Assembly: GCA_028280345.1 (NCBI GenBank)
Contig: JANQLY010000026.1
Location: 1-64,000 of the forward strand
DNA: 64,000 bases
Direction: 5' to 3'
From: Pseudomonadales bacterium
Lineage (GTDB): Bacteria; Pseudomonadota; Gammaproteobacteria; Pseudomonadales; UBA7239
Part shown: positions 1-64,000 of the stretch, piece by piece
How the letters are laid out: each line of letters starts with the position of its first letter
How positions within the stretch are numbered: position 1 is the stretch's first letter
Program-made: the position numbers and the translations under genes
The notes under the pieces: generated by a model
Databases searched by the model: none
Seen by the model: the letters and a program-made list of their open reading frames with translations, nothing else
What the model was told of the DNA's origin: nothing

Positions 1-1
1 T

Positions 2-394
2 AATCTCAACTACTGGCAATTCGGTGACTACCTCGGTATTGGTGCCGGTGCTCACAGCAAGATTACAGAAGCAAACGGGCATATTTTTCGCCAGCATAAA
101 ACCCGCCTGCCCGTGCACTATCTGCAAAGTCTCAATCCCACTGTCGAGCGGGTATCGATTGCAAAGCATGAACTGCCATTTGAGTTTATGCTCAATGCCT
201 TGCGCCTCGTGGATGGTTTTACCGTTGAATCCTATCGCGCCCACACCGGTCTTAACCTGACAGATGAACCGGTAAAGCAGACACTGGATCAGCTGTTTGC
301 CGAGCAATTGCTACAACAAACCGGTGATACTATTTCCCCAACGAGTCAGGGGTTGCTGTTTCTCAACAACCTCGTAGAACGATTTAGCCCATGA
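2..394 (+). CDS. hemW: HemW-like radical SAM haem chaperone, C-terminal part (5' end outside window)
   Basis: The last 130 residues of a protein whose start lies before the window; the open frame runs from base 2 to the TGA at 392-394. The fragment opens with NLNYWQFGDYLGIGAGAHSK, which is the conserved segment of the HemW/coproporphyrinogen-oxidase-like radical SAM family, followed by the helical HemN-type C-terminal domain with a winged-helix-like end. HemW is a haem-binding chaperone rather than a true coproporphyrinogen oxidase, but the N-terminal CxxxCxxC motif that would confirm the family is not in view. Downstream trxA begins 101 bases later and probably has its own promoter. Confidence 0.85.
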   Translation, partial: NLNYWQFGDYLGIGAGAHSKITEANGHIFRQHKTRLPVHYLQSLNPTVERVSIAKHELPFEFMLNALRLVDGFTVESYRAHTGLNLTDEPVKQTLDQLFAEQLLQQTGDTISPTSQGLLFLNNLVERFSP

Positions 395-421
395 ATGCCG
401 TGACTGTGCCATGCGCGGGTT

Positions 422-448
422 TTGTTAATCTGCCTTTTACGCTATGAT
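422..448 (+). promoter_or_regulatory. possible sigma-70 promoter for trxA
   Basis: TTGTTA at 422-427 and TATGAT at 443-448 are separated by 15 bases. The -10 is good but the spacing is short, so this is only a candidate. It lies 48 bases before the trxA start and after the hemW stop. Confidence 0.35.
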
Positions 449-495
449 TCCGGGCCTGAGAAAATCTGATTAGACTTTTATCTGGAGTATTTGGC

Positions 496-822
496 ATGAG
501 CAACGCCATTGTGCACGTAACTGATTCTTCTTTTGACGCTGAGGTACTCAGCTCTGATAAACCTGTAATTGTCGATTTCTGGGCAGAGTGGTGTGGTCCT
601 TGCAAAATGATCGCCCCCATCCTCGACGAGGTAGCGGGTGAATATGGCGACCGTATCAAGGTTTGTAAAATGGATGTGGATGCCAACAAGGAAACACCGG
701 CAAAACACAATATTCGTGGCATTCCGACCCTGATGATCTTCAAGGGTGGCGCTGTTGATAGCACCAAAGTGGGCGCCCTGTCCAAAACCGAGCTGGTGGA
801 GTTTGTCGAAGGTGCTCTGTAA
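496..822 (+). CDS. trxA: thioredoxin 1
   Basis: Cytoplasmic thiol-disulfide reductant of 108 residues, the normal length of the family. The redox site W32-C-G-P-C36-K is intact, Asp27 (buried catalytic acid) is in place within VDFWAEW, and the cis-proline loop GIPT lies near residue 76. A ribosome-binding site CTGGAG stands eight bases before the ATG. It is followed on the same strand by rho and ubiD, an order seen in pseudomonads. The 291-base gap to rho contains a separate promoter, so the two genes need not be co-transcribed. Confidence 0.97.
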   Translation: MSNAIVHVTDSSFDAEVLSSDKPVIVDFWAEWCGPCKMIAPILDEVAGEYGDRIKVCKMDVDANKETPAKHNIRGIPTLMIFKGGAVDSTKVGALSKTELVEFVEGAL

Positions 823-882
823 GCCCCTGATTCCCTGACCTACAGGCTTGTCCTGTGTTTACCCATCCCCCTGGAAAAAGCT

Positions 883-911
883 TTGAATTTTTAAGCAAGT
901 GTGATTATACT
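883..911 (+). promoter_or_regulatory. sigma-70 promoter of rho
   Basis: TTGAAT at 883-888 and TATACT at 906-911 with the ideal 17-base spacer. Transcription would begin near 918, about 195 bases before the rho start codon, giving a long untranslated leader. Confidence 0.7.
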
Positions 912-917
912 GGCCTC

Positions 918-1113
918 AATTCAGGGGGTTAGGGAGTAACAGGTTACAGGCTTCAGCCTATAAACCTCTGATAGCTGCCGGACATTTTGGGTCAATTACG
1001 TTCGGACACAAACAAAGAACTCTCCCTCTAAATCCTAATATTTACCCTTAGATTTAATAACCCACTCCGTGGCGATTCCGCCATTTTCCAACCATTAATC
1101 AATCCAAACACCT
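918..1113 (+). promoter_or_regulatory. long G-poor rho leader, candidate Rho autoregulation site
   Basis: The stretch 1019-1113 contains only about six G in 95 bases and is rich in C and U (runs such as CTCCCTCT and CCAACCATT), which is the composition expected of a Rho-utilisation site. In E. coli, Rho attenuates its own transcription in the leader of its gene. Here the composition and position fit the same idea, but no termination point can be read from the sequence. Confidence 0.45.
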
Positions 1114-2373
1114 ATGAACCTTACCGAACTTAAAACCAAACCGATTGCTGAGCTTCTCAACACTGCTGCTGAAATGGGCCTCGACAACCTCGCTCGCTCG
1201 CGCAAGCAAGATATCATTTTCGCCATTCTCAAGCGCCACGCCAAAAGTGGCGAAGATATTTATGGCGACGGCGTGTTGGAAATTTTGCAGGACGGCTTTG
1301 GGTTTTTGCGTTCAGCGGGCAGCTCCTATCTCGCAGGACCCGACGATATCTATGTCTCACCGAGTCAGATTCGTCGCTTTAACCTGCGTACCGGTGACTC
1401 CATTGCAGGCAAGATTCGCCCACCGAAAGAAGGTGAACGCTACTTCGCCCTGCTCAAGGTTGACGAGATTAACTACGACAAGCCGGAAAACTCCCGCAAC
1501 AAAATTCTGTTTGAAAACCTCACACCATTATTTCCCGACGAACGTCTCGTACTCGAGTCCGGTAATGGCTCCACCGAGGATTTAACCGGTCGCATCATCG
1601 ACCTCGTAGCACCTATCGGTAAAGGTCAACGCGGTTTGATTGTTGCACCGCCAAAGGCAGGTAAAACTATTCTGATGCAGAATATTGCGCAATCGATTAT
1701 TCGCAACAACCCCGAGTGTTACATCATGGTATTGCTCATCGATGAACGTCCGGAAGAGGTAACAGAAATGCAGCGTTCGGTACGCGGCGAAGTGATTGCA
1801 TCAACGTTTGATGAACCACCGGCGCGTCACGTACAGGTTGCCGAAATGGTGATTGAAAAAGCCAAACGTCTCGTCGAACACAAAAAAGACGTCGTCATTT
1901 TGCTCGACTCTATTACACGCCTTGCGCGCGCTTACAACACCATTGTACCTGCCTCGGGCAAGGTGCTGACCGGTGGTGTCGACGCCCATGCACTGGAGCG
2001 CCCAAAACGTTTCTTTGGTGCAGCGCGTAATATTGAAGAAGGCGGCAGCCTCACCATTATTGCCACAGCATTGATTAACACTGGTTCCAAGATGGATGAG
2101 GTTATCTACGAAGAATTTAAAGGCACCGGTAATATGGAATTGCACCTCGATCGCAAGATTGCCGAGAAGCGGGTTTACCCTGCGATCAATGTACGCAGTT
2201 CCGGTACGCGCCGCGAAGATTTGTTAACTGCCGAAGACGAACTGCAGCGTATGTGGATTTTGCGCAAGCTGTTACACGGTATGGAAGATTTGCCCGCCAC
2301 CGAATTTATGATCGACAAGCTCAAGGACACCAAGACCAACGAAGAATTCTTCAAGTCGATGAAACGTAAATAG
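1114..2373 (+). CDS. rho: transcription termination factor Rho
   Basis: Hexameric RNA-dependent ATPase that releases RNA polymerase. The 419 residues equal the E. coli length. In order: N-terminal helical bundle (about 1-45), cold-shock-like RNA-binding fold (about 50-120, with GFGFLR), and a RecA-type ATPase with Walker A around APPKAGKT, Walker [11 protein letters not shown] and the Q/R-loop segment. The C-terminus ends FFKSMKRK as in enterobacterial Rho. It starts at an ATG after an unusually long, G-poor leader and is followed 26 bases later by ubiD. No terminator was seen between rho and ubiD, so read-through is likely. Confidence 0.98.
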
Positions 2374-2399
2374 CCGCGTAAGCTCTTATTTATCAGACA

Positions 2400-3869
2400 A
2401 TGAAAAACTTCCGGGATTTGCGCGAGTTTCTCACCTTTCTCGAAGACAAGGGCGAACTCAAACGCATTCAAGCGGAAGTTGACCCCAACCTTGAAATGAC
2501 CGAAATCAGCGACCGGGTGTTACGCCAGGGCGGTCCCGCATTGCTGTTTGAAAACCCCAAAGGATTTGATACACCGGTGCTGACCAACCTGTTTGGCACT
2601 GAACAACGTGTTGCCTACGGTATGGGTGAAGAGCGTGTTGAAAGCTTGCGCGATGTCGGGAAATTACTGGCTTACCTGAAAGAGCCGGAGCCGCCGAAAG
2701 GCTTTCGCGATCTTGTCGATAAAATACCGGTGTTAAAACAGGTGCTCAATATGGGGCCCAAACAAACCAATAACGCCGCTTGTCAGCAAGTGGTCATCGA
2801 AAAAGATGACATCGACCTGACGCGTATACCCATTCAAACCTGTTGGCCAGAAGATGTTGCTCCGCTGATTACGTGGGCACTTGTGATTACCAGAGGTCCG
2901 CACAAGGAGCGCCAGAATATTGGCATCTACCGCATGCAGGTTATTGGCAAAAACAAACTGATTATGCGCTGGCTTTCACACCGCGGTGGCGCACTCGATT
3001 TCAAGGACTGGCAGGATACTTACCCAGGGGAACCATTCCCGGTTTCCGTGGCAATAGGCAGCGACCCCGCAACAATTCTTGGCGCTGTTACGCCGGTACC
3101 CGATACGCTATCAGAGTTTGCCTTTGCCGGACTATTGAGAGGTGAAAAAACCCTCGTCACCAAAAGCCTCAGCAACGACTTGCAGATTCCTGCCTCTGCC
3201 GAATACGTGCTCGAAGGCTTTATACATCCCGGAGAAATAGCCGATGAGGGCCCTTACGGAGACCATACTGGCTATTACAACGAGGTGGAATCTTTCCCGG
3301 TATTTACTCTCGAAAAAATCACTCACCGCAAAGATCCCATCTACCACTCCACGTATACCGGCCGCCCGCCCGATGAACCCGCAGTGCTCGGCCTCGCGCT
3401 CAATGAAGTGTTTATCCCTCTATTGCAAAAACAGTTCCCTGAGATTGTCGATTTCTATCTGCCGCCAGAGGGCTGTTCCTATCGGCTTGCGGTAGTCACC
3501 ATGAACAAACAGTATCCGGGTCACGCCAAACGCGTAATGATGGGAGTGTGGTCATTCTTACGCCAGTTTATGTATACCAAGTTTGTCATTGTCACTGACG
3601 CCGATGTCGATGCACGCAACTGGCAGGACGTTATCTGGGCCATGACCACACGCATGGATCCGGCGCGGGATTGTACGCTGATCGAAAATACTCCTATCGA
3701 TTACCTCGACTTCGCCTCACCGGTATCAGGCCTGGGCTCAAAAATTGGCCTCGATGCCACCGCCAAGTGGCCCGGAGAGACTGACCGGGAATGGGGGCGC
3801 CCGATTAGCATGAGTGATGATATCAAGGCGCGAATTGATGCGCTGTGGCACGAACTCGGGCTCGAATAA
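2400..3869 (+). CDS. ubiD: UbiD family 4-hydroxy-3-polyprenylbenzoate decarboxylase
   Basis: Prenylated-FMN-dependent decarboxylase of ubiquinone synthesis, 489 residues (E. coli UbiD 497). Family landmarks are the [20 protein letters not shown] segment, the metal/cofactor-binding region around [17 protein letters not shown], and the C-terminal [20 protein letters not shown] that marks the true UbiD branch. It requires prenyl-FMN from UbiX, which is not in this window. It lies 26 bases after rho in the same direction, an arrangement also found in Pseudomonas. Confidence 0.95.
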
Positions 3870-3975
3870 ACCATAAAAACCCTCCAAAATTGGCTGGCAT
3901 AATCCCCAACATGGCAGTATGCTGTTGAGCCTTTTCCAGGCTATTTTGCCTAACAAACGATTCAGGGAGACCTTT

Positions 3976-4521
3976 ATGAGTACCATCAGCCGTTTGTTTA
4001 TTCTTGTACTGATTCTTCTTTTTAGCCCCAACCTGCTCGCCAATCAGGATTATAGCTATACCTGCAAGCATGGCGATGCCCTGCGTATTATTTCAGTGAT
4101 CTACACCGAAGGCACCCCGGTACCCTGCCAGGTGACCTATGAAAAAGGCGACGGTACCCAGGTACTGTGGCAAGCACAAAACTCCCAGGGCTATTGCGAG
4201 TCCAAAGCAGAGAGCTTTGCAGAAAAACAAAGCGACTGGGGTTGGGAATGCTCCCGATTTAGTGATACAGCCATGAGCGGGGAAGCAGCCATGAGCGAAG
4301 AGAAAACCATGAGCGACACACAATCCATGGACGAAACAATGGAGATGGGTGAGGAAGCGGCTATGAGCGGGGAGGCAGCCATGAGCGAAGAAAAAACCAT
4401 GAGCGAAGAAAAAACCCTGTCCGAAACTGCGGATGATATGTCGCAACACGCCAGCAGTGAAACAGACACCATGATGGATGACGACGTGCTCAACGCCACT
4501 GCAGAACAAGCTACTGAGTAA
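3976..4521 (+). CDS. secreted Cys-domain protein with Met/acidic hexapeptide repeats
   Basis: No function recognised. The ATG at 3976 is chosen over an in-frame ATG at 3919 because GGGAGA precedes it and it opens directly into a signal peptide (residues 1-22, cleavage after LLA). A compact domain of about 70 residues follows with four cysteines (C30, C51, C74, C92), suggesting two disulfides in the periplasm. Residues 98-150 are low complexity: MSGEAAMSEEKT occurs twice, with extra MSEEKT/MSDTQS/LSETAD units, giving a methionine every six or seven residues among Glu and Ser. The tail is acidic. This looks disordered and could bind cations, but that is inference. The coding DNA of the two repeat blocks (near 4270 and 4360) is almost identical, so the repeat is recent. 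Confidence 0.8.
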   Translation: MSTISRLFILVLILLFSPNLLANQDYSYTCKHGDALRIISVIYTEGTPVPCQVTYEKGDGTQVLWQAQNSQGYCESKAESFAEKQSDWGWECSRFSDTAMSGEAAMSEEKTMSDTQSMDETMEMGEEAAMSGEAAMSEEKTMSEEKTLSETADDMSQHASSETDTMMDDDVLNATAEQATE

Positions 4522-4536
4522 CACTCACCGTTATCC

Positions 4537-5373
4537 ATGCCGTACAGCCGCTTTGATCTGACGATTGAGGATCACGTTGCCCACCTCCAGCTAAACCAGC
4601 CGGACAAGCACAACTGTATGACCGCCGCATTCTGGCGAGAGTTGCCAGCTGCCGTCGAGGAGATCAGCAATCGCGCACTCGCTCGTGTTATTGTGATCTC
4701 TTCAACCGGCAAACATTTCTCTTCTGGTCTCGACACTTCGGTTTTTTCTGCTTTTAACGAGGATTCCAGTAATAGCGAAAAAGGTCGTCAGGGAGAAACG
4801 CTGATGCAAACCCTCAAAGGGTTTCAGCACGCATTTACCTGTCTTGAAAAAGCTCGTGTCCCCGTGCTCGCGGCAATTCAGGGAGGTTGTATCGGTGGCG
4901 GCCTTGACATGGTCTGTGCCTGCGATAGTCGTTATTGCACTGAAGATGCTTACTTCACTGTTATGGAAACAAAAATTGCCATGACTGCCGATGTCGGCAC
5001 CCTGCAGCGTATTCAGCATCTGTTACCCGCTGGCATTGCCCGCGAGCTCGCCTACACAGGTCGCAAATTCAGTGCTGCTGAAGCCTTGCAATTCGGCCTC
5101 GTTAATCAGGTCTACCCGGATCAACAAAGTTTGCTTGATGCGGTGATGCAAATCGCACGTGATATTGCAGCCAATTCACCTTTATCGGTTTACGGCTGCA
5201 AGGAAATGTTTAATTATGCGCGTGAGCACAGCGTAGACGAAAGCCTGCAATATCAGGCGGTGTGGCAAGCGGGCATGTTTCACCAGCAGGATATGGTCGA
5301 AGCCTTCAGTGCTAAAGCCGAGGGCCGCGAGCCGGTTTACGATGAACTTAATCCCATTGAGACTATCGAATAG
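4537..5373 (+). CDS. crotonase family, delta(3,5)-delta(2,4)-dienoyl-CoA isomerase-like
   Basis: Enoyl-CoA hydratase/isomerase superfamily protein of 278 residues, probably in beta-oxidation of unsaturated or branched acyl chains. The oxyanion-hole segments are SSTGKHFSSGLD and QGGCIGGGLD. Instead of the two-glutamate hydratase pattern it has CTEDAYFTVMETKIAMTADV followed by GTLQR. This matches the acid residues of dienoyl-CoA isomerases (Asp in TED, Glu in MET, Asp in TADVG). The assignment to this branch is by motif recognition and is moderately sure; the superfamily is certain. It starts 15 bases after the preceding gene with no clear ribosome-binding site. Confidence 0.85.
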   Translation: MPYSRFDLTIEDHVAHLQLNQPDKHNCMTAAFWRELPAAVEEISNRALARVIVISSTGKHFSSGLDTSVFSAFNEDSSNSEKGRQGETLMQTLKGFQHAFTCLEKARVPVLAAIQGGCIGGGLDMVCACDSRYCTEDAYFTVMETKIAMTADVGTLQRIQHLLPAGIARELAYTGRKFSAAEALQFGLVNQVYPDQQSLLDAVMQIARDIAANSPLSVYGCKEMFNYAREHSVDESLQYQAVWQAGMFHQQDMVEAFSAKAEGREPVYDELNPIETIE

Positions 5374-5514
5374 CCACCTGTCATCATTCAACAAAAGGTG
5401 TTGTAACGACTTATTAATTGCAGATTACTTGCAAACAGTTCGGTTAAATCACCGGCTTTTATCAGGTATGATGCTCCCTTTAACTCAACCAACTCAATAA
5501 ATGGAAAACCAACG

Positions 5515-6342
5515 ATGAAATTATCCAAGACCTTAGGCACGGCAGCGTTGACCTGTCTGGTGCTGGCCAGCTGCAAAGAGAATACGGAAAGCACCGCAGC
5601 AATCAGTGAAACTCCGGCAGAAACCGAAGCTGCTACCGAGATGGCATCTGCCGATAGCAGTACCCAATTTGAAACCGAAGAACAAAAAGTCTCCTATATC
5701 ATTGGCCTGAACATGGGCGCCAATCTGCAAGCTCAGGGCCTGCCATTGGATGCTGACCTTATCGCTCTGGGTATTCAGGACAGCATGTCCGGTGCTGAAT
5801 TTAAATTAACTCAGGAAGAGATTGTCGCTACCATGCAGTCGTTCCAACAGAAAATGCAGGAACAACAAGCTGTTGAACAGGAACGGCAGCTCGCTGAGCG
5901 TCAACAAATGGAAGAAGCACACAAAGCTGCCGCCGAGAAAAACCTTGTCGATGGCAAAGCTTTCCTTGAAGAAAACGCAAAGAAAGAAGGTGTGCAGGTC
6001 ACTGAAAGCGGTTTGCAGTACAAAGTTATTACCGCAGGCACTGGACCAAAGCCTACCATTGATGACACCGTAACTGTTCACTACCGCGGCACATTAATTA
6101 ACGGCGAAGAATTTGACAGCTCTCATAGCCGCGGCCAACCGGCAACATTCTCGGTTGGCGCAGTTATTCCCGGGTGGATCGAAGCACTGCAATTAATGCC
6201 CGAAGGCTCTACATGGGAACTTTATATTCCCTCTGACCTCGCTTACGGCAGTGGTGCTACTGGCGGTTTGATCGGCCCGAACTCTACGTTAATTTTTGAA
6301 GTGGAATTAATTAAAGCTAATGCTGGTAGCGGTGATCAGTAA
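5515..6342 (+). CDS. FKBP-type peptidyl-prolyl isomerase, lipoprotein (FkpA/Mip type)
   Basis: Envelope proline isomerase and chaperone of 275 residues. The signal peptide ends in the lipobox LASC, making Cys20 the predicted lipidated residue. Lys21 at the following position gives no Asp retention signal, so outer-membrane sorting is likely. A helical FKBP_N dimerisation domain spans about 50-150 (VSYIIGLNMGANLQAQG, then a Gln/Glu-rich helix), and the FKBP domain spans about 160-270 with TVHYRGTLINGEEFDSS, VIPGWIEAL, and PSDLAYGSG. A strong terminator follows, so the transcript ends here. Confidence 0.93.
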   Translation: MKLSKTLGTAALTCLVLASCKENTESTAAISETPAETEAATEMASADSSTQFETEEQKVSYIIGLNMGANLQAQGLPLDADLIALGIQDSMSGAEFKLTQEEIVATMQSFQQKMQEQQAVEQERQLAERQQMEEAHKAAAEKNLVDGKAFLEENAKKEGVQVTESGLQYKVITAGTGPKPTIDDTVTVHYRGTLINGEEFDSSHSRGQPATFSVGAVIPGWIEALQLMPEGSTWELYIPSDLAYGSGATGGLIGPNSTLIFEVELIKANAGSGDQ

Positions 6343-6365
6343 ATATCTTGCTTGTTGTAAAAAGA

Positions 6366-6394
6366 AAAACCCGCCGTTTAATGGCGGGTTTTTT
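6366..6394 (+). terminator. rho-independent terminator after the FKBP gene
   Basis: Perfect stem AAAACCCGCC (6366-6375) with GGCGGGTTTT (6383-6392), seven-base loop, ending in a run of T. The A-rich 5' arm makes it usable in both directions, so it may also stop the convergent parE transcript. Confidence 0.92.
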
Positions 6395-6427
6395 ATTGGT
6401 TCTTAAATCTTGTTTCCCCAGCACAGG

Positions 6428-8314
6428 CTAACCGACTTCTGCCAAATCCCCTTTGGTTTCCAACCACTGTTTACGATCTGATGCACGCTTCTTCGCAAGT
6501 AACATATCAAGCATCTGATTAGTATCATCCCCCGCCTCAATTGTCAGCTGCACAAGGCGACGCGTATCCGGGTTCATCACAGTATCACGCAACTGGCTCG
6601 GGTTCATTTCACCCAGACCTTTAAAACGCTGCACATTCGGTTTACCTTTTTTCTTTTCCGCTTCAATACGATCAAGAACACCCTGCTTTTCCGAATCGTC
6701 GAGCGCATAATAAACATCCTTGCCCACATCAATACGATACAACGGTGGCATTGCCACATAAACATGGCCCTGGGTAACCAGGTTACGGAAGTGGCGCACA
6801 AACAACGCACAGATCAATGTTGCAATGTGCAAACCGTCAGAATCCGCATCGGCAAGAATACAGATCTTGTTATAACGCAAGCCGCTCAAATCATCAGAGG
6901 CCGGATCGATGCCCAGTGCAATCGAAATATCGTGAATCTCCTGGGAACCGAGCACTTCCTGGGAATCAACTTCCCAGGAGTTAAGAATTTTACCGCGCAG
7001 CGGCAAGATCGCCTGGTATTCACGATCCCGCGCCTGCTTCGCTGACCCACCGGCAGAGTCCCCTTCCACAAGAAACAACTCACCACGCTCAGGATCATCG
7101 CCAGAGCAATCGGCGAGCTTGCCTGGTAGCGCGGGCCCCTGGGAGACTTTTTTGCGCGCCACTTTTTTACCTGCACGCAATCGTTTCTGGGCATTGCTGA
7201 TACACAATTCGGCAATCGCTTCACCTTCTTCTGTATGCTGGTTAAGCCACAAGCCAAATGCATCCTTGATCACACCGGAAATAAATGCAGCTGCTTCACG
7301 GGAAGAAAGACGCTCCTTGGTTTGTCCGGAAAATTGTGGATCCTGCAGCTTTGATGACAATACATAACAACACTTGTCCCAGACATCATCCGGTGTCAGT
7401 TTGACACCGCGCGGCAACAGATTGCGAAACTCGCAAAACTCCCGCATCGCTTCAAGCAAACCGGTACGCAGGCCGTTGACATGAGTACCACCCTGAGCAG
7501 TCGGAATCAGATTCACATAAGATTCGCAGGTCATATCACCGCCTTCCGGCAACCATTGTACGGCCCAGTCCACCGCTTCGTTATTGGCACTGACGCCGCC
7601 AACAAACGGCTCCTGTGGTATCACCTCCCAACCCTGGGTTGCCGATACCAGATAGTCGCGCAAACCGTCTTCAAACAACCACTCTTCCTTGTCCTTTGAG
7701 GCCTCATCTTTGAAGGTTACTTTCAACCCCGGACACAATACCGCTTTGGCACGCAGCACATGCTTGAGGCGCGACACAGAAATTTTTACAGAATCAAAAT
7801 ACTTTTTATCTGGCCAAAAACGCACACTGGTACCAGTATTGCGCTGCCCTACCTTATCCACTACCTTGAGATTACTCGCCTTGTCGCCGTTTTTAAACGC
7901 CATCTGGTAGACCTTGCCACCGCGTTTGATTTGCACTTCCAGTTTAGTGGACAAGGCATTCACGACGGAGACACCCACACCGTGCAAACCACCGGAGAAC
8001 TGATAATTTTTATCGGAAAACTTGCCCCCGGCATGCAAGGTAGTGAGAATCACCTCTACACCGGGTTTTTTCTGTACCGGGTGTTTGTCTACCGGCATAC
8101 CACGCCCGTTGTCCGTACAGGTCAGGGAACCGTCTTTATGTAGCATCACATCGATCTGATTAGCATGCCCGGCAAGCGCTTCATCAACGCTGTTATCGAT
8201 AATTTCCTGGGCCAGGTGGTTAGGACGCGCGGTGTCGGTGTACATCCCCGGGCGTTTACGTACCGGCTCAAGGCCGGTTAATACTTCAATCGCTTCTGCG
8301 TTATAGTCACTCAT
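6428..8314 (-). CDS. parE: DNA topoisomerase IV subunit B
   Basis: ATPase subunit of topoisomerase IV, which decatenates daughter chromosomes together with ParC (encoded here at 59.3 kb). It has 628 residues, as is usual. The GHKL ATPase is seen in NSVDEALAGHANQ and DNGRGMPVD, the transducer domain follows, then the TOPRIM domain with EGDSAGGSAKQARD and DADSDGLHI, and a short C-terminal GyrB-like tail. It lies last in the minus-strand series nudF-yqiB-cpdA-yqiA-parE, the same order as in E. coli. Confidence 0.97.
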   Translation of the reverse strand: MSDYNAEAIEVLTGLEPVRKRPGMYTDTARPNHLAQEIIDNSVDEALAGHANQIDVMLHKDGSLTCTDNGRGMPVDKHPVQKKPGVEVILTTLHAGGKFSDKNYQFSGGLHGVGVSVVNALSTKLEVQIKRGGKVYQMAFKNGDKASNLKVVDKVGQRNTGTSVRFWPDKKYFDSVKISVSRLKHVLRAKAVLCPGLKVTFKDEASKDKEEWLFEDGLRDYLVSATQGWEVIPQEPFVGGVSANNEAVDWAVQWLPEGGDMTCESYVNLIPTAQGGTHVNGLRTGLLEAMREFCEFRNLLPRGVKLTPDDVWDKCCYVLSSKLQDPQFSGQTKERLSSREAAAFISGVIKDAFGLWLNQHTEEGEAIAELCISNAQKRLRAGKKVARKKVSQGPALPGKLADCSGDDPERGELFLVEGDSAGGSAKQARDREYQAILPLRGKILNSWEVDSQEVLGSQEIHDISIALGIDPASDDLSGLRYNKICILADADSDGLHIATLICALFVRHFRNLVTQGHVYVAMPPLYRIDVGKDVYYALDDSEKQGVLDRIEAEKKKGKPNVQRFKGLGEMNPSQLRDTVMNPDTRRLVQLTIEAGDDTNQMLDMLLAKKRASDRKQWLETKGDLAEVG

Positions 8315-8400
8315 CGTCGAACAATGACTCCCCCAACACTTTCAAAACAGATAAATTCAGCCTGAAATTTTCAGGCATCAGCGTTTCCGGCGCAATGCCT

Positions 8401-8970
8401 CTACAACGCTAAAAAGCGCATTATATAGGAAAACCAGCGCTCAAAATGGCGAAATCCATGGTCACCGCCATATTCAATAATATTCTGGCTATGGCAATAT
8501 TTTGCTGTCGCCTCACGAAAATCGAGTGTCTCATCACCTGTTTGCACCATCAGCAAATAGTTCTCCACCCGCTGTAGCTGAGGCAAATAAAAGCGTTTCA
8601 ATTCCTCGACATGTTGTTGTTCAAACAAGTAGTGGTCGTCATTGTAAAAATTTTTATTTTCACCGAGATAGGCTGCAAGAGTTTCAAACGGTTTTACCGA
8701 AGGGTTCACAAGCACTGCTTTGAGGTTGTATTTCTCCGCTAACCAGGTGGCGTAAAATCCACCAAGAGAACTGCCCACTACAGTAACTGCTTCTGTTTGC
8801 AACCAATGCTCAACCAACGTTTCGAGCTGTTTGATTGATTCCGCCGGATAGGGTTTGAGGTAGGGAATTTCAACAACCAGTTCATGATAGTGCTGATCCA
8901 GCCACTCCCGAAACAGTGTCGCCTTGTAAGACGCTGGAGAGCTGTTAAAACCGTGAATATAAAGCAGCAT
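8401..8970 (-). CDS. yqiA: YqiA-type alpha/beta-hydrolase esterase
   Basis: Small single-domain esterase of 189 residues (UPF0227 family). The oxyanion loop YIHGFNSSPASYK is at the N-terminus, the nucleophile Ser68 sits in GSSLG, and the catalytic His is in GGDHGFRHF near the C-terminus. E. coli YqiA hydrolyses short acyl esters in vitro; its physiological substrate is not known to me. It sits between cpdA and parE as in enterobacteria, with a 27-base gap to cpdA. Confidence 0.92.
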   Translation of the reverse strand: MLLYIHGFNSSPASYKATLFREWLDQHYHELVVEIPYLKPYPAESIKQLETLVEHWLQTEAVTVVGSSLGGFYATWLAEKYNLKAVLVNPSVKPFETLAAYLGENKNFYNDDHYLFEQQHVEELKRFYLPQLQRVENYLLMVQTGDETLDFREATAKYCHSQNIIEYGGDHGFRHFERWFSYIMRFLAL

Positions 8971-8997
8971 GGTGATTATGCTGGTGAGCAGCCACTA

Positions 8998-9789
8998 TCA
9001 GCTCAAGGGAACCCGCACTACACCGGTTTCAAACGTGTCATTGTCGAACAGTTTGATCCAGCGAAACCCCGGCACGGCATCATCTTCAGCATAATCGTCC
9101 GAGTTGGGTTTAAACTGCATACAAGTTGAAGGTGTCGAATAAAGTTTAATATTGCCATGCTCACCTTCCCATTGCTGATGTACATGGCCGTTCACAATTA
9201 ACTTGACGCTATTGAACTTGCCCACCACATCAAACAGTTCATCCGCATTAGCCACCAGTTGCTTGTCAAGCCAGGCACAACCTACCGGCTTCAGCGGATG
9301 ATGAAGAAATATCAGTGTCGATCCATCTGTATAACTCAACATCTGTTTGGTAAATTCAATCTCGTCGCGAGCGAGTAAACCCGCCACCTGGTCTTCCACA
9401 TGACTATCAAGCAACAAAATATTCCAATTGCCAACCGATAGCCATTTATCTATTGATGCATCCTCGCCATCATCAAAGCCATCGATATTTTCCTGCTCGG
9501 CACCAATTAATGCAGCCATCGGCTCATTATGGTCGTGATTGCCGGGTAAAAAAGTATAGGGCATTGGCATTTTTTCCAGCATTTGCTTTAGCACAAGGTA
9601 AGCTTGTTCTGTGCTTTCGTGCGTATTATCTCCGGTTAATACCAGTAGGTCTGCATCAGCAAAGTCACTGAGAATCATATCCAGTACACACTGCAAGCTC
9701 TGTCGTGTGTTCACACCACTTAACTCACCTTCCGGCTCATCAAAGATATGAGAATCAGTAATCTGGATAATCGTAACGGGGTCGGACAA
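8998..9789 (-). CDS. cpdA: 3',5'-cyclic-AMP phosphodiesterase
   Basis: Class III metallophosphoesterase that breaks down cAMP in the cytoplasm, 263 residues. Metal-binding motifs are D12-x-H14, TGDN (Asp54), GNHD (Asn84-His85), and NGHVHQ near residue 203. The best start is a TTG at 9789, only five bases after the yqiB stop, giving tight translational coupling; the AGG of the yqiB 3' end serves as a weak ribosome-binding site. Its presence implies cAMP signalling, in keeping with the CRP-type site at 59.1 kb. Confidence 0.93.
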   Translation of the reverse strand: MSDPVTIIQITDSHIFDEPEGELSGVNTRQSLQCVLDMILSDFADADLLVLTGDNTHESTEQAYLVLKQMLEKMPMPYTFLPGNHDHNEPMAALIGAEQENIDGFDDGEDASIDKWLSVGNWNILLLDSHVEDQVAGLLARDEIEFTKQMLSYTDGSTLIFLHHPLKPVGCAWLDKQLVANADELFDVVGKFNSVKLIVNGHVHQQWEGEHGNIKLYSTPSTCMQFKPNSDDYAEDDAVPGFRWIKLFDNDTFETGVVRVPLS

Positions 9790-9794
9790 AATGT

Positions 9795-10316
9795 TTAACC
9801 TGTAACAAGCTGTAGGATTTTCTCATCAGCACTATGTCCGTGTTGCAGGCAGTGAGTCAGCCATTCAGCTAACAAGACATTGAGCTGCGCCTTTTCGTCC
9901 TGCTGGTACATTTTATTATTGGGATAATCGTAACGTCCTAAAAAATATTGTTGCTGCTGAAATGCAATGACCTCTGCCATTTGCGCATCGTGATAGACAC
10001 GGATCTTTAGCTGAGGCAACAAGCCCCAATGCTGTTCCTGCGAAGAAACACGGCTGTCTGTTTCAGTCAATTCAAGTACGGTGGTATAAGGGCAACATTC
10101 TACGATCTTCAAGGTCAGACAATAATTGTCCGTACCTTGCGGAGCAGGAATAACAAAATCAAAGCTGTCGTGCAACGTGCGGTTTTGCCTTAACGCGGGA
10201 ATCAATTTCAATAAGCGCCAGTAATTAGCGTCACACACAGCCATCATCGCAGGCAAGTCAACCTTGTACGTCGACTTCTTCTGCGTGGTGTTTGTTTCTG
10301 TACGTGTTACTGACAC
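9795..10316 (-). CDS. yqiB: YqiB family protein (DUF1249)
   Basis: Conserved gammaproteobacterial protein of 173 residues with no known biochemical role. Recognisable features are YKVDLPAMMAVCDANYWRL near the N-terminus and VYHDAQMAEVIAFQ/YPNNKMYQQDEKAQLN, typical of DUF1249. The start is a GTG. It is flanked by nudF and cpdA exactly as in E. coli, and that conserved position is the main support for the symbol. Confidence 0.88.
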   Translation of the reverse strand: MSVTRTETNTTQKKSTYKVDLPAMMAVCDANYWRLLKLIPALRQNRTLHDSFDFVIPAPQGTDNYCLTLKIVECCPYTTVLELTETDSRVSSQEQHWGLLPQLKIRVYHDAQMAEVIAFQQQQYFLGRYDYPNNKMYQQDEKAQLNVLLAEWLTHCLQHGHSADEKILQLVTG

Positions 10317-10392
10317 CCTGTACCAGCCTCTTTAACCTACCTGATTGGTTACTTCATAATTCTTAGCTTCAATTTTGGCTAATTCCAGCCTT

Positions 10393-11022
10393 TCAATTTT
10401 CAGCCAATCGCGCCTTGTTCAGCTGTAGCCACTGCAGGGCTATCACTGTCGCAGCATTATTAATGCTGCCGTTTAGCATAGCACTAATTACCATATCATA
10501 GGAAAGAGTTTTAAATAATATGTCTTCCCCTTCACCGTCCAGGCCATACACGCCGCCGGCCTCGGCCAGAGAGGTCAACGCACAGTACAATTGCAAGTAC
10601 TCATCCGTGCCGCCGGGGCTGGTGTAATAACCACATATCGGGAGCAGATCTCGCTCCTCAATCACAATGCCGCTCTCTTCTGCCACTTCACGCACAGCAA
10701 CCTGCTGCGGGGTTTCGTTTTTATCATTAACACCAGCAATCACTTCCCATACCCACGGGCCTTCTACATTGTCAAGACAACCAATGCGAAATTGTCGCGT
10801 CAGACCAACACAGTCAAGCTGTGGGTCATAGAGTAGAATGCCAACGGATTGACCCCGACAAAACAGCTCGCGGGTAATCAGGGCACTTTGCCCTCCGGCA
10901 AATAAAGTATGGCGCAAGGTGAATTTTTTCGCCGTAAAAAAGCCACTGTAGGCCGTTTCTTCCTGTTCAATCGAGACGTCTTCGCGAGTGAACGGCTTAT
11001 CCAGATCTTTTGTTTCCACCAT
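10393..11022 (-). CDS. nudF: ADP-ribose pyrophosphatase (Nudix)
   Basis: Hydrolyses ADP-ribose to AMP and ribose 5-phosphate; 209 residues. The Nudix box fits the full consensus: G-x5-E-x7-REVAEESGI, centred near residue 110, and the ADP-ribose family proline/Glu features follow. It is first of the nudF-yqiB-cpdA-yqiA-parE series, with thiC immediately upstream on the same strand (42-base gap), so it may also be reached by the thi transcript. Confidence 0.93.
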   Translation of the reverse strand: MVETKDLDKPFTREDVSIEQEETAYSGFFTAKKFTLRHTLFAGGQSALITRELFCRGQSVGILLYDPQLDCVGLTRQFRIGCLDNVEGPWVWEVIAGVNDKNETPQQVAVREVAEESGIVIEERDLLPICGYYTSPGGTDEYLQLYCALTSLAEAGGVYGLDGEGEDILFKTLSYDMVISAMLNGSINNAATVIALQWLQLNKARLAEN

Positions 11023-11064
11023 AGTCAGCTCTCAGCAGTCAGGTCCGGCAACCGCACCAAACTG

Positions 11065-12987
<1,923 letters not shown>

Positions 12988-13821
12988 TTACCAATATTTG
13001 TAAAAATGATTGACCGGACCGGGGCCATGCCCCAACCCGAGTTTGTCGGCATAGATGATAGTACTGTGCAGGTAGTGGCGTGCCTCCGCCACCGCCTTTG
13101 GCAAATCACAGCCACGAGCCAGATTCGCCGCAATTGCCGCCGCCAGTGTACAACCGGTACCGTGAGTGTTTTCTGTAGCCACTTTTTCATAGTCGAAGCG
13201 CTTCACTTCATCATCACTAACCAGTACATCCGCCGACTGGCGGCCAGCCAGATGCCCACCTTTTAATAGCACTGCCCTGGCACCAGACATACGCAAACGT
13301 CGCGCCTGCTGCTCCATTTCATCCACGGATGTCGCAATCTCTGCACTTAGCAGCACTGCTGCCTCATGTAAGTTAGGCGTGACCAAAGCCGCTAGCGGCA
13401 ACAGGCGTTTTTTCAACGCCACTTCGGCCTCCCGGGCCAGCAACCGATCACCGCTCGTTGCCACCATCACCGGGTCGAGCACCACCGGAATATCCAGTGG
13501 CTGTAGTATATCTGCCACGGCATTAATAATGGCCTCGCCGTGCAACATACCGAGCTTAACTGCCGCTACGGGAAAATCATCAAGCACAGCCTGAATTTGC
13601 TGCACCACCAACTCTGGTTCAAGCGCCTCTATCGCGACAACCCCAAGGGTGTTCTGTGCCGTAATTGCTGTAATCGCAGAAGTACCATAAACACCGTTAG
13701 CGGCAAAAGCTTTGAGGTCAGCCTGTATCCCCGCACCGCCGCTGCTATCGGAACCGGCGATAGTTAATGCAACCGGGGTATGGCCCGCTGATGTTTCATG
13801 ATTGGACAAGAATCTCTCCAC
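12988..13821 (-). CDS. thiD: hydroxymethylpyrimidine/phosphomethylpyrimidine kinase
   Basis: Ribokinase-fold kinase making HMP diphosphate; about 273-277 residues. Signature residues are GSDSSGGAGIQADLKAF at the N-terminus and the anion hole GTGCTLAAAIAANLARG near the C-terminus. The start is uncertain: GTG at 13821 lies inside the P1 end of the riboswitch, while an in-frame TTG at 13809 is preceded by GGAGAG four bases upstream. I favour the latter for translation. No thiE domain is fused, so thiamine-phosphate synthase must be elsewhere. Confidence 0.94.
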   Translation of the reverse strand: MERFLSNHETSAGHTPVALTIAGSDSSGGAGIQADLKAFAANGVYGTSAITAITAQNTLGVVAIEALEPELVVQQIQAVLDDFPVAAVKLGMLHGEAIINAVADILQPLDIPVVLDPVMVATSGDRLLAREAEVALKKRLLPLAALVTPNLHEAAVLLSAEIATSVDEMEQQARRLRMSGARAVLLKGGHLAGRQSADVLVSDDEVKRFDYEKVATENTHGTGCTLAAAIAANLARGCDLPKAVAEARHYLHSTIIYADKLGLGHGPGPVNHFYKYW

Positions 13822-13911
13822 TCCCTACGCCGGCATTACCCGGTTCAGGTATGTACGGGTCTCTCTCAGCCTCGCCAAAATGCAGTGGACAGATAGTGGC
13901 GGACACCCCGG
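13820..13911 (-). ncRNA. TPP riboswitch (Thi box)
   Basis: On the minus strand the region reads GGGGTG..., then GGCTGAGAG, ACCCG, ACCTGAACCGGGTAATGCCG, and GCGTAGGGAG. These are the invariant pieces of the thiamine-pyrophosphate aptamer, including CUGAGA and the ACCUGA/GGUAAUGCC pocket. The 3' end of the aptamer runs directly into the thiD start and its ribosome-binding site, so ligand binding would most simply occlude translation initiation. It controls thiD-thiC. Confidence 0.95.
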
Positions 13912-13970
13912 TAGATAAAGATGACAAGTTTAGGTTGTGGTCAACAGGCTGTCTACGGTTTAATACGAAT

Positions 13971-13997
13971 TTGCACTGAAACGGGTGGGGTTATAAT
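13971..13997 (+). promoter_or_regulatory. promoter of tolC
   Basis: TTGCAC at 13971-13976 and a perfect TATAAT at 13992-13997, spaced by 15 bases. The short spacer lowers confidence in the -35. Transcription would start near 14004, about 35 bases before the tolC ATG. Confidence 0.55.
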
Positions 13998-14039
13998 CCT
14001 GCTCTGGTTATCATTACTATCTCTGCGGGCAATTGTGGT

Positions 14040-15395
14040 ATGAAAAAACTGACTTCTCTTCCTTCTCTCGTCTTTGGCCTGGCCTCGACATTAGCTTGCT
14101 CAACAGCTTCTGGCGAAACTCTGCTCGAGATATTCAATCTCGCCCAGCAAAACGACGCACTGCTACGCTCCCAGGAAGCGACCTATCTCGCGGACAAGGA
14201 AACCGAGAACATCACACGTTCACCGCTGTTGCCACAACTTTCATTTAATGGCAATTACAGTGAAAGCGAGATTGACGATAACCGTTTTGGTATTACCCGT
14301 GACGGGCAATCGGAAAACTACGATGTCACCCTGGATCAGAAGCTGTTTGATCTGGAGAGCTGGTATGCCCACAAGCAGGGTAAAAAAATCACCGAGCAGG
14401 CGGAAGCACAATTTGTCTCCGATCAGCAGGATCTGATTGTACGTGTCGTACAGTCCTACACCGATGTATTGCGTGCCATTGATGCCTACACGACTGCCAA
14501 GGCCGAAGAAGCGGCGATTGGTCGTCAGTTGGAACAAACCAAGCAGCGCTTTGAGGTCGGCCTGATTGCGATCACTGATGTATATGAATCCCAAGCATCC
14601 TATGACAATGCACTTGTTAACTCTCTCAACGCCCAGGGGGAAATAGGCATCGCGTTTGAGGCGCTCGAAACTCTGACAGGCCAGCCAGTCAATTCCATCG
14701 CGCCACTTGTAGAAAGCTTTGAAGTACGAGATCCGGATCCCTATGAACGTGAAGCCTGGGTAAATCTCGCACTGGAAAATAATGCCGATCTACTTGTTAG
14801 CATGCTGCAAATGGATGCGGCACTGCAAAATGCCCAGTCCAAGCGAGCCGCACACTATCCAACGTTGTCCGGTCGTTATCAATATCTCGATAATGACACC
14901 GATACCACACCACCGGTACTCACCGACCCGGATCAGGAAGGCCATGTCGTCTCGGTCAATCTCAATGTGCCGATTTATTCCGGTGGCGGCACCAGTGCAA
15001 GCCGCCGTCAGGCCTGGCAACAGCACACTGCTGCCACTGAGTTGTATCAAAACACACGCCGCAATACGATTCAGTCAACCCGCTCCTTTCACCTGGTTGT
15101 GACCACCGACGTCGCACGGGTCAAGGCACTCAAACAAACCATTATTTCTACACAAAGCGCTCTGGATGCCACCAAGGCCGGTTACGATGCAGGAACTCGT
15201 AATATTGTCGATGTACTCAACGCGGAAAGGGCATTGTATCAGGCACAACGGGACTGGCTTAATGCCCGTTATCAATACATTACTGACTTTGTACAACTGA
15301 GCAAATCGGCTGGCACATTATTAGCAGAAGATATTGCACGCTTCAGCACGCAGACCGATGGCGACAATCAGTATTATCGAAGTCAGTACGAATAA
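14040..15395 (+). CDS. tolC: TolC family outer-membrane efflux channel
   Basis: Trimeric outer-membrane duct for drug efflux and type I secretion, 451 residues. A signal peptide covers about 1-25 (ends ASG-E), followed by two OEP repeats with long coiled-coil helices. The N-terminal repeat opens TLLEIFNLAQQNDALLRSQEA, and the second carries AGYDAGTRNIVDVLNAERALY, a hallmark of TolC. Pairing near nudF and parE as in E. coli supports true TolC. It shares a bidirectional terminator with convergent waaA. The large secreted FG-GAP proteins in this window are possible but unproven clients. Confidence 0.94.
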   Translation: MKKLTSLPSLVFGLASTLACSTASGETLLEIFNLAQQNDALLRSQEATYLADKETENITRSPLLPQLSFNGNYSESEIDDNRFGITRDGQSENYDVTLDQKLFDLESWYAHKQGKKITEQAEAQFVSDQQDLIVRVVQSYTDVLRAIDAYTTAKAEEAAIGRQLEQTKQRFEVGLIAITDVYESQASYDNALVNSLNAQGEIGIAFEALETLTGQPVNSIAPLVESFEVRDPDPYEREAWVNLALENNADLLVSMLQMDAALQNAQSKRAAHYPTLSGRYQYLDNDTDTTPPVLTDPDQEGHVVSVNLNVPIYSGGGTSASRRQAWQQHTAATELYQNTRRNTIQSTRSFHLVVTTDVARVKALKQTIISTQSALDATKAGYDAGTRNIVDVLNAERALYQAQRDWLNARYQYITDFVQLSKSAGTLLAEDIARFSTQTDGDNQYYRSQYE

Positions 15396-15400
15396 GACAC

Positions 15401-16687
15401 TCAAAGCTGCTTGTCTATCTCGACAAGCAGCTTTTGCAAGGCCCCCTTATTAGTATCAGCAACATGCTGTGCAGCCTGACCAAGACTTTGTCGCTGTTGC
15501 TCACCCGCACAGAGTAATAACATCTCATCGTAGAGCGCCGCTTCTGTGGTGCAAATACTCACCCCCCCCTCCGCTTTAAGCAGGGAGGCAATTTCTGCAA
15601 AGTTATGTAACTGTGGGCCGGTGGTAATCGCTTTACCCCACGCCGCCGGTTCAATCAGATTGTGCCCCCCCACCGGCACAAAACTGCCACCGACAAACGC
15701 AATATCACAAACTCCATATAACAATAACAATTCACCCATGGTATCGCCGAGCACTACGTCTGTTTGCATATCCGGTAATTGATGGCTACTTCTGCGCACA
15801 ACTATAAGTCCCTGTTGCTGACACAGGTTATATACATCCTCAAAGCGTTCCGGGTGTCGCGGCACAAGAATCAATAATAGATGTTTAAATTGCTGCTTTA
15901 GCCGAACAAATGCCTCGAGAATAATCTTGTCTTCTCCATGATGAGTGCTCGCTGCAATCCAGACAAGACGCTTCTGTTCTGCCTGCCATTGCTGTCGTAA
16001 TACCGCAGCCTGCTCTATTAATTCATTGTCCAGCTCAAGATCAAATTTAATCGAACCTGTCACAACCAGCTGGTCGCGATCAAGCCCGAGGCTAATAAAC
16101 CGTTCACCATCCAACGCATTCTGCACAGCAACAGTCGTAATGGCTTTTAGCATAGCTCGAGTTAAACCGCCGAGCTTTGCATAACCGCGCGCAGACTTCT
16201 CCGACAAGCGCGCGTTGGCCAGCAATAACGGTATTTGCCGCTGTGCACAAGCAGCGAGCATATTCGGCCACAACTCTGTTTCCATTACGATGACAAGCCT
16301 GGGACGCACCCGGCGCAAGAAGCGTCCGACAAACAGCCCTGTGTCGTAGGGCGCATAAACATGGAACACCTGCTCGCCAAACAAGGCCCTGACTCGCTCC
16401 GAGCCAGTGGGAGTAGTTGTTGTTACAACCAGCGGTGTATCGGGATATTTTTCGAGCAATTGTTTTATCAACGGTGCCGCTGCAATGGTTTCTCCTACAG
16501 AAACAGCGTGAATCCAGATCGCATCACTTTTATAATCCGGCGCCGCAAATCTGCCAAAGCGTTCTGCCCAGCGTTGTCGATAAGCCGGTGCCTTGATAGA
16601 GCGCAGCAACAAGCGCAATACAATAACAGGCAACAACAAATAAAAGCACAGGGTATACAGAAGGCGAAAGATCATGTGCGGAAGCAT
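15401..16687 (-). CDS. waaA: 3-deoxy-D-manno-octulosonic acid (Kdo) transferase
   Basis: Adds Kdo to lipid IVA at the inner face of the cytoplasmic membrane; 428 residues, family GT30. One N-terminal membrane anchor (about 5-25), then WIHAVSVGETIAAAPLI with the catalytic-region Glu, TTTTPTGSERV, METELWPN, and the C-terminal sugar-nucleotide fold with GGHNLIEPAAWGK. The start could also be the ATG four codons in. The last codons form one arm of the shared terminator with tolC. Confidence 0.95.
   Translation of the reverse strand: MLPHMIFRLLYTLCFYLLLPVIVLRLLLRSIKAPAYRQRWAERFGRFAAPDYKSDAIWIHAVSVGETIAAAPLIKQLLEKYPDTPLVVTTTTPTGSERVRALFGEQVFHVYAPYDTGLFVGRFLRRVRPRLVIVMETELWPNMLAACAQRQIPLLLANARLSEKSARGYAKLGGLTRAMLKAITTVAVQNALDGERFISLGLDRDQLVVTGSIKFDLELDNELIEQAAVLRQQWQAEQKRLVWIAASTHHGEDKIILEAFVRLKQQFKHLLLILVPRHPERFEDVYNLCQQQGLIVVRRSSHQLPDMQTDVVLGDTMGELLLLYGVCDIAFVGGSFVPVGGHNLIEPAAWGKAITTGPQLHNFAEIASLLKAEGGVSICTTEAALYDEMLLLCAGEQQRQSLGQAAQHVADTNKGALQKLLVEIDKQL
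15403..15435. terminator. bidirectional terminator shared by tolC and waaA
   Basis: Perfect 13-bp stem: AAAGCTGCTTGTC (15403-15415) and GACAAGCAGCTTT (15422-15434), six-base loop. It begins eight bases after the tolC stop and overlaps the final waaA codons. It carries a T-tract on either strand. Confidence 0.85.
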
Positions 16688-16713
16688 ACCACTAACAGGT
16701 ATACTATGCAGGC

Positions 16714-17949
16714 ATGAACGCTCCCGCTACCAAACAACTCGATGTGGATATTGCCCTGATTGGTGGCGGTATTGCAGGACTGTGGTTACTCAACCGCCTC
16801 GTGAACGAAGGTTATAATGCCATTCTGTTTGAACAGGAAGCACTGGGTCATGGCCAGACTACTGCCTCTCAAGGCATGATTCACGGCGGCATCAAATATA
16901 CTTTGTCCGGTGCATTGAGTGGTTCATCCGAAGCGATTGCCGACATGCCCGAACACTGGGAAAATTGTCTGCAAGGTCGGGGAGATGTCAACCTGCTTAA
17001 CACGCAGGTTTTGAGTGACCATTTCTATATGTGGTCCACTGCCGGATCACTTTCCAAAGTAACTACTTTTTTTGCCAGCAAAGCCTTGCGCGGTCGCGTA
17101 AATACCTTGAGCAAGGCTAATCATCCCCCGTTGTTTCAACACAAGCAGTTTAAGGGCAATCTTTACGAACTGGTAGATGTAGTTATCGACACACCTTCTC
17201 TATTACGCAATCTTGCAGACAATGTCTCTGATCGTCTCTTTCAAATTGATTGGCAACAGGCTTCACTGCAACAGCAACAACAAAAGGCTTACCTGGAAAT
17301 CCAGTTTGGCGGGCAATCACTTTCTATTAATGCGCGACAGTTTATCTTTAGTGCAGGCATTGGCAACCAGGCATTACTTGATGCCGTTAATGCAGACAAA
17401 CCGTCGATGCAGGCTCGCCCCTTGCAGCAAGTGATGGTAAAACACGACCACGAGCATATGCTCTATGCACATTGCATCGGCACTGACAGCACACCGCGGC
17501 TAACAATTTCCTCTCACCGTTGCCACGATGGCAAAGTGTGTTGGTATCTCGGTGGACAGCTGGCAGAGAACGGTGTTGAAACCAGCGCAGAAAGTTTGAT
17601 TAATGAAGCAAGAGAAGAGTTACAAACACTATTCCCCTGGCTCGACTGGCAAGATGCACAGTGGGCTACGCTACCGGTAACCCGTGCCGAACCCAAACAA
17701 AAACAACTGGTTCGACCGGATAAGGCTTTTATTGACCGCGCCTCTGCCAACGGCAAACCTATTGATAATGTACTCGCCGCCTGGCCCACCAAGCTGACAT
17801 TGACACCCAATCTTGGTAACGAAACGCTTGATCTACTGCGATCACTGAACATCCATCCAACCGCAACAGACAATGAAACCTTGCAGTGTTTATCTGCTCT
17901 GGACAAACCTGTTGTTGCCGCCAGCCCTTGGGATGTTCACTTTCCATGA
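16714..17949 (+). CDS. FAD-dependent oxidoreductase (DAO/glycerol-3-phosphate oxidase-like)
   Basis: 411-residue flavoprotein of the DadA/GlpD fold. The FAD dinucleotide motif ALIGGGIAGLWLLNRL lies at 14-29, followed by the acidic end of the second strand (LFEQEALGHG) and TTASQGMIHGGIKY, which resembles the substrate-side loop of glycerol-3-phosphate-type enzymes. The substrate is not identifiable. Its TGA overlaps the ATG of the aldo-keto reductase as ATGA, so the two are translationally coupled and probably act on related substrates. Confidence 0.82.
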   Translation: MNAPATKQLDVDIALIGGGIAGLWLLNRLVNEGYNAILFEQEALGHGQTTASQGMIHGGIKYTLSGALSGSSEAIADMPEHWENCLQGRGDVNLLNTQVLSDHFYMWSTAGSLSKVTTFFASKALRGRVNTLSKANHPPLFQHKQFKGNLYELVDVVIDTPSLLRNLADNVSDRLFQIDWQQASLQQQQQKAYLEIQFGGQSLSINARQFIFSAGIGNQALLDAVNADKPSMQARPLQQVMVKHDHEHMLYAHCIGTDSTPRLTISSHRCHDGKVCWYLGGQLAENGVETSAESLINEAREELQTLFPWLDWQDAQWATLPVTRAEPKQKQLVRPDKAFIDRASANGKPIDNVLAAWPTKLTLTPNLGNETLDLLRSLNIHPTATDNETLQCLSALDKPVVAASPWDVHFP

Positions 17950-18734
17950 TTTATCAGCCGTTTGCTTCCACCGACATGCAGGTTAGTGCTATTGGTCTGG
18001 GCACCGTCAAACTCGGTCGCGACCAGGGAGTCAAATATCCGAAGGGATTTAAAATTCCCGATGACCAGCAAGCACTTGCATTGATTAACCTGGCTCGGGA
18101 ACTCGGTATCAATCTGATTGATACGGCCCCCGCTTACGGCAATAGCGAGGAACGCCTTGGCAAACTGTTAAAACAACAGCGTAAGGACTGGATTATTTGT
18201 AGCAAGGTCGGCGAAGAGTTTGATCAGGGCAAATCAAGTTTTAATTTTTCTCCGGAACATACCCGTTTTAGCATTGAGCGTAGCTTAACGCGCCTTGACA
18301 CTGACGTTATCGATATTGTGCTCGTACATTCGGACGGCAATGACGTTGAAATTATTAACAACGGTATTCTCGATGTACTTGCCGATATCAAGCAACAAGG
18401 AAAAATTCGCGCCTTTGGCATGTCTACTAAAACAGTGGCAGGTGGTTTGCTCGCTGCAGAGAAATCTGATGCGGTGATGGTGACCTATAACCTCAGTGAG
18501 CAAAGTGAAGCTGAAGTCATTGACTACTGTGAACAACATCAGCGTGCGGTCTTGATTAAGAAGGCACTGGCCAGTGGTCATATTTGTGAAACAGATGACG
18601 ATGACCCGGTGCTTGCAAGTATGCGTTTTATTTTTAATCACCCGGGCGTGACCAGTGCAATTATCGGCACGATTACCCCGGCTCATTTGCGGCATAACGT
18701 TGCCTGCGCCCTCGATGCACTGCAATCGCGGTAA
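17946..18734 (+). CDS. aldo/keto reductase family protein
   Basis: 262-residue TIM-barrel NADPH-dependent oxidoreductase. The tetrad is visible as Asp in NLIDTAP, Tyr in AYGNSE, Lys in CSKVG and His in LVHSDG. The start is the ATG at 17946, which overlaps the upstream stop (ATGA). An upstream in-frame start at 17886 would lie deep in the preceding gene and is rejected. The C-terminal NADP-binding region (SAIIGTITPAHLRHNV) is present. Substrate unknown; coupled to the FAD enzyme. Confidence 0.88.
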   Translation: MIYQPFASTDMQVSAIGLGTVKLGRDQGVKYPKGFKIPDDQQALALINLARELGINLIDTAPAYGNSEERLGKLLKQQRKDWIICSKVGEEFDQGKSSFNFSPEHTRFSIERSLTRLDTDVIDIVLVHSDGNDVEIINNGILDVLADIKQQGKIRAFGMSTKTVAGGLLAAEKSDAVMVTYNLSEQSEAEVIDYCEQHQRAVLIKKALASGHICETDDDDPVLASMRFIFNHPGVTSAIIGTITPAHLRHNVACALDALQSR

Positions 18735-18799
18735 GCTTTGGACTTGAGCACCCGCTAAAAACCGGTACAATCCACCGCTGAATCTCGATTGATAGCCTT

Positions 18800-19219
18800 A
18801 TGAAATACGCGCTTTTTTCCATTCTGTTGCTTGCCAGTTCCAGCGGCTGGGGCAGCTGTATGGAAAATGCCCGGGACGACGAAGAAATCAATGTGTGTCA
18901 GCATGCATTGGCCAAGGAACTCGAATACAAGTTGCGCGACCTGGAGAAAGACATCAAATCCCACTTGAAAGGCACACAGAAAGACCGCTTTAATGACAGC
19001 CAGGTACACTGGCGCAAAATGACAGAACGGGATTGCCAGATTGAAGCAGATTTTTATGAAGGTGCTACCGTCTACCCGGCAATACTGTCGCAGTGTTTGC
19101 AAAAGCACTACCGCGACCGTATCAACCAGGTCAGAAACTATTTATGCCCGGAACACAGCCTGAGTACTGACTGTCCGCAATCAGAGAAATATAAACTTAC
19201 AGATCAGCCTGCAAGCTGA
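18800..19219 (+). CDS. LprI-family secreted protein (DUF1311-like)
   Basis: 139 residues with an N-terminal signal peptide (cleavage near GWG-S). The mature part has the pattern WRKMTERDCQIEA...YEGATVYP...CLQKHYRDRINQ, typical of the lysozyme-inhibitor LprI/DUF1311 helical domain with paired cysteines. Some members inhibit lysozyme, but for this protein that is inference. Its 3' end overlaps the 3' end of the convergent ligase gene by 16 bases. Confidence 0.8.
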   Translation: MKYALFSILLLASSSGWGSCMENARDDEEINVCQHALAKELEYKLRDLEKDIKSHLKGTQKDRFNDSQVHWRKMTERDCQIEADFYEGATVYPAILSQCLQKHYRDRINQVRNYLCPEHSLSTDCPQSEKYKLTDQPAS

Positions 19220-20772
19220 TCGCGCAGTAAAAATTTCTGTACCTTGCCCGTCGCATTCATTGGTAGCTCATCAAACACTTCTATACGGCGCGGCACTTTG
19301 TAATTGGCCATATTTTCCTTACACCATTTGGCAAACACTTCCTTGTCAAAGTTTGCACCGGATGCTGTAACAATACACGCCGCTGCTACTTCACCCATCC
19401 GCTCATCTGGAATACCGATAACCGCCACCTGAGCAACACCTTCATAAGTGGTGATAGTATTTTCGATCTCTGCCGGATACACATTAAACCCGCCGACAAT
19501 AATCATATCCTTGATACGGTCAGTAATTTTTAGATAACCATTCTCATCCATGACACCGACATCTCCGGTGTGCAACCAGCCTTCATTGTCCATGGTTTCT
19601 TCTGTTGCCTGCGGGTTTTCAAAATAACCCTGCATCACGTTATAACCGCGTACAACAATTTCACCCGGCTCACCGCGCGGTACTTCTTCGTTCTCAGCAT
19701 TCACACAACGCACTTCAACATCGGGTATCGCACGTCCGGAAGTATTGGCAATCAGTTCTGGATCATCTCCGTCACGACACATCGTTACTACGCCACAGCT
19801 CTCTGTCAGTCCGTAGGCGGTTAGTACAGTTTCAAAATGCAATTCGTCACGCATGCGGTGGATCAGTGAAACCGGAATTGCCGCTGCACCGGTTACCGCA
19901 AGGCGTAAACAGCTTAAATCATAGTTACCAATATTCGGGCTAGCGAGTATCGATTGATAAAGTGTCGGAGGGCCCGGCAATACCGAGATACGCTCATCAC
20001 CGATACGCCGCATAATTTCCTCGGCATCAAATACTGCCATCGGCAAAACCGTTGAACCGCAAATCAGTGCCGCAAGCCAACCGGCTTTGTAACCAAACGA
20101 ATGGAAAAACGGATTAACCACGAGGTAGCGATCATCACTGCGCAAACCTACCAGTTGACTCCAGGCTTCAAACACACGCAGGTTTTGTCCATGGGTGGTT
20201 TTTACTCCTTTTGGATTACCTGTCGTGCCCGAAGTAAAAATCAGGTCGGAAATATCATCCGGCTTAACCGCATCAGTACATTTCTGTACTTCATTATTGG
20301 CAACACTTGCTCCGCCTTCAATAAAAGCTTCAACACTGATGCAAGCTTCTGATTCGCCACGCAGGGTAATGGTTTTTTCCAACTCCGGTAGTTCTTCACC
20401 CGCGAGCATGGCCGGATAGTCCAGGCCAAGAAAACCACTGACCGTTAGCAACATTTTTGCACCACTGTTGCGTAACACATAGGCCGCTTCGCTGCCTTTC
20501 ATACGCGTGTTAATTGTCACAATCACAGCACCGACGGATTGCGCACCAATTGCTGCATAAATCCACTCACGCACATTTGGTGCCCAGATAGCAACGCGGT
20601 CACCGGCTTCGAGACCCGCTGCAATATAAGCCGCCGCCCATTGCTGACGAATCTCCTCCAGTTGTGCGTAGGAAACCGTTTGGCCCTCTTCCTCTATAGC
20701 TGTGTGTTCAGCGTGTTGCTGTGCCGCTTGTTGAACCAAACCGGGAATTGTCAAATCTGCAACACTGGACAT
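19204..20772 (-). CDS. acyl-CoA synthetase, FadD3-like AMP-forming ligase
   Basis: 522-residue ANL-superfamily ligase activating a carboxylic acid to its CoA thioester through an acyl-AMP. Motifs: LIFTSGTTGNPKGVKTTH (P-loop), GYNVMQGYFENPQAT, WLHTGDVGVMDENGYLKITD, and the catalytic Lys near the C-terminus in NATGKVQKFLLRD. The N-terminal RVAIWAPNVREWIYAAIGA and GFLGLDYPAML resemble FadD3-type ligases of steroid ring degradation. Substrate choice cannot be fixed from the sequence. A flavin reductase gene lies 32 bases upstream, suggesting one operon. Confidence 0.88.
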   Translation of the reverse strand: MSSVADLTIPGLVQQAAQQHAEHTAIEEEGQTVSYAQLEEIRQQWAAAYIAAGLEAGDRVAIWAPNVREWIYAAIGAQSVGAVIVTINTRMKGSEAAYVLRNSGAKMLLTVSGFLGLDYPAMLAGEELPELEKTITLRGESEACISVEAFIEGGASVANNEVQKCTDAVKPDDISDLIFTSGTTGNPKGVKTTHGQNLRVFEAWSQLVGLRSDDRYLVVNPFFHSFGYKAGWLAALICGSTVLPMAVFDAEEIMRRIGDERISVLPGPPTLYQSILASPNIGNYDLSCLRLAVTGAAAIPVSLIHRMRDELHFETVLTAYGLTESCGVVTMCRDGDDPELIANTSGRAIPDVEVRCVNAENEEVPRGEPGEIVVRGYNVMQGYFENPQATEETMDNEGWLHTGDVGVMDENGYLKITDRIKDMIIVGGFNVYPAEIENTITTYEGVAQVAVIGIPDERMGEVAAACIVTASGANFDKEVFAKWCKENMANYKVPRRIEVFDELPMNATGKVQKFLLRDQLAG

Positions 20773-20804
20773 GGTGCTTTGCTACCTCGTTTAAATAGTA
20801 AAAA

Positions 20805-21302
20805 TCAGTTGGGGAGTTGGCCGTATTTACCGTCAGCATACAACAGCGGCTCCACTTCACCATCCGCTGTATATACCTCAGTCAGTTTGCCAATGGCAAT
20901 AATGTGAGAACCATATTCCACGACATTATCAGTTTTACAGAAGAAGTTGGCCTGGGCATCACCCAGATAAGGGATGCTGTCATTATCCTGCCAGGTGCCC
21001 TGAGAAAAACGATCATCACTATCTGTCAAGCCGGCACACAGTGCAGAGATATCCTGCTGTGACTGATGCAGAATGCTGACACAAAAAGGCTGGCGATTTT
21101 GCAAGGCATCATAAGCTGTGGCGCCCTTGTTCACACAGACCAGTAAGGCGGGTGGATTATCCGACAGAGATGTTACCGCTGTTGCCGTCATGACGTGACG
21201 CTCACCCTGCGTATCACGCAGAGATATTACGCAAACACTCGCAGCAAGGCGGCGCATCCCGGCTTTTAGCCCGGCAGAGAGGTCTTCTTTAAACTGTGGC
21301 AT
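20805..21302 (-). CDS. flavin reductase (FMN-binding split barrel)
   Basis: 165 residues. It supplies reduced flavin to a partner monooxygenase, or reduces FMN for other uses. The segments GMRRLAASVCVISLRD, TATAVTSLSDNPPALLVCVN, PFCVSILH and YGSHIIAIGKL are those of the HpaC/HsaB-type domain. The start at 21302 is chosen because AAGGGG precedes it by six bases. A longer frame reaching 21782 would overlap the divergent hydrolase and has no family resemblance. No monooxygenase lies beside it. Confidence 0.9.
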   Translation of the reverse strand: MPQFKEDLSAGLKAGMRRLAASVCVISLRDTQGERHVMTATAVTSLSDNPPALLVCVNKGATAYDALQNRQPFCVSILHQSQQDISALCAGLTDSDDRFSQGTWQDNDSIPYLGDAQANFFCKTDNVVEYGSHIIAIGKLTEVYTADGEVEPLLYADGKYGQLPN

Positions 21303-21512
21303 GGGCCCCTTCTTTTGTATTATCTGGTGCTGTATCAGGCTGCTAATGATACCTGCATCTGTGCAAAAAATCAGATACAAAGCCATAGGGATTCCGTGAT
21401 TCAGGCCCCGTTTGCAACCGTGTTTATCCTCAATTTGCCCAGGTACATTCCCAGGCAGTTTAGGTAGAACCTCTGGTTTCGCCGCAAAGCCACCAGCCAA
21501 CACAATAGCGAC

Positions 21513-22571
21513 ATGACTCAGATACAGTATCCGTTTGAAACCGCTCCGGATTTTGGCAAAACTCTTGAAGTTGCCCCCGGCATCCTGTGGTTGCGTATGC
21601 CACTGCCCATGGCACTGGACCATATCAACCTCTATTTGATTGAGGACGGCGAAGGCTGGCTTGTGATCGACACAGGCATGGCTGGTGATCAGAGCCGCGA
21701 GGTTTGGGAACAGGTATTTGCCAACGATCTTGGAGGCAAACCCATCACCCGGGTGCTTTGCACCCATATGCACCCGGATCATATCGGTATGGCGGGCTGG
21801 CTTGCCGAGCGCTGGCGTGCACCACTGCTAATGACTGCCGGAGAATACTTTACCGCACGTACATTTAGCGCACCGCTACCGGACAGCAGCAACTGGGAGC
21901 TTGATGAGTATTTTTGTGCGATTGGTTTCACTCCGGAAGAAATTGAACAACGGCGCCAGGCTTCAATGAGTTTTTCCTCTCTGGTCGAACCAATGCCGCG
22001 GGTATTTCACCGTCTCAATGATGGCCAACGTATAACCATTGGCGATCAACAATGGCTTGTGATGACCGGCGAAGGCCACTCTCCGGAGCACGCCTGCCTT
22101 TATAATCCTGTCAGTGAAATTCTGATTTCCGGTGATCAGGTGTTACCGGGCATTTCCTCCAATGTTAGCGTGACATCTACCGAACCGGACTCCAACCCTC
22201 TCAAGGGCTGGCTCGCTTCGCTAGAAAAGTTTCAGGTGCTACCCAAAGAAACTTTGGTTTTGCCGTCACATAACAAACCGTTTCGCGGCTTGCACTATCG
22301 CCTGCACAGCCTGGCGTTCTACCACGAAAAACAGTTTGCTGTGATTAGCGAAGCGTGTCAGGAAGCCAAAAGCGCTCGGGATTTACTACCGGTTTTGTTC
22401 AAGCGCGAGCTTGACCCAACCCAATCCATGCTTGCCCTCGGCGAATGTGTCGCCCATCTAAATTATATGGTGTACAAACAAATGCTCATTAAAGAAAGAA
22501 ATACCCAGGGCGTAGCAATGTATCACAGTCAACTCGAAAGCAGCGAAGAGAGTCTCGCTTTTCACGAGTAA
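21513..22571 (+). CDS. metallo-beta-lactamase-fold hydrolase
   Basis: 352 residues. Zinc ligands are in THMHPDHIGMAGW (HxHxDH), GEGHSPEHA, and ISGDQVLP, with a later His in LPSHNKPFRGLHYR. A helical C-terminal domain of about 90 residues (LLPVLFKRELDP...ALGECVAHLNYM) is like that of the LACTB2/hydroxyacylglutathione-hydrolase-like group. Probable thioester hydrolase, perhaps acting on acyl-CoA or glutathione thioesters; inference only. Divergent from the flavin reductase and ligase genes, which may belong to the same catabolic pathway. Confidence 0.87.
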   Translation: MTQIQYPFETAPDFGKTLEVAPGILWLRMPLPMALDHINLYLIEDGEGWLVIDTGMAGDQSREVWEQVFANDLGGKPITRVLCTHMHPDHIGMAGWLAERWRAPLLMTAGEYFTARTFSAPLPDSSNWELDEYFCAIGFTPEEIEQRRQASMSFSSLVEPMPRVFHRLNDGQRITIGDQQWLVMTGEGHSPEHACLYNPVSEILISGDQVLPGISSNVSVTSTEPDSNPLKGWLASLEKFQVLPKETLVLPSHNKPFRGLHYRLHSLAFYHEKQFAVISEACQEAKSARDLLPVLFKRELDPTQSMLALGECVAHLNYMVYKQMLIKERNTQGVAMYHSQLESSEESLAFHE

Positions 22572-22597
22572 TCAGTTTTGCTTTTAATACACAGCTG

Positions 22598-23155
22598 TTA
22601 ATACAGTTGATAATAGGCAATTCCGTTCAGCAGTACCCAGAGCGCAAATAAGAATGCAGCACAGGAAATACTAAAAGGTAACCAGGCATAACGCCAATGC
22701 ACCAGCGCAAACAAAATCATAACGCCAGGGATAAAGAACGTACATAAACCCCAACCTATTCCAACCTTAAACGCCTTAACGACAACAACCAGACTGGCAA
22801 TAAAAGAAACAAGTAGCGACAGCCAAAACGAAAGCGACATTGTTTTTTCAGACATTTTTACCGGTTTGATATAGCGCGCCATGTAACGCGACATATCCAG
22901 TAGTGCTTTCTCCTCAGGGTTCTGAGGGCGTAAACGCTGTCCGGGGTGGTTGTTTAGTTCGAGTTCGTCAGGACTGCGATAAGATTCAGGCTTTGAGGTT
23001 GTCTCGCGAGGCTCCACACTGATGCTCGTCTGGTCATCACTGGATGCACAGGGTGTCTGCTGGATTGTGACATTGCCCGAACCGTCTTCACAGCTATAAA
23101 ACTGCGCATGGGCATTGCATGCAAATAGACTCAATAACAGAACAATAACGCGCAT
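22598..23155 (-). CDS. DUF4124 envelope protein with C-terminal membrane segments
   Basis: 185 residues. The signal peptide is 1-17 (ends AHA-Q), then a DUF4124-type domain (FYSCEDGSGNVTIQQTPC, about 18-60), a hydrophilic linker, and two or three membrane helices at about 110-180. AGGAGA stands before the ATG. Function unknown. The combination of an exported N-terminus and membrane C-terminus is less usual for DUF4124 proteins, which are often purely periplasmic. Confidence 0.8.
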   Translation of the reverse strand: MRVIVLLLSLFACNAHAQFYSCEDGSGNVTIQQTPCASSDDQTSISVEPRETTSKPESYRSPDELELNNHPGQRLRPQNPEEKALLDMSRYMARYIKPVKMSEKTMSLSFWLSLLVSFIASLVVVVKAFKVGIGWGLCTFFIPGVMILFALVHWRYAWLPFSISCAAFLFALWVLLNGIAYYQLY

Positions 23156-23289
23156 TAAGGTTTCTCCTGCTTTTCCGGTTTTTTACTATCTTTTCCCCGC
23201 TTTATTCTCTACGTGACCCAGACGGATCAGGCGGTCGCTATGATAATCACGGCACCCCCCCGATGCCAATAATTTTGCGGATTTTAACC

Positions 23290-23317
23290 CTTGAAGTTCG
23301 CCGCAACAGCCTTATAT
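23290..23317 (+). promoter_or_regulatory. sigma-32 (heat shock) promoter of grpE
   Basis: CTTGAAG at 23290-23296 and CCTTATAT at 23310-23317, spacer 13. This fits the heat-shock consensus CTTGAAA-N(11-16)-CCCCATNT at most key positions, and it lies 47 bases before the grpE start. Confidence 0.75.
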
Positions 23318-23363
23318 AGTCTGCATCCGGATAGTTGAGTATGTGAGAACTGGAGGTTTTTCT

Positions 23364-23930
23364 GTGTCTGAAGAGCAGAATTCCAACCCTGAAGAAAACG
23401 CTAAAAACGAGTCGCAAGAGCAAGACAAAGAGCACATCGACGTCACAACGGGCGATGGTGAAGCTGCGGACGTTGATACAACCCACTTGCAGGAAGAGCT
23501 GGACGCTGCAAAAGATCAGGCTTTGCGCGCCCAGGCCGAAATGCAGAATGTGCGTCGCCGCGCCGAGCAGGATGTGGAAAAAGCCCGCAAGTTTGCACTG
23601 GAACGTTTTGTGAACGACCTGCTGCCTGTGGCTGACAACCTTGAACGCGCGCTTGCCGCTATTGATGCAGAAGACGAGGCACAGAAGCCAATTATCGAAG
23701 GCGTAGAACTTACGCTGAAATCACTGATCGATACCCTGGGCAAATATCAGGTTGAACAGATTAATCCGCTGGGGGAACCGTTTGATCCGCAATTACACGA
23801 GGCGATGGCCATGGTGCCCAACCCGGATATGGAACCCAATTCTGTTATGGATGTGATGGAGAAAGGCTACAGCCTCAATGGCCGTCTGATCCGCCCTGCC
23901 CGCGTCGTTGTCGTCAAGGGCGAGAACTAA
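23364..23930 (+). CDS. grpE: GrpE nucleotide exchange factor
   Basis: Exchanges ADP on DnaK; 188 residues. Start is the GTG at 23364 with GGAGG seven bases upstream, rather than the GTG at 23343. An acidic disordered N-terminus is followed by a long coiled coil ([22 protein letters not shown]) and the C-terminal beta domain ending [17 protein letters not shown]. In most relatives dnaK follows directly; here a 2.5-kb gene on the opposite strand intervenes. Confidence 0.96.
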
Positions 23931-23935
23931 CCGGT

Positions 23936-26452
23936 TTAACGGCTACTGCTTTCAGATACCCTGCCTCCTTTCCAGACAGCATCCACCGGTAACGGCTCTG
24001 CAAATAATGGCGTAGCATCCTCGCTATCGATTACACCATCGCCGTCACTGTCATGATTGGTTGGCGAGGTAATACCCATCACTTCAAGATAATCACTCAA
24101 ACCATCAATATCCGTGTCCTGCCGCAAGGGATCGGTACCTTCGCTGGCCTCGCGAGCATCATCAAGCAAGTCACCATCGCGATCTACAAGGTAGTCATGT
24201 AAATAGCCGCTATAAACCTTGACCGGTATATAGCTGTTATCGAGCACTACAATATCAGCGTAACCATCGCCATTGATATCCCCACTCTCAAGCGCCTTAC
24301 CGAGCTTTTGCTCAGCCGCTGTACCTGCCACGGTATATAAAATACCGCCATCAGCGCCAGAATACAGACGCAGCAGGCCAGCATTCTCCTCACTGTTATC
24401 GGCAAGATCACTCGCCGCAGCCCAATCATCGTATCCGTCACCGTTAAAGTCTCCACCACCGATGACCTTTCTACCCAGACGCTCTACACGGTAATCCTGT
24501 GCATGGTAGAGCAACGAAGCATCCGTCCCGGAATAAATATAACTACCTCTTCTGGCGCCAAAAGCCGTAACGTTCAGATTAGTACCGACAAGAATATCGT
24601 TGTAACCATCACTATTAATATCACCCGCCATACTCAGATCAAAGCCGAAAGCTTGCCCGGCAATACCGTCGATATGATGCAGAATAGAACCATCTGCACC
24701 GGAGTAAATATCAACCCAGCTACGCTCAATCTCAATAAATACTCTGGCCTCGCGGTAACTGGAAACCGCCACATCATCGTGGCCATCACCGTTTATATCG
24801 CCAACTCCGGCAATATCACGCTGTATCTCGTCACTGGCGCGATTACAATACAACGCAATTTGCACACCATCGGCACCAGAAAAAATTCCGTGCCCAACCG
24901 CAATATCATCATAGCCATCGTTATTAATGTCTCCGGCTGCAGCAATCGGCACATCAATATAGTCTTCGCAGTCAGCGGACGGTATTGTTACTGACAAGCT
25001 CGATGTTAACGTTGCTCCATTTTCACCTGAATAGAGCCGATTATTTGTATAAAAGTCACCTTTACCATCTCCATTAACATCACCGGCCGCAGTAAGATTA
25101 GCGCCAAATCCTTCATACGAATAAGTACCGTAACGACTGTAAAGTACGGTTTGATCACAGCCTGAAATCACACTCACCATACCCGCATCGTAATCAACCC
25201 GATAAGTAATCGGGTGACCAAACACCGGGGTCACCAAATCAGCATTTGGATCCGCGTAGGCAATATCATCACAGCCGTCGTTATTAACATCCGCCAGTAC
25301 TGCGATGCGTTCAATAGTGCTATAGGTAATCTCAAATAGCGGACTAACTTGCGGTAGCAACATATCCTGCGGGAATAGATCTTCACTGTCGCCAAAACCG
25401 TCGTTATCACTATCGTCATCGGCATTGTCGCCAACACCATCAAAATCTGTATCAGCCCACTCTGTCGCATCATATGGGAAGGCGTCATAGGCATCTTCCA
25501 CACCATCTGCATCGTCATCTGTATCGGCGTTATCACCAATCCCGTCACTGTCAAAATCTGTGGTTTCTGTGCTATCGAGTGGAAATGCATCGTCTATATC
25601 AGCAACACCATCACCGTCGTCATCATTGTCACAAGCATTGCCATCACCATCGCCATCCGTATCAAGCTGAGTTACATTGCTGACAAGTACACAGTTGTCA
25701 CTACCATCTACTGTGCCATCCATATCGGTATCGCTATTGAGTGGGTCACTACCGAGCACTACCTCACTGTGATCGCCGATGCCATCACTATCGGTATCGG
25801 GAAGCAGCGGATCAGTTCCCAGTGAAACTTCAGCGCCGTCCCCGAGACTGTCGTCATCGCTGTCTGTATCAAAAGGGTCCATACCCTCACTAATCTCATA
25901 ACCATCCGTGACCGTATCGTTGTCTGTATCATCATCGTCCGGCAGAGTGCCGTAGTAATACTCCTGTGAGTTAGTTAACCCATCGTTATCCTGGTCCACG
26001 CCAGCGTCATGGGTGGTTACCTGAGTATTGTTATCGTGTTCCCATTTGTCGGGCAGGGTATCGCCATCACTGTCACCGCTGTGGGGATCATAGCCGTTGA
26101 CGATCTCGGTGTGGTCGTTCAGCCCGTCATCATCACTGTCCGGATCTGTCGGGTCGGTACCGAGACCAATTTCTGCTGTATCCCCCAGCGAATCGCCATC
26201 GGTATCACTGCTTAGCGGGTTAGTACCGTACTGATACTCCTCCAGATTGGTCAGGGAGTCACTATCCGCGCTGGTGGCAGCATCGCCCGGGTCGGCAGGA
26301 TTTAGCCCATAGAGTAACTCCCAGTCATCATCCATACCGTCATTGTCACTATCTGCCGCCCATACCGGAGTTGATAGCAAAAGGCACAGCGCAAGTGCTG
26401 TATGAGATAAAGAAAAAACACTTAACCTATTGATTTTACTGCAATTTTCCAT
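23936..26452 (-). CDS. secreted TSP3 (calcium) repeat and FG-GAP protein, 838 aa
   Basis: The start at 26452 (ATG preceded by AAAAAAGG) is preferred over the ATG at 26479, which lies upstream of the transcription start predicted from the promoter at 26481-26510. A signal peptide covers about 1-33 (ends VWA-A). Residues about 35-360 are thrombospondin type 3-like Asp-rich repeats (DSDNDGMDDDWE, DTDGDSLGDTAEIGLGTDP). About 365-750 are seven or so FG-GAP/VCBS-type repeats (AGDVNGDGKGDF, AAAGDINNDGYDDIAVG) predicted to form a calcium-dependent beta-propeller, and TSP3 units return at the end. No sorting tag is recognisable. Likely surface adhesion or matrix protein; paralogous in build to the 1349-aa protein at 41.6 kb. 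Confidence 0.85.
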   Translation of the reverse strand: MENCSKINRLSVFSLSHTALALCLLLSTPVWAADSDNDGMDDDWELLYGLNPADPGDAATSADSDSLTNLEEYQYGTNPLSSDTDGDSLGDTAEIGLGTDPTDPDSDDDGLNDHTEIVNGYDPHSGDSDGDTLPDKWEHDNNTQVTTHDAGVDQDNDGLTNSQEYYYGTLPDDDDTDNDTVTDGYEISEGMDPFDTDSDDDSLGDGAEVSLGTDPLLPDTDSDGIGDHSEVVLGSDPLNSDTDMDGTVDGSDNCVLVSNVTQLDTDGDGDGNACDNDDDGDGVADIDDAFPLDSTETTDFDSDGIGDNADTDDDADGVEDAYDAFPYDATEWADTDFDGVGDNADDDSDNDGFGDSEDLFPQDMLLPQVSPLFEITYSTIERIAVLADVNNDGCDDIAYADPNADLVTPVFGHPITYRVDYDAGMVSVISGCDQTVLYSRYGTYSYEGFGANLTAAGDVNGDGKGDFYTNNRLYSGENGATLTSSLSVTIPSADCEDYIDVPIAAAGDINNDGYDDIAVGHGIFSGADGVQIALYCNRASDEIQRDIAGVGDINGDGHDDVAVSSYREARVFIEIERSWVDIYSGADGSILHHIDGIAGQAFGFDLSMAGDINSDGYNDILVGTNLNVTAFGARRGSYIYSGTDASLLYHAQDYRVERLGRKVIGGGDFNGDGYDDWAAASDLADNSEENAGLLRLYSGADGGILYTVAGTAAEQKLGKALESGDINGDGYADIVVLDNSYIPVKVYSGYLHDYLVDRDGDLLDDAREASEGTDPLRQDTDIDGLSDYLEVMGITSPTNHDSDGDGVIDSEDATPLFAEPLPVDAVWKGGRVSESSSR

Positions 26453-26480
26453 TTTCAGCCTTTTTTGTTTTGTGGGCATT

Positions 26481-26510
26481 CTTATAGGCTATGCCGCTTT
26501 TTTGTAACAA
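26481..26510 (-). promoter_or_regulatory. promoter of the 838-aa repeat protein
   Basis: On the minus strand TTGTTA (26505-26510) and TATAAG (26481-26486) are separated by 18 bases. The predicted transcription start near 26474 falls between the two candidate ATGs and decides for the inner one. The -35 lies in TTTTGTAACAAC, which recurs 25 bases away at 26525-26536, a possible regulator repeat. Confidence 0.5.
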
Positions 26511-26610
26511 CTTTTCTATAACCGTTTTGTAACAACGGCCCCTGATAGGGGCACTTGCCCCTAATGTAACAGATTTTCAGGCAATTTTTTGTCTGGAAGG
26601 TTATTTATGC

Positions 26611-26638
26611 CTTGAAATCACAAAAAGCAGGGCCATAT
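26611..26638 (+). promoter_or_regulatory. sigma-32 (heat shock) promoter of dnaK
   Basis: CTTGAAA at 26611-26617 is a perfect -35, with GGCCATAT at 26631-26638 as -10 and a 13-base spacer. It lies 78 bases before the dnaK ATG. Confidence 0.8.
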
Positions 26639-26715
26639 AGGTAGCAGACTTAAAACCATTGGCTGGCTGCCCACTTCCCCGGCAGCCCCCGGAAACTGAA
26701 TGTTGGAGAACCACC

Positions 26716-28647
26716 ATGGGAAAAATTATCGGCATCGACCTCGGCACCACCAACTCCTGTGTGTCTGTATTGGAGGGCGACAAATCCAAAGTGATTGAAA
26801 ATGCGGAAGGTGATCGCACGACTCCGTCAATTGTCGCATTTACCGACGAAGGTGAAATTCTCGTTGGTCAAAGCGCCAAACGACAGGCGGTGACCAATCC
26901 GACCAATACCCTGTTTGCGGTAAAGCGCCTGATCGGCCGCAAATTTCAGGATGATGTCGTGCAGAAAGACATTTCCATGGTGCCCTATAGTATTGTCGCA
27001 GCCGATAATGGTGATGCGTGGGTTGAGGTTAAAGACGACAAAAAAGCACCTCCACAAATTTCTGCCGAAGTACTGAAAAAGATGAAAAAAACCGCTGAGG
27101 ATTACCTCGGCGAGACAGTTACCGAAGCGGTCATCACCGTACCGGCCTACTTTAACGATTCCCAGCGCCAGGCCACAAAAGATGCAGGCAAAATTGCCGG
27201 CCTTGATGTGAAACGTATTATTAACGAACCGACAGCGGCGGCGCTGGCCTATGGCATGGATAAAACCAAAGGCGATCGCACCATTGCAGTTTACGACCTC
27301 GGTGGCGGTACCTTTGATATTTCCATTATCGAGATTGCTGAAGTCGATGGTGAACACCAGTTTGAGGTACTCGCCACCAATGGTGACACTTTCCTCGGTG
27401 GTGAAGACTTTGACCTCGCACTGATTGACTATCTCGCCGAGGAATTCAAAAACGACAACGGCATTGATCTCAAGGGTGATCCACTGGCGATGCAGCGCCT
27501 CAAGGAAGGCGCCGAGAAAGCCAAGATCGAGCTGTCATCGAGCCAACAGACCGAAGTGAACCTGCCCTATATCACCGCAGATGCCACCGGCCCGAAACAC
27601 CTTGTGGTTAAACTGACCCGCGCCAAGCTCGAATCTCTTGTCGAAGAACTCGTCGAGCGCTCGCTCAAACCACTACAAACGGCACTTGACGACGCCGGCC
27701 TGTCCACATCTGAAATCGACGATGTGATTCTTGTCGGTGGTCAAACCCGCATGCCGATGGTGCAGGAACGTGTCGGCAAGTTCTTTGGCAAGGAACCGCG
27801 CAAGGACGTTAATCCGGATGAGGCCGTTGCCATGGGTGCCTCTATCCAGGGCGCAGTACTTTCCGGTGATGTGAAAGATGTGCTGTTGCTCGACGTTACA
27901 CCACTGACCCTGGGTATTGAAACCATGGGTGGCGTTGCCACACCGTTAATCGAAAAGAACACCACAATTCCGACCAAGAAGTCCCAGGTGTTCTCAACTG
28001 CAGAAGACAATCAGACTGCAGTCACTATTCACGTGGTACAGGGTGAGCGCAAACAGGCGTCAGGTAATAAATCCCTGGGTCGCTTTGACCTCGCCGATAT
28101 TCCCCCGGCCCCGAAAGGCATGCCACAAATCGAAGTATCGTTTGATCTCGACGCCAACGGCATTCTCAATGTCTCGGCAAAAGACAAAGGCACGGGTAAG
28201 GAACAGTCTATTGTAATCAAAGCTTCTTCCGGATTATCCGACGATGAGATTGAGCAAATGGTTGCCGACGCCGAGGCTAATGCCGAAGCAGACAAGCAGT
28301 TTGAAGAGCTCGCTAGCGCACGTAACCAGGCCGATGGTCTGGCTCACGCAACACGCAAAACCCTTGAAGAAGCCGGCGACAAGGCAACCGCTGAGGAAAA
28401 AGCTGCAATTGAAGCTGCCCTTGCCGAAGTTGATGAGGCTCTCAAAGGCGATGACAAGGATGCGATTGAAGCAGCAACGAAAAAACTCACTGATGCTTCA
28501 ACCACACTGGCACAGAAACTCTATGCCGAACAGGCTCAGGACGCTGGAGCAGCAGGTGCTGATGCCGGTGCCGATGATAGTGCAGCAGCTGGTGAGGATG
28601 TCGTAGATGCAGAGTTCGAAGAAGTGAAGGACGACAAGGACAAATAA
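26716..28647 (+). CDS. dnaK: chaperone DnaK (Hsp70)
   Basis: 643 residues. ATPase domain with [11 protein letters not shown] (start), [26 protein letters not shown] and VGGQTRMP; linker [10 protein letters not shown]; substrate-binding domain with the helical lid; acidic C-terminus [14 protein letters not shown] as in most proteobacterial DnaK. The ATG at 26716 follows GGAGA; the earlier in-frame start at 26659 encodes no DnaK sequence. Heat-shock promoter upstream; dnaJ follows after a strong hairpin. Confidence 0.98.
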
Positions 28648-28676
28648 GTCGCACCCTACATTCATTAGCAATACCC

Positions 28677-28713
28677 CGGGGTCAGCTGCAGAAACGCAGT
28701 TGACCCCGCTTTC
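28677..28713 (+). terminator. 13-bp hairpin between dnaK and dnaJ (attenuating terminator or processing site)
   Basis: CGGGGTCAGCTGC (28677-28689) pairs with GCAGTTGACCCCG (28696-28708) over 13 bp with one G-T pair and a six-base loop, followed by CTTTCT. The U-tract is weak, so partial termination or RNA stabilisation, lowering DnaJ relative to DnaK, is as likely as full termination. Confidence 0.6.
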
Positions 28714-28729
28714 TAACAGAGCAAGATAG

Positions 28730-29851
28730 ATGTCAAAACGGGATTACTACGAAGTACTCGGCCTGGAAAAAGGTGCCGACGAAAAAGAAATCAAAAAAGC
28801 TTACCGCCGGGTGGCCATGAAGTACCATCCGGATCGTAACCCCGATGACCCCGATGCTGAGGAGAAATTCAAGGAAGCCTCCGAAGCTTACGAGATTCTC
28901 TCCGATGCACAAAAACGCCAGGCCTATGATCAGTTTGGCCATGCCGGCGTTGATTCCCAGTTTGGTGGTGCCGGTGGCGGCGCAGACTTTGGCAACTTCA
29001 GCGATATCTTCAGCGATGTATTTGGCGACATTTTTGGTGGCGGTGGTGGCGGCCGTCGTCGCGGCGGCCCTCAGCGCGGCTCGGATCTGCGCTACAACCT
29101 CGAGCTTGACCTCGAAGAAGCTGTACACGGTACCGAAGTCAAAATTCGCGTACCGACGCTGGTTACCTGCGATAGCTGTGGCGGCAGCGGAGCCAAGCCC
29201 GGCAGCAAACCGGTGAGCTGCACCACCTGTGGCGGTGTAGGTCAGGTGCGCATGCAGCAGGGCTTTTTCTCTGTGCAACAAACCTGTCCGACCTGTCACG
29301 GCAAGGGCACTATTATTTCTGATCCCTGTGACAGCTGTCATGGACAGGGGCTTATTGAAGAAATCAAAACCCTGTCCGTCAAGGTTCCACCTGGTGTAGA
29401 CACTGGTGACCGCATTCGTCTGGCCGGAGAGGGTGAAGCTGGCCCCGAAGGCGGCCCGAGTGGTGATCTCTATGTGCAAGTGGTAGTGCGTGAACATGAA
29501 CTGTTTCAACGCGATGGTAAACATCTGTACTGCGAGGTACCGATCAGTATCGTGGATGCTGCTCTCGGTGGCGAACTCGAAGTGCCAACCCTCGATGGCC
29601 GTGTAAAGCTGAAAATTCCTGCCGAAACCCAAACTGGCAAACTGTTTCGTATGCGCGGTAAGGGTGTGACACCTGTTCGCGGCGGCAGCCCTGGCGATCT
29701 GTTATGTCGTGTCAGTGTGGAAACCCCGGTTAACCTCAACAAAAAGCAAAAAGAGCTGCTGCGCGAGTTACAGATATCAATGGAAGGCGATCAGAATTCG
29801 CCGCGTAAAAGCTCCTGGTTTGATAGCGTCAAAGCATTTTTTGACACTTAG
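28730..29851 (+). CDS. dnaJ: co-chaperone DnaJ (Hsp40)
   Basis: 373 residues. J domain at 1-70 with the HPD motif in [12 protein letters not shown], Gly/Phe-rich linker (about 75-115), then four zinc-binding CxxCxGxG repeats ([32 protein letters not shown]), and the C-terminal substrate-binding barrels. Stimulates DnaK ATPase. Same transcript direction as dnaK and dapB. Confidence 0.98.
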
Positions 29852-30760
<909 letters not shown>

Positions 30761-30763
30761 AAT

Positions 30764-32647
30764 ATGATCGATCAGGTTGCCTCATCTTTACCGTCAAAAG
30801 ACAACCGTTTTTTCCAAAGCATTTTAATTTTTTTTGCACTATTAGTTAGTGCATCGCTCCTGCTGACCATTTTCAGCCTGCAGTACTATACCTATCTGCC
30901 CACTTCTGATACCTGGGTATACAGTGAATTTCTCGCAAATGCGGCTAATGGCCAACTCGATATGGTTTCACTATTTAGCCGTCATAACGATGCCCACGCC
31001 ATTGTGCTGCCCAAACTGATTTACTTTCTGGACATTTATCTGACGCAAGGGTCTGGTTTATTCGTCACATTGTGTTCACTGTTATTTATGTTGGGCACAG
31101 CAATATTATTCTTTGCGGTAATTTTATCGATTACTACTTATTCCTTAACGCAACGTCTGATACTGGCACTACTTTCTACCTTACTGTTAACCAGTGCAAT
31201 TCAGGTAGAAAGCTTATTGAACCCTGCTAACCTGCAGTGGTCACTATTAAACTTTTTTGCAACACTCAGTGCATTTTTTTGTGCACGTTATCTAACAGCT
31301 ACGTCCAATAAACGCAGACAACTTGTTTATCTTGCGTTCGCGATGATCGGTGTCGCGTTGACTTCGGCATCTATTCTGTTAATTGCTATACCCGTTGCGA
31401 TTGTATTTATCAGTCAGCAGTTTGGTGCTCGCCGGACCATGCAGTGGTTTATTAAAACCACTCTGATCACACTTGCAATACTGGTTGGCTGGGAAATTTT
31501 TCGTACTTTGTTTTTCCCGACAGCAGCACCACTTGCATTTCAAATTTTACAGTCTCTATTCCCAAACAATTTTACTGTGGAAACACTGGCTGCGATAACT
31601 GAATACTTTGCCGCCCAACCACTAATGGCTTATGGCCAGTGGCTCGGTAATTTGCTGCGTTTTCTTGCCCTGTTTTTTGTTCCATTGATGGATCGAATGA
31701 ATTATCCCTGGTTATTGCTACTTTGCAGTGCCTGGTTGTTTTATTTTTTCGGCAAGTTGCTGTTAAACACTCTGCGTTCTGACCAACAAGCCCGCAGGCA
31801 TTCATGGCAGTCGCTGTTTTTTGTTACGCTACTTCTGTTTACAATTTTTAGCGCACTGGTGATTGGCTTTGTGCGTTCTCCTCTTCCCTATGCCTATACC
31901 TTCCGCTTTGCAAATCTCGGTTTATTATTTGCCGCCGCACTATTCCCCTTACTCTGGCTCTGCTTTGCGCAACGAGCGTTCTACCGTTTCTTTATTATGG
32001 CAAGCTTTATTACCTACAGCGGATTACTCGCCTGGCTCAGTGTACAAGAATCCGGCGCGTTTGGTCACGGACGCAATCATATACGCCTGACCCAGGTCGC
32101 CTACTCTCTGGATATTAAGGCACCGGAAGTTGTCGTCGCAATGCCAGGCACCGCATGGCAGGAAACTGCTTTTGCCAGAGTCGAAGAGCGAAAACGCCTG
32201 TTGCAAGAACATCGGATTGGTATTTATAGCGATCCCGTCTATCAACAGGTAGGCAAAACGTTTGATACGTCAACTACACCACACATGGTTGACTGCAATT
32301 ACAAAGTACAAAAAATTCGACGCCTGTTGCCCAAACAAGCGTCTTATAAACTCAGCGGTTTAACCACAACCTCGCAGGGCAAGGCTGTGGACCAGGTTAT
32401 TTTTACAACACCTGATAATATCGTACGCGGTTACGGTATTAGCCAGCTTCCCTCAAAACAGCTAACAAAGATTCTCAGTGAGCCTTATGGCTGGAGCGGT
32501 TTTATTAATCTTGGCGACAGCATTCCTGCTGATAGGGAGACTCCAGTACTCATATATGGCTGGGCAGACAAGATTTTGTGTCGCCCAAAACAAATTCAGC
32601 TCCCGATGTATCAACAGCGGGAGCTGAATAAAAAACAGCGCCGGTAG
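30764..32647 (+). CDS. large polytopic membrane protein, possible GT-C glycosyltransferase fold
   Basis: 627 residues, not assigned to a known family with confidence. About 10-11 hydrophobic segments fill residues 18-430, followed by a soluble, probably periplasmic C-terminal domain of about 190 residues. The first loop carries TSDTWVYSEF and SRHNDAHAIVLPK: an Asp near the end of helix 1, then His and Asp. This is the general layout of GT-C sugar transferases that use lipid-linked donors. It begins three bases after dapB and is probably co-transcribed. The partial protein at 62961-64000 shares the same layout and motifs. Confidence 0.75.
   Translation: MIDQVASSLPSKDNRFFQSILIFFALLVSASLLLTIFSLQYYTYLPTSDTWVYSEFLANAANGQLDMVSLFSRHNDAHAIVLPKLIYFLDIYLTQGSGLFVTLCSLLFMLGTAILFFAVILSITTYSLTQRLILALLSTLLLTSAIQVESLLNPANLQWSLLNFFATLSAFFCARYLTATSNKRRQLVYLAFAMIGVALTSASILLIAIPVAIVFISQQFGARRTMQWFIKTTLITLAILVGWEIFRTLFFPTAAPLAFQILQSLFPNNFTVETLAAITEYFAAQPLMAYGQWLGNLLRFLALFFVPLMDRMNYPWLLLLCSAWLFYFFGKLLLNTLRSDQQARRHSWQSLFFVTLLLFTIFSALVIGFVRSPLPYAYTFRFANLGLLFAAALFPLLWLCFAQRAFYRFFIMASFITYSGLLAWLSVQESGAFGHGRNHIRLTQVAYSLDIKAPEVVVAMPGTAWQETAFARVEERKRLLQEHRIGIYSDPVYQQVGKTFDTSTTPHMVDCNYKVQKIRRLLPKQASYKLSGLTTTSQGKAVDQVIFTTPDNIVRGYGISQLPSKQLTKILSEPYGWSGFINLGDSIPADRETPVLIYGWADKILCRPKQIQLPMYQQRELNKKQRR
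32586..32629 (-). terminator. terminator for the TetR gene, inside the 3' end of the membrane protein gene
   Basis: ATTCAGCTCCCG (32594-32605) and CGGGAGCTGAAT (32618-32629) form a perfect 12-bp stem. Read on the minus strand it is followed by TTTGTTTTG, so it suits the TetR transcript, which ends at 32669. On the plus strand it is followed by A-rich sequence. Confidence 0.6.
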
Positions 32648-32668
32648 CGAGTTGCCGGCTATTAAAAT

Positions 32669-33346
32669 TTAAACTGCCTGAGCCAGTGCTTCCTGAGTTG
32701 CTTGGGAAGGCTGTACAGATGCAATCGCCACGAGGGAATCTACAAGATTATCGATAAACACCTGATTCAGACGAACGTGACCTTTGAGTGATGTCACACC
32801 CGGCTTCTTGTCGATAATACGTGCAAGATAGGACAAGCTGTGTAGCAACATACTTGTAGCCTGCAACAAGCGCGAAGCTCGCAGCTCCTGAGGAATATCG
32901 GTTGTCAGGCCTGCAATCATCTGCATAACCTTGTCATTTTCCGCAGAATATTCGCGGCCAGCAAATAGCGGTTGCAACTGATTGCTTGCCGCCAGTTGCG
33001 CAAGAATAGCCAGGTAGTAGCGACCGCCATCATCGTCATCAAGTTTTGAAGCGAGGCTGTAAACCACGATACGGGAAACATCTTCCAGTGTGGCCTGGCG
33101 CGGTTGCGCTTCCAGTTTTGCCACCAGATCGTCTTTGGCTTCAAGCACACCGGGAGCATGCTTGTCGATGATCGCTTGCAGCAAACCCTCTTTGCCACCG
33201 AAGTGATAGCTCAGCGCTGATTTATTCTTCTGGTCGGCTTCGCGAGTAATTTCATTCAGTGATACAGCATCAATACCGCGCTCTGCATAGAGGCGTTCGG
33301 CTGTAGAAATAATTTTATTTCGGGTAATAATCGTGTCTTTTCTCAT
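32669..33346 (-). CDS. TetR family transcriptional regulator
   Basis: 225 residues. The N-terminal helix-turn-helix runs through RNKIISTAERLYAERGID, AVSLNEITREADQ and SALSYHFGGKEGLLQAII, the classical TetR pattern. The C-terminal ligand domain is unassigned. It is divergent from a small Tat-exported protein and next to the GMC/ADH/SDR genes, so it probably represses some of them. Direct repeats TAAACGGT in the divergent gap are candidate operators. Confidence 0.9.
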   Translation of the reverse strand: MRKDTIITRNKIISTAERLYAERGIDAVSLNEITREADQKNKSALSYHFGGKEGLLQAIIDKHAPGVLEAKDDLVAKLEAQPRQATLEDVSRIVVYSLASKLDDDDGGRYYLAILAQLAASNQLQPLFAGREYSAENDKVMQMIAGLTTDIPQELRASRLLQATSMLLHSLSYLARIIDKKPGVTSLKGHVRLNQVFIDNLVDSLVAIASVQPSQATQEALAQAV

Positions 33347-33425
33347 AGCTAAGGAACCTTTCTTTCCATCTCCATAGGCGTTAACCTTTGATTCTAGACG
33401 ACCCCGGCAGGAGAGTAAACACCGA

Positions 33426-33483
33426 TAAACGGTATTTTTTCAGGTCTAAACGGTCGATAATTGCCTTTTATCCGTTAAATGGT
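33426..33483. promoter_or_regulatory. candidate operator: TAAACGGT direct repeats
   Basis: TAAACGGT occurs at 33426-33433 and 33447-33454, exactly 21 bases (two helical turns) apart, with a near copy TAAATGGT at 33476-33483. They sit between the TetR gene and the divergent Tat protein gene. A related TTAACGGTCTAA lies just upstream of the GMC gene near 35366. Confidence 0.35.
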
Positions 33484-33488
33484 CACCC

Positions 33489-33893
33489 ATGATGCAGCGA
33501 AGACCCTTTCTGAAATTAGCGCTACTCTCGCTTAGTCTATTTAGTTATAAGGCTGTGGGCACGAAGGCCATTGCTGGTGCCGGCCAACCGGTTGCCGCGA
33601 ACCGCAATATCCCCGCCACCCTCGACAAACCACGCTGGCGCACCCTTTATTCACTCTATGACCAGAAACTTGGCGCAGCAGCCCTGCAAAGCGACCAGTT
33701 TGGCAAATATGAGGTACAACCCTTCTTTTCCACCCTGGAAAGCCTTGATCCGAAAAACTTTCACAGTGAGCTACTGGATCTGATCGCGGAAGACTTTGCT
33801 GAAAGGCGTACCCGCTCCGTAGCGGGCTGGCGTCTGTCTGAAACCGAAACCCGTTTGCATGGTTTTATTTTTTTAACCCAGCGGCAACATTAA
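33489..33893 (+). CDS. small Tat-exported protein, probable accessory subunit of the GMC oxidoreductase
   Basis: 134 residues. The N-terminus MMQRRPFLKLALLSLSLFSY has a twin-arginine motif (RRPFLK) before a hydrophobic core, so export through the Tat path is likely. The C-terminus contains ERRTRSVAGWRLSETETRL, a pattern I associate with small proteins encoded beside membrane GMC dehydrogenases, similar in role to gluconate-dehydrogenase subunit 3. It is convergent with the GMC gene (22-base gap). The role is inferred from context. Confidence 0.7.
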   Translation: MMQRRPFLKLALLSLSLFSYKAVGTKAIAGAGQPVAANRNIPATLDKPRWRTLYSLYDQKLGAAALQSDQFGKYEVQPFFSTLESLDPKNFHSELLDLIAEDFAERRTRSVAGWRLSETETRLHGFIFLTQRQH

Positions 33894-33915
33894 TCCCCAT
33901 TAACAACAATAAGAG

Positions 33916-35349
33916 CTAGCCTGCCTTACCGAGTTGCTGTTCCAGGTACGGAGCGAGACGCCGCGCCAGTGCAATAATCGTTGCTGTAGGATTAGCCATA
34001 CCCCCGGTAGCAAATACTGAAGATCCTGCGAGGTAGAGGTTATCAACACTGTGAACGCGACAGTTGCTATCCACGACACCATCTTCGGGTCTTTCACTCA
34101 TGCGTGTGGTACACATTAAATGCCCACCACCGACCATCGTCTGCCACAAATCACCTTCATCAAGCATGAGCTTCAAGCGCCCGGCATGAATACGCCCGAG
34201 TTCATGAGACAACAAATCGATCGAAGTAAGCAATGAGTTTTGATCGTACTCGGTCAAGCGCCAATCCAGTTTTACTCGGCGCTGACCAAAGAAGTCTTTT
34301 TCCTTTGTTAACGTGACCCGGCTATCCAGGTTTGGCTGCTGTTCGGCACGAAATGCCATGGAATAAAAACCGCCACCGGATGTCGCAAGGCCGGAAAAAT
34401 TGGGCTTATATTGCTTTGCTCCGGCCCAGGCAGATTTTTCAGTAAAACGCTTTGAAAGTTTCGCAGAAAAATTCAGTAATTTATGTTCAGTAACCCTATC
34501 CGCTGAAAGCGTTAGTGCAGGCTTATAGCGCTGGTCATGTTGCATTTGTGCGGCCATATCATCCGCTAACCACACTAGCGCTGGTGGATCATAAAACTGA
34601 AAGTGCGGATGTTCCGCAAAGTAACGCCCAACATTATCATGCTCATTGCCCAAGCCTACAGATGAAACACTATCGGCGTTTAACAACAACCGCGCATTGC
34701 CAACGCCGCCACAGGCCAACACTACAGCACTGGCATTAACATCAAAGCGTTGCCCTGTCTGACTCGATACTTCTACACCATTCAATGTACTCGCTTTATC
34801 ATGCAACAGCCCGGTTACGGTAGCATTAGTTATCAGCGTAATATTTTCATCGCCATTAAAATGTTGCTTGTAAAAAGCATCAAACGGCAACAGGGTTCGT
34901 TCGTAATAGGCCAGACGCAACCCCGTATCCTTAATATTCTTATCGCGGTGTTTTTTTTCTAACAAAAACGCCGGATAAAATTCCGCAATATCTGCTTTGC
35001 TGATTGGCCACTGATGAAAGAATGGCAAATCCCGCTGAATAAAATCCAGCTCATCCATTTCGCGGCAATAGCCACCCCAGATTGTACCCGTGCCACCAAA
35101 ACGGCGCTGACTGTGTAACGATAGATAGTTCTCTTCCAGTTCAGGAGAGGGTGAGCTGATTTCACCATCCGCCAGACTTTGGGTCTTTTCATTCAGCTCA
35201 AAGTCACCGGATTCCAGTAGACAGACCTTAAGTGCTGTATTTTTAAAATGATCAGCGATAATAATACCCGCCGGCCCTGCACCGACAATACAAAGATCGC
35301 AATTAATGGTTTGTGCTTTAAACGACTTGTCTTCAGTGTCCAGGTGCAT
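33916..35349 (-). CDS. GMC family FAD-dependent alcohol dehydrogenase/oxidase
   Basis: 477 residues. FAD motif IVGAGPAGIIIADHF (22-36), the GMC signature region around RRFGGTGTIWGGYCREM, and a C-terminal block GGGHLMCTTRMSERPEDGVV then VHSVDNLYLAGSSVFATGGM, in which the His of GGGH and the NPTATI segment are characteristic. Such enzymes oxidise sugars, sterols or alcohols, passing electrons to quinone or cytochrome when partnered with small Tat subunits. It has no Tat signal of its own. Substrate unknown. Confidence 0.88.
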   Translation of the reverse strand: MHLDTEDKSFKAQTINCDLCIVGAGPAGIIIADHFKNTALKVCLLESGDFELNEKTQSLADGEISSPSPELEENYLSLHSQRRFGGTGTIWGGYCREMDELDFIQRDLPFFHQWPISKADIAEFYPAFLLEKKHRDKNIKDTGLRLAYYERTLLPFDAFYKQHFNGDENITLITNATVTGLLHDKASTLNGVEVSSQTGQRFDVNASAVVLACGGVGNARLLLNADSVSSVGLGNEHDNVGRYFAEHPHFQFYDPPALVWLADDMAAQMQHDQRYKPALTLSADRVTEHKLLNFSAKLSKRFTEKSAWAGAKQYKPNFSGLATSGGGFYSMAFRAEQQPNLDSRVTLTKEKDFFGQRRVKLDWRLTEYDQNSLLTSIDLLSHELGRIHAGRLKLMLDEGDLWQTMVGGGHLMCTTRMSERPEDGVVDSNCRVHSVDNLYLAGSSVFATGGMANPTATIIALARRLAPYLEQQLGKAG

Positions 35350-35495
35350 GGAAATAACGGCAAATTAACGGTCTAATTTCAGGTTTATATTGAGTATAAA
35401 GTCTGTGTAAAAACACTGTTGTATTATCAAAGTAAACACAATAACGTAAGCGCTGAGTTGAATACAATGATAAATGCCATCCAGGGGTAAAAACC

Positions 35496-36512
35496 ATGCA
35501 AGCGGTAAAACTTTATGGTGCCGGTGATATGCGCCTTGAGGACATTGAACCTCCTGTCCCCGGCAATGACGACATCGTACTTAAAATCAGCGCCTGTGGT
35601 ATCTGTGGCAGCGATGCCATGTTCAACAACATGGGTAGCATCTGGGGGCCCGACACTCCAATGCCACTAGGCCATGAATTCTCCGGTGTTATCGACAGCT
35701 GTGGAGCTAATATAAAGAATTTCAAGCCGGGTGACCGTGTTGTCGTCGATCCAATGATTAACGATACCTTGATTGGCTGTGGCAGCCTTGAAACCGGTGC
35801 GTTTTCCGATTACACACTGATCAAAAACGCCGACAGTGCCGGATTGGTTTTTACCATCCCGGATAATCTTTCTACCACTGAGGCTGCCTTTACCGAACCG
35901 CTCGCAGTCGCACTGCACGCCGTCAACACAAGCGATGCACAGCCCGGACAAAAAGTCGTGGTCTACGGTGCGGGCCCTATCGGGCTCGGTGCTGTTATCA
36001 GCCTCAAAAGCAAAGGCATTGAAGATATTCTCGTTATCGACCTGTCTGACTATCGCCTTGAACTCGCGAGACAAATGGGCGCAAAAGCCACACATAACCC
36101 TGTTTCCGGTAAAACCAAAGATTTTCTTAGCGAAAACTGCGGCGCTTATACCGGTCTTGGCGGCGGTATTGATATCGATGTTTTTATCGATGCCGCCGGT
36201 GTCGCCCCGGCATTTGACGAGATGATGTTGCTCGCACGGCACGGCAGTATTATCACCGTAGTGGCTATGCACAAAAACCCTCTACCTGTCAGTCTCGATA
36301 ATGTAGTCGCGAAGCAACTGCAAATTCGCGGTTCCATTGGCTACCCGAACGAGTTTGGTGACGCCCTGAATATCCTCGCCCGCGACGATGTAGATGTATC
36401 AGCGTTGATCACTCACCAATATCCATTGGCGGATTTTCATCAGGCATTTGAACAGTCCCTCGATGCAAATACTTCAGGGAAAGTGATGATTGTTAATGAA
36501 AGCGTTTCCTAA
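35496..36512 (+). CDS. zinc-dependent alcohol dehydrogenase (MDR superfamily)
   Basis: 338 residues. Catalytic zinc residues are Cys37 (in CGICGSD), His60-Glu61 (in GHEF), and a Glu in FTEPLAVAL; the NAD-binding motif is VVYGAGPIGLGAV. The structural-zinc loop with four cysteines is missing: the region around 89-105 keeps only one Cys, as in sorbitol-dehydrogenase-like members. CCAGGGG serves as ribosome-binding site. It forms an operon with the SDR gene 26 bases downstream. Confidence 0.9.
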   Translation: MQAVKLYGAGDMRLEDIEPPVPGNDDIVLKISACGICGSDAMFNNMGSIWGPDTPMPLGHEFSGVIDSCGANIKNFKPGDRVVVDPMINDTLIGCGSLETGAFSDYTLIKNADSAGLVFTIPDNLSTTEAAFTEPLAVALHAVNTSDAQPGQKVVVYGAGPIGLGAVISLKSKGIEDILVIDLSDYRLELARQMGAKATHNPVSGKTKDFLSENCGAYTGLGGGIDIDVFIDAAGVAPAFDEMMLLARHGSIITVVAMHKNPLPVSLDNVVAKQLQIRGSIGYPNEFGDALNILARDDVDVSALITHQYPLADFHQAFEQSLDANTSGKVMIVNESVS

Positions 36513-36538
36513 GCATATATTCTAACAAGGCAATATCC

Positions 36539-37312
36539 ATGACCAACAACATCTGTGGCAATACGTTTGAAAATAAAGTAGCGCTTATTACCGGCGGTTC
36601 CCGCGGCCTCGGCGCAGATCTGTGTCAGTCCCTGCGTGCGCATGGTTGCAAGGTTATTGTCATGGCACGGGAGCCAGATCCGGAACAGTGCGATATTGCT
36701 CTGACCTGTGATGTGAGCGACGAGCATGCGGTGAACGAGGCGTTTGCCAAATTGCAACAGCAGGTAGAGCAGCTCGACTATGCGTTTATTAATGCCGGCG
36801 TATCGGGCTTCGCGCCCATCCTCGACATGGAAACGGAAGAATGGGATCGCGTTATCAATATCAACTTGCGCGGTGCATTCCTGTGTCTGCGTGAAACCGC
36901 CAGATTTATGAAAGCAGCCATTGAAAAAGACAAACAAAGTAGCGGTAGTATTATCACCTGCTGTTCACTTGCAAGCTTTGCTCCAGAGCCAAATATTGCC
37001 CACTACGGGGCTGCCAAAGCTGGTCTTGCAATGCTTACTAAAACCGCTGCGAAGGAGCTCGGCCAATACAATATTCGCGTTAATGGTATCGCGCCGGGAC
37101 TTACCAAAACCGATATTATCGCCGGCTCGGAACTGATTCCAGATTTCCACGAACGTGTCGCTAAACGCACACCACTCGGCCGCCTAGGCGAAAGCAACGA
37201 CATTACTAATACCTTGTTTGGCTTATTTACTATGGAGTGGGTAAGCGGCGAAATCCTCAAGGCCGACGGCGGCTTAAGCCTATTTACCGGTACCGATCCG
37301 ATGGAAACCTGA
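36539..37312 (+). CDS. short-chain dehydrogenase/reductase
   Basis: 257 residues, classical SDR. Cofactor motif TGGSRGLG (18-25), NAG at about 85-87, catalytic Ser143, Tyr156 and Lys160 (YGAAK), and the PGL loop after strand 6. The residue at the end of strand 2 (AREPD) suggests NADP preference, a weak inference. Likely works in sequence with the upstream alcohol dehydrogenase on the same substrate class. Confidence 0.92.
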   Translation: MTNNICGNTFENKVALITGGSRGLGADLCQSLRAHGCKVIVMAREPDPEQCDIALTCDVSDEHAVNEAFAKLQQQVEQLDYAFINAGVSGFAPILDMETEEWDRVININLRGAFLCLRETARFMKAAIEKDKQSSGSIITCCSLASFAPEPNIAHYGAAKAGLAMLTKTAAKELGQYNIRVNGIAPGLTKTDIIAGSELIPDFHERVAKRTPLGRLGESNDITNTLFGLFTMEWVSGEILKADGGLSLFTGTDPMET

Positions 37313-37333
37313 TCATTCATCACCCGGCTTGAC

Positions 37334-37362
37334 CTTGAAAAACGGGGCATTCAGCCCCATAT
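37334..37362 (+). promoter_or_regulatory. consensus sigma-32 promoter upstream of ssrA
   Basis: CTTGAAA at 37334-37340 and CCCCATAT at 37355-37362, spacer 14 bases: every position of the heat-shock consensus CTTGAAA-N(11-16)-CCCCATNT is met. The start would be near 37369, giving a precursor with about 95 extra bases ahead of the mature tmRNA. I see no convincing sigma-70 promoter at the usual distance from 37464. No open frame starts between it and ssrA. Confidence 0.75.
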
Positions 37363-37463
37363 CTTGATAGACTTCACCTTTACCGCAGTGGTCGTTCGCT
37401 GCGCAGTACACCGATAACCCGCCAATACCTGTTACATAGGGTAACGCGACTTAGCGGTTAAAT

Positions 37464-37820
37464 GGGGCCGATCTGGATTCGACGCCGGTACTGAAGTTAT
37501 TGATGCATGTCGTGATGTCAGCCAATCACGTTAATCCAAAGCTGAAACTTAATAGTTGCCAACGACGACAACTACGCTTTAGCAGCTTAAGTCTGCTAAC
37601 GGTTTTTAACAAGGTGCCAATACCGCGTTATTAACTGTCATATAGAATTGGCTCGCAGCAAAGTCTGTTCGGAGCGGCGCTGTTAAACTAAATTTCTGAA
37701 CTCGCGGTTAACGTCCTGGCCATTGGGCTGTTAATCGTTAAATTAATAGATGGTGCTAAGCATGTAGATTCTCTAATGGATGACTGACGGACGCGGGTTC
37801 AATTCCCGCCGGCTCCACCA
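37464..37820 (+). ncRNA. ssrA: transfer-messenger RNA (tmRNA)
   Basis: Ribosome-rescue RNA of 357 bases. The tRNA-like ends GGGGCCGATCTGGATTCGAC and GGGTTCAATTCCCGCCGGC pair as an acceptor/T arm, and CCA is encoded at the 3' end. The reading frame at 37558-37590 gives the tag ANDDNYALAA, one residue from the E. coli tag (ANDENYALAA). Pseudoknot stems were not traced in full. Upstream is a sigma-32 promoter; downstream come a terminator and two repeat units that duplicate its 3' end. Confidence 0.98.
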
Positions 37821-37821
37821 T

Positions 37822-37860
37822 AAAGCAAAAAGGCTACCCTCGCGGTGGCCTTTTTGCTTT
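37822..37860 (+). terminator. first terminator after ssrA
   Basis: AAAGCAAAAAGGCTACC (37822-37838) pairs with GGTGGCCTTTTTGCTTT (37844-37860) over 17 bp with one G-T pair and a five-base loop, T-rich 3' arm. It starts two bases after the tmRNA CCA. Confidence 0.93.
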
Positions 37861-37875
37861 ATCGATCAGTGTGAA

Positions 37876-37968
37876 TGAATGCAAATGCGCTGCGGGTGGC
37901 CAACAGGATGTTGGTCTGTCGCGGAGGGCAGGACGCCCGAGAGCGACCCAAGCCCGCCGGCTCCACCA
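37876..37968 (+). repeat. repeat unit copy 1, ending in a copy of the tmRNA 3' end
   Basis: 93 bases beginning TGAATGCAAATGCGCTGCGG. The last 16 bases (37953-37968) are identical to the 3' end of ssrA (37805-37820, CCCGCCGGCTCCACCA). Internally 37911-37951 folds as TTGG/CCAA, GTCGC/GCGAC and GGGC/GCCC stems separated by small internal loops. Copy 2 starts 148 bases further on. Confidence 0.92.
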
Positions 37969-37972
37969 ATAG

Positions 37973-38004
37973 AAAACCTCAGCTCGACAGGGCTGGGGTT
38001 TTTT
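37973..38004 (+). terminator. second terminator, between the two repeat copies
   Basis: AAAACCTCAGC (37973-37983) pairs with GCTGGGGTTTT (37992-38002), one G-T pair, eight-base loop, T6 tract. It starts five bases after the copied CCA, mirroring the layout of the first terminator although its sequence is different. Confidence 0.88.
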
Positions 38005-38023
38005 ATTGGTCGCGAAGCGAGAT

Positions 38024-38117
38024 TGAATGCAGATGCGCTGCGGGTGGCCAACGGGATATTGGTCTGTCGCGAAGGGCAGGACGCCCGAAAGCGACCCAAG
38101 TCCTGCCGGCTCCACTA
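38024..38117 (+). repeat. repeat unit copy 2, ending in a decayed tmRNA 3' end
   Basis: 94 bases, near-identical to copy 1 with one inserted base and scattered transitions. It ends CCTGCCGGCTCCACTA (38102-38117), two differences from the tmRNA end. Within the 41-base hairpin the differences from copy 1 fall in the internal loops (gga to gaa, gaga to gaaa), leaving the stems intact. It ends two bases before the stop codon of the convergent TPR-sulfotransferase gene. Confidence 0.9.
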
Positions 38118-38118
38118 T

Positions 38119-40323
38119 TTAGTAACCATGCTCCTCAATCAACTCCGTCAACGGCTCCATTAAATCCTGGATATGATCTTTATAGCGCTCCCACTTGGCC
38201 ACTGAGTTCTTATAGATCGGTTGCCGCACCTGGGTGATACTTGCGGTACGCACCAGTCTATCGGACTCATAAAACTCCAGACACTGCTCCTGCCAATCCA
38301 GACCAATAAATTCAATCAGCTCTTTTGACTTTTCTTCCTGATTTGCAACCAGCTGTTCATAGTCAGACACATAATAGTTAACCGGCAATACAGATTTCCA
38401 ATGTCGCATAATACGAAGATACTGACGCACTCGCTCCACCAGATGCTTTTCGTGACAGGCCCACGGAATCGAACCAAACTGTGTCATCCAGCACGATAGC
38501 GACACATCTCGAGGGTCGCGACGGCAGTGAATAATCTTTGCTTTTGGAAACAGTGTCAGTATCCACCCTACCAGGCTGTAATTATCCGGCATCTTGTCAA
38601 CGACCCGTGTCACGCCTTGTTCCTGTGCCTTATCTATTAGCAGCTGTAATCGCTCAAGATATTGCTCAGCCATCGATGCAATATTCTCAACAGATACTAT
38701 TGGCAAATATTGTTCACGCTGAAATTTACTTCCCTGGTTAAAGGCATGGAACGACTGATTAGCAAAAGATCGTTCACCAATGCCTAAAACGCTGGAGTGA
38801 CGTGCGATAATCTGTTCGGTTAGTGTAGTCCCGGAGCGCGGCATACCGACAATAAACACTGGCATTTCACTGTCGCTACCAATACCGGCATCCCTGATTG
38901 TCGCAAAATAGTTTGCATCGAAAGTTTCAATAATTTGCGAGATATGATTTTCCTGCGTTTTTACCTCGTAGTCCCAGTCTCTTTTGGATCGATATTCCCA
39001 CTGGTATTTATTTGCTTGCATCATATGGCTCGCAGCTTTCTCCGCATCCTTACAACCATCGTAATAATAAGCCAGCCCACTATGCAAACTCGATAACATA
39101 CCACTCTTGTCGATTCTTGAACTTGCTAACAATTCTTCCATCTTCTCAATATAGCTGGTGTCCAGCTTGCTCTTCAGCGTGGTTGCCAGTCCATTAAGTG
39201 CCGGTACAAAGTTCGCATTCTGCCCGAGCGCCTCATTATAAATCGCAACGGCCTGGTCTACATCTCCGGAAGACGACAGGATATGTCCCATTTTCGACAG
39301 CACGATCAAACGCTGCGGTTGTAGTGCTCTGACTTTTTCTAATAATTGCATGGCAAGATCTGCATCACCATCGTCCCAATACACATCACTGAGCAACAGC
39401 AGCAAATCTATGTTGTCTGAATTCTCCTCTAACAATGGCTCCAACATTTCGATCGCCGCATCAGTACCCAAGGTATCTGAAACCAGTTTAGCCAAACCAC
39501 ACTGAGCTTTTATATTACCTTCGTCTAACTGTACTGCCTTATCGAACCAGGTAGAGGCCTCTTGTCGATCACCCACCTCCTGCCAGACATCACCAATCGC
39601 AACACATAATTCGGATGATTCGCTATTAATATCATAGGCATCGGCATAGGCTTCCATCGCCTCGTCAAGCATCTCCAGTTGCACATAACAATCGCCAAGG
39701 TTCTTATACGCACTGATATCCGCTGGTGACAATTCAATCGCTTTTTTACAATGTTCAACTGCCCTATCCAGTTCACCAAAATGCTGTAACAGCCCACCCA
39801 GATTATTATGAGCCCGAGCCAGATCATGCGTTGTCAGCACTTTTTCATAAATAGCCACGGCTTTTTGCCACTGCCCTTTCTCTCGATGGGCGTCGGCTAC
39901 CGCGCAAAGGTAATTCATATTGTCAGGTACTTTATCGGTCAATGCGTGGAATAGCTTGAGTGCCTCGTCTGCTTGCTGATTCTCCAAATAAGCACATCCA
40001 AGGTTGTAACCGGCATCGTAATAATCTGGTTGTTCCTTGAGTGCTTTTTGTAAATGATAAATAGCTGAGTCGTATTCTTTATTACGCAACAAGGCAACAC
40101 CTAAATTGCCCAGATATTGGTAGTTTTTTTTGCTTTTTTGTAACGCTCGTTTTAGATATTTAATACTGGACTCATAATCTTCCAGAAAAAGATAAGCCAA
40201 GCCCAATAGATACAACGCATCTTCCGAGGTACGATCCTGTTTGTGCCAAACCTCTGCACGCTCAAGCACTTCCTGTGTCTTGCCCAAGCTGAGAAGATTT
40301 AATAATTCAGATTTATTTTGCAC
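38119..40323 (-). CDS. TPR-repeat sulfotransferase
   Basis: 734 residues, GTG start. Residues about 1-430 are tandem tetratricopeptide repeats (for example YQYLGNLGVALLRNKEYDSA, YYDAGYNLGCAYLENQQADEA). The C-terminal part (about 480-730) is a sulfotransferase domain with the PAPS 5'-phosphosulfate loop VGMPRSGTTLTEQ and the 3'-phosphate motif CRRDPRDVSLSCW. Bacterial proteins of this build are thought to sulfate peptides or glycans; the target here is unknown. Its 3' end abuts the ssrA repeat array. Confidence 0.9.
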   Translation of the reverse strand: MQNKSELLNLLSLGKTQEVLERAEVWHKQDRTSEDALYLLGLAYLFLEDYESSIKYLKRALQKSKKNYQYLGNLGVALLRNKEYDSAIYHLQKALKEQPDYYDAGYNLGCAYLENQQADEALKLFHALTDKVPDNMNYLCAVADAHREKGQWQKAVAIYEKVLTTHDLARAHNNLGGLLQHFGELDRAVEHCKKAIELSPADISAYKNLGDCYVQLEMLDEAMEAYADAYDINSESSELCVAIGDVWQEVGDRQEASTWFDKAVQLDEGNIKAQCGLAKLVSDTLGTDAAIEMLEPLLEENSDNIDLLLLLSDVYWDDGDADLAMQLLEKVRALQPQRLIVLSKMGHILSSSGDVDQAVAIYNEALGQNANFVPALNGLATTLKSKLDTSYIEKMEELLASSRIDKSGMLSSLHSGLAYYYDGCKDAEKAASHMMQANKYQWEYRSKRDWDYEVKTQENHISQIIETFDANYFATIRDAGIGSDSEMPVFIVGMPRSGTTLTEQIIARHSSVLGIGERSFANQSFHAFNQGSKFQREQYLPIVSVENIASMAEQYLERLQLLIDKAQEQGVTRVVDKMPDNYSLVGWILTLFPKAKIIHCRRDPRDVSLSCWMTQFGSIPWACHEKHLVERVRQYLRIMRHWKSVLPVNYYVSDYEQLVANQEEKSKELIEFIGLDWQEQCLEFYESDRLVRTASITQVRQPIYKNSVAKWERYKDHIQDLMEPLTELIEEHGY

Positions 40324-40414
40324 AGGGGTAATCCAGCCGGAGCCAATGGCTCACTATACTAATCAGCCACGGGCTTAAGTCAATAAAAACTATGCAGCTT
40401 CAGGTTTCCAATGC

Positions 40415-40915
40415 TTAATCATCTCGCATAGCTGATTCATTAGCATATTTGATAACAGGCCTTTGCAGAATGAGTGTATTCGGATACGTGATGATTTTTT
40501 CATCAACCTTGATCATCACATGAAACAATGATATTTCATCTATTACCCCGCTGACATTTTCATCTTTTTCCAAAACTCTGATGTAGTCACCTACGCGATA
40601 GGGAAAACCAAAGAAGATGATCATGCTAGCGGTAACATTACTCAGAATTGACCACTGCGCAAATAGTGCAACACCAATAACTGCGAATACTGAGGATAGA
40701 AAAACCGATACCTGGGCATATTCTATGCCCAGCACGAGAAACAGCAGCATCACACATATCAGCACCAGGCCCAAATTTATCGTACGGGTTATATATTTAG
40801 TCCTGTACTGACTAACTTGCTTGCTGGCACCAATTCTTTCTATCAGCGAGTTATTGAGTCGGGCTATAACCATAAAAACGCAAATAACCGCAATTGCTGA
40901 TAATAGTTTCATCAT
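40415..40915 (-). CDS. small MscS-type mechanosensitive channel
   Basis: 166 residues. Membrane helices lie at about 1-18, 45-65 and 68-105, the last being the Gly/Ala-rich pore-like helix (VFAVIGVALFAQWSILSNVTASMII), followed by the beta domain FGFPYRVGDYIRVLEKDENVSGVIDEIS with the typical MscS pattern. It ends after the beta domain, lacking the large C-terminal cage of E. coli MscS. It may pass ions or only sense tension. Confidence 0.85.
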   Translation of the reverse strand: MMKLLSAIAVICVFMVIARLNNSLIERIGASKQVSQYRTKYITRTINLGLVLICVMLLFLVLGIEYAQVSVFLSSVFAVIGVALFAQWSILSNVTASMIIFFGFPYRVGDYIRVLEKDENVSGVIDEISLFHVMIKVDEKIITYPNTLILQRPVIKYANESAMRDD

Positions 40916-41051
40916 TAAATATCCTCATTGACATCATGATTCCGGGCTATTCTATCTATCTTTTTATGCAAACGCATTATCTGACTTATAACTTAAGGGC
41001 AAGTACCAACTGCCTTGTTAGCCTCTTATTGACCATTTCGGGGCATAACCT

Positions 41052-41294
41052 TTATTCCCCTGAATCAGGCTTACCTTTGCCCTTTTTCTCAACCTCATCA
41101 AATGCCTTAATACAAAACACAATAAACAACTCACTCCAGCTATTGTACCCATCAATCGCATCGATGCTGGTATTCACATATTTGCTTTTTAGGAACTGCA
41201 AGCTCGCGGCTATATGCGCATCTGGCATCTGATTGAGTTTTAATACCTTCAGGGTTTCTTCTGTCGGTGTCCAATCTTCGGTAAGGATTTTCAT
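41052..41294 (-). CDS. short hypothetical protein, DnaT-like pattern
   Basis: 80 residues with no clear ribosome-binding site. The sequence DWTPTEETLKVLKLNQMPDAHIAA...FLKSKY...SWSELFIVFCIKAF resembles the small helical DnaT-type single-strand-binding domain (pattern W-P-x(4)-L-x(2)-L, later S-W). The resemblance is by eye and weak, and no replication genes are nearby. It may also be a spurious frame, but it is well composed and not overlapped by a better candidate. Confidence 0.5.
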   Translation of the reverse strand: MKILTEDWTPTEETLKVLKLNQMPDAHIAASLQFLKSKYVNTSIDAIDGYNSWSELFIVFCIKAFDEVEKKGKGKPDSGE

Positions 41295-41648
41295 GGAGGA
41301 AGTTTAGCGATTATTTGTCTACTGACCAAAAATATCCGGCTCTTTTTATGCTATTTTCCGAAACTTCTTCTCTATTTATTTTCATTATCCTCACACGTCC
41401 TGTTTCCACTTTCAGGCCAATCCTCCAAAAAAAGAATAATATTAGGGTTATATCCTCTCCAAACCACTTGCGCTGCCTGAAAAGCCGAAATAGCAGGAAA
41501 GGAATCTGGAATCAGCCATTTCCGGCAACATGTGTTCTCAGCAGGCTTTGTTTCCTGAGCCAATCTGGCATAAGATAGTCCTTATAAACGAGCAAATCCC
41601 GGTAGATAATCGATAACAATACAGCGAAAACACTACCAGAACAGGACT
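41295..41648. other. 354-bp intergenic gap, nothing identified
   Basis: Low-GC, pyrimidine-rich stretch before the 1349-aa repeat protein gene. Short open frames on both strands have no recognisable features. No terminator or strong promoter was found by eye. It must hold the promoter of the repeat protein. Confidence 0.5.
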
Positions 41649-44600
41649 ATGAAGCGCCACTTATTTGACACAATCACTGCCTGCCGCCATCTCTGGTTAC
41701 TGGTGCTGTGCCTCATGCTGCCCCTGACTGTACAAGCGGTGGATATTGATGGTGATGGTTCAGATGCGACCGAGGAGGCTTTTGCCAACACCAGCGACAA
41801 CGATCCTACCCGGCGCCCCTACTGGTGGAAGACGCTTCAGGTCAATGAGGGTTCTTACAGTAGCTACTTCGGCCGGGTTGTGAGTCGTGCAGGAGATGTG
41901 AATGGTGACGGCACACCGGATTGGGTGATTAGCATCCCCTCTATTAACAATGTGGAAACCAATGGCGAATCGCGCAGCGCAGCGCGTGTTTACTCCGGAG
42001 CGGATGCCACAGTCCTGTACACAATATACAGTAATGCTCCAGGAGATGATTTGGGTATAGCCGTTAGCGAGCTGGATGATATCAATAGCGATGGATACGA
42101 TGATTTTTTGATCGGTGCGCCAGGGATTAATGATGACACCGGGTCGGTAATCGTTGCTTCCGGACTGGATGGCAGCACCTTATACAGCTTTGACGGCGAT
42201 ACTGTCGGCTTGAGATTTGGCTACCAGCTAAACAACGCAGGCGATGTTAATAATGATGGCTATGAAGATATTTTAATTAGCAGTGAATCAACTAATAAGG
42301 CTGGTCGTGTTTTTGTCTACGACGGCTTTGATGGCTCACTCATTTACGAATATTCCGGACAAAATGCTTATGACAGTTTCGGCAGTGCTATCAATACTGC
42401 CGGCGATCTAAACCAGGACGGTTATGCGGATTTTATTATTGGCATTCCCTATGCGAATAGCACCGCAAACGACAGCGGTGCTGTTGAAGTCTATTCAGGT
42501 GCGGATGGCTCACTGCTCTATAGCTATGATGGCGATGGTGCAGGCGATGTATTTGGATCTGCAGTTGCTGATGCCGGGGATGTTAACAACGACGGCTATA
42601 ATGATTTCATTGTCGGTGCTATTCAACTCTATACACAGGCAGTCAGAGGTTATACCCGCGTTTACTCCGGCTACGATGGAACAATCTTACATACTTTTAC
42701 CGGAGAATATAATGCTGAATCTCTTGGACGAGATGTTAGCCGTGCGGGGGACATTAATGGAGACGGCTATGGGGACGTGATGACTTCTTCGCGAGCGTCA
42801 GGTGATAAAGGCACTGTCATCATATTCTCTGGCGCAACAGGCCAACCGCTTTATCGTTTTAGAGGGGATGATGTGGGTGATGGTTTGGGTAAGTCAATTA
42901 GTCTTGTAGGCGATATAGAACAGGACGGATACGAAGATATTCTTGTCGGTATATATACTGATGACAACATTAATCATTCTTCCGGAAGTGCAAGAATACT
43001 ACTGACATCAGATTTTTTTAACGATGCCGATTCGGATTTTAAACTCAGTGCCTACGACCCTGACGATGATCAAGATGGTTTTCTTGATGGTGATGACAAC
43101 TGTCCTTCTGTTATCAATATTGATCAAAGTGATAGCGATAGCGATGGTATCGGCGATGCCTGTGACTTTGTAATTGGCATAGATACAGACAATGATGGCT
43201 GGTCAGATAGTGATGAAGTCGCTTGTGGTACAGACCCTGTACTTGCCAGTAGTCTACCTGCCAACTCCGATGAGGATCATGTCTGTGATGTGCGGGACGC
43301 TTTCCCACTTAACCGCTATGAATGGAATGATAATGACAGTGATGGCATCGGTGACAATGCAGATGATGACGATGATAACGACAGCGTTTTGGATATTGAT
43401 GATAACTGCAGCTTCAGCGATAACCTTGATCAGCTCGATTATGATGGTGACGGGTCAGGTAATGTCTGTGACAACACGATTTATGGTGATGTCGATAACG
43501 ACAATATTGATGACCTCAGCGATAACTGCCCTTACCTGGTCAATACGGACCAAATAGATACTGATAGCGACGGACTTGGCGATACCTGCGATACCGACCA
43601 GGGCGGCACCGAATTGGTTATGGAACCCGGAGCCAAAATCAAGGCTAATGGCGGCCATGTAATCATCAAAGTGATGGACGCCGATGCCGGTTATACCAGC
43701 CATCTATACCTAACATCTCCGGATAATCGTTTTATTGCCTCAAACCGCGATGCAGGCACCATTGTGAACCTCGGAATTTACCCGGTAGGCACCGAACTGA
43801 TTTTCAGCATTCAGGTGCAGGACACAGGCTATGAATTCTTTACCGGCCCTGCTGAGCGCAACCCGGATAACGAGTTACATGCTGCCGCGTATATCCCGCC
43901 ACAGGGTACAGCGATTATTGGTTTTGAAGATTTACATGGCGGCGGTGATCAGGACTTTAATGACAATGTGTTCCGCTTCCTAGGGCTGTCTGCGTTTGAG
44001 GATTTCGATGGTGATGGCATTGGCGACTTCTACGATGACGATGATGACAATGACGGAGTTCCGGATATCGACGATCTCTATCCATTCGACCCAACTGAAT
44101 CTGCTGATAACGATAGTGACGGTATTGGCAATAACGCCGATAACTGTCCCAACCATAGCAACCCTTTCCAAACCGACAGTGATGGTGATGGCACCGGTGA
44201 TATCTGTGAACCTTCTGTACTTGATGAAGATGGAGACGGCAGTTCGTTATATGAAGAAAATCTTGCTGGCACTAGTGATGATGATGCTAATAGTCGACCT
44301 TATTGGTGGCGAACGTTTGATGGTGAACATGAAGTAAGCCTGTTTGGCAGCAGAGTGAATCGGGTCGGTGACGTTAATAATGACGGACATGACGACATTA
44401 TCGTAGCCACTGAATTCGACAGTAATAATGGTTATTTTTCCAATGGTGTTGTGCACATCATTAGTGGTAACGATGGCCAGTATTTGTATACCTATACCGG
44501 GGAATCAGACAATGCCTTGATGAGCAGATCCATCAGCGGCGTTGGTGATATTAACAACGATAGCTACGATGACTTTGCAATTGGCCGTATATATGATAAC

Positions 44601-45698
44601 ACCTACGCTCCTGGAAATGGCCGCATCGATGTGTTCAGCGGCCGGGATGGCCACCTTGTTTATTCTCACTATGGTGACAGTGATGGTGATGCTTTAGGTT
44701 ATGAGATCAGCGCCCTGGATGATATCAATTTTGATGGCTACGATGACTTTTTGGTCTCAGCTCCTGTCGCTGATAATGGCGGTGAGCAACGTGGCACTGT
44801 TTATATTATCAGCGGTGCTGACAACAGCCGTCTAACCACAATTTACGGTGAAACGGACGCTGGTCTATTTGGCTTTGCGCTCGCAAGTACTGGCGATATT
44901 GATATGGATGGAATCAATGATTTTCTTGTGCATGAAAAATACAAAGTTTATATATTCAGTGGTATTGATGGCGAATTGATCGACACAATCAGTAGCAGCC
45001 AATTATCGTTCGCCAGATCATTACATAATGCAGGTGATGTGAACAATGATGATTATCCAGACATTATCGTAAGCGATGAGCAGACTAATCCTCTCGGCAG
45101 CGCGCATGTTTATAGCGGAAAGGATCGTTCTCTGCTATATACTTTTACCGGAACACAGCAATACTCTTCTTTTGGTAACCTTGTAGATGGCGCTGGTGAT
45201 ATCAATGGTGACGGGTATGCCGATCTGCTGGTTTCTGCACATCGCTTTGATTCTCCAACTCTGGATACAGGAAAAGTTTTTTTGTTTAGTGGCGCTGATG
45301 GCTCCATACTTTACACATTCGTTGGAGATAGTCGCTCTGATATGTTTGGCAGTTCCCTGCGCAATGTTGGCGATCTGGATGCCGATGGCTATGATGACTT
45401 CGCAGTGGGAGCCCCCGAAGACGACAATACGGATCGCAACAGTGGTTCATTACGGGTATTTTTATCATCCGACCTGCGCGCCGATATTGACCTGGATTTT
45501 ATTCTCGATAGCTCGGTGGATCTGGACGGCGACGGATTAATTAACGGTATCGACTGGGATGATGACGGTGACGGTGTGCCAGACAGTGTCGATGCCACGC
45601 CGTTTGATAGTGGTAATACCAGTGAAATCGCTTTGCCACTTAATAATACGGAATCAGGTTATAAGGGTTTGCGTGTGCAATCCAGCTTACAGCGCTAA
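41649..45698 (+). CDS. giant secreted FG-GAP/TSP3 protein with DUF4114 domain, internally duplicated
   Basis: 1349 residues. Signal peptide about 1-30 (ends VQA-V). Two similar halves follow. Half 1 opens DIDGDGSDATEEAFANTS and then RRPYWWKT (about 32-62), followed by about seven FG-GAP repeats to about 450. Half 2 opens DEDGDGSSLYEENLAGTS and SRPYWWRT (about 860-890), again followed by FG-GAP repeats to about 1290. Between them are Asp-rich TSP3 repeats (about 470-650, 780-855) around a DUF4114-type domain (about 655-777) with GFEDLHGGGDQDFNDNVF. Each half probably forms a calcium-loaded beta-propeller. No C-terminal sorting tag is seen. Probable surface or matrix protein. Confidence 0.9.
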   Translation: MKRHLFDTITACRHLWLLVLCLMLPLTVQAVDIDGDGSDATEEAFANTSDNDPTRRPYWWKTLQVNEGSYSSYFGRVVSRAGDVNGDGTPDWVISIPSINNVETNGESRSAARVYSGADATVLYTIYSNAPGDDLGIAVSELDDINSDGYDDFLIGAPGINDDTGSVIVASGLDGSTLYSFDGDTVGLRFGYQLNNAGDVNNDGYEDILISSESTNKAGRVFVYDGFDGSLIYEYSGQNAYDSFGSAINTAGDLNQDGYADFIIGIPYANSTANDSGAVEVYSGADGSLLYSYDGDGAGDVFGSAVADAGDVNNDGYNDFIVGAIQLYTQAVRGYTRVYSGYDGTILHTFTGEYNAESLGRDVSRAGDINGDGYGDVMTSSRASGDKGTVIIFSGATGQPLYRFRGDDVGDGLGKSISLVGDIEQDGYEDILVGIYTDDNINHSSGSARILLTSDFFNDADSDFKLSAYDPDDDQDGFLDGDDNCPSVINIDQSDSDSDGIGDACDFVIGIDTDNDGWSDSDEVACGTDPVLASSLPANSDEDHVCDVRDAFPLNRYEWNDNDSDGIGDNADDDDDNDSVLDIDDNCSFSDNLDQLDYDGDGSGNVCDNTIYGDVDNDNIDDLSDNCPYLVNTDQIDTDSDGLGDTCDTDQGGTELVMEPGAKIKANGGHVIIKVMDADAGYTSHLYLTSPDNRFIASNRDAGTIVNLGIYPVGTELIFSIQVQDTGYEFFTGPAERNPDNELHAAAYIPPQGTAIIGFEDLHGGGDQDFNDNVFRFLGLSAFEDFDGDGIGDFYDDDDDNDGVPDIDDLYPFDPTESADNDSDGIGNNADNCPNHSNPFQTDSDGDGTGDICEPSVLDEDGDGSSLYEENLAGTSDDDANSRPYWWRTFDGEHEVSLFGSRVNRVGDVNNDGHDDIIVATEFDSNNGYFSNGVVHIISGNDGQYLYTYTGESDNALMSRSISGVGDINNDSYDDFAIGRIYDNTYAPGNGRIDVFSGRDGHLVYSHYGDSDGDALGYEISALDDINFDGYDDFLVSAPVADNGGEQRGTVYIISGADNSRLTTIYGETDAGLFGFALASTGDIDMDGINDFLVHEKYKVYIFSGIDGELIDTISSSQLSFARSLHNAGDVNNDDYPDIIVSDEQTNPLGSAHVYSGKDRSLLYTFTGTQQYSSFGNLVDGAGDINGDGYADLLVSAHRFDSPTLDTGKVFLFSGADGSILYTFVGDSRSDMFGSSLRNVGDLDADGYDDFAVGAPEDDNTDRNSGSLRVFLSSDLRADIDLDFILDSSVDLDGDGLINGIDWDDDGDGVPDSVDATPFDSGNTSEIALPLNNTESGYKGLRVQSSLQR

Positions 45699-45707
45699 TA
45701 CCCTACA

Positions 45708-46718
45708 TCAAATATTTTTCTGCGTTGCTTTTTGTGCTTTGTAATACGGCGACGATCTGACAAGAAACCACATAATAACTGGTCTGAACAGTTTCACCAG
45801 AATCAGACCGTGGCGCAATACACCCAGTGAGAGTTTCAAATCGATAAAATTATCTTCTGGGCCATGTTGTTGAAATTGTAACAAGCGCTGGCTTTCCTCC
45901 GTATCTACCCAGTCGCCATAAAACTCTACGTTATCGGTAATTTTCATGGTTTCCCGTGGTACGTTTGACAGACCCATGGTTGTTAACATCAAATTGGTTA
46001 GCTGTAGGGCATTTAAACGATTCGCTTCTCCACCACCGAGATATAGTATTTTGTGAATGCTCTCATCACAATCAACCGCATTGGCAAATGCGGTACCACC
46101 ATCTTGCGGGTGCAGCACCTCTACCCGCCCATCCGGGTGCCCTTCGAATACGCTATTGCCTATAAAGGTAACGAGATTGGCCGCATTGGCCGGTGGACAA
46201 ACTGCAATACGCAAAATAGTCCAGTCGAGGTTTGATGCCTGAATCGCCTGCTCACAATCTGCCTTGCTGCGCCCATAGTGATCATCCGGGCACGGCTGAT
46301 CATCTGCGCACAATGGGCGATCGCGAAACTGATTCTTGCCAAACACTGCAATCGACGAAGCAAACACCAGCCGCTTTGCCGTGGGCGATTGCTCCATTAA
46401 CTGAATGAATGTTTTTGTTGCATCGAGATTAATTGCCTGCGTGAGTTCGGGGCGCTCTTCAGTCAAAGGCGGAATAATTGCAGCGAGATGAATCACCGCA
46501 TCAACTCCTACCAATGCATCTATCAGACACTGTTCGTCAGTAATGTCACCCCAGACAACTGAGACATTACCAGTCAGTGTTTTGGCATGGGAGCGGGCAA
46601 ACTTGCTGTCTTTATCCAGTGCCACAACATGATGCCCTGCCCGAAGCAATGTCTGCATGGCGAAACGCCCGATATTGCCAAAAGCGCCGGTTAATAATAC
46701 TTTCTGTTTGTTATTCAC
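45708..46718 (-). CDS. NAD-dependent epimerase/dehydratase family protein
   Basis: 336 residues, GTG start. Extended SDR: cofactor motif TGAFGNIGRFAMQTL at about 10-24, acidic end of strand 2 (VALDKDSK) for NAD, and YxxxK in HYGRSKADCEQ. The C-terminal tail of about 40 residues is hydrophobic (RHGLILVKLFRPVIMWFLV), suggesting membrane association, which is uncommon for epimerases and recalls 3-beta-hydroxysteroid dehydrogenase-like members. Substrate unknown. Confidence 0.85.
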   Translation of the reverse strand: MNNKQKVLLTGAFGNIGRFAMQTLLRAGHHVVALDKDSKFARSHAKTLTGNVSVVWGDITDEQCLIDALVGVDAVIHLAAIIPPLTEERPELTQAINLDATKTFIQLMEQSPTAKRLVFASSIAVFGKNQFRDRPLCADDQPCPDDHYGRSKADCEQAIQASNLDWTILRIAVCPPANAANLVTFIGNSVFEGHPDGRVEVLHPQDGGTAFANAVDCDESIHKILYLGGGEANRLNALQLTNLMLTTMGLSNVPRETMKITDNVEFYGDWVDTEESQRLLQFQQHGPEDNFIDLKLSLGVLRHGLILVKLFRPVIMWFLVRSSPYYKAQKATQKNI

Positions 46719-47107
46719 GTGCTTTGCTGCTCACTATAATAACTGCAACGTAGCGGCCCTGGTTTTGAATTCTTCTGTTTGAACCAGCTTCTCATATTCC
46801 GGTAGATGCCGATCTCCAACCCTGCCAAGGCCAACAAGTTACCGAAGACAAGTCAGATTGCATTATCCAGAAAAAGCTCTGCTTGTGCCATGTATTATCT
46901 GGTTACGTCAATAAAACCGGCAATTTTTCACCTTGCCAGCGTTGTTTTAGTGCAGTTTGCTACGATAATCATCGTAAGCCCATGATCGGACAAAAGACTC
47001 ATTTCCATGCAATTAATGTTAAAATTCCAGCATAGTCACTTGTTACATACCCGTTTCCATGTGGCAAGGTACATCTTTATAAATATATCGATAGATTATC
47101 AATAGGA
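46719..47107. other. 389-bp intergenic region with a 16-bp inverted repeat
   Basis: Divergent gap between the epimerase and the first GGDEF-like gene. It holds TACGAT-AATC-ATCGTA (46961-46976), a clean operator-like palindrome, and an A/T-rich TATAAA at 47078-47083 that may be the -10 of the downstream gene. No open frame of note. Confidence 0.5.
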
Positions 47108-48235
47108 ATGAATATAGTTGCGAGCAGTACGCTCTCTCTTAACCGCTGGCTTCCGCAGCGGTTTCTAACGCTGCAAGATCACGGCGAAGCCTTGCGTGTG
47201 CGGATTTTTCTGATCCTGATATTCCTGTGTGTCGCCCCTTTGCTACTGCTGACCCTGATCATGTTTTGCCTCACGGTCATTCGCTATGACAGCCTGTGGT
47301 TACCGACATTATGCGTAGCGGTTATTACATTTTCTCAAATCAGCTGTCTTCTGTATTTCCTGAAAAGTGGCAATATTAATCTCTGCGCATTGATATACGC
47401 TTCGATTATTTTTGTTCTTGTCGGCACATGTGCTTTCTTCACTGGCGGCTGGCATTCACCGGTCAGCATTTTCCTGCTCGCCTTACCGGTTATCGCCTGC
47501 CTTGTTGTCAGTCGCAATACGGGATATATATTTTCTCTTGCTGTGCTAACGCTGTATGTCGCTTTTTATCTTCTTGAACAACGAGGTTATGCCACAGAAC
47601 AGCTGATTAGCCCCGAATATATGCCTTATGCACAAGCTGGAATGTGGTTTACGAGTTTGTCATTCATTGTTGGCTGCCTATTGCTATTCGATTTTTCTAC
47701 CATGGATCTGTCCCGGGTTATTGAAAAAGAGAGAATACAATTTGAACGCGATATCAATGTAGACGATCTTACTGATACCTATAACCAGGAATCCTTTCTC
47801 GACGAGATTGACAAATGCCAGATGAATCAGCTGGAAAATAACCAGGAATTCGCGCTGATTTTCATTAAAATTGATAATTTAAGAAAAATAAATCGCCAAT
47901 TCGGCTATGAGGCCGGCGACTATTTCCTGGGCAAGCTAGCGGAAAATATCCGTCAGGTTAGTGACAACCGTACTATTGTGTCTCGTTATACACCGGAAAG
48001 CTTTGCTGTTCTTTTCAATCCGGTCGAAGACATTGGCCAACTTATAAGTATGCAGTTCAAACTAAAACAGGCCGCGCACAAGAAAATTCTATTTCGCGAT
48101 GAAATTGTTTTAAGTCCGGAATTGTCTTTTGGCATTGTTATCAGTGACGGCGAAAACATGACACCTCTGGATTTAATTGCCCAAGCTGAAGAACGAGCCA
48201 GCGTTGAAGATTCCCGCCTGTATATGAGGGTCTGA
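47108..48235 (+). CDS. membrane protein with degenerate GGDEF domain (first of two)
   Basis: 375 residues. Six membrane helices (about 27-205) contain TGGWHSPVSIFLLALP, a signature shared with the next gene. A GGDEF domain follows (about 220-375): the Asp/Asn substrate region reads FIKIDNLRKINRQFGYEAGD, but where GGDEF is expected the sequence is SRYTPESFAVLF, so the active-site Gly-Gly-Asp-Glu are gone. Diguanylate cyclase activity is therefore not expected; a binding or dimerising role is more likely. The stop is three bases before the next start. Confidence 0.88.
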   Translation: MNIVASSTLSLNRWLPQRFLTLQDHGEALRVRIFLILIFLCVAPLLLLTLIMFCLTVIRYDSLWLPTLCVAVITFSQISCLLYFLKSGNINLCALIYASIIFVLVGTCAFFTGGWHSPVSIFLLALPVIACLVVSRNTGYIFSLAVLTLYVAFYLLEQRGYATEQLISPEYMPYAQAGMWFTSLSFIVGCLLLFDFSTMDLSRVIEKERIQFERDINVDDLTDTYNQESFLDEIDKCQMNQLENNQEFALIFIKIDNLRKINRQFGYEAGDYFLGKLAENIRQVSDNRTIVSRYTPESFAVLFNPVEDIGQLISMQFKLKQAAHKKILFRDEIVLSPELSFGIVISDGENMTPLDLIAQAEERASVEDSRLYMRV

Positions 48236-48238
48236 ACA

Positions 48239-49423
48239 ATGCTGAACCTTACGAGCCTGCTTGATCAACTACTACCCAAAGCCTTTCACACTCAATGTAG
48301 TGGTGATGAACTATTCCGCGCAAGAATTACATCCGGTGTAACCGCGATGTACTTTGTCTCGTTGGTTTTTGTCATTGTCCTGTTGTTACTGTTTACCTAT
48401 CTTGGTTATGTGGAAGTCTGGTCTGCTGTTATTTCCTGCTCTATTTCTTCGAGTTGTTATTTATTTCAACTGATTTATTTCAAGAAAACCGGCAATCTGT
48501 TTATCGCTTCAACAATTACAATTTTAACGCTATTTGGTGCAACCTGTTCTTTTGTAACATTAACCGGTGGCTGGCAATCTCCGGTTGTTCTGTTTCTGTT
48601 TGTTGTGCCTATGTGTGCGTTTCTAATGATGGGCCATAAACCCGGTATTTTCTGGACCGGTCTTGCCGCCACGGCTTATCTTATTCTCGGAGTATTTGAA
48701 TATTTCTCCGTACCCATGCCCCATGTTGTCGCTGCCGAGTATGAGCACCTGCTGAAACTATTTAGCTGGATGTTCAGTTGGACGATTATTGTTGGTGGCG
48801 TAAGTCTGTATTCCGGCGTTGTTAACAGCCTTAATGAAGCGGTTAACGAAGAACGGGAAAAAATGCGCATCAAGGCAACCTTCGATGAAGAAACCGGCGC
48901 CTATACCCGCAAGGCTTTTCAACAGCTGCTGAAACAAAAAAACCGCGAAGCTGCACTCAACACTCAAAGCCCAATGGTTCTGTTTTGTCTGGAACTGGAG
49001 TTCTCCCAGCGCGATCAGTTACTGGAGCAGGCACAAGCGTTCCATGATGTTCTTGATAAGCTCCGCGCAACGCTCGGGGAAGAAATTATTTTGTCACGCT
49101 ATGGCGGACTGTCGATAACCGGACTGATTACGCCACAACCCAATAGTGATATTGCCCATGCGGTTACACACGATATCTATAGCAAACTGCAAATGATGCT
49201 CGACGAGCACGGCGCTACGGTTTATATGGGTGCTGTATTTATGCCGGGCTTCTCACGGGACGTGAATACGCTCACCCAGGGAGCTCGCAAGGCACTGTAT
49301 ATTGCCAAGCAAAAGAATAGAAAGCTGGTAATTTTTGCCAAATCCTTGAGCAAGGCTCATGAACAGGACTATATCGGCGAGGTTGTGCGGGCACGCTTCG
49401 ACCAGGTTGTCGCCGAAGCCTGA
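48239..49423 (+). CDS. membrane protein with degenerate GGDEF domain (second of two)
   Basis: 394 residues, paralogous to the preceding protein: six membrane helices (about 30-200) with TGGWQSPVVLFLFVVP, then a GGDEF-like domain in which the motif is RYGGLSITGLI, keeping the two glycines but lacking Asp and Glu. The DxDxFKxIN substrate loop is also lost (ELEFSQRDQLL). It is translationally close to its partner (three-base gap), so the two may form a hetero-oligomer. The N-terminal domain probably senses a membrane or small-molecule signal. Confidence 0.87.
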   Translation: MLNLTSLLDQLLPKAFHTQCSGDELFRARITSGVTAMYFVSLVFVIVLLLLFTYLGYVEVWSAVISCSISSSCYLFQLIYFKKTGNLFIASTITILTLFGATCSFVTLTGGWQSPVVLFLFVVPMCAFLMMGHKPGIFWTGLAATAYLILGVFEYFSVPMPHVVAAEYEHLLKLFSWMFSWTIIVGGVSLYSGVVNSLNEAVNEEREKMRIKATFDEETGAYTRKAFQQLLKQKNREAALNTQSPMVLFCLELEFSQRDQLLEQAQAFHDVLDKLRATLGEEIILSRYGGLSITGLITPQPNSDIAHAVTHDIYSKLQMMLDEHGATVYMGAVFMPGFSRDVNTLTQGARKALYIAKQKNRKLVIFAKSLSKAHEQDYIGEVVRARFDQVVAEA

Positions 49424-49453
49424 GCACCCAACTCACCCGATACTGCCTACATC

Positions 49454-51622
49454 CTACATAGCGCTATCGATTAAGCCGCCAACTTTCAGGTATACCCAGG
49501 TTTTAAAGTCTCTCCACCACTGCGGGCCCGGGTTTTCACGCTCTTCCTTGTCCTTGTTCGCCTCATCGAGAATATAGGCGTAGATTGCATCGGCATCTTC
49601 TTCAGTAAGCACCTCGGAAAAACCGACCATGCCGACTCCGCTGAGCGCACCGCCAAGTACGATCGCTTTAAAGCCCTCGTGACGCGTGGAATGCATATGA
49701 CGCAAATCCGGAATCGAGCCGCCACTTACCACACTCATACCATGGCAGCCGACACAGTACTGGCGATACTTCACATTACCGTGGGCAATCACCTCGTCAC
49801 TCACATCCAGGCGTGGTGGTGGATCATAAATCACGCGCTCTGGTACCGCTGGCAGCGTACCCGTTCCGCCCAATTTGAAAGCCAGAATACGGCTACGCGG
49901 TGGTCCGGGCGGTGGCTTCAGGCCAGCAGCCAGACCGAGACCACCACCCCAGCCGGCCTGTACAGCAATATACTGCTCGCCATCGACGGTATAGGTCACG
50001 GCCGGGGCCATCACACCCGTCTGTGTATCAAAGTTCCACAACTCTTCGCCGGTGTCAGCACTAAACGCTCTGAACTTCTGATCAGCCGTGCCCTGAAATA
50101 CCAGGTTACCCGCCGTGGAGAGCACGCCACCATTCCAGGTCAACGCGTGTTTTACTTCCCACGCCGGCTGCTGGGTTTCCGGATTCCACGCCAACAGTCC
50201 ACCACCGAGCACACTTCTGAGCATCGCCTGTTGAAACAGCATTTCTCCGGGGGGCTGTGGCATCGGCTGGGTGCCAAGATTCCAGAAGCCTGGCTCGTGT
50301 TCGTAGTTGTAATCCGGATCAATCTCGTTTGCGCCCTCTATCGTTGGGATATAAACGAACCCGGTTTGCGGGTTATAGGACATCGGGTGCCAATTATGAG
50401 CACCTACGGGAGAGGGGCGAATAAACTGCTTGCCGTCTTTGTAGTCCACATCGGGATTTTCTATCGGGCGGCCATTTTCATCATAGCCCAGCGCCCAGTT
50501 CACTCGGGAATAGGGCTCGGCGGACAGAAACTCACCGGTAGCGCGATCAAGAATAAAAAAGAAGCCGTTCTTCGGCGCCTGCATAATGACGCTGCGCTGT
50601 TCGCCCTGCCAGTTGATCTCGGCGAGAATCATATGCTGGGTTGCCGTATAGTCAAAACCATCGTTTGGCGTGCCCTGGTAGTGCCAGATATATTCTCCGG
50701 TATCCGGGTTTAGTGACACGATAGACGACACAAAGAGATTGTCGAGGCCTGCCGGATTGCGCAGATGACGGTTCCAGGGCCCCGCATTGCCCACCCCGAT
50801 ATAGAGCTGATCAAGCTCCGGATCATAGGCCATGGAATCCCAGACGGTACCACCACCGCCGTTTTCCCACCAGGGGAATGACCGGTCCCAGGTTTCCAGC
50901 GCCATCGCCATGGCGTCATCCTCGGGCTTGCTGTCCGGATTGCCTGGCACAGTCCAGAAACGCCAGACCATGTCACCGCTCTCTGCATCATAGGCAGAGA
51001 CATAACCGCGCACACCGTACTCGGCGCCACCATTACCAATCACCACCTTGCCTTTTACTACACGGGGTGCGCCGGTAATCGTGTAGGGGCGCGACTGGTC
51101 AATTGTCAGGGTACGCCAGATTTCCTCACCGGTTCCCGCATCCACCGCGACAAGATAACCGTCGAGCGTACCCACATAAACCTTGCCCTTCCACACGGCT
51201 ACCCCGCGATTGACCACATCACAGCACGCATGTACGGCCCAGGCCTTGTCTACCTGGGGGTCAAATTGCCAGATCAGCTCACCAGTTTTTGCATCATTCG
51301 CATAAACCACCGACCAGTTGCCAGTAGAGTACATCACCCCGTCAATCACAATCGGCGAAGCCTCCAGGCCCCGGCTGTGGTTCGTGTCAAAAGCCCAGGC
51401 CAGACCCAACCCGGATATATTGCCACTATTAATTTGGTCGAGCGGGCTGAAACGCTGCTCATCGTAGGTGCGACCATGGGCCAGCCAGTTGGAAACCTCC
51501 TGATCCGCCTGTTTGAGCCGCTCCGCATCGAGGTCAGCAGCTTTGCGCAGAACGTCAGGGTTGTATGCAGCCGACAGGCTGGTGCTAAAAAACAGGGCTA
51601 AAAGGGCAGCGCAGATTCGCAT
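49454..51622 (-). CDS. PQQ-dependent alcohol dehydrogenase with C-terminal cytochrome c (quinohaemoprotein)
   Basis: Periplasmic enzyme of 722 residues; signal peptide 1-18 (ends SLSA-A). The eight-bladed PQQ propeller includes the vicinal disulfide Cys133-Cys134 (HACCD), Glu201 in GNGGAEYGVRG, Asn279 in GVGNA, and catalytic Asp324 in FDYTATQ. The residue two after the catalytic Asp is Thr rather than Asp, so this looks like a calcium enzyme, not a lanthanide one. Haem c binds at CVGCH (Cys623, Cys626, His627) with Met665 as likely sixth ligand. Oxidises primary or secondary alcohols and passes electrons to the respiratory chain. Confidence 0.94.
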   Translation of the reverse strand: MRICAALLALFFSTSLSAAYNPDVLRKAADLDAERLKQADQEVSNWLAHGRTYDEQRFSPLDQINSGNISGLGLAWAFDTNHSRGLEASPIVIDGVMYSTGNWSVVYANDAKTGELIWQFDPQVDKAWAVHACCDVVNRGVAVWKGKVYVGTLDGYLVAVDAGTGEEIWRTLTIDQSRPYTITGAPRVVKGKVVIGNGGAEYGVRGYVSAYDAESGDMVWRFWTVPGNPDSKPEDDAMAMALETWDRSFPWWENGGGGTVWDSMAYDPELDQLYIGVGNAGPWNRHLRNPAGLDNLFVSSIVSLNPDTGEYIWHYQGTPNDGFDYTATQHMILAEINWQGEQRSVIMQAPKNGFFFILDRATGEFLSAEPYSRVNWALGYDENGRPIENPDVDYKDGKQFIRPSPVGAHNWHPMSYNPQTGFVYIPTIEGANEIDPDYNYEHEPGFWNLGTQPMPQPPGEMLFQQAMLRSVLGGGLLAWNPETQQPAWEVKHALTWNGGVLSTAGNLVFQGTADQKFRAFSADTGEELWNFDTQTGVMAPAVTYTVDGEQYIAVQAGWGGGLGLAAGLKPPPGPPRSRILAFKLGGTGTLPAVPERVIYDPPPRLDVSDEVIAHGNVKYRQYCVGCHGMSVVSGGSIPDLRHMHSTRHEGFKAIVLGGALSGVGMVGFSEVLTEEDADAIYAYILDEANKDKEERENPGPQWWRDFKTWVYLKVGGLIDSAM

Positions 51623-51769
51623 GATGTCAGGTCTTTTCTAATTGTTAAACAAGCCGGACATAATAGCGAAAATACCCGGTCTGCGGATATAAACATTCCG
51701 CTTAGTCAGTTTTAACAGGGTGAGAATCGGGCCGGTGCCACTCCGCCTCTATCCAGGGATTCCGCTAGT

Positions 51770-51789
51770 ACACTGGGCCGGATCAGTGT
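51770..51789. promoter_or_regulatory. inverted repeat in the gap between PQQ dehydrogenase and SGNH genes
   Basis: ACACTG-GGCCGGAT-CAGTGT: perfect six-base arms with an eight-base spacer, in the 276-base divergent gap. The size suits a dimeric regulator. No matching regulator is identified. Confidence 0.3.
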
Positions 51790-51898
51790 CACCCTCGTAC
51801 TAGTAGTCACCATAAAAACGCACCTGATTAAACACTGTAGAGTTACCATCAATCTGAATGTAAACTAGCAACAGGATATAAACAAAAACAACCCGGCA

Positions 51899-53161
51899 AT
51901 GACTGGCCCAATAAAAATACGCTTTAAAAAACTGCTTTCTGTACTATTCAGTCTGCTAATCGCACTCCTGATCTTCGAGCTGTTCTTCACGCTACTCTAC
52001 TACATTCTCGATGACGGTCGCTATGTTCCCGCCGCTGTCAAAATCGAGCAATCTTCACCGAAGGGCTATCGCATCAGCCGCGCACAGACCTGCTTTGGTA
52101 AACGCAGTCTGTCACCTCATCCATGGCTCGGTTATAGCCGGCTTACAAAACCATTTTGCGACAGTTATGAAGTCGGTGGCAGCCATACCGGTGAAGTATT
52201 TCCTTTCACCAAAGACCCGGACAAATTCACTATTCTGTTTACCGGTGCTTCCGTGCCGAAGCAGCTACTCGACACAATCAAGCCTTCAATCAGAAAACAG
52301 CTGAGCGAGAATTATCACTATCAGGGCAAGGAAATCGTAGTGCTAGGCGGTGCCGTGGAGGGCTGGAAACAACCCCAGCAAACCATCATGTTGCTACTCT
52401 CGCTCGGCGTTATTGATGCAGTTTTCACCGTTGAAGGTTTTAATGAACTCGTGTTCACCCAAAACAAGGATTTTCACTATCACTACCAGGTGCCCTACTA
52501 CCATCTTTATCGCAAGGCTAACACTTCGATTTTAACCAACGGCCAACGCAACCTGATCTGGATTACTGAATCTCTGTATGACAGCGTGGAGAAAGGGCAT
52601 GTGCTCAAGCACTCCAAAATCGTCTACTTTATTTTGAATACTCTGCGCCGCTCAACCCGGGAGGCACTGGCCAACTCCACAGAGAACCCCATGTTCCAGC
52701 AGACCATGGGGCCGTTTGTGTTGCCTGATCACTGGACATTGGAACAGCGGCGCGCCCATTTTATGGAGAACTACCTTCAGTCAGTAAAAACCATGCACAC
52801 CATAGCCAACGCCAACAATTTAAAGTTTGCCTATTTTTTACAACCGGCGCCGGTGATCGGCAAAACGCTTACCGAGAGCGAACAAAACAAACTGCGCGAC
52901 ACCTCCTATAAAGATGACTACCTGGCTATGGAGCAACAGTTACTTGCTCTACAGGCTGAAGGTCTCGAGGTTTATTCGCTGACTCACGTGTTCGAGAATT
53001 TCAGTGGCGAAGCCTACAAGGACAGTATTCATATTCACCCGGAAAGCGGTGCTGCTGAAGTACTTAATAACGCTATTATTGAGACCCTTGTAGAACGCTG
53101 GGGGCTCGAACCTGTTAGCTCCACAGCCAGGACTATAAACAACCCGGAAAATAGTGAATAA
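51899..53161 (+). CDS. membrane-anchored SGNH/GDSL-type hydrolase
   Basis: 420 residues. One N-terminal membrane helix (about 11-37) then a periplasmic domain. The SGNH blocks can be traced: Ser118 in FTGASVPKQ, Gly151 in GGAVEGW, Asn182 in VEGFNEL, and Asp375-x-x-His378 in YKDSIHIHPES. Relatives remove or add acetyl groups on polysaccharides, or are lipases/esterases. The substrate is unknown. No ribosome-binding site is evident. A sodium/solute symporter follows after 49 bases. Confidence 0.75.
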   Translation: MTGPIKIRFKKLLSVLFSLLIALLIFELFFTLLYYILDDGRYVPAAVKIEQSSPKGYRISRAQTCFGKRSLSPHPWLGYSRLTKPFCDSYEVGGSHTGEVFPFTKDPDKFTILFTGASVPKQLLDTIKPSIRKQLSENYHYQGKEIVVLGGAVEGWKQPQQTIMLLLSLGVIDAVFTVEGFNELVFTQNKDFHYHYQVPYYHLYRKANTSILTNGQRNLIWITESLYDSVEKGHVLKHSKIVYFILNTLRRSTREALANSTENPMFQQTMGPFVLPDHWTLEQRRAHFMENYLQSVKTMHTIANANNLKFAYFLQPAPVIGKTLTESEQNKLRDTSYKDDYLAMEQQLLALQAEGLEVYSLTHVFENFSGEAYKDSIHIHPESGAAEVLNNAIIETLVERWGLEPVSSTARTINNPENSE

Positions 53162-53210
53162 TAAGGCCGCTATTGGGGGCTATTCTAATTTTCATTATTA
53201 ACAATTTTCT

Positions 53211-54758
53211 ATGAAACTCGCTTTTCTCGATATTCTCGTTTTAGGTTTTTACATGCTGGCGATGGTGAGCATGGGCTTTTATTTTTCCAAAAAGAATAAA
53301 AATACCGAGGAGTATTTCCTCGGTGGCCGCCGCTTTGGCGGCTGGGCTATCGGGCTAAGCATGATGGGTACCGCAATTAGCTCGATTACGTTTCTCGCCA
53401 TGCCTGCTGACGCGTTTAAAACCACATGGATACGCTATATCACCTACGGCGGCTTGCCAATTGCCGTGTTTATTGCCGCGGTTTATATCGTACCGATTTT
53501 CCGTCGCCTTAACATCACCTCGGCCTACGAATACCTTGAAGATCGCTTTGGCCCATCGATCCGCATTTACGGCAGTATTACCTATCTGCTGGCCCAGTTA
53601 AGCCGCATCAGTATTGTGCTGTACTTGCTCGCCGTACTACTTAGTGAAATCACCAATATTGAACTGAGCCACTGCATTGTCATTATGGGTCTGTTTGTGG
53701 GACTGTATACCGTTATTGGCGGCATTGATGCGGTTATCTGGACCGATGTGTTCCAGACCATTGTGCTTTCACTCGGCAGCATTATTGGTTTATGGATTAT
53801 CGTCGATGCACTGCCCGGCGGTTTTATGCAGATTATTGATGTGGCACAGGCACATAATAAATTCAGCCTTGGCGACCTTGAAAACGGCGTGATACAACCT
53901 TCACAGTGGCATTTGTCACTTAGTGAAAAAACCGCCACGATGATTTTATTTGCCGGTATTTCATTTTTTCTCACCGAGTATGTAAGTAGCCAGCACATGA
54001 TTCAGCGTTATTGTGCTACCAAAAATGTTGCCGAAGCGCGCAAGGGTCTGATTGTTAACGTTTGTATTTCGATTCCGGTGTGGACATTTTTTATGTTATT
54101 CGGCACAGCGTTGTATGTGTTTTTTGTTCAATTCCCTTCTGTAGAGGCAACCGAAGCGCTGGATGGCACCCGCAATGCAGAACATGTGGTGCCGCATTTT
54201 ATTCTCAATCACTTGCCCGCCGGTTTAACCGGGCTATTATTAGCCGCTGCCCTGGCGGCGGGTATGTCATCACTGGACTCCAGTATCAATGCCATTTCTA
54301 CAGTATCCATTGTGGATTTGTACAAACGCCATATTAAAAAAGGTCAGAGCGACCATCACTATTTGATCGCGGCCAAGACCATTGCCTCAATCGCCACCCT
54401 GATTATGATTTTCGCGGCTTACAAGTTGATCGGTATTGAGACGACGACGATTCAGCACACGGCATTTATTATTTCCTCAATCCTGACTGGTGGTATTCTC
54501 GGTCTGTTTGTACTCGGCCTGTTAACTACTGTAGGTGATGCACGCTCGGTATGGGTCGGAATTGTGTTTACCATGGCTTTTACCTGGTGGGCGGTGTTCC
54601 AGCACAAGTTGCCCATTGATTTCTCACTAAACTATTACTACATCGGCATGATCGGCAACTTTTTGATGTTTGTGCTTGGCTTTTTTGTTGCTTTGCTTTT
54701 GCCGCGTCGCACTCGAGATTTAAATAACAAAACCGTGTGGACCATGAGGTCGGAGTAA
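53211..54758 (+). CDS. sodium/solute symporter (SSS family)
   Basis: 515 residues with about 13 membrane helices. The N-terminal FLDILVLGFYMLAMVSMGFYF leads to the family segment NTEEYFLGGRRFGG and GLSMMGTAISSITFLAMPADAF, and the second signature lies in AAALAAGMSSLDSSINAIST (sodium-site Ser/Asp residues). Transported solute not predictable; sialic acid, sugars and carboxylates are all known in the family. Preceded by the SGNH hydrolase and followed by an NTF2-like gene in the same direction. Confidence 0.92.
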   Translation: MKLAFLDILVLGFYMLAMVSMGFYFSKKNKNTEEYFLGGRRFGGWAIGLSMMGTAISSITFLAMPADAFKTTWIRYITYGGLPIAVFIAAVYIVPIFRRLNITSAYEYLEDRFGPSIRIYGSITYLLAQLSRISIVLYLLAVLLSEITNIELSHCIVIMGLFVGLYTVIGGIDAVIWTDVFQTIVLSLGSIIGLWIIVDALPGGFMQIIDVAQAHNKFSLGDLENGVIQPSQWHLSLSEKTATMILFAGISFFLTEYVSSQHMIQRYCATKNVAEARKGLIVNVCISIPVWTFFMLFGTALYVFFVQFPSVEATEALDGTRNAEHVVPHFILNHLPAGLTGLLLAAALAAGMSSLDSSINAISTVSIVDLYKRHIKKGQSDHHYLIAAKTIASIATLIMIFAAYKLIGIETTTIQHTAFIISSILTGGILGLFVLGLLTTVGDARSVWVGIVFTMAFTWWAVFQHKLPIDFSLNYYYIGMIGNFLMFVLGFFVALLLPRRTRDLNNKTVWTMRSE

Positions 54759-54798
54759 ACCAGTAGACTCTGGAATCAGCCCGGAAATAATTTTTAAT

Positions 54799-55242
54799 AT
54801 GACTGATAAGCTTGAACAACTATTCGCACAGCAAGCCATTACTGAAGGCCTTAACCGCTATGCCCGCGCCTGTGACGAACGCAACTGGTCGCTGTTTGAC
54901 AGCGTGTTTTGCGATGACGTAGAAGTTAATTACGGCGGCGAATTCAAATTTCAGGGGCGCGACAAAGTAGTCGGCATGATTCGCAGTATGCTTGGCGGCT
55001 GCGGACCAACACAACATTTACTCGGCAATATTTCCATTCAGGTAAGCGGAGATAGTGCGCGGAGTTCCTGCTATGTACGCGCCGATCATATTGGCAAGGG
55101 CGATAAATCACAGTTGCGTTATGAGGTATGGGCTGAGTATCGCGATGAGTGGATGCGCCTGGATAGCGGCTGGCGAATTCGACAGCGCACCATGCACATC
55201 AGCCAGGAGATTGGCGAGCGCTCTGTACTTGCTCCGGATTAG
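54799..55242 (+). CDS. NTF2/SnoaL-like protein
   Basis: 147 residues, cone-shaped alpha+beta barrel fold. The segment QQAITEGLNRYARACDERNWSLFDSVFCDDVEVNY and the later SGWRIRQRTMHISQE are typical of SnoaL_4 domains found in hydratases/isomerases and dioxygenase small subunits. No catalytic assignment is possible. It follows the symporter by 40 bases and may share its transcript. Confidence 0.83.
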   Translation: MTDKLEQLFAQQAITEGLNRYARACDERNWSLFDSVFCDDVEVNYGGEFKFQGRDKVVGMIRSMLGGCGPTQHLLGNISIQVSGDSARSSCYVRADHIGKGDKSQLRYEVWAEYRDEWMRLDSGWRIRQRTMHISQEIGERSVLAPD

Positions 55243-55259
55243 TTTTTAAGATTCAGACT

Positions 55260-55562
55260 CTAGCTGTCGATCATGCGCCAGGCTTCGAAACCGCCATCGA
55301 GACTATAAACATCGGTAAATCCTTTCTCGGCAAAAAATGCTGCCGCAGACTGACTTGAATTACCGTGATAACAACAAATCACCAGTGTTTTGTCTTTTGG
55401 CTGTTCATCGACAAAACTTTCTACATCAATTTGTTCAATATGAATTGCCGCCTCAATATGGCCATTCGCATAGGATTGCGGATCGCGAATATCCAGCACC
55501 GTCACATCCTTATCGTTTATCAATTGTTTACAGCTTCCAGCATCAATTCGATGAAATGTCAT
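55260..55562 (-). CDS. glpE: GlpE-type single-domain rhodanese
   Basis: Thiosulfate:cyanide sulfurtransferase of 100 residues. The N-terminal VLDIRDPQSYANGHIEAA is the rhodanese fold, and the active loop CYHGNSSQSAA (Cys64) matches that of E. coli GlpE, as does the C-terminal YSLDGGFEAWR. Cytoplasmic, no signal peptide. It is not beside glpG or glpR here, so any link to glycerol metabolism is unsupported. Confidence 0.92.
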   Translation of the reverse strand: MTFHRIDAGSCKQLINDKDVTVLDIRDPQSYANGHIEAAIHIEQIDVESFVDEQPKDKTLVICCYHGNSSQSAAAFFAEKGFTDVYSLDGGFEAWRMIDS

Positions 55563-55644
55563 AAGTGATTTCCTTGCAGGTTATCTATAGCTGTCGGATA
55601 CCAATTATAACTTTGCAGGAAACCACCTCAATCATTATCTGTTT

Positions 55645-56013
55645 TTATTTACCAATATCCTTATAAAGCGCACTGGTTTTTGCGGCGAGAATAAAGTCAT
55701 TCATGTGTAAGCCCCCTACCACATGTGTCCACCACTGCACGCGCACCTTGCCCCACTCGGTCAGCAACGCCGGGTGGTGGTTTTCCGCCTCAGCAAGTTC
55801 ACCCACCTTGCAGGTAAATGCCAGCGCGTCAACAAAATTAGCAAAGCCAAATGCAGCCTCAAGGCAATCAATATCCGAGACACAACCGATTGACCAGTCC
55901 GGCAACTGTACAAGCCAGATCGCTCGCTGCGCATCATCTACCGCAGCTGTATCGCTGTAACTAGTGTCGCACTGCATTGTCAGCAAGTCAGAATCTGCGG
56001 ATATAAGAGACAT
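55645..56013 (-). CDS. phhB: pterin-4a-carbinolamine dehydratase
   Basis: 122 residues from the ATG at 56013, chosen because GGGGA lies upstream. A longer frame to 56070 has no better site. The family motif ENHHPALLTEWGKVRVQWWT, then HVVGGLHMNDF, gives the active His-His-Pro and the WTH...GL pattern. It regenerates quinonoid dihydropterin after phenylalanine hydroxylase. The hydroxylase gene is not next to it. The N-terminal 25 residues are longer than usual. Confidence 0.9.
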   Translation of the reverse strand: MSLISADSDLLTMQCDTSYSDTAAVDDAQRAIWLVQLPDWSIGCVSDIDCLEAAFGFANFVDALAFTCKVGELAEAENHHPALLTEWGKVRVQWWTHVVGGLHMNDFILAAKTSALYKDIGK

Positions 56014-56103
56014 AAGCTTCCCCGTTAATGATAAAATTGCTGTTAACTCATCCTTGTTAACCAGATTCAAGTGTAAACACTTTAACGCGACAAAGTAACT
56101 GCC

Positions 56104-56574
56104 ATGCCTGCCAATCCGGAATTATTGGAAATCACAACCCAACTACTAAAAAACTGCGACAACGGCTCACAGGCACTGGTCAGCCTGCTTGAAACGGTAC
56201 AAAACCAGTTTGGTTATGTACCACCTTCTGTCGTTGGCCTGATTGCAGACCAGGCAGAAGTTTCTCGCCCTGAAGTCTATAACGCCATTGAGCTATCACC
56301 TTCATTCAGCCTGACCCCGAGTGGCGATCATAAATTATTTATCTGCAACGCTGACAACTGCTGTATGCAGGGAGGTACTGAACTCATGGAACACGCAATC
56401 CATGTGCTAGGCGTTAAACCGTTTGAAACAACCGCAGACAAAAAAATTCGCCTTGAGTCGTTTCAGTGCCTTGGCAATTGCTCCATGGCACCGAATGTCA
56501 TGGTCAATGGACGCGTCCATGGCATGATGGATACAAAAGAGCTGGATAAACTGATTGAGGAATTAAAACAGTAG
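56104..56574 (+). CDS. orphan NuoE-like thioredoxin-fold 2Fe-2S protein
   Basis: 156 residues of the complex I 24-kDa subunit family. All four cluster ligands are present: C81-x4-C86 (CNADNC, followed by Cys87) and C122-x3-C126 (CLGNC), followed by SMAPNVMVNGRVHG. The helical N-terminus (about 8-60) is kept. No NuoF, NuoG or formate dehydrogenase gene is nearby; the neighbours are a pterin dehydratase and DUF1631. It may be a stand-alone electron carrier or a subunit of a dispersed NAD(P)-linked complex. Confidence 0.85.
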   Translation: MPANPELLEITTQLLKNCDNGSQALVSLLETVQNQFGYVPPSVVGLIADQAEVSRPEVYNAIELSPSFSLTPSGDHKLFICNADNCCMQGGTELMEHAIHVLGVKPFETTADKKIRLESFQCLGNCSMAPNVMVNGRVHGMMDTKELDKLIEELKQ

Positions 56575-56589
56575 CCAAAAAGATCAGAA

Positions 56590-59016
56590 TTATTGTTCGA
56601 CCCGCGCTGCCATTTTTTCAAAAATACCTTCGAGCGCACGCTCAAAGAAAGGCTTGGTTGAGCCGGCAATAATACGCGCTGATTTGGTAATCATTTTTTG
56701 TGCGATATCCAGTGCAGAAAGCATGGAAACCTGCTTGCCCGCAGAATTCACAAATAGGTAGCTAAGATTTTCATTATTGTACCAGGCAACTTTGAGTTTT
56801 TCTGCTCGATCTTCTTCAAGGAATTCAAACCATGTACCGAACTCTATCAGCGAAAGTTTTTCCACCAAGGCCTGCTCTTCCTTGCTCATGTCGCGAAAAT
56901 CCGGTGCTGTTATCAACTCTTCACGCTGCGCTGTCTCAGCTTTCATTTTTTCAACTTCAACAACATCCTCGTCGCTGATCATGTCTTCTTCCCGTATCAC
57001 CTGAACAGCTTGCTGCTGTAATTCGTTGATTTTATTCAACAGCGCCTGGCCTTTCTCGTGATCATAACCAATAGTTTCCAAGCCGCGCTCAATTTGTTTG
57101 TGTAGCAAATCTTTAAGGTTATTGAGTCGATTGACTTCATGCTCGGTTCTTTTTATTTGTATGCTCCATAGAAGATTATCAACTACTTGTAAGCTCTGCT
57201 GCCACTGCTCTGACTTTTCCGTGTGACGCAGCATGATTGAAGTCAGATAATCAAACCAGGGATATAGTAGCAACGCCACTACGGGCGCCGGAATATTCTC
57301 GTCCTTAACACGTGCTTTAAGGCGTTTATGAACAAAGGCCTTGACCTTTTTCAAATGCTGTTCGGCCTCTGCTTTTTGCGCCGAGAGTTTTTCCAACTGG
57401 TCAACTTTGCGCTCAATTTTCTCAACATACTGTACGAAGTCGTCAAGCAGTACATCAAACATTTCCAGACTCAACTCTTCCGTATTGAGAATACGATCCA
57501 CCACATCCTTGATTTCATCAAAAACCTTGAACTGACCAAAGCCTTCGTCGTTAAGCCAGCGATCACCGGCATCAGATAGCTTATTAAGTAACTGTCTCGC
57601 AGGGTGTACCGGTTGGGCAAAATATTCCGGATCAATTAACGCGATTTTGACATAGGGAACCTGCAAATAACTGAGCAGTGCCTTAACCGAGTCTGGCAAA
57701 TTGTTATCACCGATCAGGAACTCAAACACCATACTGACCAGTTCCATGGTATTGATGTCATCTTCGTTGAGCTGCTGATCACTAATGCCAGTTTGTTCTT
57801 CTATAGCATTGACCAGAATTGTTACTGGCTGGATTGGGCACGGCAATACTCTACCCGGTGCCACATCGGCAAGGCGGTTGAGATTCTTCGCCACGCTGGT
57901 CGTAACAACACCGGCCGCTGTGCCGGCAACGGCATGTTGTTGCACCTGGCCCAGTGCCACCACCAGATCCTGGCGCGGCAACGGCATACCTGGTACAGCT
58001 TGTGTATATTCACCCGAAGCATTCGTACTCTGGCTAGATACATCCTGGCCCATAACACCAGAACCCGGAAAACCTTGGCCTGCAATACCTTGCTGTGTTG
58101 CTGCAGGCAAATATTCACCACCCATGTCCTGCGGCTGTTGCGGTGGCTGTGATTGTTGCTGCATCGTGGAGATGGCGGAAAACAGTTGCTGTTGATACGC
58201 ACCACTTGGCAATCCCGGATTTGGTTGTGCCATTGTCTGCGCCGGGTAGTCCTGATGCACCTCAGGTTGGGTGTGAACACCGAGTTCCTGTTCAGCCTGT
58301 TGCAATTCCTGATCCAGCACCTGCATGTTTGCAGTATTCGATGCCGGGCGTTGTTGTTTGCGTTTTTCACGTTGAGCCTGGGCAAAATCAAGCTCTGGCA
58401 ATACCCCGGCACCAGCCAGTATTTCGTTGAGTGACTGATAGAGGCCCGCTGCATTGAGCAGCAGGGTTTTTTCAAAGATTTTAAAGAACAAAATCGCGAC
58501 TTTCGGCTCAAGTTGCAACACAGCAATCGTTTCCTTGAAACCACCCGCCAACTGGGTCGGTCCTACAGGGTTCGCTTCTGCCGGCAGGGTATGCCCCACC
58601 AGGGCCTGGAGCCGTTCGTGAACAAGAAACAATTCTTCGGGAAACTTGTCTTCAATACGCTTGACCAGTGAGCCGGTAGCCAGGCCCAATTCCAGATCAT
58701 CATTCTGTACAAGGCTCAAGGTATCGGTTTGGGTGGGGTTAAAACTGTCATCAACGCTAATCTCTCCCTTGGCAAAGCGCTGGAAGCTCAGTAGAAGATT
58801 CTGTTTGAATTCGCCAAGGGTGCGCTGATCCTTGTTGCCCATCAACTGCAGTATATCGAGCAGTTGCCATTGCTGTGCCCCGCTGCGCGTCGTTTCAACA
58901 AGGCCTTGCAACTTTTCAGTCATCGCCTGCTGAAACTGCTCCATCAGCGTTTCGGCAAAGCCGACACTGGCATCCGTACACTGCTTATAGATGCGTGTAT
59001 TACCTACTGTATTCAT
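56590..59016 (-). CDS. DUF1631 family protein
   Basis: 808 residues, function unknown to me; the family is common in pseudomonads and relatives. An N-terminal helical domain (about 1-200) is followed by a Gln/Pro/Gly-rich linker (about 215-370, with QQQSQPPQQPQ), then a long helical domain (about 395-800) including PYVKIALIDPEYFAQPVHPARQLLN and the coiled-coil QLEKLSAQKAEAEQHLKK. The C-terminal part (LVEKLSLIEFGTWFEF...VAWYNNENLSYLFVNSAG) resembles PilZ-like DUF1631 ends, which suggests nucleotide-signal input. A CRP-type site lies 90 bases upstream of its start. Confidence 0.85.
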   Translation of the reverse strand: MNTVGNTRIYKQCTDASVGFAETLMEQFQQAMTEKLQGLVETTRSGAQQWQLLDILQLMGNKDQRTLGEFKQNLLLSFQRFAKGEISVDDSFNPTQTDTLSLVQNDDLELGLATGSLVKRIEDKFPEELFLVHERLQALVGHTLPAEANPVGPTQLAGGFKETIAVLQLEPKVAILFFKIFEKTLLLNAAGLYQSLNEILAGAGVLPELDFAQAQREKRKQQRPASNTANMQVLDQELQQAEQELGVHTQPEVHQDYPAQTMAQPNPGLPSGAYQQQLFSAISTMQQQSQPPQQPQDMGGEYLPAATQQGIAGQGFPGSGVMGQDVSSQSTNASGEYTQAVPGMPLPRQDLVVALGQVQQHAVAGTAAGVVTTSVAKNLNRLADVAPGRVLPCPIQPVTILVNAIEEQTGISDQQLNEDDINTMELVSMVFEFLIGDNNLPDSVKALLSYLQVPYVKIALIDPEYFAQPVHPARQLLNKLSDAGDRWLNDEGFGQFKVFDEIKDVVDRILNTEELSLEMFDVLLDDFVQYVEKIERKVDQLEKLSAQKAEAEQHLKKVKAFVHKRLKARVKDENIPAPVVALLLYPWFDYLTSIMLRHTEKSEQWQQSLQVVDNLLWSIQIKRTEHEVNRLNNLKDLLHKQIERGLETIGYDHEKGQALLNKINELQQQAVQVIREEDMISDEDVVEVEKMKAETAQREELITAPDFRDMSKEEQALVEKLSLIEFGTWFEFLEEDRAEKLKVAWYNNENLSYLFVNSAGKQVSMLSALDIAQKMITKSARIIAGSTKPFFERALEGIFEKMAARVEQ

Positions 59017-59318
59017 ACTCGTTTGCGTTATTGCCCCGCCACTTTATTCTTTTGACAAACGCTCAAAAAAACTCGCAGATTGAACAATATTTGTCACAGA
59101 GTCACTGTGATGCAGTTCACAGAAAATAAGACTTGTGTATTAATAACATCGTAGCCTTCAGCTTTGCTCAAACCGCTATACCCTGGGGTAGACACTTCTC
59201 ACACCACTACAGCTTGTGTCTGAAACCTGCCACAACGGTTTAATCCCTGTAGCCAGGCAGGTATCATTCGTTCCGTTGGCCGTTGCGGCTAACAGTTTAA
59301 TCAATCAACGGATACATT
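59017..59318. other. 302-bp divergent gap carrying a CRP-type site
   Basis: Holds the CRP-like palindrome at 59106-59121 and spans the promoters of the DUF1631 gene (minus) and parC (plus). No open frame of note. Repeated CAGGCAG and CAACGG motifs near 59230-59310 show no clear structure. Confidence 0.5.
59106..59121. promoter_or_regulatory. CRP/Vfr-type cAMP receptor binding site
   Basis: TGTGA-TGCAGT-TCACA is the full CRP consensus core (TGTGA-N6-TCACA), extended by C/G on both sides (CTGTGA/TCACAG). A further half site TCACAG lies 11 bases to the left (59095-59100), making an inverted repeat with the first arm. It is 90 bases from the DUF1631 start and 198 from the parC start, so activation of the DUF1631 gene is the simpler reading. 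Confidence 0.75.
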
Positions 59319-61571
59319 ATGGGTACAGAGATCACCATCGACGACCAGGGTATTGAGCAAATTCCCCTGCGCCACTACACCGAGAAAGCCTATCTGGACT
59401 ATTCCATGTATGTCATTCTCGATCGCGCCTTGCCCCATATCGGTGACGGCTTAAAGCCGGTACAGCGCCGCATTGTCTATGCAATGAGCGAACTCGGTCT
59501 CAAGGCTGGCGCGAAGTACAAAAAATCTGCGCGCACCGTTGGTGATGTTATCGGCAAGTTCCACCCCCATGGCGACAGTGCCGCCTATGAAGCCATGGTG
59601 CTCATGGCACAGCCGTTTTCCTATCGCTACCCTCTCATCGACGGACAGGGCAACTGGGGCTCTCCCGACGACCCGAAATCTTTTGCCGCCATGCGTTATA
59701 CCGAGGCCAAACTCACACGCTATGCTGATGTGCTGCTCTCCGAGCTCGGTCAGGGTACGGTTAACTGGGGTCCAAACTTTGATGGCACACTGGAAGAACC
59801 ACTTACCCTGCCCGCCCGCGTCCCCAACCTGCTGTTAAATGGGACCACGGGTATTGCCGTAGGCATGGCTACTGACATTCCACCACACAATCTCAATGAA
59901 GTGGTTAACGCATGTATTCACATGCTGGAAAAGCCCAAAGCAACCACCCGGGATCTTTGCGAATATATTCTTGCACCGGATTTCCCCACCAGTGCCGAGA
60001 TCATCTCCCCGCGTGAGGAAATTGTTGAAGCCTACGAAACCGGGCGTGGCAGTATCAAAATGCGCGCAGTGTGGAGCAAGGAAAGCGGCGATATCGTTAT
60101 CAGCGCACTACCACATCAAACCAGCGGTTCAAAAATTCTCGAGCAAATCGCCCAGCAGATGCAGGCGAAAAAATTGCCGATGGTACAAGACCTGCGCGAT
60201 GAGTCGGATCACGAAAATCCGACGCGCCTCGTGATCGTGCCACGCTCTAACCGTGTTAACTGTGACGACGTGATGAATCACCTGTTTGCTACCACAGATC
60301 TGGAACGCAACTATCGCATCAATCTCAATGTCATCGGCATTGACGGCAAACCCGGCGTTAAAAGCCTGCAAAAGATTATCAGTGAGTGGCTGAACTACCG
60401 CATGGTCACCGTGCGCCGCCGCTTGCAATACCGCCTCGACAAGGTAGAGGAACGCCTGCACCGTCTCGAAGGCTTGTTGATTGCTTTTCTCAATCTCGAC
60501 GAAGTCATCAAGATCATTCGCACCGAAGACGAACCGAAAAAGGTGCTGATGAAGCGCTTTAAATTATCGGAGTTACAAACAGACTACATCCTTGATACCA
60601 AGCTGCGCCAACTCGCACGTCTTGAGGAAATGAAAATCAAGGAAGAGCAGCTGGAGCTTGAAAAGGAACGCGAGGAACTGCAAAAAACCCTGAAGTCTGC
60701 CGCGCGCCTCAAAACCCTTGTACGCAAGGAACTCAAGGCGGTAGCTGACGAATTTGGTGACGAGCGCCGCTCACCGCTTGTCTCCCGCGAAGAGGCAAAA
60801 GCCTTTAGCGAAGAAGAACTGATGACCACAGAACCGATTACCGTTGTGCTGTCAGAAAAAGGCTGGATACGTGCAGCAAAAGGTCACGACATCGATGCGC
60901 TTACACTAAACTACAAATCCGGTGATGGTTATAAGTCAGCAGCCAAAGGCAAGAGTAACCAGAACGCCTATCTCATTGACTCCACCGGTCGCGCCTACGC
61001 CGTAGCGGGTCATACCCTACCTTCTGCACGGGGCCAGGGTGAGCCGATTACTGGCCGGCTCAATGCACCGTCAGGTGCAACCTTTGAAGGCGTAGTGATG
61101 GGGCAGGACGAAGATAAGGTACTGCTTTCCACCGACGCCGGTTACGGCTTTGTCGGGAAATTATCTGACCTCTACACCAAAAACAAATCCGGCAAGGTGG
61201 CAATCAGTGTACCGCAGGGTGCGAAGGTGTTATCACCACGCATGGTTAACGATTACGAAACCGACCTGATCGCCTCGATCAGTAATGACGGCAAAATGTT
61301 GGTCTTCCCGCTGCGGGATTTACCGGAACTCGCTAAAGGCAAGGGCAACAAGATCATGCAAATCCCAACCGCCAAGCTCAAAGCACGGGAGGAGTGGATG
61401 GCCTGGACGATGGTTATCCCCGATGGTGCCAATCTCGTCGTGTATGCGGGCAAACGTCACACCACAATTAAGCACAAGGAGCTTGAACACTATATCGGTG
61501 AACGTGGCCGACGCGGCAACAAGTTACCGCGCGGTTTGCAAAAAGTGGATCGGCTCGAAATCGAGGTTTGA
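59319..61571 (+). CDS. parC: DNA topoisomerase IV subunit A
   Basis: DNA cleavage/rejoining subunit, 750 residues, as is usual. The quinolone-determining region reads [15 protein letters not shown] with Ser and Glu wild type; the catalytic Tyr is in [15 protein letters not shown] coiled coil lies at about 440-500 and the C-terminal beta-pinwheel at about 510-740. Partner parE lies at 6.4 kb, unlike the adjacent parE-parC of some bacteria. Confidence 0.97.
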
Positions 61572-61591
61572 TGTTGACCGGATAGCAGGGA

Positions 61592-62365
61592 TTAATTATT
61601 ACGCGGACGAAATTCCGGTGGTAAATCGTCGTAGTTGATTTCCATTTCCTTGACTTCGAGTTCAGTGGACGCTTCTTCTACTGTTACTTGCTGTTCATTT
61701 GCAGATATTTCATCCTGTGCCTCTGACTGCTCACTTGCTGCCGCCGCTGTCTCCTCAACCGCCACTGTTTCTTCAGCGGCTTTATCGACAGTTTCTGTGG
61801 TAGCTTCAGGCACGCTCTCCGCTGCCTGTTCCACAACACCGGATTCTGCTGTTTCAGTTTCCGTATCCGCAGCATCATCGGTGGATGCTGCTACATCTTC
61901 TGCACCGCTCTCTGTCGTTTGCTCTGTATCCCCGGCATCTTCTTCAGGAACAGCACCTTCGACAAACTCGGCAAGCGTACCGTCTTCAAGGACCAGCTGG
62001 ATATTAACAATATCCCAGTGTTTATAGCCTTCATTCTTTTTCGCGCATTTCTGGCACATTCCCGCGCGCATCACCGCGCCGGGTTCCAGCCTGATAGAAG
62101 CAGGCTTTTCCGTATCAGCACCGGTAACCACAACAAAATCCAACGCCAGAGATTTATCTGAAAGATTCTGAACCTGCACATAGGCACTGAGCCCATAAGT
62201 CACTTCACAAACCTGTAATTCCAGTTGATAGCGCCCACCGGAGGGGTCAGATTCAGGCCGCTTCCAGCCAAGACAGGACTCACGGGCGAGGGCCGTGTCC
62301 CACATCAGAACCAGTACCAATAACGACAGTGCCCTCAAAACACCTGAATCAGGGCAAAATTTCAC
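61592..62365 (-). CDS. secreted acidic low-complexity protein
   Basis: 257 residues from the GTG at 62365, which has GGAGA nine bases upstream; an earlier GTG at 62383 lacks one. Signal peptide about 1-26 (ends ALA-R). A beta-rich domain (about 28-125) carries five cysteines, two in MCQKCAKK, perhaps a redox or metal site. The rest (about 130-240) is almost only Glu, Ala, Thr, Ser, Val (TTESGAEDVAASTDDAADTE), strongly acidic and disordered. Function unknown. Confidence 0.75.
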   Translation of the reverse strand: MKFCPDSGVLRALSLLVLVLMWDTALARESCLGWKRPESDPSGGRYQLELQVCEVTYGLSAYVQVQNLSDKSLALDFVVVTGADTEKPASIRLEPGAVMRAGMCQKCAKKNEGYKHWDIVNIQLVLEDGTLAEFVEGAVPEEDAGDTEQTTESGAEDVAASTDDAADTETETAESGVVEQAAESVPEATTETVDKAAEETVAVEETAAAASEQSEAQDEISANEQQVTVEEASTELEVKEMEINYDDLPPEFRPRNN

Positions 62366-62494
62366 TCGATTTATTCTCCACACTACGACTATTAAAATTT
62401 TTCAGGCGTTAAATATACTCCTGTTGGAGGAATTTTCCGCTAAGAACATCACGAAATAGACGTAAGCTCTTGATTTCCCGACACAGGGTATCGG

Positions 62495-62845
62495 CTAGCG
62501 TTCAATCGGGCTTTTCTCTCCGTCCGGGCCAGTATTCACAAAGGTGATATTGGTTTCAAACAGAACCTCACAATTACTGCGTTGCTCTCCGTACACTTTG
62601 ACGTTGTAGTCCACAGATGTATTGCCAAGACGTTGTTGCGCCACATGAAAGCGCAGAATTTCACCACTGATAATACGATGTTTAAAGGTCACCTTGTCCA
62701 GGGCAATCGTGACAAAGCGATGCCCCGGAAAATCGAGATTGGCCGTGATAAATGCCACTTCATCAATCCATTTAAGCAAATAACCACCAAACAGAGAGCC
62801 GCCTGGATTAAGGAATTCCGGTAAAACCAGTTTGTGATGATCCAT
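62495..62845 (-). CDS. acyl-CoA thioesterase (hotdog fold, YciA/BFIT-like)
   Basis: 116 residues. The start is the ATG at 62845 rather than the TTG five codons upstream. The family motif runs NPGGSLFGGYLLKWIDEVAF, followed by HRFVTIALDKVTFKHRIISGE, as in acyl-CoA hydrolases of the YciA group (Asp in the IDE helix as catalytic acid). Cytoplasmic; hydrolyses acyl-CoA to free acid and CoA. Confidence 0.88.
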   Translation of the reverse strand: MDHHKLVLPEFLNPGGSLFGGYLLKWIDEVAFITANLDFPGHRFVTIALDKVTFKHRIISGEILRFHVAQQRLGNTSVDYNVKVYGEQRSNCEVLFETNITFVNTGPDGEKSPIER

Positions 62846-62960
62846 AAGTCTGTTTCTCAATAATCGTAGGAATTAAAGACTTGCCAGTCTGCCAACCCGG
62901 GACACACGCCGGTAAAGTATTCTAATATAATAACCCGACCGATCCATAGGCCGTAAACCT

Positions 62961-64000
62961 TTGCAAAACACCGCACCAGCCCAACACCTGTCACTAAAAA
63001 CATTTTGCGTGTTTCTGCCTGTCGCCGTTTTCTTTTTTATTAGTGTCTATTACATCGCGTTTCACCATGTGTCGCCACTTTCCCGCGACCAGTGGCATAT
63101 GTACGCACCCTATTTCCGCGACGGCTGGTGGCAAGCTGCATTAACCCCGATGAGTCATCACCGCCACATCGTTCCCTTTCTCATGTTTCATATCGATATG
63201 CAGTGGTTCGGTGGTTTGAACCACTTTCTCACCGCATTTGGTGCTTTTTTTAATCTCTGCATTGTTTTCCTGCTCGGCAAGGTCATCCAGCGGCACGATA
63301 ACTTCTCACCGCTACAAAAGTCGGTGCTGATAGTTTTTACCCTGACCTGTCTGACCTGGCTGATTAATATCGCGCAGCTCGGTTGGGGGTTTATGAGCAC
63401 CATGTATTATTTGTCATCATTCACTTATTTGCTCGCGCTTTACTGTGCCTGGCATGCACTGGTGAATCGAGCTGGCAACAAGTGGTTTGCGGCGGCAATC
63501 GGTTGTGGCATTGTCTGCACGTTCAGTTTTGGTATCGGCATTCTTGTCTGGCCTGCATTACTGGTGCTATGTGCATTTTGGCGCGTGCCACTAAAAACCC
63601 TCGGAGTAGTTGTACTGGTACTATTGATCTGTCTGGTAGTATTTTTGTCCCTGCCCGGCAGCGACGAAATTAAACAGGCGGTACTTTGGCAACCCTGGCA
63701 AAGTATCCGGTTTGTTTTTCTGCTCGCGGCTGGCCCACTGTTTTATTTATTAAAAAGCTTTCATCTGTTTGACGCTGCATCAATCAAAACCTTCGCGTCA
63801 CTTGTGAGTGTCATTGTGACATCACTTGCACTGCTTATGTTTGTGCGCCAATTGTTGCGCAATCAACCTGTAAACTGTTTTGCCAGCCTGTGTTATGGCT
63901 TGATGATGCTGGGGCTCGGTACTGCTGCATTGATCTCGTTAACCCGCCCGGTATTTTTTCTCGATGTCTGGGTTGATCGTTACCAAATTTGGGCAATGAT
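62961..64000 (+). CDS. large polytopic membrane protein, possible GT-C fold (3' end outside window)
   Basis: The first 346 residues are in view from a TTG at 62961; the frame is open to the window edge. A first helix (about 18-36) is followed by a loop with SRDQWHMYAPYF and HHRHIVPFLMFHIDM, then a series of hydrophobic helices with NIAQLGWGFMS and a WPALL stretch. The same layout (D-x-W, H..H-x2-P, then N-x-A-x-L-x-W) appears in the protein at 30764-32647, so the two are probably distant paralogues. AGG stands about ten bases before the start. Function unknown. Confidence 0.7.
   Translation, partial: MQNTAPAQHLSLKTFCVFLPVAVFFFISVYYIAFHHVSPLSRDQWHMYAPYFRDGWWQAALTPMSHHRHIVPFLMFHIDMQWFGGLNHFLTAFGAFFNLCIVFLLGKVIQRHDNFSPLQKSVLIVFTLTCLTWLINIAQLGWGFMSTMYYLSSFTYLLALYCAWHALVNRAGNKWFAAAIGCGIVCTFSFGIGILVWPALLVLCAFWRVPLKTLGVVVLVLLICLVVFLSLPGSDEIKQAVLWQPWQSIRFVFLLAAGPLFYLLKSFHLFDAASIKTFASLVSVIVTSLALLMFVRQLLRNQPVNCFASLCYGLMMLGLGTAALISLTRPVFFLDVWVDRYQIWAM

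Follow-up and report, generated by a model that had tools for sequence, protein, structure and literature searches.

Why does the gene of tmRNA, the RNA of ribosome rescue, carry in a Pseudomonadales genome two further copies of its own 3' end directly behind it, and what would RNA made from these copies do? The locus lies in a window of 64,000 nucleotides (the whole stretch of DNA analyzed here). The last 16 bases of the tmRNA recur exactly at the end of a first unit and with two changes at the end of a second (Table 1), confirming the observation from which an earlier note on this DNA had started. The end copies sit within a 110-nt direct repeat (84% identity, 148 nt apart), which is far beyond chance, and the core of unit 1 differs from its copy by seven substitutions and one inserted base. 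The different terminators that had been read after the tmRNA and after unit 1 also held up, as both are strong hairpins by folding and are unlike in sequence. A pattern scan for terminators called neither of them, probably because the T-run lies within the extended stem; by folding both are clear. Two features are additions to the earlier description: a pair of hairpins with GGA loops in each unit, and the missing terminator of unit 2. Specifically, unit 1 lies between two terminators, and unit 2, with no terminator of its own, abuts a convergent TPR-sulfotransferase gene that ends at 38119.

Table 1 Features of the ssrA locus and its two downstream units (window coordinates).
Feature	Position	Strand	Detail	Basis
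ssrA (tmRNA)	37464..37820	+	tag ANDDNYALAA	ARAGORN and Rfam
Terminator 1	37821..37861	+	18-bp stem; -27.2 kcal/mol, z -7.1	folding
Unit 1 conserved core	37877..37968	+		direct-repeat comparison
Two-hairpin GGA module of unit 1	37897..37949	+	74 bits	model R1
Unit 1 hairpin 1	37898..37916	+	GGCCAACAGGATGTTGGTC; loop GGA at 37906-37908	folding
Unit 1 hairpin 2	37918..37947	+	outer GTCGC/GCGAC, inner GGGCAGGACGCCC; loop GGA at 37931-37933	
Exact copy of the last 16 nt of tmRNA	37953..37968	+	source 37805-37820	
Terminator 2	37968..38007	+	18-bp stem; -25.1 kcal/mol, z -7.9	folding
Two-hairpin GGA module of unit 2	38045..38097	+	67 bits	model R1
Copy of the tmRNA 3' end, end of unit 2	38102..38117	+	two changes (14/16 identical)	

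A search of the genome found the whole unit at ssrA only, and plasmid and phage DNA searched with the unit gave no match. Rfam matches in the window were limited to the tmRNA and a TPP riboswitch, and the weak Rfam matches over the units were mostly to terminator stems. The riboswitch aptamer (13805-13920, minus strand) is unrelated to the units. A promoter scan of 37300-38200, which misses the promoter of ssrA too, found no sigma-70-like site. We also considered the unit as a tRNA-like acceptor stem and rejected this candidate: in the fold, some of the copied end pairs with the unit's 5' portion, yet folding of the units barely beats that of shuffled sequences (z -0.9 and -1.8).

The two hairpins of each unit resemble CsrA sites (ACAGGAUGU and GGGCAGGACGCCC). 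Hairpin 1 of unit 1 matches the SELEX consensus of CsrA, RUACARGGAUGU (PMC6692469), at ACAGGAUGU. Its counterpart in unit 2 has changed to CCAACGGGATATTGG, with a closing pair and the A before GGA lost, and the core of hairpin 2 (GGGCAGGACGCCC) is the same in both units; unit 2 appears to be in partial decay. Four csrA genes are present in the genome (G000 C7:178576, C3:104727, C9:61905 and C8:43740), as compared with one or two in most genomes of the class listing.

Among known systems, the units are most similar to RrA, RrB, and RrF of E. coli, tRNA-linked repeats (TLRs) that lie between dual rrn terminators and bind CsrA in vitro (PMC8144298). RrB binds with a Kd of ~100 nM, and changing three GGAs left no shift in the range tested (PMC8144298). 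TLRs of this type are defined by read-through transcription and by binding of CsrA (and Hfq). RrB and unit 1 share the same order of parts in sense orientation, namely a stable-RNA 3' end, a first terminator, two GGA hairpins, a copy of the 3' end, and a second terminator. RrB also holds GGCGGGCAGGACGCCCGCC, the inner 13 nt of which (GGGCAGGACGCCC) are those of hairpin 2 in both window units. The two systems differ in that RrA, RrB, and RrF are found at 5S and the window units at ssrA, two in tandem, and in that the first hairpin of RrB (CAAATCCGCCGGGAGCGGATTTG) is of another kind than hairpin 1 of unit 1. Homology to RrB was not found over the whole unit, and our covariance model of the hairpin pair (R1, see below) had no match to RrB at E<1 (no match in L228). 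Since the 13-nt hairpin core alone is common to both, we file the units as probably working like RrB and not as members of its sequence family.

With TLRs in general the units share their number and position (two, downstream) and a 3' end that repeats that of the upstream RNA gene (16 nt identical in unit 1, 14 of 16 in unit 2), although this gene is ssrA and not a tRNA or rRNA gene. TLR loci have one to five units, with an end copy of 18-19 nt in E. coli. The TLRs of E. coli tRNA operons, including rtT/tyrT (Rudd 1999, as cited in PMC8144298), likewise have tandem units that end in a copy of the upstream RNA 3' end (18-19 nt vs. 16 nt here). The tyrT region lacks the CsrA-type hairpin pair of the window units, and the 19 tRNA-linked E. 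coli TLRs have low predicted CsrA scores (PMC8144298). Hence the idea of an ssrA counterpart to the E. coli repeats stands, but not the choice of rtT/tyrT as the closest of them: RrA, RrB, and RrF are closer, given that RrB has both the hairpin pair and the identical 13 nt.

Two other groups of RNAs invite comparison. The CsrB, RsmX, RsmY, and RsmZ sRNAs also present GGA in hairpin loops, and a role as CsrA decoy is proposed for them as for the units. Unlike these sRNAs, the units have two GGA hairpins each and are embedded after ssrA, with no promoter of their own found by the scan that is also blind to that of ssrA. No Rfam match to the CsrB/RsmX/Y/Z family reached the gathering score (rsmX, 14.5 bits vs. 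a cut-off of 56). The TwoAYGGAY motif (RF01731), a predicted CsrA sponge (PMC4333381), is like the module in having two hairpins with GGA loops, and AUGGAU loops occur in some of the module's relatives. At the gathering threshold, TwoAYGGAY had no Rfam match in the window or in 20 related loci.

To follow the hairpin pair (hereafter the module) across genomes, R1 was built from scattered blastn matches to it at the level of the order. R1 found eight places in this genome. Besides the two ssrA units, these are a pair of abutting copies within a duplicated 5' end of tRNA-Leu(CAG), one copy downstream of tRNA-Met and its terminator, and three copies with no tRNA nearby. For the earlier note, units scattered with no relation to tRNA ends would have counted against its reading. 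The whole unit was found at ssrA alone in this genome, and the module otherwise at tRNA-Leu and tRNA-Met as well as at places without a tRNA. Within the order, R1 matched 69 of 391 genomes and 46 of 142 genera. Across the order, the module lay in the trailers of ssrA and tRNA-Ala but was commonest in tRNA-Leu 5' ends duplicated in tandem, and it was almost always oriented in sense. Of 113 order-wide loci, 36 were ≤700 bp from a co-oriented tRNA or tmRNA gene and three from an anti-oriented one, when ~2% of loci would be expected near a tRNA by our own estimate.

In the tRNA-Leu arrays, the module interrupts the D loop following GGTAGAC, and the intact gene is preceded by as many as five units, each 125-142 nt long. 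Five loci (L069:1033-1488, L070:1125-1742, L071, L073, and L075) have two to five tandem copies of the tRNA-Leu leader and 5' part, with a GGA module in each D loop and an intact tRNA-Leu directly downstream. At tRNA-Ala(GGC) in one genome (L078), the units combine the module with a degenerate tRNA 3'-end copy and a duplicate of the terminator, which is the plan seen at ssrA in the window. In other families the module is dispersed (28, 35, and 117 matches in three genomes), and some copies lie inside long open frames. We observed the ~51-nt module, mostly in sense, within open frames of L042, L045, L051, L059, L232, L259, and L264, which by eye we take for conserved protein genes, among them those for type I restriction, queuine tRNA-ribosyltransferase, topoisomerase, and aminoacyl-tRNA synthetases.

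Conservation beyond this genome, without which the earlier note would have given up its proposal, was found by a pattern scan of an 84,980-species collection. A copy of the tmRNA end was carried 99-159 nt past the tmRNA by 59 species, and R1 matched the ssrA units in 13 of these 59. Terminators flank the unit on both sides in many gammaproteobacterial ssrA repeats. The nearest relatives showed no unit wherever the trailer of ssrA could be read. In 10 of the 13 species the copied tmRNA end is split by the module (GATTCC^module^CGCCNCCTCCACCA), which indicates that the end copy came first and that the module was inserted afterwards. Two species of one genus (L004 and L152) have the module after ssrA and no end copy.

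In four more of the species (L171, L182, L190, and L203) the ssrA units have other GGA hairpins, and many ssrA repeats of other families have no GGA hairpin and a different cargo. The Halieaceae-type repeats (L170, L195, L197, L198, L217, and L222) have a common cargo, GCGGGTGGCCGAGCG..AGGTCTGTCGA.., and no GGA hairpin pair. In four metagenome-assembled genomes labelled Actinobacteria and one labelled 'bacterium' (L187, L207, L208, and L209; L189), a short tmRNA-end copy after ssrA comes with the common sequence GACGGACTGA..GGAGTCYGCG..CTCTGCAGCGA; these are apparently another repeat family.

The hairpins are conserved as RNA structure. In a MAFFT alignment of 18 ssrA-linked modules, chosen by R1 in a way that favours pairing somewhat, pairing is seen in 94.4% of cells and both partners have changed in 10 of 14 stem pairs, which 0 of 500 shuffles matched; GGA is kept in both loops of all 18. 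Covariation was seen for 13 of the 14 pairs in 132 order-wide matches, in an alignment fitted to R1. The GGA hairpins of ssrA repeats lie on the sense strand at 32:2 in module-bearing units and at 29:8 in units not matched by R1, and within long open reading frames the module is in sense at 29:6. Taken together, the covarying stems, the kept GGA, and the sense bias point to selection on the transcript. The constraint is uneven, as hairpin 2 is decaying after ssrA in L152 when compared with L004 of the same genus.

The reading that we prefer, with a probability of roughly 55%, is that of an ssrA-linked TLR which carries a two-hairpin CsrA-type module and would be the ssrA counterpart of E. coli RrA, RrB, and RrF, made by terminator read-through and titrating CsrA. 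A fraction of ssrA transcripts would read past terminator 1 to terminator 2 or further, and the copied tmRNA end may cause the RNA end to be processed or protected as in tmRNA. The short RNA so released would expose two GGA loops that could bind a CsrA dimer, and CsrA would be titrated in proportion to ssrA transcription. Binding of CsrA by unit RNA is what one would predict by analogy with RrB. We consider CsrA the best candidate partner of the GGA hairpins because of the likeness to RrB, the binding of CsrA by RrB, and the co-occurrence with csrA. Among good-quality genomes of the class, csrA was found in 72 of 73 with the module and in 208 of 241 without it (Fisher p 0.002, phylogeny being ignored), and in families f169 and f145, represented by draft genomes, the module was present and csrA was not found. 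With two GGA sites, the RNA would need to be abundant to be more than a weak decoy. As to origin, the units may have arisen by duplication of the ssrA 3' end, the module having been inserted into such a copy in many relatives.

It is possible, though we think it rather unlikely, that the module spreads selfishly as a dispersed palindromic element, inserting into tRNA- and tmRNA-end copies, tRNA-Leu D loops, and, in frame, proteins, and has no regulatory role at ssrA. Elements of this kind are familiar from Rickettsia, where short palindromic sequences are dispersed and lie in frame within coding genes. The module is like them as a short dispersed palindrome that is also present in coding genes; it is unlike them in its conserved GGA loops, its sense bias, and its link to tRNA-Leu and the tmRNA end. 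As one 2.4 Mb genome has 117 copies, and copies are also found in coding sequences, ssrA may be just one landing place among others. Its insertion points are clean (GATTCC^CGCC in the tmRNA-end copy, GGTAGAC^ in tRNA-Leu), as a selfish element would have it. Decay, as observed for unit 2 and for L152, fits with this as well and means that function should not be assumed at every site. Selfish spread by itself does not account for stems that covary while the GGA loops stay, for the sense bias beside tRNAs, in long open reading frames, and in ssrA units, or for the inner hairpin that E. coli RrB shares without the layout of the module. The two readings are not exclusive, since selfish spread and CsrA binding can coexist, and a mobile module kept where it is useful as a CsrA decoy would be compatible with both.

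Less probable again is that the tmRNA-end copies are what matters, whether they provide backup sites for termination and 3' processing or act as decoys for tRNA-end enzymes, with the GGA hairpins as incidental cargo. The ssrA repeats of L170, L195, L198, L173, and L188 agree with this, consisting of a copied end and a second terminator around cargo without GGA hairpins. This reading leaves the covariation with conserved GGA loops unexplained, however, and the same module is found at tRNA-Leu 5' ends, where the 3' end is not copied. The scars of serial site-specific integration at an ssrA att site that the earlier note had suggested are very improbable, even though ssrA is a common integration site and the sequence just after it in L287, L295, and L308 resembles the starts of integrase genes by eye, considering that the tested ssrA neighbours (SDR and TPR-sulfotransferase genes) include no integrase or element remnant, that the 148-nt units are short, have structure, and come with terminators as well as a conserved RNA module, and that the same plan recurs at tRNA-Ala, with a 5'-end version at tRNA-Leu.

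With regard to the wider pattern, CsrA-type hairpin pairs beside stable RNA genes (ssrA, tRNA-Ala, and especially tRNA-Leu) suggest an arrangement that recurs among gammaproteobacteria. It would tie the global regulator CsrA to how fast stable RNA or tmRNA is made, with direct tests possible in many species. What tRNA-linked repeats do has been an open question ever since they were described in 1978, and the three rrn-linked ones of E. coli are alone in having been tied to CsrA (PMC8144298). We tentatively extend our ssrA reading to a mobile two-hairpin CsrA-binding module that would have spread in gammaproteobacteria and come to lie in coding sequences, in the leaders of tRNA-Leu, and in the trailers of tmRNA and tRNAs. 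The titration of CsrA would then follow stable-RNA synthesis in many species; in this broad form the proposal is doubtful. The comparison also points to a dispersed palindromic element that appears constrained as RNA and not as DNA alone. This wider pattern, most of all the arrays at tRNA-Leu and the modules inside coding genes, is the more surprising part, and we found no report of it in the literature covered. That search included few subscription papers, so that its finding no paper on ssrA-linked repeats or tRNA-Leu arrays is weak evidence of novelty.

We also note three loci (L014, L015, and L016) with repeats near tRNA-Arg whose four-hairpin layout is close to that of E. coli RrB (ACAAATTGCCAGGAGCAATTTG ... 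GGGCAGGACGCCC). In L016, the 3' end of tRNA-Arg is repeated at the end of the unit.
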